A stretch of DNA of 32,408 bases, from positions 1 through 32,408 of the forward strand of contig JACRBX010000103.1 in the NCBI GenBank assembly GCA_016219225.1, given 5' to 3'. The stretch comes from Deltaproteobacteria bacterium. GTDB taxonomy: Bacteria; Desulfobacterota; RBG-13-43-22. The translations under genes were made by a program, and so were the position numbers. Numbering within the stretch: the first letter of the stretch is position 1; each line of letters begins with the position of its first letter. Positions 1 through 32,408 of this stretch are shown one piece after another. Below the pieces are notes generated by a model that had not been told where the DNA came from, searched no databases, and saw nothing but the letters and a program-made list of their open reading frames with translations.

Positions 1-50
1 AGGAAATCGGTATTAATGGGTCCTGAACGAATAACATTAAAAAATAAAGG

Positions 51-614
51 GTGTTAAGTTTATTGCGCATCCTGTATAAAGAAAAATTCTGGGGGGACCT
101 TTTGGAAACAAATCGTTTGTTGGGAATCAGCGCTTGTTTGATGGGGAAGAAGGTCCGTTATGACGGAGACCATAGACAGGATACCTTTATTATCGATACG
201 CTGGGGAAGTTTGTGGATTTTGTTCCGGTCTGTCCTGAGGTCGAATGCGGTTTGGGCGTTCCCCGTGAGGCCATGCGTCTTGTGGGCGACCAGGAAGACC
301 CACGTATGGTTACCATTCATACCCATATAGACCATACGGAGCGGATGAAGGCCTGGGCCTGCCGACAGTTAGCCGGAATAACCCCATTGGGCCTTCGCGG
401 TTTTATCTTTAAATCCAACTCCCCCAGTTGTGGACTTTTAGGGGTGGATGTTTATGATGAAAAAGGGCTACCCACAGAAAAAGGGACAGGGCTCTTTGCC
501 AGGGAATTTATAAACCGCTTTCCCCAATTGCCGGTGATAGATGAGATAGGCTTTCAGAATAGGCAGTTCAAAGAATGTTTTATTGCCCGGATCAGATTTG
601 CGTCAGAAACATGA
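51..614 (+). CDS. DUF523 family protein
   Basis: The protein matches the DUF523 (YbbK-like) family by its N-terminal GISACLMG-KVRYDG stretch, the PVCPEVECGLGVPRE block, and the SNSPSCG motif near residue 125. Cysteines cluster in these three blocks, which suggests metal or cluster binding, but the family has no firmly established function. The start is uncertain. The GTG at 51 follows an AAAGG sequence directly. An in-frame TTG at 102 lies just after a GGGGGGA Shine-Dalgarno-like run, and starting there (METNRLLGIS) would remove an atypical 17-residue extension and give the usual DUF523 N-terminus; I favour it. The gene is upstream of an amidohydrolase on the same strand with a gap of about 110 nt, so co-transcription is possible but not shown. 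Confidence 0.85.
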   Translation: MLSLLRILYKEKFWGDLLETNRLLGISACLMGKKVRYDGDHRQDTFIIDTLGKFVDFVPVCPEVECGLGVPREAMRLVGDQEDPRMVTIHTHIDHTERMKAWACRQLAGITPLGLRGFIFKSNSPSCGLLGVDVYDEKGLPTEKGTGLFAREFINRFPQLPVIDEIGFQNRQFKECFIARIRFASET

Positions 615-722
615 AAATGATCTTCTCCGAACTCCCGCCGGGGCGTAGGCCCCTCTGGGCCGGAGGCCGAACTCTAAACTCCGAACGTTATTTTCGTTAA
701 TTTACAGGAGATTTTTTCTAAG

Positions 723-1613
723 ATGCTTTTAGATGCCCATACCCACGCCTTTCCGGATGGTGATCGTCATTTAGTGGTTGAGCGGATGGCCCTGTTGGAT
801 GGACATCTTCCCCCGGACAGCCCTCATAAATGGCAAATCTATAATGACGGTTCCGTCGAGGCCCTGGTTGAAGAAGAAAGAAAAGCAGGATTTGACAGGT
901 TTATCCTTTTGCCTGTCTCCGGCAGACAGAATGGCTGTTCCCGCCTGAACCAATGGATGGCCGAACAGGCCGGTCGTTACCCCCAGATCATCCCTTTTTC
1001 CTGTCTCAACCCTTTTTCGCCGACGGCGGAGCAAGACCTGTACGAAGCCCTCTCTCTCGGTCTTAAAGGGATCAAGATCCACTCGGTCCTTCAGCGGATT
1101 TCCCCCCTCAACCCCCAAACCCTCGATTGGCTGGAAATGATCCGGTCATCCGGGTTGCCCATCCTGATGGACTCCATGAACCTGACCGGGATTCGACAAC
1201 GCAAACCTCACATGGGACCCGTACTGGACTTCTGGGCCCCTTTCGAAACCGGCCCCAAAGAAATAGCTGCCTTAGCCGTGACCTTTCCTGAAATCCGCTT
1301 CATCGCCGCCCATCTGGGCTGTCTCTATGGCTGGGATCAATTAGAAGACCTTTATCCCCTGGAAAATGTCTTTTTCGATTTATCCTATGCCCAGGAGATA
1401 CTCCCCCTGGAGGAACAAAGAAGGATAATCTCCCGCAAGGGAGTCGATCATATCCTTTTTGGATCCGATTCCCCCTGGCGCCGAACAGCCGATGCCTGGG
1501 ACCGGTTCCAGGAAATGGGTTTTTCCAGCGGGGATGTCGAAAAAATAGGTGGGAAAAACCTTCAGACGCTTCTTGGTTTATCAGCCATACCGCTGTTAAG
1601 AAGGAGTGAATAA
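723..1613 (+). CDS. TIM-barrel metal-dependent hydrolase (amidohydrolase 2-like)
   Basis: The protein (296 aa) begins LLDAHTHAFPDG, the HxH metal-binding strand 1 of amidohydrolase-2/TatD-like TIM barrels. It also has GLKGIKIH around residue 118, ILMDS on the following strand, IAAHLGCLYGWD near residue 195, and ILFGSDSPWR near residue 245. These fit the Lys/His/His/Asp order of metal ligands in this superfamily. It probably hydrolyses or decarboxylates a small carboxylated or cyclic substrate, but the sequence does not identify it. The Shine-Dalgarno AGGAG lies about a dozen bases upstream of the ATG, and the reading frame fills the whole gap to the convergent HEPN gene, whose stop is only 16 nt away. 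The cytoplasmic location is inferred from the lack of a signal peptide. Confidence 0.8.
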   Translation: MLLDAHTHAFPDGDRHLVVERMALLDGHLPPDSPHKWQIYNDGSVEALVEEERKAGFDRFILLPVSGRQNGCSRLNQWMAEQAGRYPQIIPFSCLNPFSPTAEQDLYEALSLGLKGIKIHSVLQRISPLNPQTLDWLEMIRSSGLPILMDSMNLTGIRQRKPHMGPVLDFWAPFETGPKEIAALAVTFPEIRFIAAHLGCLYGWDQLEDLYPLENVFFDLSYAQEILPLEEQRRIISRKGVDHILFGSDSPWRRTADAWDRFQEMGFSSGDVEKIGGKNLQTLLGLSAIPLLRRSE

Positions 1614-1629
1614 GTATACGCCAATGTTA

Positions 1630-2037
1630 TCATTCTAATTTCCCTTCAAGATATTTCAAAATCGAAGCTCTGACCTTTTTTGCCAATTCAATAGCTTCCA
1701 AGGCATCTTCCTGGGGAATATCATAATAAACATCATCGGGATACCGGACTGCAACTCCATAACTTGATAAGGTTTCAATATCTTCAACTTCCGTTGCAAT
1801 TGCCGGTTCGATCCCTTTGCAAAGGGCTGCAAGATCTTCCAGGGAATGTGTTTTAGGAAAATCTATCTCGTAATAGGTAAGGAAGCCTTTTAGGTATTTC
1901 TCGGCGCACTGTTGAGCGTGAAAACAGATGGTGTCACATGGCGGATTCTCGGCTGTTATTACGAATTCAGCATTTCTCAAATCATTTTCTGCTTTCTTGA
2001 ACCAGGCCACAACCACATCTAATTTATCACTTTTCAT
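1630..2037 (-). CDS. HEPN domain protein of a HEPN/MNT pair
   Basis: The 135-residue all-helical protein has the HEPN signature: WFKKAENDLRNAEF at the start, then the FHAQQCAEKYLKGFL helix near residue 40 and KTHSLEDLAALC near residue 62. It is the downstream gene of a minus-strand pair whose first gene encodes an MNT nucleotidyltransferase; the two frames overlap by 11 nt, which implies coupled translation. HEPN/MNT pairs are known as TA modules in which MNT can AMPylate and neutralise the HEPN RNase. The ribonuclease motif Rx4-6H cannot be found here, so this may be a PF05168-type HEPN protein without RNase activity. The pair is clearly AT-richer than the neighbouring metabolic genes, which fits horizontal transfer. 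Confidence 0.85.
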   Translation of the reverse strand: MKSDKLDVVVAWFKKAENDLRNAEFVITAENPPCDTICFHAQQCAEKYLKGFLTYYEIDFPKTHSLEDLAALCKGIEPAIATEVEDIETLSSYGVAVRYPDDVYYDIPQEDALEAIELAKKVRASILKYLEGKLE

Positions 2038-2341
2038 ATAATAATTTCCCTTTATGCGCAGCAGGGAACACTATTGTACCGACAATATCTTTAAACCGTT
2101 CAAATTCCTCCGGTGTCTTCACGATAATGTCTTTAGGTACACAAAGGTCTTTTAGCACTTTCCTTATTGATACGGCTCTCTTATGAGGTTTTTCATCGGC
2201 ATTCATCACGATAAGCAGGTCTAAATCACTATTTTCTGTGGGCTGACCATAGGCATAGGAACCAAAAAGAATTATCTTTTGCGGACTGAAATTCTTTATT
2301 ATTCTTTTTACTATTTCTTCAAGATATTGTTCGGCAGTCAT
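2027..2341 (-). CDS. MNT-type minimal nucleotidyltransferase, partner of the HEPN gene
   Basis: This 104-residue protein has the pol-beta/MNT active-site pattern GS-x10-DxD: IILFGSYAYG followed by NSDLDLLIVM, around residues 25-45. Such minimal nucleotidyltransferases act as antitoxins (adenylyltransferases) for HEPN proteins, and the HEPN gene follows with an 11-nt overlap. The ATG lies 11 nt after the stop of the LsrF-type gene on the same strand, so the pair may be read through from that gene. No strong Shine-Dalgarno precedes the ATG. Base composition is AT-rich. The function of the pair (TA versus a housekeeping nucleotidyltransferase) is inferred from the family and was not decided by sequence alone. 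Confidence 0.85.
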   Translation of the reverse strand: MTAEQYLEEIVKRIIKNFSPQKIILFGSYAYGQPTENSDLDLLIVMNADEKPHKRAVSIRKVLKDLCVPKDIIVKTPEEFERFKDIVGTIVFPAAHKGKLLYEK

Positions 2342-2352
2342 AATAATTATTC

Positions 2353-3231
2353 TTAAGTATTTTTTAAGCTGTTGTATAGCTCAAAGGCCTCTTGGGGCCT
2401 GGCGTTATTATGGACCACGGCCCGCACGGCCTGGATCATGGCCACCGGGGAATCCGATTGAAAGATATTTCTGCCCATGTCTACGCCTGAGGCCCCTTCC
2501 TGAACCGCGTGATAGGCCATGGTCAAGGCATCTAATTCGGGGAGCTTCTTACCGCCGGCCATGACGATAGGCACCGGACATGAGGCGGTAACCGTTTCGA
2601 AGCCCTTCTCAATGTAATAGGTTTTTACATAATGGGCGCCCAGTTCGGCGCAGATACGGGTGGCCAGTCTAAAGTAACGGGCATCCCGTTCCATATCCTT
2701 GCCCACAGCGGTGACGGCCAGGGTGGGAATGCCGTACCGGGTTCCCTGGTCGACCATTTTGGTCATGTTGATGATGGATTGGCGCTCGTACTCCCCACCG
2801 ATAAATACCTGGACCGCCATGGCGCAGACATTCAACCGGATGGCATCTTCAATATCCACGGCAATTTCTTCGTTGCTCAGCTCCTTCAAGATGCTGGTTC
2901 CTCCCGACACCCGAAGAACAATGGATGGGGAAAGGGAAGGGGGTATAATGCTTCGTAAAATTCCCCTGGTCAGCATGAGGGTGTCCGCCTGGGGGGCAAT
3001 GGGCAGGATATTGAGATCAATCCGCTCCAGACCCGTGGTCGGTCCCTGGAAATAACCGTGATCCACGGCCAGCATGACGGTTCGACCTGATTTGGGATTG
3101 AAGATCCGGGCCAGCCGGTTTTTCATCCCCCAATCCAGGGCGTTTGATCCCTTAAGAAAAAATCCTTCGGTCTGCTGGGGAATGTCCGGGCAATATTTTT
3201 TCCCTTCTTTAAGGTCTTCCACATCGGGCAT
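2353..3231 (-). CDS. lsrF: LsrF-type class I aldolase / 3-hydroxy-5-phosphonooxypentane-2,4-dione thiolase-like
   Basis: The protein resembles E. coli LsrF, as I remember that sequence, along its whole length: [20 protein letters not shown], then [44 protein letters not shown] and [12 protein letters not shown]. Counting from the proposed start, His58 (DHGYFQGP) and Lys203 (KTYYIEKG) fall where the E. coli catalytic residues are placed. I start at the ATG at 3231, not at 3237: AAGGAG is about 1 nt from the first ATG but about 7 nt from the second, and [10 protein letters not shown] aligns with the E. coli N-terminus. In enterics LsrF ends degradation of phospho-AI-2. Here no lsrK, lsrR, lsrG or transporter gene is nearby, so the true substrate is open; the FbaB/DeoC-like fold would also suit another keto-phosphate. 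Confidence 0.85.
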
Positions 3232-3262
3232 GGTCATTCTCCTTTATTGATTTTCGATGATT

Positions 3263-3288
3263 GAGCGTCCTCTTCGAATAGAACGCTC
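3263..3288 (-). promoter_or_regulatory. Inverted repeat in the lsrF-type leader
   Basis: A hairpin-forming repeat, GAGCGTCCT at 3263-3271 against AGAACGCTC at 3280-3288 (8 of 9 pairs, 8-nt loop), lies about 30 nt upstream of the lsrF-type start on the minus strand. It could be an operator or a leader hairpin. No T-tract follows, so it is not a simple terminator. The gap to the next gene contains nothing else I can assign. Confidence 0.4.
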
Positions 3289-3333
3289 TGATAATATTCC
3301 TAATTATTTTTAAGGCCATGTCTTATCAAATGA

Positions 3334-3705
3334 TTATTTTAAAACACCCTTTTCCTGAGTGCTTTTGGCGAGCTTCTGAGAGACAATGGCATTCAATGAT
3401 ACACCAGCTTTTGCGGCTTCGATGGCCAAAGCGCGATTTAACCTCCTATCAATTCGGACGTTAAATTGACCACTGTATTTTTTTCTTCCCGGTGCAACTG
3501 GAACCGGGGCACCGCTCTTTTGGTAGCTTTCCTTTACTCCCTCCCAGGCGATCGACGGTTCGTGCAGAGCATCTTCCGGTGATCCCCCGAAGGCGGATAT
3601 GTTTGGCATCTCAACAAAATGAGCCAAATAATCCCCATCCTCATCTAAAAACACGTTGACCGTATGTCCGTAGAATCGATCATGTTTCTTAATTTTCAAC
3701 CTCAT
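3334..3705 (-). CDS. HicB-like antitoxin with C-terminal ribbon-helix-helix
   Basis: The N-terminal half (FYGHTVNVFLDEDGDYLAHFVEMP then FGGSPEDALHE) is the degraded RNase-H-like fold typical of HicB. The C-terminal half (FNVRIDRRLNRALAIEAA followed by VSLNAIVSQKL) is a ribbon-helix-helix DNA-binding domain. I prefer the ATG at 3705 (MRLKIKK); the longer frame would begin at a TTG at 3726 that overlaps the stop of the upstream HicA remnant. A functional HicA (about 60-80 aa, double-stranded-RNA-binding-like toxin) is missing, so the protein is probably an orphan antitoxin or autonomous regulator. Its own binding site is likely the palindrome set at 3804-3828, by analogy with autoregulated HicB. 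Confidence 0.8.
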   Translation of the reverse strand: MRLKIKKHDRFYGHTVNVFLDEDGDYLAHFVEMPNISAFGGSPEDALHEPSIAWEGVKESYQKSGAPVPVAPGRKKYSGQFNVRIDRRLNRALAIEAAKAGVSLNAIVSQKLAKSTQEKGVLK

Positions 3706-3722
3706 ATTGCCCGAGGGATTGT

Positions 3723-3800
3723 TCAACTCTGAAATTCCTCAAGAGAAAGATCCCGGGGGTTGTTCATTGCCCGGGCAAAAAGTTTTTCCCGTTTGGTCAT
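3723..3800 (-). pseudogene. Truncated HicA-like remnant (25 codons)
   Basis: Immediately upstream of hicB is a 25-codon frame, MTKREKLFARAMNNPRDLSL then EEFQS and a TGA. The first 20 or so residues look like the start of HicA-like toxins (xxKxEKLLxKxxNNPxxxxFxEL). The frame stops where the toxin core should begin, without the later conserved histidine, and its TGA overlaps the TTG that opens the extended hicB frame. I interpret this as a deletion that removed the toxin body and left the promoter and first codons driving hicB. The alternative is a short leader peptide. The match rests on a short segment. Confidence 0.5.
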
Positions 3801-3803
3801 ACT

Positions 3804-3838
3804 GTAACTATATTATTTAGTTACTAAATTAAAATCAA
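3804..3838 (-). promoter_or_regulatory. Promoter with overlapping operator palindromes for the hicA-remnant/hicB unit
   Basis: On the minus strand TTGATT (3833-3838) is followed after 17 bp by TAATAT (3810-3815). Two palindromes overlap it: GTAACTA (3804-3810) against TAGTTAC (3818-3824), and TTTAG (3816-3820) against CTAAA (3824-3828). Overlap of palindromes with the -10 and spacer is typical of an autoregulated TA promoter. The -10 ends 9 nt before the remnant's ATG at 3800, so little or no leader is expected. Confidence 0.6.
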
Positions 3839-3866
3839 GATATTTTTGAGGAACCTCTTTATCCAC

Positions 3867-4895
3867 TTATCGCTGCGGTTCGATAATCACCTTGATTGAT
3901 TCCTGTGCCCCGGCCACCAATTGAAAACCTTTGACCGTATCGGCCAGCCCAAAGCGGTGGGTGATCATCCGCTGAATGTTCAAAACCCCGGCCTGGATCA
4001 GTTGCAAGGCCCGCCAGTGGTCGGCCGGGCTTCCGGCATAGGAAGTGGTTAAGGTTATGTCGTTTCTGAAAAACAGATCGTTGATGGAAATAGGGACGGT
4101 TACCCCTTGATCCGTAGGGGCGAAGAAACTGATGGTCCCGCCCCGTTCGATCAGGGACAAGGCCTGAAGCTGGGCAGTTTCCGCCCCGGTACAGAGGATG
4201 ACCAAATCAGCTAAACGGCCATGGTTTAAATCCCGGATCAGGACTGGCGTTAAATCCTGGGCCTTGACGGCCTCATTAGCCCCCAGGTCTTTGGCCGCCT
4301 TTATCCGGTAATCGCTGACATCAGTAGCAATAACCTTTCCGGCCCCCAGTGCCCTGGCCAACCCGATATGGAGAAGACCGGCGATCCCGCTGCCCAATAC
4401 CAAAACGGTCTGGCCCGGAGAAATTCCGGCGATCCGCTGGGCCCTTAAAACACAGGCCAGGGGCTCAATAAAGGTGGCCGCTTCATACGACATTTCATCT
4501 GGTAACCGATACACCCCCCGGTCCACATTAATGGACGGCAAACGGAGGAATTCGGCAAATCCGCCGGGATAAAAATTGGTCGACCTTAAGGTATCGCAAA
4601 CCGTATGGTGGCCGCTCAAACAATAATGGCAGGTATTGCAGGGTACATGATGGGAAGCGGCCACCCGGTCGCCGGCCTTATATTTTTTGACTCCCTCTCC
4701 TGTCTCTATGATCTCCCCGGCGATCTCATGGCCCAGCACTAAAGGAGCCTTGTGGATCCGGTACCATTCCATAACGTCACTGCCGCAAATGCCGCTGGCC
4801 TCGATTTTGATCAGAACTTCGCCAGGACCGATGATCGGCCTGGGCATCTCTTCGATTCGAATATCTTTGTTGTTGTAATACATGGCCACGCGCAT
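3867..4895 (-). CDS. Zinc-dependent medium-chain alcohol/polyol dehydrogenase
   Basis: The 342-residue protein is a medium-chain dehydrogenase of the sorbitol/threonine dehydrogenase type. GICGSD around residues 36-41 supplies the first zinc ligand, LGHEIAGEI near residue 54 the second, and a structural-zinc cysteine set appears in HVPCNTCHYCLSGHHTVC near residues 88-105. The cofactor domain has VLVLGSGIAGLLHIGLARALGA (Rossmann GxGxxG) at about 165-185 and a VILCTGA strand. It should oxidise a secondary alcohol or polyol with NAD(P)+ in the cytoplasm; the substrate cannot be told. It is transcribed from its own promoter and divergently from the MoaD-like gene. Start ATG at 4895 has GGGGAGA just upstream. 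Confidence 0.9.
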   Translation of the reverse strand: MRVAMYYNNKDIRIEEMPRPIIGPGEVLIKIEASGICGSDVMEWYRIHKAPLVLGHEIAGEIIETGEGVKKYKAGDRVAASHHVPCNTCHYCLSGHHTVCDTLRSTNFYPGGFAEFLRLPSINVDRGVYRLPDEMSYEAATFIEPLACVLRAQRIAGISPGQTVLVLGSGIAGLLHIGLARALGAGKVIATDVSDYRIKAAKDLGANEAVKAQDLTPVLIRDLNHGRLADLVILCTGAETAQLQALSLIERGGTISFFAPTDQGVTVPISINDLFFRNDITLTTSYAGSPADHWRALQLIQAGVLNIQRMITHRFGLADTVKGFQLVAGAQESIKVIIEPQR

Positions 4896-4931
4896 GATCG
4901 GTCTCCCCTTTTCGGACTGAATTTTTGACGG

Positions 4932-4960
4932 ATTATAGGACTTTTCATTTTTTTGGGCAA
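4932..4960 (-). promoter_or_regulatory. Sigma70-type promoter of the zinc dehydrogenase
   Basis: On the minus strand TTGCCC (4955-4960) and a perfect TATAAT (4932-4937) are separated by 17 bp. This predicts a start about 30 nt upstream of the dehydrogenase ATG at 4895. Confidence 0.75.
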
Positions 4961-5009
4961 GTAAAACTCCGGTTCAATTCTGAATTCACCTGGCGTCCAT
5001 GAGAAAAAA

Positions 5010-5038
5010 TTGATTATTTTTTAAAGGGTTGTTATAAT
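5010..5038 (+). promoter_or_regulatory. Sigma70-type promoter of the MoaD-like gene, predicts a leaderless mRNA
   Basis: TTGATT (5010-5015) and a perfect TATAAT (5033-5038) are 17 bp apart. The ATG of the MoaD-like gene begins at 5045, only 7 nt after the -10 box, which is where transcription itself should start. There is no Shine-Dalgarno in the available space. Confidence 0.75.
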
Positions 5039-5044
5039 CTTAAG

Positions 5045-5326
5045 ATGAAAAATAACCGAATCAAAGTGAAAATCAATTCCGTATTTGCCATAGGCGATAC
5101 CGAGGCCTTTTTTGCAAAATTTAAGAAAAAAGATAATATCATTATGGAATTGGAAGCCGGGACCACCGTTCAGGATTTGCTTTTGATGATTCCTTCCATG
5201 GGGGACCCGGAAGAGTGGTCGGATCTTTTTCTCCATGTCTTTGTTAACCATAAAAATGTTGGTTTTGACCGGGCACTTGAAGACAATGACATCATTGATA
5301 TCCACATCCCCCTTTCCGGGGGATAA
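5045..5326 (+). CDS. MoaD/ThiS-like ubiquitin-fold sulfur carrier
   Basis: The 93-residue protein has the beta-grasp pattern of MoaD/ThiS: an IKVKINSVFA first strand, a central ELEAGTTVQDLLLMIP segment, VFVNHKNVGFDRALEDNDIIDIHIPLSGG at the end, and the diagnostic C-terminal Gly-Gly that is thiocarboxylated by an E1-like enzyme. It may supply sulfur for molybdopterin or tungstopterin, which would suit the aldehyde ferredoxin oxidoreductase encoded near 27 kb; that link is inference since the genes are far apart. Residues 16-33 are a lysine-rich insertion before the next strand. The start is fixed by its position right after the -10 box and by family length. Confidence 0.85.
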   Translation: MKNNRIKVKINSVFAIGDTEAFFAKFKKKDNIIMELEAGTTVQDLLLMIPSMGDPEEWSDLFLHVFVNHKNVGFDRALEDNDIIDIHIPLSGG

Positions 5327-5327
5327 C

Positions 5328-5396
5328 ATGAATTCCCATGATGTCAAGTCCGCCATCCGTTTTCATATTGAAACCTTCGGAGATGAAGACTTTTAA
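5328..5396 (+). CDS. Possible 22-codon small ORF between the MoaD-like gene and purL
   Basis: An ATG one base after the MoaD-like stop, with GGGGGA upstream as a Shine-Dalgarno, opens a 22-codon frame (MNSHDVKSAI then RFHIETFGDEDF) that ends 16 nt before the purL ATG at 5413. It could be a coupled small protein, a leader, or a remnant. I recognise no family, and the frame is too short to judge from composition. Confidence 0.25.
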   Translation: MNSHDVKSAIRFHIETFGDEDF

Positions 5397-5412
5397 AATT
5401 TAAAGGATGACC

Positions 5413-8406
5413 ATGTCTAATCGCTTAGAAATAATACTTAAACCCGAGATCCGGGACCCCGAGGGAGAGACCCTGAAAAAGAAGGCCCGGGACTATCTGG
5501 GTCTTAAATTGGAAGAGGTTCGGACCATTCAGGTTTTGACCTTTGATGCCTCCTTGACCCAAGAGCAACTGGAGGCCATCCGGACTGAAATTTTTACCAA
5601 TCCGGTGACCCAGCTTTCTTCTTTTGAGCCTTTGGCCCAGGCCTTTGATTGGCTTATCTGGGTGGGATTTCTACCTGGCGTAAAGGATAATGCCGGAAGC
5701 ACGGCCATCGAGGCCATTGAAGCCTTTCTGGAATTAAAGCTCCCCACTGGAGAGGCGGTCTATACTTCCCGGCAATACCAGATTAAGGCCCCGAAATTAA
5801 AAAAGGAGACCATAGAACAAATCGCCCGGGAACTCCTGGCGAATGATTTGATTCAACAATGGAAGGTTTTTACCAAGTCCGATTGGGACCCCCGGCCAGG
5901 AATCGGCCGGCCCATCCCCAAGGTGGAATTGCATCATCAGCCCACGGTCGCCGTCATCCCCATCGACTCATTGGAAGAATTCTCCAGACTGAACCGGGAA
6001 CGGTCCTGGGCCTTGCCTTTGGGTGATATGGCCGTTATCCAGGACTATTTCCAAAGACCCGAGGTCCTGGAGGCCCGCAAGCGGGTGGGGTTGACCCGGC
6101 CTACGGATGTGGAACTGGAATATATCTCCCAGGCCCGTAGCGACCATTGTAATCATAATACCTTCAGGGGCTTATTTCGTTACTGGGATCCGTCCACGGA
6201 TGAACGGGAAGAGATTGACAACCTTTTCAAGACTTGTATTGAAGGGCCTACCCTGAAAATTCAGCAGGAAAAAGACTGGGTGATTTCGGTCCTCTGGGAT
6301 AATGCCGGTGTGGCCCGGTTCGATGAGGACCATTATTATTGCATCACCGCCGAGACCCACAACAGCCCCTCCAACATGGAGCCCTACGGCGGTGCCCTGA
6401 CCGGGATTGTCGGGGTCTACCGTGATCCCATGGGCACCGGTAAAGGCTCAAGGCTTTGCCTGGGGAGTTACGGATTCTGTGTCGGTCCCAGGGATTATAC
6501 CGGCCCGCTTAAACCCAAGCTCCACCCCCGAAGGCTCCTGGACGGAATCATTGAAGGGGTCCGGGACGGGGGAAATAAAAGCGGGATCCCCACACCCTTC
6601 GGCCAGGTCTTTTTTCATCCCGGCTATATCGGAAAATGTCTGGTCTTCGTGGCAGCCCTGGGATTCATGCCGGCCCGGATAAAAGAAGAACCGATAGAAT
6701 TAAAAAAGACTGAACCGGGAGACCTGATCGTCATGTGCGGCGGCCGGGTGGGCAAAGACGGGATCCACGGGGTTACGGCCTCATCCGAAGTCTACAGCGA
6801 AAGCACCCCGGCAGGCCATGTCCAGATCGGTGACCCCTATACCCAAAAAAAGATGCATGACTTTCTGCTCGAAGCCCGGGATGAAGGTATTTTGGCCTAT
6901 ATTACCGATAATGGCGGCGGAGGGCTTTCTTCTTCCATAGGCGAATCGGCCCGTTTCAGCAATGGCTGCGAGGTCCGCCTGGACCAGGTTCCCTTAAAAT
7001 ATGAAGGGCTGGATCAGTGGGAGATCTGGGTTTCCGAGTCCCAGGAACGGATGACCGTGGGTTTAAAGCCGGAATACTGGGAGCGTTTTCAGGCCCTGGC
7101 CCGCAAACACAACGTGGAATCGACCGTCATCGGGACCTATAGCGATTCCGGAAAGGTTCACCTCCTTTATCAAGGTAAAACCTGTGCTTATGTGGACCTG
7201 GATTTTTTAAAGTCCGATTTCCCCCAGTGGACCTTTGAGGCTGAGTGGCAACCCCCGGAGGCCAGGGGACTTTTTGAGCCGGTGATCAAGGAGCCGGAAG
7301 AATATCTCGAGCTGTTAAAGACCTTACTATCCAGGCCCAACATGGCCTCCAAAAACTGGATTATCCGTCAATACGATCATGAGGTTCAGGGGGGCAGCGT
7401 CCTCAAACCCCTGGCCGGGAAGCAGCGGGATATTCCCGGCGATGCCGTAGTGATCCGGCCCCATCTTCCTTCCCTGCGGGGTTTGGCCTTTACCCAGGCC
7501 ATCAATCCTGCCTATGGCCGGATCGATACCTACGCCATGGTGGCCGCTACCATCGATGAGACCGTCCGCAGGCTTCTGGTGGTGGGCAGCGATCTGGAGC
7601 AGATCGGAGGCGTGGATAACTTCTGCTGGCCCAGCATCCAATATCATCCCAAGGAAAATCCGGATGGAAAATACAAGGCCGCCCAATTAGTACGGGCCAA
7701 TTGGGCCTTAAGGGATTGCTGCCTGCGGCTGGGCATCCCCCTGCTCTCCGGAAAAGACAGTATGTATGTGGACGGCTATATTGACGGTCCTTTTGGAGAG
7801 GCCCACCGGATCTCCGGCCTGCCTACCTTTCAATTTACGGCCACCAGCATCGTCCCGGATGTCCGCAACTGTGTTTCTCTGGATTTAAAAATTCCAGGCG
7901 ACTTGATTTATCTCTTAGGAGATACCGGAGACGAGTTGGCGGGATCGGAGTACTATGATCTTTTAGGTTATGTCGGACTTAAGGTGCCTTGCCCGAGGGG
8001 AACCATTGAAAAGAAGCATTATCGGGCCTTGCAGCAGGCCCTTCAAGGGGGATTGGTGGCCGCAGCCCACGGGGTCTATCGTGGCGGCCTGGGGCCCCAT
8101 TTGGCCCTAATGGCCCTGGCCGGCGATCTGGGCCTGGAAGTGGATCTGGCCAGGGTGCCGGTCTCCTCTTCCCTTTCCCCGGCCAGGATTCTTTTTTCCG
8201 AGTCTTGCGGCCGGGTGATCTTGTGCGTGGATCCGAAAAATAAAAAACCCTTTGAAAAGGTGATGGCCGGGTGCCGCCTGAATTATGTCGGCAGGGTGCG
8301 TAGAGATCAGACTTTTTATATCAAAGATGGAAAGCAGGCCTTGATCAAGACCCGATTGAAGCCCTTAAGAGAGGCCTTTCATCAAACTTATGGAGGGCTG
8401 ATATAA
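5413..8406 (+). CDS. purL: Phosphoribosylformylglycinamidine synthase, PurS-like/PurL fusion
   Basis: This is the large subunit of FGAM synthase (FGAR + ATP + glutamine to FGAM, step 4 of purine synthesis). About the first 165 residues are two PurS-like halves (LEIILKPEIRDPEGETL and the WLIWVGFLPGVKDN region). The PurL core follows with ARSDHCNHNTFRG near residue 240, AETHNSPSNMEPYGGA near 315, DNGGGGLSSSIGESAR near 500 and SGKDSMY near 780. At about 998 aa it has the length of the fused type that lacks the glutaminase domain, which is the next gene. I start at the ATG at 5413 because AAAGGA sits about 5 nt upstream; the ATG at 5407 overlaps it. The stop TAA shares its last A with the purQ ATG. 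Confidence 0.95.
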   Translation: MSNRLEIILKPEIRDPEGETLKKKARDYLGLKLEEVRTIQVLTFDASLTQEQLEAIRTEIFTNPVTQLSSFEPLAQAFDWLIWVGFLPGVKDNAGSTAIEAIEAFLELKLPTGEAVYTSRQYQIKAPKLKKETIEQIARELLANDLIQQWKVFTKSDWDPRPGIGRPIPKVELHHQPTVAVIPIDSLEEFSRLNRERSWALPLGDMAVIQDYFQRPEVLEARKRVGLTRPTDVELEYISQARSDHCNHNTFRGLFRYWDPSTDEREEIDNLFKTCIEGPTLKIQQEKDWVISVLWDNAGVARFDEDHYYCITAETHNSPSNMEPYGGALTGIVGVYRDPMGTGKGSRLCLGSYGFCVGPRDYTGPLKPKLHPRRLLDGIIEGVRDGGNKSGIPTPFGQVFFHPGYIGKCLVFVAALGFMPARIKEEPIELKKTEPGDLIVMCGGRVGKDGIHGVTASSEVYSESTPAGHVQIGDPYTQKKMHDFLLEARDEGILAYITDNGGGGLSSSIGESARFSNGCEVRLDQVPLKYEGLDQWEIWVSESQERMTVGLKPEYWERFQALARKHNVESTVIGTYSDSGKVHLLYQGKTCAYVDLDFLKSDFPQWTFEAEWQPPEARGLFEPVIKEPEEYLELLKTLLSRPNMASKNWIIRQYDHEVQGGSVLKPLAGKQRDIPGDAVVIRPHLPSLRGLAFTQAINPAYGRIDTYAMVAATIDETVRRLLVVGSDLEQIGGVDNFCWPSIQYHPKENPDGKYKAAQLVRANWALRDCCLRLGIPLLSGKDSMYVDGYIDGPFGEAHRISGLPTFQFTATSIVPDVRNCVSLDLKIPGDLIYLLGDTGDELAGSEYYDLLGYVGLKVPCPRGTIEKKHYRALQQALQGGLVAAAHGVYRGGLGPHLALMALAGDLGLEVDLARVPVSSSLSPARILFSESCGRVILCVDPKNKKPFEKVMAGCRLNYVGRVRRDQTFYIKDGKQALIKTRLKPLREAFHQTYGGLI

Positions 8407-9248
8407 TGAAAGATCCTCGTGCCCTGGTCTTGACCGGTTACGGACTGAATTGTGACGTCGAAACCCACTATGCCCTGACCCTGGCCGGCTTTGAAGCCCA
8501 GCGGGTCCATATCAGTGAATTGATCGATTCGGAAACAGGGACAGCACAACCAAAATTAAACGATTATCACCTCCTGGTCTTTGACGGAGGGTTTAGCTGG
8601 GGGGATGACCACGGAGCAGGAGTCTTACTGGCCACCCGCTTGAAAACCAGGTTAAAAAACGACCTAGAAGAATTTATTGCCGCCGGTAACTTGATTATCG
8701 GCATTTGCAACGGTTTTCAGGCCATGGTCAATATGGGGCTTTTGCCGGGACTTCAAGGGCATTATGACCAACGGGAAGTGGCCCTGCTGGCCAATGATTG
8801 CGGCAATTTCAGAAACGACTGGATTCGGATGAAGGGGAATCCCGAATCCCCCTGTATTTTTACCAAGGGGATTGAAGGGCTGGAATTGCCGGTCCGTCAC
8901 GGAGAAGGCAAATTTTATGCGCCGGAAGGCATATTAAATCAACTGCTTGAAAATAATCAGGTGGCTCTGTCTTACACCCTGCCTTCCGGGGAGGCGGCCC
9001 AGGGCTTATTCCCCTATAATCCCAACGGATCGTTACTCGATATCGCCGGGATCTGCGATCCCGCCGGACGCATCTTCGGGCTCATGCCCCATCCCGAAGG
9101 CTATCACCACTTCACCCAGCACCCTGACTGGACCTTGCAGAAAGAACTCAGAAAGCGTGAAGGGAAGGAGTTAGAGAATGAAGAAGGGGCGGGGCTGAAA
9201 ATTTTTAAGAATGCCTATGAATACCTTGAAAATACAATCCATCGTTGA
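8406..9248 (+). CDS. purQ: FGAM synthase glutaminase subunit
   Basis: This 280-residue class I glutamine amidotransferase delivers ammonia to PurL. The nucleophile elbow IIGICNGFQAM carries Cys101, and the His/Glu pair is in MPHPEGYHH (His229, Glu231). GGFSWGDDHGAG near residue 60 is the typical PurQ segment. The start codon overlaps the purL stop by one base, which indicates translational coupling and stoichiometric production. PurQ proteins of the PurS/PurL/PurQ type are usually about 230 aa; this one is longer, with extra C-terminal residues after the HPEG motif (an RKREGKELENEEGAG stretch) as in the C-terminal domain of large PurL enzymes. A TA pair begins about 50 nt downstream. Confidence 0.93.
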   Translation: MKDPRALVLTGYGLNCDVETHYALTLAGFEAQRVHISELIDSETGTAQPKLNDYHLLVFDGGFSWGDDHGAGVLLATRLKTRLKNDLEEFIAAGNLIIGICNGFQAMVNMGLLPGLQGHYDQREVALLANDCGNFRNDWIRMKGNPESPCIFTKGIEGLELPVRHGEGKFYAPEGILNQLLENNQVALSYTLPSGEAAQGLFPYNPNGSLLDIAGICDPAGRIFGLMPHPEGYHHFTQHPDWTLQKELRKREGKELENEEGAGLKIFKNAYEYLENTIHR

Positions 9249-9301
9249 AGATCAGGGAGTGCTCAAAAGGAAATTCTTATCAAAAAACGGAGAGTGTGAT
9301 T

Positions 9302-9532
9302 ATGCCCACCACTTTTGATGAAGTTGAACAGCAGGCACGGAGCCTCTCGCTGGATGAACGGGCTCGATTAACCGAGGTGCTCCTGGAAACACTAAGTGAT
9401 GAATCCTTGAAGAATATTCAAGCGGCCTGGCAGCGAGAGATTGAGGAACGAGTCGCCGCTTATGATCGAGGAGAGGTGAAAACCTATTCGGCAGAAGATG
9501 TCTTTGCCGAGGCCAGCCGTATATACCGGTGA
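9302..9532 (+). CDS. Addiction-module antitoxin (TIGR02574-like)
   Basis: The 76-residue protein has the layout of putative addiction-module component proteins: an N-terminal LSLDERARLTEVLLETL helix followed by the typical W-QREIEERVAAYDRGEVKTYSAEDVFAE segment. The ATG at 9302 is preferred over an upstream in-frame start at 9245, because CGGAGAG lies about 8 nt before it and the upstream residues are not family-like. Its stop overlaps the toxin start by 4 nt (GTGA), so the two are coupled. It should bind and neutralise the RelE/ParE-type toxin and repress the operon. A second pair of the same family is at 11992-12509. Confidence 0.85.
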   Translation: MPTTFDEVEQQARSLSLDERARLTEVLLETLSDESLKNIQAAWQREIEERVAAYDRGEVKTYSAEDVFAEASRIYR

Positions 9533-9831
9533 AGTTCGTCCAGTTTATAAAAGAAGCCCGCAACGAATTCCTGGCTGAAGTGGCTTATTATCATGAAGCG
9601 GGTCCTGGCTTGGCCGAACGTTTCACTGCTGCTATTGAGGAGGCAACCGCTCGAGCTCTGGCCTTCCCCCAAGCCGGTTCTCCTTCATTTTCGAAAACCC
9701 GTCGTGTCTTTACCAAGGGATTCCCGTTTTCCGTCATCTATCGTCAGGAAAAAAAAGGGATCATCGTTTTTGCCGTGGCCCATCATGCGCAAAAGCCTGG
9801 CTATTGGCGCTCACGATTAGAAACCCGCTAA
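9529..9831 (+). CDS. RelE/ParE-superfamily toxin
   Basis: The 100-residue protein has the ParE/RelE plan: EARNEFLAEVAYYHEAGPGLAERFTAAIEEA helices, a central FSKTRRVFTKGFPFSVIY strand pair, and a closing IIVFAVAHHAQKPGYWRSRL. The GFPFSVIYR and FAVAHHA..P.YW motifs are those seen next to TIGR02574 antitoxins. It starts at GTG within the antitoxin's last codons (4-nt GTGA overlap). Toxins of this superfamily act on ribosome-bound mRNA or on gyrase; which applies cannot be decided here. The gene ends before the T-rich tract that leads into the tmk promoter. Confidence 0.88.
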   Translation: MKFVQFIKEARNEFLAEVAYYHEAGPGLAERFTAAIEEATARALAFPQAGSPSFSKTRRVFTKGFPFSVIYRQEKKGIIVFAVAHHAQKPGYWRSRLETR

Positions 9832-9855
9832 CTCATTCCTCCCCTTTTTTTCTCC

Positions 9856-9884
9856 TTGACCCCTTTGGGGGCTTATTTTATACT
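9856..9884 (+). promoter_or_regulatory. Sigma70-type promoter of tmk
   Basis: TTGACC (9856-9861) and TATACT (9879-9884) are separated by 17 bp. This predicts transcription from about 9891, some 24 nt upstream of the tmk ATG at 9915. The TTATTTTATACTC core recurs elsewhere in the window. Confidence 0.75.
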
Positions 9885-9914
9885 CCCTTGATCACAAAGG
9901 AAATCTTATCGAAC

Positions 9915-10538
9915 ATGTTCATCACTTTCGAAGGCATAGAAGGCTCGGGCAAGACCACCCAGATCAAGCGGCTCAAAAAGACGTTAAAGGGGCGGGGTGT
10001 TTCCTGTCTGATTACTAGGGAGCCGGGGGCAACGAAAATCGGTTTGCAGATCCGGGCCATTTTACTGGATCAGAAAAATAAAAAAATGGATCCCAGGGCC
10101 GAGTTGTTTCTTTATCTGGCCGATCGCTGCCAGCATGTGACCGAAAAAATACAACCGGCTCTGTCTAAAAACCAATGGGTTATTTCAGATCGTTTCTGGG
10201 ATGCTACCGTGGTTTACCAGGGACTGGCCCGCGGCTTGAATGGAAAATTTTTAAATCAAATACGTCCATGGGTCTTGGGAGCCATCTGGCCGGATAAAAC
10301 CTTTTTATTGGACCTGCCAGTCTCCATCGGCCTGGCCCGGGCCTGGGAGCGGATCAACGGCTCAAAGGAATCTGAAAAGGAATCCCGTTTTGAAAAAGAG
10401 GCCCTAACCTTCCATGAAAAGATCCGCCAGGGCTATCTTTCCCTGGCCCGCAAAGAGCCCCATCGTTTTCAGGTGCTTGATGCCACCCTTTCCCCGGATA
10501 GAATTCATCAGCAGATAGTGGGCAACCTTTTACCTTAA
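9915..10538 (+). CDS. tmk: Thymidylate kinase
   Basis: Phosphorylates dTMP to dTDP. The protein begins MFITFEGIEGSGKTT, a P-loop (Gly7 to Thr14) at the usual distance from the N-terminus, followed by the TREPG motif (residues 34-38) and a DRFWDATVVYQG segment near residue 95 that corresponds to the dTMP-binding DRY/F motif. The length from the ATG at 9915 is 207 aa, normal for the family. An upstream in-frame extension to 9804 overlaps the toxin gene and the promoter, and is rejected. The LID region (RAWERINGSKESEKESRFE) is rich in charged residues. tmk is often directly followed by holB; here holB lies about 11.7 kb downstream on the same strand. Confidence 0.93.
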   Translation: MFITFEGIEGSGKTTQIKRLKKTLKGRGVSCLITREPGATKIGLQIRAILLDQKNKKMDPRAELFLYLADRCQHVTEKIQPALSKNQWVISDRFWDATVVYQGLARGLNGKFLNQIRPWVLGAIWPDKTFLLDLPVSIGLARAWERINGSKESEKESRFEKEALTFHEKIRQGYLSLARKEPHRFQVLDATLSPDRIHQQIVGNLLP

Positions 10539-10556
10539 TTTTAAGGAGAATAATTT

Positions 10557-11894
10557 ATGGAAAAGCAGCAGGAGAAGATGTCGGCCGAAGAAAAGAGACT
10601 GGCCAGGTTCCAAAAATGGTATGCGGCAGAAGAGGTTCAGTTCGAGAATCCGGAAGCCGAAGCAACCTACAAGGCGGCCATTGAAAGGTTCAGGAACATC
10701 GCTCTTCAAGAAAAGGTCCCGGACAGGATCCCGGTGATGGCCCTGGGTACTTTCATGCCGACCCAGGTATACGGATTGACCCCTTACGAAGCCATGTACG
10801 ATGTGGATAAAATGCTCGCCACCCAAATCCGGTTCCTCCAGGATTACCGGCCTGATTATGGCGGCAGTCCGGCCTTGATCGGTTGCGGCAAAATTTTCGA
10901 AATCCTAGACTACAAGCAGTATAAATGGCCCGGCTATAACCTGCCGAAGGAATCGGGCTATCAATACATTGAAGGCGAATACATGATGGCCGATGAGTAT
11001 GACGCCCTCATCGATGATCCCACCGATTTCTGGCTCAGGACCTATATGCCCCGGGTCTTCGGGGCCCTGGAGCCCCTGAAAATGCTTTCCCCCTTCACCG
11101 ACATGTGGGAAATGGTTCTCGTCTCCGTTCAGATGATCCCTTTTGGTGTTCCACCGGTCCAAAATGCCTTCAAGGCCTTGCTGGATGCCGGAAATGCGGC
11201 CATGCCCTGGATCGAAAAGGTCGGGGCCTTTACTGCCAAAACCAAGGCTCTGGGTTTTCCTCCTATCTGGGGCGGCGCCTCAAAAGCCCCCTTCGATATC
11301 CTGGCCGATACCCTGAGGGGTACCCGGGCCATTATGCTGGACATGTACCGGCAGCCCGAGAAACTCGAAAAAGCCCTCGAAAGGATCACGCCCATCGCCA
11401 TCAAGCAGGGCATTCGCGGGGCGAACATGAGCGGCATTCCAACCATATTTATGCCGCTCCATAAAGGGGCCGACGGTTTTATGTCCGACGCCCAGTTCAA
11501 GAGGTTCTACTGGCCTTCCCTGAAGGCCGTCATCCTCGGGTTGGCGGAAGAGGGGATTGTGGCCTTTCCCTTCTGCGAGGGGGGCTATAATAAACGACTG
11601 GAGTATCTCAAGGAGCTCCCCAAAGCCTCCAGCTTCTGGCTCTTCGACCGGACCGATCTGGTCAAGGTCAAGGAAGCCGTTGGGGGCAAAATAGGTATTG
11701 GTGGAAATGTTCCGGCCGGCCTGATCCTGACCGGCACCCCGGAGGGGGTCAAGGCCTACTGCAAAAACCTTATCGATACGGTCGGCCAGGATGGTGGCTA
11801 CATGATGTCCTGGGGAACCGCCATGGATGAGGGGAAGGCAGACACCATGCATGCCATGATCGATTTCACAAAAGAATATGGGGTGTATAAGTAA
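10557..11894 (+). CDS. UroD/MtaA-family protein with altered metal site
   Basis: This 445-residue protein belongs to the uroporphyrinogen decarboxylase superfamily (PF01208), which includes corrinoid:coenzyme methyltransferases such as MtaA and MtbA. The C-terminal part is typical: an FKRFYWPSLKAVI helix, GKIGIGGNVPAG, LTGTPEGVKAYCK and GGYMMSWGTAMDE. An N-terminal extension (about residues 1-60) is charged and helical. The His-x-Cys and late Cys zinc ligands of MtaA-type enzymes appear as PFCEG and SWGTA, so at best one ligand remains. Start ATG 10557 has AAGGAG upstream and lies 18 nt after tmk. A role in heme synthesis is unlikely from the length and motifs; a methyl-transfer or decarboxylation role on an unknown substrate is plausible. 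Confidence 0.75.
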   Translation: MEKQQEKMSAEEKRLARFQKWYAAEEVQFENPEAEATYKAAIERFRNIALQEKVPDRIPVMALGTFMPTQVYGLTPYEAMYDVDKMLATQIRFLQDYRPDYGGSPALIGCGKIFEILDYKQYKWPGYNLPKESGYQYIEGEYMMADEYDALIDDPTDFWLRTYMPRVFGALEPLKMLSPFTDMWEMVLVSVQMIPFGVPPVQNAFKALLDAGNAAMPWIEKVGAFTAKTKALGFPPIWGGASKAPFDILADTLRGTRAIMLDMYRQPEKLEKALERITPIAIKQGIRGANMSGIPTIFMPLHKGADGFMSDAQFKRFYWPSLKAVILGLAEEGIVAFPFCEGGYNKRLEYLKELPKASSFWLFDRTDLVKVKEAVGGKIGIGGNVPAGLILTGTPEGVKAYCKNLIDTVGQDGGYMMSWGTAMDEGKADTMHAMIDFTKEYGVYK

Positions 11895-11991
11895 GTTGTC
11901 TGAAGGGTGGAAAAGATGCCAGAAAATAACTTTTGAAGTCATTCCAATGAAAGCCGGTAGCCAGCCGTTATTATTTTTTTAGGAGAAAAAT

Positions 11992-12213
11992 ATGGAAACG
12001 GTAGATTTGAGAGAGATCAAAAGGTTAAGTGTTTCAGAGAGAATTCTCTATGTGGAAGAAATCTGGGATTCGATTGTTAACGACCAGCATTTACTGGAAA
12101 CAACCCAGGCCCAAAGAGAAGAACTTGATAGGCGAATCTCTGCTTATGAGAAAAATCCTGAAGAAGTTACTTCTTGGGAAGAGGTTAAATCAAAAATAAA
12201 ATCACGAAAATGA
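11992..12213 (+). CDS. Addiction-module antitoxin, second TIGR02574-like copy
   Basis: The 73-residue protein has the same layout as the antitoxin at 9302: IKRLSVSERILYVEEIWDSI at the N-terminus, then REELDRRISAYEKNPEEVTSWEEVKSKI. A strong AGGAG precedes the ATG by 7 nt. The stop overlaps the toxin ATG (ATGA, 4 nt). It is AT-richer than the UroD-family gene upstream and than the first pair, so the two pairs were probably acquired separately and did not arise from a recent tandem duplication. Confidence 0.85.
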   Translation: METVDLREIKRLSVSERILYVEEIWDSIVNDQHLLETTQAQREELDRRISAYEKNPEEVTSWEEVKSKIKSRK

Positions 12214-12509
12214 CGAGGGAAATTGTTTTCCGCCCCGAGGCTGAATCGGAATTGATCGAAGCCTATGAATGGTATGAAGGCCGACAGCTCGGTTTAGGAA
12301 ACGATTTTCTCCTCTGTGTTGAAGCGGCTCTTTCTTCACTTCAACGCAATCCCGCCCTCTACCCGGTTGTTTCTAAACAGGTCCGGCGAGCACTGATCCA
12401 CCGCTTCCCTTTCGGCATTTATTACCTGATTGATCCTGAACGAGTTGTGATCATTTCCGTATTCCATGCCCGCCGCGACCCCAACCAGTGGAAATCCCGA
12501 GTACAATAA
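12210..12509 (+). CDS. RelE/ParE-superfamily toxin, second copy
   Basis: The 99-residue protein has the toxin fold pattern FRPEAESELIEAYEWYEGRQ, LGNDFLLCVEAALSSLQRNP, VRRALIHRFPFGIYYLI and VVIISVFHARRDPNQW. The RFPFGIYY and FHARRDP.W motifs match the toxin class that pairs with TIGR02574 antitoxins and differ from the toxin at 9529 at most other positions. Translation is coupled to the antitoxin by an ATGA overlap. It is followed by a gene-poor stretch that contains an interrupted frame and the dctP promoter. Confidence 0.9.
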   Translation: MTREIVFRPEAESELIEAYEWYEGRQLGLGNDFLLCVEAALSSLQRNPALYPVVSKQVRRALIHRFPFGIYYLIDPERVVIISVFHARRDPNQWKSRVQ

Positions 12510-12556
12510 GATCAGGATTTCAGAACAACAAAATTTATCTCTTAAGGCGGCCTTAT

Positions 12557-12787
12557 ATGAAAATCCCATATGTTCCTTATCCCCTTCTTAAAAAGAGGGC
12601 CGTTTCCATTTAAAAAAAAGGGGAGTCGATTCCGGTTGTTTCCATCCCCGACCGGATCCGGCTTAAACGTAAGACAGGGCGCAAGTATGATTTATTGGAA
12701 GGATTTAAAGGCAGAAAACTTAAAAAATTTTTGACGAAGTCCACAAGAAAAAGTATGATAGCTGAACGTTTTATCAGACCATCTTAA
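12557..12787 (+). pseudogene. Interrupted reading frame of 77 codons, function unknown
   Basis: An ATG at 12557 opens MKIPYVPYPLLKKRAVSI, then meets one TAA (12611-12613), after which the same frame stays open for 57 more codons (IPVVSIPDRIRLKRKTGRKY and onward) to a stop at 12785-12787. Eight A residues follow the first stop's T, so a slippage or an indel pair is also possible. The downstream part is strongly basic. The dctP promoter lies inside its 3' third, so the frame probably decayed or is non-coding. I recognise no family. Confidence 0.35.
12731..12759 (+). promoter_or_regulatory. Sigma70-type promoter of the TRAP operon
   Basis: TTGACG (12731-12736) and TATGAT (12754-12759) with a 17-bp spacer. 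The predicted start near 12766 gives a leader of about 50 nt to dctP, which has GGAGG about 9 nt before its ATG. Confidence 0.7.
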
Positions 12788-12816
12788 TAAAACCAACTCA
12801 ATCTGGAGGAAGCATC

Positions 12817-13848
12817 ATGGGGAAAAAATGTCTCGCCTTGACGGTTTTCTGTATCCTTATCCTTGGAGCAGTATCCTTGGGATTTTGTATGACCTATAAG
12901 CCGGAATATAAGATGAGTATTGTGGTTGGTCCTACCGGCCCCTGGGGAGAGGGGGCGGCCCGCTTTGCCGAAGCGGTGAAAAAGGCCACGGACGGTCGTA
13001 TCAATATCAAACCCTATTACAGCGGCCAACTCTTCGCCGGAAAACAAACCAACGAATTCCTTTTGATGAAGCAAGGGGTCATCGATTTCGCCCTTGGCTC
13101 GACCATAAACTGGTCCACGACAATCAAAGAACTGAATCTTTTTTCCTTGCCCTTTTTCTTCCCCGATTATAAGGCCCTGGATGCCGTGGAAAATGGAGAA
13201 ACCGGGAAGCGTCTCTCCAAAATGATAGAAGATAAAGGGGTGGTGGTTCTCGGCTGGGGGGAAAACGGCTACCGGGATCTGACCAACAGCAAGCGGGCCG
13301 TTAAAAAACCGGAGGACCTCGATGGTCTGAAAGTCCGGGTGGTGGGTTCCCCTATCTTTATCGACACCTTTAAGTCCATGGGCGCCAACCCGGTCTCCAT
13401 GAACTGGGGGGAAGCTCTTTCGGCCTTCCAGCAGGGAACGGTTGACGGTCAGGAAAATCCGGTGGTCTCGGTCATTATCCCCAACAAATTATGGCAGGTT
13501 CATAAATACATGACGGTCTGGGGGTATGCCATAGACCCCCTCATCCTCGGAATGAGCAAAGAGGTCTGGGATGGTCTTTCCCCTTTAGATAAAGAGGCCA
13601 TTAAAAAGGCGGCCGAGGAGACGGTACGGTGGCAGAAGAAAGGGGCTCGCGAAGGGCTGGAAGGGACCATGTCGGCCCTGGAACAATTGAAAAAAAACGG
13701 CATGGAAGTCACGGTCCTTACTCCGGATCAAAGCAAGGCCTTTATTAAAAAAACCCGGCCCGTCTATGAAAAATGGGAGAAAGAAATAGGTCCGGATCTG
13801 GTTAAACTGGCGGAAAAGGAGGTCCAGCAGGCAGGAAGAAAGAAATAA
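12817..13848 (+). CDS. dctP: TRAP transporter solute-binding protein DctP
   Basis: Periplasmic binding component of a tripartite ATP-independent transporter. Residues 1-24 are a signal peptide (lysines, then LALTVFCILILGAVSLGF). The mature part shows the DctP family pattern: VVGPTGPWGEGAARFAEAVKKATDGRINIKPYYSGQL, later LKVRVVGSPIFIDTFKSMGANPVSMNWGEALSAFQQGTVDGQENP, which includes the conserved Arg that binds the substrate carboxylate. The Cys at the end of the signal (GFC) is not in a standard lipobox, so a lipoprotein form is unlikely. The substrate should be an organic acid. It is first in the operon dctP-dctQ-dctM and is separated from dctQ by a 175-nt gap holding an inverted repeat. Confidence 0.93.
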   Translation: MGKKCLALTVFCILILGAVSLGFCMTYKPEYKMSIVVGPTGPWGEGAARFAEAVKKATDGRINIKPYYSGQLFAGKQTNEFLLMKQGVIDFALGSTINWSTTIKELNLFSLPFFFPDYKALDAVENGETGKRLSKMIEDKGVVVLGWGENGYRDLTNSKRAVKKPEDLDGLKVRVVGSPIFIDTFKSMGANPVSMNWGEALSAFQQGTVDGQENPVVSVIIPNKLWQVHKYMTVWGYAIDPLILGMSKEVWDGLSPLDKEAIKKAAEETVRWQKKGAREGLEGTMSALEQLKKNGMEVTVLTPDQSKAFIKKTRPVYEKWEKEIGPDLVKLAEKEVQQAGRKK

Positions 13849-14004
13849 AAAAGAGAATATCGAATATCGAACATCGAATCATGAAGTGAAAATGATGGAT
13901 TCTTAAAAAGCGCAGAGGTTTCCGATCCGTAGTCCCTTGAAAACGTAAATCCGGTGTTTAAATGGTTTGCTTTTTCCTTCCTTCGACATTCGATATTCTC
14001 TTTT
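13849..14004. repeat. 22-bp inverted repeat flanking the dctP-dctQ gap, with heptad repeats
   Basis: Arms at 13849-13870 and 13983-14004 (AAAAGAGAATATCGAAT core) match at 21 of 22 positions in inverted orientation. The left arm starts right after the dctP stop and runs into a 7-bp tandem (TATCGAA, TATCGAA, CATCGAA at 13858-13878). The right arm ends about 20 nt before dctQ. Folding would make a long-range stem in the operon mRNA. Confidence 0.65.
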
Positions 14005-14023
14005 ATGTTCTGATTGAGGACTA

Positions 14024-14491
14024 ATGCTCAAAAAAATTTCCGAACACGGGGAAGAGGCGGCCGGCGTATTTCTCCTTTTTTTTATGTGCCTCCTGGCCTT
14101 TGCCAATGTGGTAACCCGTTATTTTATCCGCTACTCCTTTGCCTTTACCGAAGAAATAGAGGTGGCCTGCCTGGTCTGGCTTACCATGTTGGGGGCCGCC
14201 GCCGGGTTCAGGAGGGGCATTCACCTGGGCTTTAATCTCCTGTCCCTCCGCTTCCCGATTTTCGGAAAAAAGGTGCTTTTCCCCCTGGCCACCTTTTTGA
14301 CCTTTGCCACGGTCTTTCTTCTGATCTGGTTCGGCGTCTCTCAGGTCCGGGATGAAATCAGCCTGAACATCCAGACCGAGGCCTTGAATATTCCCCAATG
14401 GTGGTACACCCTGGCCATTCCAGTAGGTGGGCTCTTAATTTTGATTCGCCTGACAGAAGCGGCCTGGAAAGAGTGGAAAGGGGCCGCCTGA
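14024..14491 (+). CDS. dctQ: TRAP transporter small membrane subunit DctQ
   Basis: The 155-residue protein has the four hydrophobic segments of the small TRAP subunit: around residues 12-30 (GVFLLFFMCLLAFANVV), 45-60, 85-105 and 125-145, with the typical FTEEIEVACLVWLTMLGAAAGFRRGIHLG between the first two and a NIPQWWYTLAIPVGGLLILIR last segment. It has a GAGGA Shine-Dalgarno. Its stop shares one base with the dctM start, so the two membrane subunits are translated together. The role is to scaffold DctM in the inner membrane; the substrate is set by DctP. Confidence 0.93.
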   Translation: MLKKISEHGEEAAGVFLLFFMCLLAFANVVTRYFIRYSFAFTEEIEVACLVWLTMLGAAAGFRRGIHLGFNLLSLRFPIFGKKVLFPLATFLTFATVFLLIWFGVSQVRDEISLNIQTEALNIPQWWYTLAIPVGGLLILIRLTEAAWKEWKGAA

Positions 14492-15774
14492 TGGAATCGG
14501 TCCTGCTGTTCTTCCTGGTCTTTTTGTTCCTCCTTATCCTGGGCGTGCCGGTGGCCACCTGCCTCGGCTTTACCTCCATCCTGCTCATCGGGAACTATCA
14601 TCTGGGCATCCAGGTCATTGCCTCCAACTTTTATGCCAATGTGGCCAAGTTCCAGCTCCTGGCCCTTCCTTTCTTTATCCTGGCCGGTCTTATCCTGGAT
14701 CGCTGCGGAATATCCAAAAGGCTCATCCATTTTATCAGTCTCCTGGTGGGGCCCATCCCCGGAGGACTGGCCATTGTGACCATCATCGTGGGGGTCATCT
14801 TTGCCGGTATTTCCGGTTCAGGCCCGGCCGATACGGCCGCCCTGGGCGTCATCCTTTTCCCGGCCATGGTGGCCTTGGGATACCGCCGGGGCTATACGGC
14901 CGCCCTGATCGCCAGCTCGGGTTCCCTGGCCATTGTCATACCCCCCAGTATTGCCTTTATCATCTACGGGGTGATCACCAGCACTTCCATCCCGGCCCTT
15001 TTTGCCGCCGGGGTCATTCCGGGGGTAATGACCGCCTTATTTCTCATCATCCCTTCCTATTTCATTGCCCGAAAACACGGCTGGAAAGGGGGGCATTGGG
15101 GAACAGCGGCCGAGATCCGGCAGGCCTTTAAAGAGGCCCTCTGGGGACTCCTGGCCCCGGCGGTCATTTTAAGCGGCATCTATGGTGGGGTCTTTACCGC
15201 CACCGAAGCGGCGGTGGTGGCGGTTTTTTACGGCCTCTTTTTGGGACTAGTTATTTATCGGAGCCTTACCCTGCAAACCCTTTACGCTATCTTCAAAGAT
15301 GCGGTCCTGTCCTCGGCCGTGATCATGTTCATTGTGGCCTTTGCCGGTCTTTTTTCCTGGACCGGCTCCACCCTCGGGGTGATGGACAAAGCCTCTTCCA
15401 GCCTCCTTTCTCTGTCTTCCAACCCCATGGTCATATTGCTGCTGATAAACGTCATGCTTTTTATCGCCGGCATGTTGATGGACGCCATTTCCATCTATTA
15501 TGTATTTCTCCCTATTCTCATTCCCATCATGGCCTATTTCCATTGGGACCCGGTCTGGTTCGGCGTGGTCATGACCCTGAATCTGGCGATCGGTCAGATC
15601 ACTCCCCCGGTAGCGGTAAACCTTTATGTGATTGCCAATATCGCAGGCCTTTCCCTGGAGGATATTTCCAAATCGGTGATCCCTTTTGTGGCCATTATGG
15701 TTGCGGCCCTTTTGGCCACCATCTTTTTTCCCCCCCTTTCCACCTTTCTGCCGGCTTTTTTCGGTCTGAAATAA
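14491..15774 (+). CDS. dctM: TRAP transporter large membrane subunit DctM
   Basis: The 427-residue polytopic protein has DctM hallmarks: LGVPVATCLGF near the start, FFILAGLILDRCGISKRLI, a GGLAIVTIIVGVIFAGISGSGPADTAALGVIL segment, the GSLAIVIPPSIAFIIYGVIT segment, and TLNLAIGQITPPVAVNLYV near the C-terminus. It is the ion-coupled permease (sodium symport is typical). I start at ATG 14491, which overlaps the dctQ stop; the longer frame from 14398 lies over dctQ and is not hydrophobic at its N-terminus. A terminator hairpin follows the stop within 10 nt, closing the operon before the convergent crotonase-family gene. Confidence 0.94.
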   Translation: MESVLLFFLVFLFLLILGVPVATCLGFTSILLIGNYHLGIQVIASNFYANVAKFQLLALPFFILAGLILDRCGISKRLIHFISLLVGPIPGGLAIVTIIVGVIFAGISGSGPADTAALGVILFPAMVALGYRRGYTAALIASSGSLAIVIPPSIAFIIYGVITSTSIPALFAAGVIPGVMTALFLIIPSYFIARKHGWKGGHWGTAAEIRQAFKEALWGLLAPAVILSGIYGGVFTATEAAVVAVFYGLFLGLVIYRSLTLQTLYAIFKDAVLSSAVIMFIVAFAGLFSWTGSTLGVMDKASSSLLSLSSNPMVILLLINVMLFIAGMLMDAISIYYVFLPILIPIMAYFHWDPVWFGVVMTLNLAIGQITPPVAVNLYVIANIAGLSLEDISKSVIPFVAIMVAALLATIFFPPLSTFLPAFFGLK

Positions 15775-15777
15775 CCA

Positions 15778-15796
15778 GGGCCGGGGCGGCCCTTTT
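15778..15796 (+). terminator. Intrinsic terminator of the TRAP operon
   Basis: GGGCCG (15778-15783), loop GGG, CGGCCC (15787-15792), followed by TTTT. It starts 3 nt after the dctM stop. The T-tract is short. On the other strand it could also act on transcripts of the convergent gene ending at 15859, but without a T-tract there. Confidence 0.6.
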
Positions 15797-15858
15797 ACCC
15801 TGTTCCAGGGTGATTTTTGGGGTTCCCTTTTGAAATGGACCACGATCAGGACCCTTCA

Positions 15859-16701
15859 TCACTTGCCTTTGAATACCGGGGCCCGCTTCTCCTTCCGGGC
15901 CGTCAGGGCTTCTATGAAGTCCGCGGTGGCGAAGGCTTCATTCAGCCCTTTGTTTTCCAGATCCAGGGCCGTAGTCACGGCCTCCAGTAAGGGTTTATGG
16001 ATGGCCCGCTTGGCCAGCCGGACCGCATTACCGGCCCCCTGGGGCGGGATCAGTTTCAAAGCCCTTTCCCGGACGTAAGGCAACAGTTGATCGTGAGGCA
16101 ATACCTTATTGATCAAGCCCAGATCGAAAAGCTCCTGAGCGGTTAGCCGTTCGGCAAAGAACATGATCTCCTTGGCCCGCTGAAAGCCGATCAGCCTGGG
16201 CAACAGATAACTGGAGGCCAGCTCGGGAATGATGCCCAACCCGACGAAGGGGAGTGAGGCCCAGGCATATTCGGAGCAATAGATCAGGTCGCAGCAGGAC
16301 AGACACATGGTGAAGGCCCCGCCAATGACCAGACCGTTGACGGCAGCGATGACCGGTTTGTCGAACTGCCACATCTTCAGGGTCAGTTTCTTCTGGGCGA
16401 TATCCGTCGGATCGATCTGGGCCCTGACCTCATCGCTCATCGACACCAGACCGGCGGCATCAAAATAGCCGCCGCTGCTGAAGGCTTCTTTGGTGGGATC
16501 ATCGGAATCGGGGTCCCTGGCCCCGGTCAGGATCATCACCCAGGCGGTGTCATCCTTTTCCATGGCCTCCACGGCCCAGAACAGCTCAAAAAAAGTATAA
16601 ATACTCAGGGCGTTCTTTCGTTTCGGGATGTTCAGCGTGACCGTCACGATGCCGCTGTCTTCCTTTTGGTAGCGTATTTCCTGGAATTCCTCGATTTTCA
16701 T
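15859..16701 (-). CDS. Crotonase-fold protein, probable enoyl-CoA isomerase-like
   Basis: The 280-residue protein has the crotonase fold: VTVTLNIPKRKNALSI, then SSGGYFDAAGL (oxyanion loop region), KPVIAAVNGLVIGGAFTMCLSCCDL and FVGLGIIPELASSYLLPRLIG. The two glutamates of enoyl-CoA hydratase are not seen: GGAFTM replaces GGGCEL, and PFVGLG replaces PEIxLG. Instead Glu160 in IIPELASSYLLP sits where delta3,delta2-enoyl-CoA isomerases carry their single glutamate. I therefore favour isomerase-type chemistry. The gene has its own promoter and is convergent with the TRAP operon. An unusually long, Asp-rich loop (residues 60-72) lies before the oxyanion region. Confidence 0.8.
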   Translation of the reverse strand: MKIEEFQEIRYQKEDSGIVTVTLNIPKRKNALSIYTFFELFWAVEAMEKDDTAWVMILTGARDPDSDDPTKEAFSSGGYFDAAGLVSMSDEVRAQIDPTDIAQKKLTLKMWQFDKPVIAAVNGLVIGGAFTMCLSCCDLIYCSEYAWASLPFVGLGIIPELASSYLLPRLIGFQRAKEIMFFAERLTAQELFDLGLINKVLPHDQLLPYVRERALKLIPPQGAGNAVRLAKRAIHKPLLEAVTTALDLENKGLNEAFATADFIEALTARKEKRAPVFKGK

Positions 16702-16732
16702 AGCCCTTCCCCTTTCCCTAAAGATGAAAAAG

Positions 16733-16762
16733 AGTATAAAATAGAAAGCTAAAAAGGTTCAA
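16733..16762 (-). promoter_or_regulatory. Sigma70-type promoter of the crotonase-fold gene
   Basis: On the minus strand TTGAAC (16757-16762) and TATACT (16733-16738) are 18 bp apart. The -10 is about 32 nt upstream of the ATG at 16701. It carries the same CTATTTTATACTC core as two promoters on the plus strand. Confidence 0.65.
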
Positions 16763-16787
16763 GAAGAAAAAAGACCGAATTTTTCTT

Positions 16788-16816
16788 TTGACGAACCCCT
16801 CAGGGAGGTATACGAT
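16788..16816 (+). promoter_or_regulatory. Probable promoter of the CheB-CheR fusion gene
   Basis: TTGACG (16788-16793), 17 bp, TACGAT (16811-16816). The -10 matches consensus at four of six positions. It would transcribe the hairpin at 16843-16868 as part of the leader. Confidence 0.5.
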
Positions 16817-16842
16817 CAATAATTGAAGAAAAACTCATTGAA

Positions 16843-16868
16843 GGAACCCTCTAAAATCGGAGGGTTCC
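16843..16868 (+). promoter_or_regulatory. Perfect 9-bp inverted repeat in the CheB-CheR leader
   Basis: GGAACCCTC (16843-16851) and GAGGGTTCC (16860-16868) enclose an 8-nt loop. It lies between the probable promoter and the Shine-Dalgarno of the gene starting at 16902. It may be an operator or an RNA hairpin; no T-tract follows, so it is not a standard terminator. Confidence 0.5.
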
Positions 16869-16901
16869 GCATCACCGGACGGACCAGGAAAGGGAAGCCA
16901 A

Positions 16902-19900
16902 ATGGTAAAAAAGAAGGGCCCCGGCCCTGAAAAAGGACCAGGCGCAGCGGTTGAGGTCCCACCCAAGGCCAAAACGGAAGCGGTCAAACCTCAGGAATCG
17001 GGCTTTCCCATCGTCGGGATCGGCGCCTCGGCCGGGGGGTTGGCCGCCATCGAGGCCTTCTTTGCCGCTATGCCCCCGGACACGGAAACCGGGATGGCCT
17101 TTGTGGTGGTGCAGCATCTGGACCCCGACCACAAAAGCATCCTGATCGATCTGGTCAGACAGTACACCCGGATGCGGGTTTTCAAGGTGGAGGACGGGAT
17201 GGAGGTAGAGCCCAACTGCGTCTATGTCATTCCGCCGAACAGGGATATGGCCTTTTTGAACGGCAAGCTGCACCTGCTGGAACCCGAGGCCCCCCGTGGC
17301 CTGCGTCTGCCGATTGATTTTTTCTTTCGCTCCCTGGCCCAGGACCAGCACGAGCGGGCCATCTGCATCGTCCTGTCGGGCACCGGCACCGACGGCACCC
17401 TGGGGCTCAAAGCCATCAAGGGCGAAGGCGGGATGGCCATGGCCCAAAGTTCGGAATCGGCGGCCTATGACGGCATGCCCCGGAGCGCCATCGCCACCGG
17501 CCTGGTGGACTATGTCCTGCCACCGGACAAGATGCCGGAGCAACTGATCGCCTACGGGCAACACGCCTTCGGTCACCGGCCAAAGCCCGTCTCTGCCCCA
17601 CCTCCCAGTGCCGGCGACAACCTGAAAAAGGTGTTCATTCTGCTGCGCGCCCAAACGAGCCATGATTTTTCCCAGTACAAGCAAAACACCATCCAACGGC
17701 GCATCGAGCGGCGCATGGCCGTGGCCCAGATCGACCGTTTCGAAGATTATGTGCGTTACCTGCGGGAAAACCCAGTGGAAGTGGAGTCCCTTTTTCGGGA
17801 GCTTCTGATCGGCGTCACCAATTTCTTTCGCGACCCGCCGGCCTTCGAATCCATCCGGGAACAGGTCATCCCCCGACTCTTTGCCGGCAAGCCCCAGGGT
17901 GCGAATGTGCGGATCTGGGTCCCGGGCTGTTCCACCGGTGAAGAAGCCTACTCCCTGGCTATCCTCATCCGGGAATATCTGGACGGGATAAAAGAGAACT
18001 TCCAGACCCAGGTCTTTGCCACCGATATCGACCCCGAGGCCATCGAAAAAGCCCGGGCCGGGATCTATCCCGACAGTATTGCCGCCGACGTCTCCCCGGA
18101 ACGACTGTCGCGGTTTTTTGCCCAGGAGGAAAGCTCCTACCGCATCAACAAGCATATCCGCGACATGGTGGTCTTTGCCTTGCAGGACGTGCTCAAGGAC
18201 CCGCCTTTTTCCAAAATCGATCTACTCAGTTGCCGGAACCTCCTGATCTACCTGGATGGTGAAGCCCAGAAAAAAATACTCCCCCTGTTCCACTATGCCT
18301 TGAACCAGAACGGTTATCTCTTTTTGGGTAACTCGGAAACGATCGGAGAGTTTATCAGTCTGTTTGCCGTAGCGGACAAAAAGTGGAAGATTTATCAACG
18401 CAAAGCCGTGGGTGTACCCCACGCCGTCATCGGTCCTTATGCATCGCCTCTGGAGACCGAGGTGGCTATGCGACGCGGCCGGGCCGGGGGCGAGCCGGCG
18501 CCGAAGGGCGGGGTCCGCCAATTAACGGAGCGGGTTTTGCTGGAGGACTATGCCCCGGCCAGCCTGCTGGTCAACGCCGAGTTCGAGGTCCTTTATATTC
18601 ACGGCCGCACCGGCAAATACCTGGAGCCGGCGGCCGGGGAGGCCAGCCTGAACCTGCTGCGCATGGCCCGAGAGGGGTTGCGGATGGAATTGACCTCCGG
18701 GGTACGCAAGGCCCTGACCCAGCAAAAGAGCGTCCGCTACGAGGGCCTCCAGGTAAAATCCAACGGGGACCGCTCCGTCGTCAATCTGACCATCCGGCCG
18801 GTGATGAAACAGGAGGCCGGACCCGGACTGGCGGTAGTCATCTTTGAAGACGTGACGCCCGCAATCCAACAGACGACGGAAGCGGCGGAAGCGCCCATAG
18901 ACGGCAAGGATCATCAGCTCCTCACGCTGGAGCGGGAACTGCGGGCCAAAGAAGAATACCTGCAAACGACCGTCGAGGAGCTGGAGACGGCCAACGAAGA
19001 GCTCAAGTCCACCAATGAAGAGCTGCAATCGTCGAATGAAGAACTCCAATCCACCAATGAAGAGCTGGAGACCTCCAAAGAAGAGCTGCAATCGATCAAC
19101 GAGGAATTGGTAACGGTCAATACGGAGCTCCAAAAAAAGATCGAAGAGTTATCCAGGGCCAACAACGATATGAATAACCTCATGGCCGGCACCAACATCG
19201 GCACTCTTTTTCTGGACCATCAATTGCGTATTCAACGCTATACCCCGGCCACGACCAGCGTCATCAACCTGATTCAGACCGACCTCGGCCGGCCGGTGAG
19301 CGACATCGTCTCCCGGTTCAAGGACTATGACCGCCTGGTGCCGGACACCCGGGCCGTACTCGATACGCTGATCCCCAAAGAAAAACAGGTGGAGACCCAG
19401 GAGGGGCACTGGTTCCAGATGCGCATCCAGCCCTATCGCACCCTGGAAAACGTCATCGAGGGCGCGGTGCTGACCTTTGTGGATATCACGGAACAGAAAA
19501 AATTGCATATGGCCCTGGCCGATAGCGAAGAAAAGCTTCGTACCCTGTTCGAGATATTGCCCGTGGGCGTCTCGGTGCTCGACGACGAAGGCCGGATCGT
19601 CTATGTGAATCCGGCGCTGGAAAAGATGTTGGAGGTTCCCCGGGCCGATCTGCTCCGGAAAGATTACCAACGGCAGAAATTTCTCAGGCCGGACGGCAGC
19701 CCCCTGTCGGCAGGAGAGTCGGCCGCGGCCCGGGCAGCCAAAGAGCAGCGCCTGGTGGAGCACATCGAGACCGGATTGGTCAAGAAAAATGGGAGCATCG
19801 TCCGGACAGACATGAGCGCCGTGCCCGTGGCCCTGCCGGGCTGGCAGGTGGTCGTGGTCACCTTCAATCTCGGTGATCGACCGGAGGCGGCAGAACGATC

Positions 19901-19937
19901 GGCGAAACAGCGGATGGACAATAAAAAGGAGATGTAA
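16902..19937 (+). CDS. CheB-CheR-PAS fusion signalling protein without kinase domain
   Basis: The 1011-residue protein is built as follows. Residues 1-33 are a Lys/Pro-rich tail. About 35-225 is a CheB methylesterase with Ser43 (GIGASAGG), His72 (VQHLDPDH) and Asp164 (GTGTDGTLG). About 245-500 is a CheR methyltransferase with NTIQRRIERRM, TNFFRDP and the SAM site IWVPGCSTGEEAYSLA. About 530-650 is a PAS-like region, 665-760 a heptad coiled coil, then two PAS domains at about 765-870 and 880-990. It has no receiver domain in front of CheB and no histidine kinase or HATPase at the end, unlike many relatives. The kinase gene follows after 40 nt, so the two probably form a split sensory pair. No MCP, CheA or CheW gene is in the window, so the methylation target is unknown. 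Confidence 0.93.
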   Translation: MVKKKGPGPEKGPGAAVEVPPKAKTEAVKPQESGFPIVGIGASAGGLAAIEAFFAAMPPDTETGMAFVVVQHLDPDHKSILIDLVRQYTRMRVFKVEDGMEVEPNCVYVIPPNRDMAFLNGKLHLLEPEAPRGLRLPIDFFFRSLAQDQHERAICIVLSGTGTDGTLGLKAIKGEGGMAMAQSSESAAYDGMPRSAIATGLVDYVLPPDKMPEQLIAYGQHAFGHRPKPVSAPPPSAGDNLKKVFILLRAQTSHDFSQYKQNTIQRRIERRMAVAQIDRFEDYVRYLRENPVEVESLFRELLIGVTNFFRDPPAFESIREQVIPRLFAGKPQGANVRIWVPGCSTGEEAYSLAILIREYLDGIKENFQTQVFATDIDPEAIEKARAGIYPDSIAADVSPERLSRFFAQEESSYRINKHIRDMVVFALQDVLKDPPFSKIDLLSCRNLLIYLDGEAQKKILPLFHYALNQNGYLFLGNSETIGEFISLFAVADKKWKIYQRKAVGVPHAVIGPYASPLETEVAMRRGRAGGEPAPKGGVRQLTERVLLEDYAPASLLVNAEFEVLYIHGRTGKYLEPAAGEASLNLLRMAREGLRMELTSGVRKALTQQKSVRYEGLQVKSNGDRSVVNLTIRPVMKQEAGPGLAVVIFEDVTPAIQQTTEAAEAPIDGKDHQLLTLERELRAKEEYLQTTVEELETANEELKSTNEELQSSNEELQSTNEELETSKEELQSINEELVTVNTELQKKIEELSRANNDMNNLMAGTNIGTLFLDHQLRIQRYTPATTSVINLIQTDLGRPVSDIVSRFKDYDRLVPDTRAVLDTLIPKEKQVETQEGHWFQMRIQPYRTLENVIEGAVLTFVDITEQKKLHMALADSEEKLRTLFEILPVGVSVLDDEGRIVYVNPALEKMLEVPRADLLRKDYQRQKFLRPDGSPLSAGESAAARAAKEQRLVEHIETGLVKKNGSIVRTDMSAVPVALPGWQVVVVTFNLGDRPEAAERSAKQRMDNKKEM
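18970..19130 (+). repeat. 21-bp periodic DNA encoding the coiled coil of the CheB-CheR fusion
   Basis: About eight imperfect 21-bp units (GAAGAGCTGSA-TCSACSAAT-like) encode the heptads EELETAN, EELKSTN, EELQSSN, EELQSTN, EELETSK, EELQSIN and EELVTVN. The repeat is coding and has a long, rigid coiled coil as its product; such a region could expand or contract by slippage. Confidence 0.75.
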
Positions 19938-19973
19938 ATATTCCCCGGAGGTGTAATATTTCCGGAGGTGTAA
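19928..19973 (+). repeat. Triplicated Shine-Dalgarno unit before the kinase gene
   Basis: The decamer GGAGRTGTAA occurs three times, at 19928-19937 (its TAA is the CheB-CheR stop), 19947-19956 and 19964-19973, with TATT-CC spacers, so the whole unit of 17-19 bp is repeated. The last copy puts GGAGG about 9 nt before the kinase ATG at 19978. Confidence 0.8.
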
Positions 19974-19977
19974 AAAA

Positions 19978-21249
19978 ATGGCCGAAAATAAGACTCCTCA
20001 AAATGATCGCAGCGATCCCTCGACAGACACAGGGCAGACCCTCCGACGGCAGGCCGAGGAAAGACTGAAGCAACAATCCCATGACCGGGGTGCCATGGCA
20101 CCGGAAGAAACCGGCCGATTATTTCACGAATTGCAGGTCCACCAGATCGAGCTGGAGATGCAAAATGAGGAGCTGCGCCGGGCCCAGGAAGACCTTGAAA
20201 CAACCCGGGACAGGTACTTTGACCTCTATGATCTGGCCCCGGTCGGGTATTTGACCCTCAGCGAGCACGGGCTGATTTTGGAAGCCAATCTGACTGCCAC
20301 CCAAATGCTCGGCCTGGATAGAAGCCGGTTGGCCGGGCAGCCTTTGTCCCGCTTTATCTTCCGGGATGACCAGGACCTGTACTACCTGTTCCTCAAACGA
20401 CTCTTCGAAGGAAAACCGCCGCCGACCTTTGAACTGCGGATGAAGGGAGATGACGGCAGACTGTTCTGGGTGCAGATGAAGACCGCCGTGACGCGGGATA
20501 GCGGAGGGGCGCTGGTCTGGCGGGCTACGTTGAGCGATATCACCGAGCGCAAAAAAATGGATGAGCGGCTGGAGGAATCGGAGAAACAACTCCGCTACCT
20601 TTCGTCGGAGCTGATGACCGCCTATGAAAGGGAAAGGAGAAAAATTGCCGGAGATCTTCACGACGGCATTGCCGCCATGTTGAGCGCTCTCAAGTTCAGA
20701 ATTGAGCAACTCGGTGAGGTCATACCGGATGAAAAGGACCGGGCTAAGGTACAAGATCTCGTACTTCGTGTCAGACAGATTATTGATGAGACCCGCCGGA
20801 TCATGGCTGATTTACGTCCCTCGGTATTGGATGACTTAGGCATCGTCCCGGCCATCCATTGGTTCTGCCGGGAATATCAAAAAACCTATTCCAGCCTGGT
20901 TGTTGAAAAACAGATCGCTATCGAAGATAACGAGATCCCTGATGCCTTGCACACTCCAATCTTTCGAATCGTCCAGGAGGCCATGAATAATATCGCTAAA
21001 CATAGTGGAGCAACCTCCGTAACCCTCTCCCTGGGAAACACGGCCCAGGGGATAGAACTGGTTATCCGGGACAATGGGCAGGGGTTCGATCTGGGAAGGA
21101 AAATGCAAATGGACGATTCGAGAAAAGGCTTGGGACTCGCCAGTATGAAAGAACGGGCCGAACTTTTAGGAGGGACTTTTGCTATAACCACCGGTCAAGA
21201 GACCGGTACGACCATCCGGGTCTTATGGCCCATGGCCTCCCCGGCCTAA
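19978..21249 (+). CDS. PAS-containing HisKA_3 (NarL-type) sensor histidine kinase
   Basis: The 423-residue protein starts with a polar region and a short coiled coil (LHELQVHQIELEMQNEELRRAQEDLE). A PAS domain (about 75-195: YFDLYDLAPVGYLTLSEHG ... DITERKK) follows. The HisKA_3 dimerisation helix has the phosphoacceptor His228 in RRKIAGDLHDGIAAML, then LRPSVLDDLGI. The HATPase has an N-box in FRIVQEAMNNIAKHSG, plus DNGQGFDL and GLGLASMKERAELLGG. There is no membrane segment, so it is a cytosolic sensor. Kinases of this type normally pair with a NarL/LuxR-type regulator, but none is encoded nearby. It is probably co-transcribed with the CheB-CheR fusion, whose kinase function it may supply. Confidence 0.94.
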   Translation: MAENKTPQNDRSDPSTDTGQTLRRQAEERLKQQSHDRGAMAPEETGRLFHELQVHQIELEMQNEELRRAQEDLETTRDRYFDLYDLAPVGYLTLSEHGLILEANLTATQMLGLDRSRLAGQPLSRFIFRDDQDLYYLFLKRLFEGKPPPTFELRMKGDDGRLFWVQMKTAVTRDSGGALVWRATLSDITERKKMDERLEESEKQLRYLSSELMTAYERERRKIAGDLHDGIAAMLSALKFRIEQLGEVIPDEKDRAKVQDLVLRVRQIIDETRRIMADLRPSVLDDLGIVPAIHWFCREYQKTYSSLVVEKQIAIEDNEIPDALHTPIFRIVQEAMNNIAKHSGATSVTLSLGNTAQGIELVIRDNGQGFDLGRKMQMDDSRKGLGLASMKERAELLGGTFAITTGQETGTTIRVLWPMASPA

Positions 21250-21276
21250 CCATCTCAATTGTTCTGATTTTTCTTC

Positions 21277-21305
21277 TTGATTCCGGCCAGGGCCTATTTT
21301 ATACT
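21277..21305 (+). promoter_or_regulatory. Promoter-like sequence with no gene directly downstream
   Basis: TTGATT (21277-21282), 17 bp, TATACT (21300-21305), with the same CTATTTTATACTC core as at tmk. It starts 28 nt after the kinase stop and points into the repeat-rich gap; the next gene begins at 21702. It may drive a non-coding RNA or serve the MntA-like gene with a long leader. Confidence 0.5.
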
Positions 21306-21366
21306 CTTTTCATCCCAAGCCCCTCATGTCAGGCAAGATGCCTGACCTATTTTTACTTGAGGCTCA

Positions 21367-21385
21367 TGCCCGCTTGAGGCGGGCA
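21367..21385. repeat. Small hairpin TGCCCGC/GCGGGCA
   Basis: Arms at 21367-21373 and 21379-21385 with a 5-nt loop TTGAG. GC-rich, with no T-tract on either side, so its role as a terminator is doubtful. Confidence 0.5.
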
Positions 21386-21415
21386 CCGCTGAAGCATGAA
21401 AATACCGCCGCCGTC

Positions 21416-21444
21416 GTAGGGGCGGGATTTAAACCCGCCCCTAC
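21416..21444. repeat. Perfect 11-bp-stem palindrome (GTAGGGGCGGG type)
   Basis: GTAGGGGCGGG (21416-21426), loop ATTTAAA, CCCGCCCCTAC (21434-21444). This form is known to me as a dispersed palindromic repeat in many bacterial genomes. It is strong enough to act as a transcript-end or mRNA-protecting hairpin. Confidence 0.75.
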
Positions 21445-21474
21445 AGCAAATATTACTTAAGCATGGAGTTAGCT

Positions 21475-21598
21475 CGTCATTCCAGCATGCTTTAAAGCCT
21501 GTCCCCGAATGTCTAAATCGGGGAGCGGAATCCAGGGACTTTGGTTTTCTCATTTTCTGGAAAAACCTGGATTCCCGATAAAAACATTCGGGAATGAC
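21475..21598. repeat. Nested palindromic element, copy A
   Basis: Outer arms GTCATTCC (21476-21483) and GGAATGAC (21591-21598). Inner arms GGAATCCAGG (21527-21536) and CCTGGATTCC (21566-21575). A further small hairpin CCCCGA/TCGGGG lies at 21503-21523. The arrangement is the same as copy B at 24507-24608, though the sequence between the arms differs. No ORF is inside. Confidence 0.75.
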
Positions 21599-21652
21599 TG
21601 GAAAAGTGTCGCTGTAGTACTATGGGACGCTACGAAACAGGAAACCGGGTTT

Positions 21653-21681
21653 CTCCGAACTCCGAACCCTTTAACTCCGAA
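21653..21681. repeat. CTCCGAA heptad repeats
   Basis: CTCCGAA occurs back to back at 21653-21659 and 21660-21666 and again at 21675-21681, just upstream of the MntA-like gene. Related heptads occur at 625-685, 13858-13878 and 29409-29436. Confidence 0.6.
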
Positions 21682-21701
21682 CTTTATTATCTATTAACGA
21701 T

Positions 21702-22118
21702 ATGGATATCAAACCAATAATAAACTACTTTGAAACCCGGAGGGATGTTGCTTTTGCCTTTTTATTCGGCTCGCAAGCCCAGGGAAGGGCGACGAAACTA
21801 TCGGACGTGGATATCGCCGTATATTTTTATCCCGAACAAAGGCACCCCGTAGAGTACGAGGAAGAGGTTTTTTACCAGGGGGAAAATGAGATCTGGTCGG
21901 ATTTGGAAACCCTTCTAAGAAGAGAAGTCGAACTATTGGTATTGAACCGTGTGGCGGCTTGTGTGGCGGCCAGTGCCATAAGGGGCATCCCCCTGGTCAT
22001 TAACGACTGGGGGCTCTATCTTGACTTTATGCTGACCATAACAGACGAAGGCGACGATTTCATGGAATATATTATTAATGACTATAAAGAGAGAGCCTTA
22101 ATTGAAAAAAGAAGTTAA
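21702..22118 (+). CDS. MntA-like nucleotidyltransferase (antitoxin-type)
   Basis: The 138-residue protein has the GS-x10-DxD motif of MntA adenylyltransferases: FAFLFGSQAQGRATKL then SDVDIAVYF, at about residues 20-43. The rest (LETLLRREVELLVLNRVAACVAASAIRGIPLV) follows the pattern of MntA antitoxins of type VII TA modules, where MntA AMPylates the HepT RNase encoded immediately downstream. Here the downstream partner seems to be broken (22102-22211). The ATG at 21702 directly follows the CTCCGAA repeats, without a clear Shine-Dalgarno. It differs from the shorter MNT protein at 2027 in length and sequence. Confidence 0.85.
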   Translation: MDIKPIINYFETRRDVAFAFLFGSQAQGRATKLSDVDIAVYFYPEQRHPVEYEEEVFYQGENEIWSDLETLLRREVELLVLNRVAACVAASAIRGIPLVINDWGLYLDFMLTITDEGDDFMEYIINDYKERALIEKRS

Positions 22119-22211
22119 ATACAGGCTTATCAAACATATCTCCTTCCTTTCGTAGATCAGGCCAAGGGATACCTGGAGAGAAAAATTCTGGAAGCCGATG
22201 AGAAGGATTAG
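22102..22211 (+). pseudogene. Broken frame after the MntA-like gene, possible HepT/HEPN remnant
   Basis: A TTG overlapping the end of the MntA-like gene opens LKKEVKYRLIKHISFLS and stops at 22153-22155. One frame over, the reading continues as PFVDQAKGYLERKILEADEKD to a TAG at 22209-22211. Joined by a single-base shift, these make a helical protein start of about 40 residues, in the position and overlap expected for hepT. The rest of a HepT-sized gene (about 110-140 aa) is missing, since holB begins at 22237. The evidence is positional; the similarity to HepT is not clear. Confidence 0.3.
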
Positions 22212-22236
22212 GGAAATAAACGAAAGAATAAATTAA

Positions 22237-23223
22237 ATGTCCTTTACCCACATTCAAGGCCAGGACCGGGCCGTAGAAAATCTGAAACAATCCCTGCAAA
22301 GGGACAAGCTCCATCATGCCTATCTATTCAGCGGACCGGAAGGGATAGGGAAAAAAAAGACCGCCCTGGAGCTGGCCAAGGCCTTGAACTGCGACCGGCC
22401 CGGGCCGGAGGGGGGATGCGATCAATGCCCCTCCTGTCAAAAAATTCAGAAGGGGATTCATCCGGATTTCATCCATCTAAAACCCGAAGGGGTCAATATC
22501 CGGATCGAACAGATTCGCAATCTGGGCCAGCAACTGGCCTATGGGCCGGCCCTGGGCCGCTTTCGCCTCTGCCTTTTGGATATGGCCTCGGACCTGAATG
22601 AGCCAGCGGCCAATGCCTTTTTAAAAACCCTGGAAGAACCACCGCCGGGGACCCTCTTTGTGCTCCTGGTGAGAGATCCCGGGGAATTATTGCCCACCCT
22701 GGTCTCCCGTTGTATGACCATCGGCTTCAACCCCCTTTCCCTGTCCCTGATCACTGAAAAATTAATGGAAGAAAAGGGGCTGTCCAGGGAAGAGGCCCAG
22801 GCATTGAGTCTGGTGTCCGGAGGGAGCCTGGGGCGGGCCTTTGAATTTCTGAAGACCAATTTCTGGAAGAAGCAGGAGGCCTGGATCAGTCAGTTGGAAG
22901 GTTTCTCCCAGGCCGGGATGGCCCAGTTATTGGCTTGGGCCAAAAGCTGGCTGGGTTCCAGGGAAGAGACCCAGGAAAATCTGGAGATCGGCCAGTGGTG
23001 CCTTCGCGATCTTATCTGGGTCCGGGCCGGTTTGGAAGATAAAGTGTCGCTTCTGCCCCATTTAAGAGAGCGGGTCCGGGCCCTGGCCTTCAGCCTGCCC
23101 CATCATGTCTGGCTGAAACGGATGACCCTGCTCAGCCAGGCTGCGATCTATAACACCCAAAATGTCAACGCCCAGTTGAACTGGGAAGTCCTTTTTCTTA
23201 AAATGGCTAAGGATTTTTGCTGA
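22237..23223 (+). CDS. holB: DNA polymerase III delta-prime subunit
   Basis: Clamp-loader subunit of 328 residues. It begins SFTHIQGQDRAVENLKQSL, then HHAYLFSGPEGIGKKKTALELA (P-loop, about residues 25-45), the zinc-binding set with Cys in GGCDQCPSCQKI (about residues 60-70), and HPDFIHLKPEG. The sensor segment has AANAFLKTLEEPPPGTLFVLL and the SRC motif (LVSRCMTIGF) around residue 155. The C-terminal part is helical and variable, as usual. ATG at 22237 lacks a strong Shine-Dalgarno. It is on the same strand as tmk but about 11.7 kb away; in many bacteria the two are adjacent. Confidence 0.92.
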   Translation: MSFTHIQGQDRAVENLKQSLQRDKLHHAYLFSGPEGIGKKKTALELAKALNCDRPGPEGGCDQCPSCQKIQKGIHPDFIHLKPEGVNIRIEQIRNLGQQLAYGPALGRFRLCLLDMASDLNEPAANAFLKTLEEPPPGTLFVLLVRDPGELLPTLVSRCMTIGFNPLSLSLITEKLMEEKGLSREEAQALSLVSGGSLGRAFEFLKTNFWKKQEAWISQLEGFSQAGMAQLLAWAKSWLGSREETQENLEIGQWCLRDLIWVRAGLEDKVSLLPHLRERVRALAFSLPHHVWLKRMTLLSQAAIYNTQNVNAQLNWEVLFLKMAKDFC

Positions 23224-23291
23224 TTTTCCAAGGAAGGTCTTTCATTCCAGGCCGGAGCTAAGGAATGAGGATAAAACATAGCCAAAGATAT

Positions 23292-23555
23292 CTAAAATTT
23301 ATCAATCAAATCATGGGTACCCACAAAATGGAGTTGATAGATGGGGCCTTCTTTTTTAAAGACACACCGATAGCCTTTATCTACGTAAAATTCCCAATAA
23401 TCCGAGCCTTCAATTTGATGCACCTGTAAAGATCTATGTTTGGGATTATCTTTTAGAAAAGCTAACTGTTTTTTGAATTTCTTTTTGATATCTTTGGGGA
23501 GGAGGTCATACTGCGAAAGAAATTCGGCTTCGATGGATAGGACAATCTGATTCAC
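23292..23555 (-). CDS. RelE-like toxin paired with an AbrB-type antitoxin
   Basis: The 87-residue protein has the RelE/ParE-family pattern: ALLPKDIKKKFKKQL-type helices (here YDLLPKDIKKKFKKQLAFLK), HRSLQVHQIEG, a YWEFYVDKGYRCVFKKEG strand pair and LHFVGTHDLIDKF. HxLxxHKL-EG...YWxFRVxxxYRxxF is typical of mRNA-interferase-like proteins of this family. The start overlaps the antitoxin stop by 4 nt. The pair is strongly AT-rich compared with holB. Pairing of a RelE-type toxin with an AbrB/MazE-type antitoxin is a known mixed combination. Confidence 0.87.
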   Translation of the reverse strand: MNQIVLSIEAEFLSQYDLLPKDIKKKFKKQLAFLKDNPKHRSLQVHQIEGSDYWEFYVDKGYRCVFKKEGPIYQLHFVGTHDLIDKF

Positions 23556-23824
23556 TCTTTTAGATCCCCTAAGAGATCATCGATACGGTCATACCTCTTA
23601 AAATTACCGGCCTGGAAGTTTTTTTCCGCCTTTTTTATTTTTTGTTGGATCTCTTCCGTCCAAAACCAGGCCTGGGACCTGGGAACATTTATAGTGGGTT
23701 CTAAAATAATTTTGCCTTTAGAAATTTTAAATATTAATTGGTCTCCGGTTTTAATGCGGAGCCTTTCCCTGATTTCCTTAGGTATGGCCACTTGACCTTT
23801 TTGGGATACGGTGACGGCTTTCAT
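23552..23824 (-). CDS. AbrB/MazE/SpoVT-type antitoxin
   Basis: The 90-residue protein starts with a swapped-hairpin DNA-binding domain: KAVTVSQKGQVAIPKEIRERLRIKTGDQLIFKISKGKIILEP (residues 2-45). The remaining part (WFWTEEIQQKIKKAEKNFQAGNFKRY then DDLLGDLKE) is the charged, toxin-wrapping tail. The operon has its own promoter and an inverted repeat over the -10 box (23843-23876), which fits autoregulation. A good AGGAGA precedes the ATG by about 8 nt. Translation is coupled to the toxin (4-nt overlap). Confidence 0.92.
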   Translation of the reverse strand: MKAVTVSQKGQVAIPKEIRERLRIKTGDQLIFKISKGKIILEPTINVPRSQAWFWTEEIQQKIKKAEKNFQAGNFKRYDRIDDLLGDLKE

Positions 23825-23842
23825 ATTCTGTTCTCCTGACTG

Positions 23843-23876
23843 GTAAAAAAATAAAACATTTTTACTAATCTGTCAA
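23843..23876 (-). promoter_or_regulatory. Promoter and operator of the AbrB/RelE pair
   Basis: On the minus strand a perfect TTGACA (23871-23876), 17 bp, and TATTTT (23848-23853). An inverted repeat GTAAAAA (23843-23849) / TTTTTAC (23859-23865) overlaps the -10, a likely antitoxin-binding site. Confidence 0.7.
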
Positions 23877-24010
23877 GCCTTTTGATCGGGTTCAGGTCTT
23901 AGGATGGAAAATTTTTTAATTGACCATAATCATTGACCGTGGCAAATTAATAAATAGTTTTTTGCAAGAGACCTCTTTTATTTAACTTTATTTGTAAAAG
24001 GAGATTTCGG

Positions 24011-24448
24011 ATGAAGCTGCCAGAGTATGTGACTGGGGAAGAAGTCAAAAGGGTCTGCACGGCCCTGGGTATTCGGGATTGGACCAGGTTAAAAAAGGCC
24101 GAGGTCAAACCGGAGGAGGCGCAAATTATATTAAACGAAGTCAAACCCCGGGGGATGAAAATTCCTCTCGAAGAATTCCGGGCCGGCCTGGAGGTGGAAC
24201 TCGAGCATGGGACCCGCTATAAAGAGGCCAATGTCACCAACAACCACCCCCTGCTGACCGGCAAAATCGTCGTAGCCCATCTAAAGGAATCGATGGATTA
24301 CTATGAACGCCTGGAGGTAGCGGAGATAGAAGGCGATCTACTTAAGGCCTTTGCGGCCAAGAACCTGGCCAAGGCCGAAGTCAAGTATAAAAAGCTGGTC
24401 CAGGCCAGGCTGGCCCTGGTTAAAGCCGAGGCAGATACGTTGAGCTGA
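24011..24448 (+). CDS. DUF5661-like protein
   Basis: The 145-residue protein carries FRAGLEVELEHGTRYKEANVTNNHPLLTGKIVVAHLKESMDYYERLEVAE at about residues 56-105, the segment shared by DUF5661-type proteins (E-E-HGT...TNVTNDDP..TGKIA.AHLKE.PDYY.RL). The first 50 residues (GEEVKRVCTALGIRDWTRLK) and the C-terminal AKAEVKYKKLVQARLALVKAEAD helix are its flanks. The function is unknown. An AAGGAG precedes the ATG by about 8 nt. It is convergent with the FAD oxidoreductase operon, with a palindromic element in between. Confidence 0.75.
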   Translation: MKLPEYVTGEEVKRVCTALGIRDWTRLKKAEVKPEEAQIILNEVKPRGMKIPLEEFRAGLEVELEHGTRYKEANVTNNHPLLTGKIVVAHLKESMDYYERLEVAEIEGDLLKAFAAKNLAKAEVKYKKLVQARLALVKAEADTLS

Positions 24449-24506
24449 TTAAAAATTCGACAAAAAGTATCCATTTAGCTTTTTGAAATCGTGTCGGTAA
24501 CCCCTC

Positions 24507-24608
24507 CGTCATTCCGGTGAAAACCGGAATCCAGAAATTATCTGAGACGAAAAGACCCTGGATTCCGGTGCCTGCCCCGGACCTGATCCGGGGTTCACCG
24601 GAATGACG
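24507..24608. repeat. Nested palindromic element, copy B
   Basis: Perfect 15-bp outer arms, CGTCATTCCGGTGAA (24507-24521) and its complement at 24594-24608. Inner arms CCGGAATCCAG (24524-24534) and CTGGATTCCGG (24558-24568). A hairpin CCCCGG/CCGGGG lies at 24575-24593. It lies between two convergent genes, so it may end both transcripts. It has the same plan as copy A. Confidence 0.85.
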
Positions 24609-24629
24609 AGTTTTTGCCAAGCCATCTGC

Positions 24630-26207
24630 TTAATCCTCCACCAAACGAGCATCTTCGTGGCTTAACGAAAAAGAGGCTTTCGCCGAATCATAGATCAGGC
24701 AGGAATTCTTCTGCCAGTTTTGATCATCTTCCTGGAGAAAGTCCTGGCGGATAAAGCTGCCCCGGCTCTCCTGACGGGCGAGGCCGGCGTTCAGGATGGC
24801 TTGGGTTACCAGTACCCCGGAAAGAAGATCTTCTTTGAGCCGTCTTTCTTCGATGGTGTGCGACATCAGGGTCTGTAATTGGGCCCGAAGCGCTTCGATT
24901 TCCGCCAGGCCGTGCTTCATCCCGGCTTCTGTGCGCAGGATACCGGCCTGATTCCAGGCAATGGCCCGCATCTTTTGCCGAAGGTCCCTGAGCCGGTCCA
25001 GGGATGGCTTTTCCCCTGGAGTCCAACCCATTGATTCCTTTTGCACTGAGGTCCTGGCCAACGGGTTGGTCCGGGCATAGAGGGCCGCACTCCGGCCGGC
25101 AATTTTACCCATGACCGCACATTCGGTCAGGGCATTGCCTCCCCGCCGGTTAGCCCCATGGAGCCCGGAGACGATTTCCCCGCAGGCAAATAGACCGGGT
25201 AAGGCCGTCCCTCCCCGGGCATCGGTCCGGACACCCCCCATAAAAAAATGGACCGCCGGTGCCACAGCTATCGATCTTCTTTGTACGTCTAAACGGACCT
25301 TTTTAAAAAGGCTCTTTCGAAGGTCTTCCCAGGGTTCTTCCGGAATCGCACTGCCGTCCAGATAAACCGGACCTTTTTGGTCTTCTTCATAAAGTAAGAC
25401 CGAAAAGGCATCCCGTTTGGTCATAGCGGCTGTGTTGATATTGTCCACCTGCCATTTCTTCAGAAGATCTTCACCGGAGGCATTGATCAACTTGAGTTCT
25501 TTCGGGTAAGGGGGATAGACCAGCATGGACGGCAGGCGCGGCTCATTCAACACCAAAGGGTAAAACTGCACGAATTCCATGTCCCAGAGGGAAAGACCGG
25601 CCCTGGCCGCCAGGGCATATCCCTGGCCCATGGTGCTTTTCTGGTTGTCGTTCCGGAGATAAATCCCACCCGCACCGCCGGTGGCCAGAATGGTCGCCGG
25701 GGCCGTCAGGACCATTTCTTGTCCCTTTTCATCAAATCCTTTAACCCCGTTAATTTTTTCTTCCCCCAGCAGTTCGGTGCAATAAAAATTTTTTAATAGG
25801 GTCGCCCCTTCCAGGCCGCTTATCTTTTGGGCGATGGTCTTTACCATAACCAGGCCGGGGATGGTATCGGGATTCGGGGTGCGCACAAAAAACTGGCCCC
25901 TTCGTTCTTCCAGGTCAAGCCCCATGGCCTTAAGGGTGGTCATGGTTCCGGGGGCCTCCCGGGCAATCCGTTTTACATAATCAACATCGTTGATCCTCCG
26001 GCCAACCTCGATCGTATCCGCCACATAGGCTTCCAGACTGTATTCGGTAGTGGGTGCGGCAAAGACCCCGTTAGCCATGGCCGAATTGGTCCCCCGGCCC
26101 ACAGATCCTTTGTCTATTAATAGTACCTCTGCCCCCTCGGCCCGGGCGGCATAGGCGGCCATCATTCCGGCCAGTCCGGCGCCGATCACAATCACATCCG
26201 CGTTCAT
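24630..26207 (-). CDS. FAD oxidoreductase, fumarate reductase/aspartate oxidase-like, altered active site
   Basis: The 525-residue protein belongs to the SdhA/FrdA/NadB flavoprotein family. It has a FAD-binding VIVIGAGLAGMMAAYAARAEGA (residues 5-26), ILATGGAGGIYL near 173, the arginine of the TKRDAF segment (Arg265), HFFMGGVRTD (His320), and LFACGEIVSGLHGANRRGGNAL (339-360). The usual QFHPT histidine is replaced: EFVQFYPLVL has Tyr216. There is no histidine for covalent FAD in TNSAMANG. It is third in the operon after Fe-ADH and AOR (43-nt gap). A soluble reductase or oxidase linked to the other two is plausible; the substrate is unknown. No Fe-S or membrane subunit follows. Confidence 0.87.
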   Translation of the reverse strand: MNADVIVIGAGLAGMMAAYAARAEGAEVLLIDKGSVGRGTNSAMANGVFAAPTTEYSLEAYVADTIEVGRRINDVDYVKRIAREAPGTMTTLKAMGLDLEERRGQFFVRTPNPDTIPGLVMVKTIAQKISGLEGATLLKNFYCTELLGEEKINGVKGFDEKGQEMVLTAPATILATGGAGGIYLRNDNQKSTMGQGYALAARAGLSLWDMEFVQFYPLVLNEPRLPSMLVYPPYPKELKLINASGEDLLKKWQVDNINTAAMTKRDAFSVLLYEEDQKGPVYLDGSAIPEEPWEDLRKSLFKKVRLDVQRRSIAVAPAVHFFMGGVRTDARGGTALPGLFACGEIVSGLHGANRRGGNALTECAVMGKIAGRSAALYARTNPLARTSVQKESMGWTPGEKPSLDRLRDLRQKMRAIAWNQAGILRTEAGMKHGLAEIEALRAQLQTLMSHTIEERRLKEDLLSGVLVTQAILNAGLARQESRGSFIRQDFLQEDDQNWQKNSCLIYDSAKASFSLSHEDARLVED

Positions 26208-26250
26208 GATTCAAATCCTTTTATTTTCTTCATGTTTTTCGGATAAGCTT

Positions 26251-28086
26251 TTATCCCCAGAGATCCCTGGCTGCCTGTTGAAGTCCCAACTCCTGGAGTT
26301 TTTCCCTGGCCGGTTTTCCCGTTTCCCAGTCCCAGGCACTGACGGCGTAGAATTCCTTGAGCATCAGATCCATATCCGGCTCTATCCCGGCGGTGGAGCC
26401 TTCTTTCAAGGCCTGGCGGGCGATTCGCGGCAAATGGTCATCCTTTCGGGTTACGCCCAGCAGATTGTTGATGGCCCGCTTGAGGTTCAGGGAGCGCTCT
26501 CCGAAGGCAAGTAAATCCATGGTCTTAAAATTTGTACCGGTAACGGCCGAAAGTATCCGGGCGATCAGGGCAGCCGGCAACGGGGAAAACTCGCACAAGG
26601 TGAAGCTGTTGTAAAGCTCACAGAAGTGCAATATCTTGGCCGTCATGGCCCCTTTTTGCCGGGGGTCATTTTTATTGGAAAAGGTGATGCCGACGTCCAA
26701 TCCGGTTTCATTTCCCGGGGCATCCAGATTATAAAAACTGCCTTTCAAATGACAGGCCCCTCTTGGGCCTACGGCATAGGCCAGGGCTGCCCCCTGATAG
26801 GCCCGGGGATCATGCATGGGAAATTCCAGGCCTTTCACCTGAGCCGCTTCTTCGGGATCGACCCCAAGCTCATTGGCCATGACCTTGACGCCCTTGGACA
26901 AAAGGACGCCGATGCCCTCCTGGCGGATCATCATTTCCAGGAGCTTTAGGATGACGGCCCCATCGCCCCAGGTAATTTCCATCTCCGCCTTTTCCCGGGT
27001 CAGGATCCCCTTCTCATACAGGTGCATGGCAAAGGCAATGGAGACCCCGGCCGAGATGGTATCGATGCCATGGACATTACACAGATGGTTGGCCCGGACC
27101 ACGGAATCGATGTCGAAGTTCAGGCACAAGGGGCCGAAGGCGGCCACGGTCTCATATTCCGGGCCATCCACCCTTTTGATCTCTTCGCTGAAGTCCTTGA
27201 TGACCCTGCCGCAACCGATGGGACAGCCGCTACAGGCATAATGGGTCATATTATAGCGGGACCGAAAGGCCGGACCGTGGAGCTTGGCCGCCGGAAAGAC
27301 GCTCTTGGTAAAATACTTGACCGGCACATCGGCCAGACGCATCCCCAGATCCATGTACATATTCGTTCCGAAGAGGTGATAGCCGTTCTTGTTGGGAAAG
27401 CTCTGAATGCATTCCCGGGCCTCATTGATGAGGCTTCTAAGCTTTTCCTGGTCGGACGGCTCTGCCTTTTGGTTTCCAGAAACGACCACGGCCTTAAGAT
27501 TTTTTGCGCCCATCAAGGCCCCCAAACCGCACCGGCCGGCGGTCCGGCCTTCGTCGTTCATGATCCCGGCAAAGCGGATTAATTTTTCCCCTCCCGATCC
27601 GATACAGGCCGTGGAGGCCTTCTCATCGACTTCCCTGGCCAGGAGATCCTGGGTTTCATAGCTGTCCCGGCCCCAGAGGTGAGACCCATCCCGGATCTCC
27701 CCTTTCCCATCCTTCACATAGAGATAGACCGGCCTTTCCGCCCGGCCGCAGATGAGCAGGCCGTCAAAACCACTGCCTTTTAGCCTTGTGGGAAATTGCC
27801 CGCCCGTGGTGGCCTCTCCCCAAAGACCGGTCCCCGGAGCGATGCCGCAGATAGCCGCCCGGCTGACCATGGGCACATTGGAGCCGATAAAAGGCCCGGT
27901 GGCAAAGACCAGGGGGTTTTCCGGAGCCAAAGGGTCCATTCCCGGTTTGACATAATCATAGATAATTTTAGCTGCCAGGGTTGATCCGCCGACATAATTT
28001 TTCAAATCATCCTCACTGAGGGTAAAATCTTCGATCCTTTTTTCGGTAAGATCCACCTTTAGGAATTTTCCAAAATATCCTTTCAT
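26251..28086 (-). CDS. aor: Tungsten-type aldehyde:ferredoxin oxidoreductase
   Basis: The 611-residue protein oxidises aldehydes to acids and reduces ferredoxin. It matches the AOR family from its first residues (KGYFGKFLKVDLTEKRIEDF, then YVGGSTLAAKIIYDY). The [4Fe-4S] ligands are Cys285, Cys288 and Cys292 (YACSGCPIGCGR) and Cys498 (YNSFTLCEFSP). GSGGEKLIRFAGIMNDEGRTAGRCGLGALMGAKNLKAVVV around residues 163-202 is the pterin-binding part. The start is 4 nt after the Fe-ADH stop; the Shine-Dalgarno GGAGGT spans that stop, so expression is coupled. Tungsten rather than molybdenum is a family inference. The MoaD-like protein at 5045 could serve cofactor synthesis. Confidence 0.95.
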   Translation of the reverse strand: MKGYFGKFLKVDLTEKRIEDFTLSEDDLKNYVGGSTLAAKIIYDYVKPGMDPLAPENPLVFATGPFIGSNVPMVSRAAICGIAPGTGLWGEATTGGQFPTRLKGSGFDGLLICGRAERPVYLYVKDGKGEIRDGSHLWGRDSYETQDLLAREVDEKASTACIGSGGEKLIRFAGIMNDEGRTAGRCGLGALMGAKNLKAVVVSGNQKAEPSDQEKLRSLINEARECIQSFPNKNGYHLFGTNMYMDLGMRLADVPVKYFTKSVFPAAKLHGPAFRSRYNMTHYACSGCPIGCGRVIKDFSEEIKRVDGPEYETVAAFGPLCLNFDIDSVVRANHLCNVHGIDTISAGVSIAFAMHLYEKGILTREKAEMEITWGDGAVILKLLEMMIRQEGIGVLLSKGVKVMANELGVDPEEAAQVKGLEFPMHDPRAYQGAALAYAVGPRGACHLKGSFYNLDAPGNETGLDVGITFSNKNDPRQKGAMTAKILHFCELYNSFTLCEFSPLPAALIARILSAVTGTNFKTMDLLAFGERSLNLKRAINNLLGVTRKDDHLPRIARQALKEGSTAGIEPDMDLMLKEFYAVSAWDWETGKPAREKLQELGLQQAARDLWG

Positions 28087-28090
28087 CGGT

Positions 28091-29386
28091 CTACCTCCAG
28101 GTCTCTGATTTCATATCAAGCAATCTACCTTCATAAGCCATTAGAAATATATCTTTGAGCTGCTCCCTGGTCAGGTCGTACCAGCCGAAATAGAAGGCCG
28201 GGTCGGTCGGGGTTTGGTCCAGGATACGATCCAGCTTTTTTTCAAATGCATCCCGGGGGACACCGGCCTGATTGAGACTGGTGGGCAGGTTTATCTTCGT
28301 CATCAGAGCACGAATCTTTTCGATGAGGTCGGCCAAACTCTTTTCATCGGAGGCCTTGTCCCGGCAACCCATCCGGTCGCAAATCTCCAGATACCGGTCG
28401 GTCGCTTTTGAATAAACCTGAAGCTCGTAGGGGAGGAACAATAAAACCATAATGCCGTGATGAATGTGGAACAATCCCCCTATGGTGTGCCCCAAAGCAT
28501 GGGAGATGCCGGAACCGGCATTGCTCAAGGGGATCCCGGCCATCATGGCCGCCTGCTGCATCTTCATCCTGGGCATCAGGTCATTGCCGTCGTGAACGGC
28601 CTTGGGCAGCCACTCGAAAACCATCTCTATGGCCTTGAGGGCCACGGCCTGATTGAGTTCATCGGCCCTGGGGGCCATGAAGCCGTCTACGGCATGGGCC
28701 AAGGCGTCGCCCCCGGTTCCGGCGGTCAGATCAGGAGGCATTCCCACGGTAAAGGTCGGGTCCAGGAGGGCAAAGTCGGGAACGAATTCCGGCAAGGCCC
28801 CACCTGTACCCAGCTTGACGCCGTCGGGGAAGGAGACGACGGCGATGCCGGTCACCTCCGATCCGGTACCGCTGGTGGTGGGGACGGCCACCAGCTTGGC
28901 CTTGTGCCGCAGATTGAGGGGGATCAGGGGGCTTAAGATTTCGAAGTTGGCCTCCGGATGTTCATAGAGCAGCCAGGCGGCCTTGGCCGTATCCATAGAC
29001 GACCCGCCGCCCACGGCAAAGATGAGGTCCGGACCGAACCGGCGCATCTTTTCGGCGCAGTCCTTTATAGTATCCACCGGCGCATCGGGTTTGGACTTGG
29101 CCCAGGTTTCGAATTTTATTCCGTGTCTTTTTTCATAGGGACTCTTGATCTTGCTTGTGAATCGTACGGCATATTCATCGGTGACGATAAAGGCCTTCTT
29201 GCTCTTGCACTCCTTAGCCACCAGATCAACCGAATCGGGAAGCAGCCCGGCCTTATCCAGAAAAAGATTGAGTCCGGAAAATATGCGGGGGACAAAAAAG
29301 GGTCTTTGAACTTCCTTTAAAAACTCGGCCTGCACCATGGGACCGCCCCAGGTTCTCAGCAAATATTCATGGGACCAGTAGCTCAT
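28091..29386 (-). CDS. Iron-containing alcohol dehydrogenase
   Basis: The 431-residue protein is a group III (Fe-ADH) dehydrogenase. The cofactor site is FAVGGGSSMDTAKAA (about residues 122-137), followed by PTTSGTGSEVTGIAVV (about 168-183). The metal site is in DALAHAVDGF (Asp and His) and GISHALGHTIGGLFHIHHG (two His). The first 35 residues (WSHEYLLRTWGGPMVQAEFL) form a longer N-terminus than in many Fe-ADHs. It should interconvert an alcohol and an aldehyde with NAD(P)(H). It is the first gene of the operon with AOR; GGAGG precedes the ATG by 6 nt. An aldehyde produced here can be consumed by AOR. Confidence 0.94.
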   Translation of the reverse strand: MSYWSHEYLLRTWGGPMVQAEFLKEVQRPFFVPRIFSGLNLFLDKAGLLPDSVDLVAKECKSKKAFIVTDEYAVRFTSKIKSPYEKRHGIKFETWAKSKPDAPVDTIKDCAEKMRRFGPDLIFAVGGGSSMDTAKAAWLLYEHPEANFEILSPLIPLNLRHKAKLVAVPTTSGTGSEVTGIAVVSFPDGVKLGTGGALPEFVPDFALLDPTFTVGMPPDLTAGTGGDALAHAVDGFMAPRADELNQAVALKAIEMVFEWLPKAVHDGNDLMPRMKMQQAAMMAGIPLSNAGSGISHALGHTIGGLFHIHHGIMVLLFLPYELQVYSKATDRYLEICDRMGCRDKASDEKSLADLIEKIRALMTKINLPTSLNQAGVPRDAFEKKLDRILDQTPTDPAFYFGWYDLTREQLKDIFLMAYEGRLLDMKSETWR

Positions 29387-29408
29387 ATTCCCTCCTCAAC
29401 TTATACAG

Positions 29409-29436
29409 TTCGGAATTCGGATTTCGGATTTCGGAA
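29409..29436. repeat. Four tandem 7-bp units (TTCGGAA/TTCGGAT)
   Basis: TTCGGAA, TTCGGAT, TTCGGAT, TTCGGAA in exact 7-bp register, 22 nt upstream of the Fe-ADH ATG (on its minus strand NTCCGAA). It falls in the Fe-ADH promoter/leader region. Confidence 0.8.
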
Positions 29437-29544
29437 TTTAAAGAAACACACTTTCATGCTTCGTTGCGCCCCAGGGGTATGGGGGCTTAGTATGAAAATA
29501 CCGTATTTTAATTTTTGGTTGGTGCCCCATTGCGGCATAGGGTT

Positions 29545-29898
29545 TCAGGCCGTGACAAATTTAATGGCCGCCCCGAACCAGGTAAAGGAATGGACCTGAC
29601 CGTCAATACCCACCTGGTGATTCTGCAGGGCCGCCTTGATCCCTTCCTCCCCTTTTTTTAGGGCGCTGAAGGCTGTTTTTGCATCACCCCAGATCATAGC
29701 CGTGTCATAGTCGTTTAAAACGGCGTCCGCTGAAAACCGGCCGTCTTTAAAGATGAACCGCTTTCCTCTTTTTCCATCCCTGGTTTTGATGACAACAGTA
29801 CATTCATGCCCCATAAGGAATTTTTTAAAATTTTCATTGATCCTGGCCGCCTTTTTAAACTTGGATGCCAGTATGGCCAGAATGAGAGAAAAACCCAT
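29545..29898 (-). CDS. Small SCP2-like protein
   Basis: The 117-residue protein has an N-terminal hydrophobic helix (GFSLILAILASKF), then a sterol-carrier-like pattern: FKKFLMGHECTVVIKTRDGKRGKRFIFKDGRF, DTAMIWGDAKTAFSALKKGEEGIKAALQNHQVGIDGQVHSFTWFGAAIKFV. The W(G)D/S-x-x-TA-x-x-x-L-x-x-G sequence and the following ..V.GD..... segment resemble SCP2 domains, which bind lipids. The Shine-Dalgarno AAAGGAGG precedes the ATG by 8 nt. It lies between the class II aldolase-family gene and Fe-ADH on the same strand, with gaps of about 200 and 160 nt, so it could be separate. The function is unknown. Confidence 0.65.
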   Translation of the reverse strand: MGFSLILAILASKFKKAARINENFKKFLMGHECTVVIKTRDGKRGKRFIFKDGRFSADAVLNDYDTAMIWGDAKTAFSALKKGEEGIKAALQNHQVGIDGQVHSFTWFGAAIKFVTA

Positions 29899-29947
29899 AA
29901 AACCCTCCTTTCATAAAGTCTTGGGGTGTTTGAAAAGTAAGTTTTTG

Positions 29948-30053
29948 TTCACCGCTGCGGTGAAATAGCGAAATTTCTGTAGGGTGGGTGCAGCGAAGCG
30001 TAACCCACCAATATAAGTATCTTCTTTACGCTCTCTGCGCCTCTGCGGTGAAA
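29948..30053. repeat. Cluster of dispersed palindromic repeats
   Basis: Three different repeats lie side by side: TTCACCGC/GCGGTGAA (29948-29964, 8-bp arms, one-base loop), a GGTGGGT/ACCCACC hairpin (29983-30009), and a segment TTACGCTCTCTGCGCCTCTG with CGGTGAAAA behind it (30025-30053). The last two forms are familiar to me as common dispersed intergenic sequences of bacterial genomes. No gene is in the 200-nt gap. Confidence 0.7.
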
Positions 30054-30100
30054 ATAGTTTTCCGACAAGCTAAACTAATACGACCTTCATAGCCCCCAAT

Positions 30101-31486
30101 CTAATCCGCCAGGTCCGAAACATCCTCTTCCTTACCCGTGCCCAACCCAAAATCGGCCTGTTGTTTTTCCACCTTGACCAAAGGAATAAATTGACGAACC
30201 AGATCCTGGGTCCCGCCCACCTGGAGCTGATCAAAATAAAATCCGAACTTTGCTTCCAGGGTCTTTCGAATAGCCGATCGAACGGCTTCCGGTAAACCCC
30301 ACATTTCGGCTTTAAACGGCCCCAGGCCTTTTTTCCGGGTACTGTAAAGAAACTGTTCTTCGGTCTTCCCGGTCTTCCATTCGTCGGCATGTTTGGATTT
30401 CAAATAATCGTAAATATTTTGTCTTAAATCTTGAGGAAATTCTTCGTGGTCATAAATAATATTTTGAAAGCCCGTGGCCAGATGCACCTCCACGGCGTCG
30501 TGGGTGACAAACTGATTAAAGGCCTCATCCGGCAGGGTGGAGGCCCCGTGCTGGACCGTGCCGCCCATGCCGTACCCGGTCCTGGCCACCAGGGAGAGAT
30601 CCTTCAAGACCTTAAAATCAATGGCCACCTGGGCCAAAGTGCCGTCGGGCAGGACCACCCCGCCGTGACTCGTCCCGGTCTGGATGCTGATTTTAGAAAG
30701 ACCAGGGATTCCGGCGGGGAGGGCGGCCATGAGGCCGTCCATATAGGCCCGCAGTTCCTTTTCGTCGCTGTTCTTTCCCCCCACCTCTCCGATCTCACCG
30801 CCCACGGAGATAGTGATTCCCGGCGGTTGATGTTTTCGAATAAAGGTCGTAAATCGGGCACACAACTCATAGTTGGCCCGTTGTTGTTCGGCCACCGTGG
30901 CTTGACTTAAGTCCACCAGGGTGGAGGTGTCGATGTCGATATTGTAAAACCCGGCTTCTATGGCCTCCTGGATGAGTTGTTCAATGGCCTTTAATTCGTC
31001 TTCGGGTTTTTCCTTGAATCTTTTTCCGCTGACCTGAAAATGATCCCCCTGGATAAATAACGGTCCCTGAAAACCCTCTTTTATGGCTGCGGCCATGACC
31101 GCAGAAAAATATTCCCTGGGCCTCTGGGCCGTATAGCCGATTTCCGAGCGGGCGATCTCGAAGATCAAGGCCCCGACCTTTCTTTGAACCGCGGCCTTAA
31201 AAGCTGCCCGGGCGCAATCATAGGTCATGGCCCGGAGATTAATGGCCGGAACGGTAAAGGGTTGGGGGATCTCTCCGCGGCCGACGGCCTTGTAGAACGC
31301 ATGGATGGAAGCCGGATAAATTCCAGCCGCCTGCCCCACTTCCCAGATCAACCAGCAGGCATTGGCCTTTTGGGCGGCCTCTCCAAAAACGGCCTGGTGA
31401 ATTAATTGATCGATGGTCTTTTCTCTTAGCTGTTTTTCATCTAAAATGGTTACCCCCTCATGTGGATGGACCTTTATCGAATCCAT
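30101..31486 (-). CDS. Class II aldolase-family protein (FbaA/GatZ-like)
   Basis: The 461-residue protein has the TIM-barrel plan of class II ketose-bisphosphate aldolases: FTVPAINLRAMTYDCARAAF near residue 77, FIQGDHFQVS near 145 (Asp-His pair), a FYNIDIDTSTLVDLS strand, ISVGGEIGEVGGKNS near 224, IQTGTSHGGVVLPDG near 265 and MGGTVQHGASTLPDEAF near 307. These give the metal-binding His/Glu/His positions of the family. It is longer than ordinary FbaA (about 350 aa), with extra N- and C-terminal parts. GatZ/KbaZ-like partner roles are possible. The substrate cannot be named. GGAGGAGG lies just before the ATG. No sugar operon surrounds it. Confidence 0.8.
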   Translation of the reverse strand: MDSIKVHPHEGVTILDEKQLREKTIDQLIHQAVFGEAAQKANACWLIWEVGQAAGIYPASIHAFYKAVGRGEIPQPFTVPAINLRAMTYDCARAAFKAAVQRKVGALIFEIARSEIGYTAQRPREYFSAVMAAAIKEGFQGPLFIQGDHFQVSGKRFKEKPEDELKAIEQLIQEAIEAGFYNIDIDTSTLVDLSQATVAEQQRANYELCARFTTFIRKHQPPGITISVGGEIGEVGGKNSDEKELRAYMDGLMAALPAGIPGLSKISIQTGTSHGGVVLPDGTLAQVAIDFKVLKDLSLVARTGYGMGGTVQHGASTLPDEAFNQFVTHDAVEVHLATGFQNIIYDHEEFPQDLRQNIYDYLKSKHADEWKTGKTEEQFLYSTRKKGLGPFKAEMWGLPEAVRSAIRKTLEAKFGFYFDQLQVGGTQDLVRQFIPLVKVEKQQADFGLGTGKEEDVSDLAD

Positions 31487-31577
31487 AGCCTCCTCCTATC
31501 ATCTTGAAGTTATAAATCAATGTCTTTTTTCTTATTTTATACTCTACCCATCAGAAAGCAAAGTCTTATCAATCAAA

Positions 31578-32354
31578 TCAAAGCTCAGCAGCCTTTAAAT
31601 ATTCTGAAAAGTGAAGAATTTTTTCGGCCTCCTGCTTCTGCATCAGAAACGGGGCCACATCACGGGCAAGATGACTGAAGTCGAGCTCTTTGCACTTGAG
31701 GAGAATCTGTTTCCGTATTGCTTCCCTATCAGCTATTCCCAGTTTGTCCTTCAGGTAATCAAGATTTGGTCTGCTTTTTCCCAGCAAGAAAATGATATCA
31801 TAAAAATCCCTTCCCATCGGGCGTTTTCTGGTAAAGAGACAGGTAATCTTCTGCGACAGTAGTATATCTACTGGTACGACATGTATCCTTACGAAGACAT
31901 CAAACTTATTGAGGATCACCTTCTCCGGAGTGTAATCAAAGCCCTGCGGCTCGGTATCCACCTGGATTGTAAGTCGTTCATCCCGGTGGCGGGAGATTCC
32001 ACTATAAAAGAGTATTTTCGGAATGCGAATGGAAGACCGGTAGGTGGTCCGTATGGTGTTCTTTACCTCCGTTTCGTACCCCTCAAGGGTCAATCGATTA
32101 TGGAGAAGGCCGGCCAGGTTTTCAAAACTTTCCTGATCCAGGGAACGATTATCGAAATCCAGATCTTCGGAGAAGCGTTTTCCGGCATGAACGAATCGGA
32201 TCGCCGTGCCCCCCATAAAGGCCAGGCTGTTGGCATAGGGGGAAGTGAAAATGATTTCGAGGATCTTGTATTGAAGGTATTCCCGAAGAAGATTCTTCTT
32301 AAAAGGGCGGAGAGGTTCGGGATACCAGGATTCGATCTGAGAGAGTTCAAGCAT
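31578..32354 (-). CDS. AbiEii/AbiGii-type nucleotidyltransferase toxin
   Basis: The 258-residue protein has the AbiEii signature: FMGGTAIRFVHAGKRFSEDLDFD (about residues 46-68), which is the GG-T..R...RFS.DLDF nucleotidyltransferase motif, and a later DILLSQKITCLFTRKRPMGRDFYDIIFLL (about 162-190), which carries the second conserved block (K...L..R....RDFYD). AbiEii proteins are GTP-binding-type toxins of the AbiE phage-defence/TA systems, usually encoded after AbiEi. The ATG at 32354 overlaps the end of an upstream gene that leaves the window. AT-rich compared with the aldolase gene. Confidence 0.93.
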   Translation of the reverse strand: MLELSQIESWYPEPLRPFKKNLLREYLQYKILEIIFTSPYANSLAFMGGTAIRFVHAGKRFSEDLDFDNRSLDQESFENLAGLLHNRLTLEGYETEVKNTIRTTYRSSIRIPKILFYSGISRHRDERLTIQVDTEPQGFDYTPEKVILNKFDVFVRIHVVPVDILLSQKITCLFTRKRPMGRDFYDIIFLLGKSRPNLDYLKDKLGIADREAIRKQILLKCKELDFSHLARDVAPFLMQKQEAEKILHFSEYLKAAEL

Positions 32355-32408
32355 TATCCATAAACCCCCAGAAGGCCGTGATTCGTCGGGTCAGAGCCTG
32401 CTGCCCAA
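32347..32408 (-). CDS. C-terminal end of an upstream gene, possible AbiEi
   Basis: Only the last residues are inside the window. The best frame ends QALTRRITAFWGFMDNA with TGA at 32347-32349, overlapping the AbiEii start by 8 nt. Another frame (ending TNHGLLGVYG, TAA at about 32354-32356) is also open, so the choice rests on codon look. In AbiE operons this position belongs to the AbiEi antitoxin/repressor. Confidence 0.35.
   Translation of the reverse strand, partial: GQQALTRRITAFWGFMDNA

Follow-up and report, generated by a model that had tools for sequence, protein, structure and literature searches.

The locus described here raises the question of whether a flavoprotein gene, which directly follows the genes of an iron-containing alcohol dehydrogenase (Fe-ADH) and an aldehyde:ferredoxin oxidoreductase (AOR), belongs to the pathway of these two enzymes. 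Within the window, i.e., the whole stretch of 32,408 nucleotides that has been analysed, the initial annotation had described three tightly spaced oxidoreductase genes on the minus strand, and this arrangement has been borne out, with gaps of 4 nt between Fe-ADH and AOR and of 43 nt between AOR and the flavoprotein (FLAV, Table 1). Inspection of the genes beside FLAV in the window has likewise confirmed that it has no neighbouring Fe-S or membrane subunit. The three genes are alike in composition (GC 0.555-0.556, GC3 0.62-0.69), the Shine-Dalgarno-like AAGGA is located 8 nt 5' of the FLAV ATG, and a hairpin of 6 bp at 26256-26241 spans the AOR stop and lacks a T-run. A consensus scan of the AOR-FLAV gap has revealed neither a promoter nor a terminator, and therefore co-transcription of FLAV with AOR appears plausible.

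Table 1. Positions of the features discussed in the text (window coordinates unless a locus is named).
Feature	Position	Strand	Size or spacing	Basis or remark
Fe-ADH, Fe-containing alcohol dehydrogenase (group III)	28091..29386	(-)	431 aa	Pfam Fe-ADH/ADH_Fe_C; alignment to AdhE ADH domain 3zdr
AOR, tungsten-type aldehyde:ferredoxin oxidoreductase	26251..28086	(-)	611 aa	AFOR_N/AFOR_C; alignment to P. furiosus AOR 1aor
FLAV, free-standing FrdA/NadB-superfamily flavoprotein	24630..26207	(-)	525 aa	Pfam, predicted structure, PDB comparison, distribution
U, small protein, tentative SCP2-like fold	29545..29898	(-)	117 aa	Copies upstream of the four closest ADH-AOR operons; weak profile match
AOR-FLAV gap	26208..26250	(-)	43 nt	AAGGA at 26220-26216
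MBL-fold alkylsulfatase	L162:3507-6030	same as U	178 nt before U	
MBL-fold alkylsulfatase	L165:4553-6755	same as U	52 nt before U	

The host genome (5.9 Mb in 353 contigs), from a Desulfobacterota family that is uncultured, carries a dsrA gene scoring above the cut-off, and the organism thus appears to be a dissimilatory sulfite/sulfate reducer; the two loci of this family also present in the GTDB scan derive from MAGs. Its 15 AOR-family matches represent a large set of tungsten/pterin oxidoreductases. Elsewhere in the window, toxin-antitoxin-like genes are found at 1630-2341, 21702-22118, 23552-23824, and 31578-32354, the set comprising a HEPN/nucleotidyltransferase pair (recognised by eye), an MntA-type antitoxin, a MazE/AbrB-type antitoxin, and an AbiEii-type nucleotidyltransferase.

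The conserved alcohol dehydrogenase-AOR pair

Both enzymes of the pair are readily identified. Fe-ADH matches the Pfam families Fe-ADH (E 4e-34) and ADH_Fe_C (E 4e-39), retains the GGGS nucleotide motif and the D/H/H/H metal ligands when aligned to the AdhE structure, and carries an N-terminal extension of ~50 aa that is unmatched in solved relatives. AOR is covered over its full length by AFOR_N (E 4e-70) and AFOR_C (E 4e-111) and aligns end to end with the Pyrococcus furiosus enzyme (E 1e-106), including the 4Fe-4S motif CxxCxxxC, the fourth Cys, and the active-site His of RGxCHxK. The P. furiosus enzyme is archaeal, and its gene context differs from that of the window.

Orthologues of AOR (E <= 1e-185, at least 52% identity) have been found in 17 of 395 genomes drawn from the phylum, many of them MAGs; this count includes the window genome, and identities outside the window range from 52 to 77%. 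Counting the window and both copies of genome G332, these amount to 18 loci, and Fe-ADH is placed directly upstream of AOR in all 17 in which upstream DNA is visible, the eighteenth (L155) having lost this region to a contig end. For genome G034, masked bases cover the ADH gene except for the part encoding its C-terminus, which alone is readable. ADH and AOR therefore form a closely linked, conserved unit. The genes that come after AOR in the other loci, where visible, include an opposite-strand Zn-ADH as well as small toxin-antitoxin-like, nitroreductase-like, and MoaD-like genes, the last in G022, G023, and G174 and absent from the window.

A pathway from alcohol via aldehyde to acid, as proposed beforehand for Fe-ADH and AOR, is supported by the key residues, the linkage in 17 of 17 loci, and a published pair. 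In the sulfate reducer Desulfotomaculum (Desulfofundulus) kuznetsovii, an ADH gene adjoins an AOR gene as it does here (Desku_2952/2951); the conversion of alcohol to acid is described with formation of NADH and reduced ferredoxin (PMC5770442), and the adjacent pair has proteomic support (PMC5770442, PMC10907483). The ADH-AOR half of the locus is thus an already known kind of module.

Distribution and gene neighbourhood of FLAV

The flavoprotein has been found to behave differently from this pair. It had been suggested that FLAV takes up electrons from the AOR pathway or acts on its product, and that the order Fe-ADH-AOR-FLAV would recur in relatives. FLAV follows AOR in the window alone and in 0 of the 17 other AOR-orthologue loci. 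A role as carrier of AOR electrons is unsupported; action on the acid product is possible. Nor does FLAV always accompany the two enzymes. Homologues have been collected, together with flanks of up to 10 kb, from GTDB contigs, and 0 of the 80 nearest among the matches listed, a GTDB-wide listing that may omit records very near the window's genome, adjoin an ADH-AOR pair of the window type.

In close relatives FLAV is absent or located elsewhere, an outcome that the initial annotation had named as refuting its proposal. Within the group whose ADH-AOR operons are 72-78% identical to that of the window, two of three genomes yield no match to FLAV at 1e-40, and those of the third (G272) are all distant and lie elsewhere; in the same-genus genome G002 the sole homologue is distant (33%) and lies on another contig. 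The same-family genomes G003 and G004 encode FLAVs with no ADH or AOR nearby, and these are not sisters of the window FLAV in the tree. Its sister (support 0.9) is instead the homologue of locus L075, whose acid-catabolism cluster includes a fumarase subunit, MmgE/PrpD, and a CoA-transferase but no ADH-AOR.

These observations bear upon the idea of FLAV as a dedicated operon partner, which would take AOR or ferredoxin electrons or, as a built-in third step, convert the acid that AOR forms. The short gap with its own Shine-Dalgarno motif and no recognisable terminator or promoter would suit such a role, as would the enoate-type pocket described below, which could accommodate the acid product, and a distant cluster (L136) unites another AOR, another Fe-ADH, fumarase subunits, and a FLAV homologue of 34% identity. 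Yet FLAV is missing after every other AOR orthologue, and an AOR of any kind occurs within ~10 kb of FLAV in four of the 80 listed loci (L088, L113, L134, L136), a frequency which by our own estimate is close to chance given 5-15 AORs per genome; a Fe-ADH is also present in L136 only. Taken with the lack of a window-type pair beside the listed homologues, this makes a dedicated partnership improbable.

Alternatively, FLAV may be an unrelated gene that has reached its downstream position by chance, through a local insertion or rearrangement in the window lineage, in which case read-through would have no functional meaning. The placement of the L075 sister, the position of the G003 and G004 proteins apart from it in the tree, and the highly diverse neighbours of FLAV across its relatives would all be expected under such a history; the tight same-strand spacing and a GC3 resembling that of the adjacent genes speak against it. 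We regard this explanation as a serious possibility, if short of probable. On the evidence of gene order and phylogeny, FLAV is best described as a probable lineage-specific downstream neighbour that lies outside the conserved operon.

In other genomes, FLAV is surrounded by genes for CaiB-type CoA-transferases, fumarase subunits, MmgE/PrpD, UbiD, and TAXI/TRAP transporters (assigned partly by Pfam and partly by inspection), neighbourhoods that fit small-acid catabolism. Neither a constant partner gene nor an electron partner has emerged among the neighbours of the relatives, which are too diverse, and no Fe-S subunit gene has been recognised among those listed.

Several of these neighbourhoods have features of their own. 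The L136 cluster (L136:4447-12491) is a co-directional catabolic set of Zn-ADH, AOR, Fe-ADH, two fumarase-type subunits, the FLAV homologue, and a DapA-like aldolase. A FLAV subclade (L099, L101, L107, L112, L116, L118, L125) lies beside genes for a TAXI-type solute receptor and a large TRAP-permease-like protein, a conserved arrangement to which some loci add a ~90-aa protein directly upstream. At L059:1500-4135 and L100:9160-11548, a ThiF/MoeB-like gene (Pfam-confirmed in L100) directly precedes the FLAV homologue, which in L059 is also accompanied by a ThiS/MoaD-like gene.

Active-site residues of FLAV

FLAV consists of a FAD_binding_2 domain (E 3e-47) and a Succ_DH_flav_C domain (E 7e-17), and its alignment-based structure model (pLDDT 90.7) most closely matches Escherichia coli FrdA (TM 0.85, 25% identity), with NadB close behind. 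Shared superfamily, identities of ~25%, and TM-scores of ~0.8 might suggest that FLAV is the flavosubunit of a fumarate reductase or else a second L-aspartate oxidase. Its scores, however, fall far under the respective cut-offs (230 vs. 452.75 bits for the nadB equivalog, 235.5 vs. 567 for sdhA/frdA), H232 and E245 of FrdA are replaced, the His for covalent FAD is absent, and a separate nadB is located on contig C46 between nadA-like and nadC-like genes (by inspection). Both assignments have been rejected, and we consider such an identity very improbable.

The FLAV positions have been mapped by a profile alignment of 47 sequences to FrdA, whose numbering and residue roles we take as given. The covalent-FAD residue H44 corresponds to Thr40 in FLAV (Thr in 39 of 47), H232, which contacts the second carboxylate, to Y216 (Tyr in 40, Phe in 7), and E245 of the Glu relay to Y231. 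R287, H355, and R390, by comparison, are retained as R265, H320, and R354 and are invariant in all 47 sequences, so that the catalytic Arg and one carboxylate clamp are kept. FLAV therefore has the fold, the FAD domain, and the catalytic Arg, His, and Arg in common with FrdA and NadB, and differs from them by a Tyr in place of the second-carboxylate His, the missing Glu relay and Fe-S partner, and an expected non-covalent FAD.

A similar set of replacements is known from urocanate reductase UrdA (6t85-6t88), in which Tyr373 takes the place of the fumarate reductase His, the Glu relay is missing, and an Arg/His/Arg clamp holds a single carboxylate; its Y373H variant gains fumarate activity (PMC7921117, PMC10882135). 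Since FLAV keeps the FrdA-type clamp and shows the same His-to-Tyr switch, it is probably a monocarboxylate oxidoreductase that acts on an enoic acid in the manner of a 2-enoate oxidoreductase. A dicarboxylate substrate is possible as well, given the fumarase subunit in the cluster of the L075 sister. FLAV is not itself a UrdA, as it has a SdhA-type C-terminal domain (Succ_DH_flav_C) and no FMN-binding domain; Pfam detects in FLAV neither this nor a haem domain for electron entry, such as UrdA and Fcc3 carry. The subfamily is a soluble, fumarate-reductase-like, and uncharacterised one.

The U protein and the alkylsulfatase link

A better-supported conserved partner of ADH-AOR than FLAV is a small protein, U, whose gene lies 158 nt upstream of Fe-ADH. 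Copies with 67-70% identity precede all four of the closest ADH-AOR operons (72-78% identity). An aldolase-like gene further upstream (30101-31486) has been considered as an additional operon member and rejected, as it is not seen near these four. Pfam does not match U itself, and SCP2 and Alkyl_sulf_C each reach no better than E ~0.05, in one homologue. A U family profile aligns collinearly with the alkylsulfatase C-terminal domain over 75 columns in hhalign at a weak E of 0.0038, compared to 0.06-0.55 for shuffled or reversed controls, which is suggestive, not proof, of an SCP2-like fold; a single-sequence model (pLDDT 41) and a two-sequence hhalign comparison have both been uninformative.

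More distant U homologues occur in other settings. At L180:1-1863(-) and L182:1480-3342(+), a U-like domain is joined N-terminally to a molybdopterin oxidoreductase of ~990 aa that resembles pyrogallol hydroxytransferase (Pfam on L180), beside 3-hydroxyacyl-CoA dehydrogenase-like and SDR genes. In L172-L179, L181, and L185, homologues of 30-39% identity adjoin a thiamine-diphosphate enzyme gene, with an epimerase/3-beta-HSD-like SDR often on the other side, and form an uncharacterised conserved cluster.

Directly upstream of U, two of the four closest operons (L162, L165) carry true members of the SdsA1 alkylsulfatase family, of MBL fold and with an SCP2-like C-terminal domain (Alkyl_sulf_dimr, Alkyl_sulf_C, and Lactamase_B); none is present in the window or adjacent in the other two operons. 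As any such gene is found in 68 of the 395 genomes, its adjacency twice in four operons is very unlikely to be due to chance. Alkylsulfatases free alcohols from alkyl sulfate esters (review PMC3920027). Anaerobic degradation of linear alkyl sulfates is known (PMC5445686). Among the papers searched, none links AOR with alkylsulfatase. The gene order points to hydrophobic primary alcohols as likely substrates of the U-ADH-AOR operons; in the window genome, the one distant alkylsulfatase-family gene lies on another contig, and the alcohol would thus be assigned by orthology only.

The D. kuznetsovii proteins are abundant on methanol and ethanol, and the sections of the report at hand, from which the likeness is drawn by description only, characterise the pair on these substrates and describe no U protein or alkylsulfatase (PMC5770442). 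By analogy, the pair of the window might oxidise ethanol or methanol. Against such a short-chain role stand the alkylsulfatase and the possibly SCP2-like partner of the closest operons, and we consider it rather unlikely.

We favour, with some confidence, an explanation in which a U-ADH-AOR core for hydrophobic alcohols has acquired FLAV as a lineage-specific addition with monocarboxylate chemistry. The conserved Fe-ADH-AOR pair of this dsr-bearing Desulfobacterota bacterium, which in the closest relatives follows a small and possibly lipid-binding U protein, would oxidise a hydrophobic primary alcohol, probably long-chain and, e.g., freed from alkyl sulfate esters, to the aldehyde with NAD+ (Fe-ADH) and further to the acid with ferredoxin (AOR); the pair could run in reverse, too. 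FLAV, probably read through from the ADH-AOR transcript, would use non-covalent FAD to interconvert a saturated monocarboxylic acid and its alpha,beta-unsaturated counterpart. Gene content, linkage, distribution, conserved residues, and predicted fold are observed here, and substrates, direction, and co-transcription are inferred. A bolder version, on which we would place little weight, is that U-ADH-AOR forms an uncharacterised module by which sulfate reducers handle fatty alcohols from alkyl sulfates anaerobically, a stand-alone lipid carrier supplying ADH and the tungsten AOR, and that FLAV has been recruited in the window lineage to desaturate or reduce the free acid so formed, with no activation by CoA.

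A misleading third partner is thereby removed from the ADH-AOR pathway, and attention shifts to U and its alkylsulfatase link, which makes the substrate question testable with surfactant-type and fatty alcohols under sulfate-reducing conditions. FLAV, for its part, defines a subfamily of the FrdA superfamily that is widespread in Desulfobacterota, and its residues predict monocarboxylate over fumarate chemistry.
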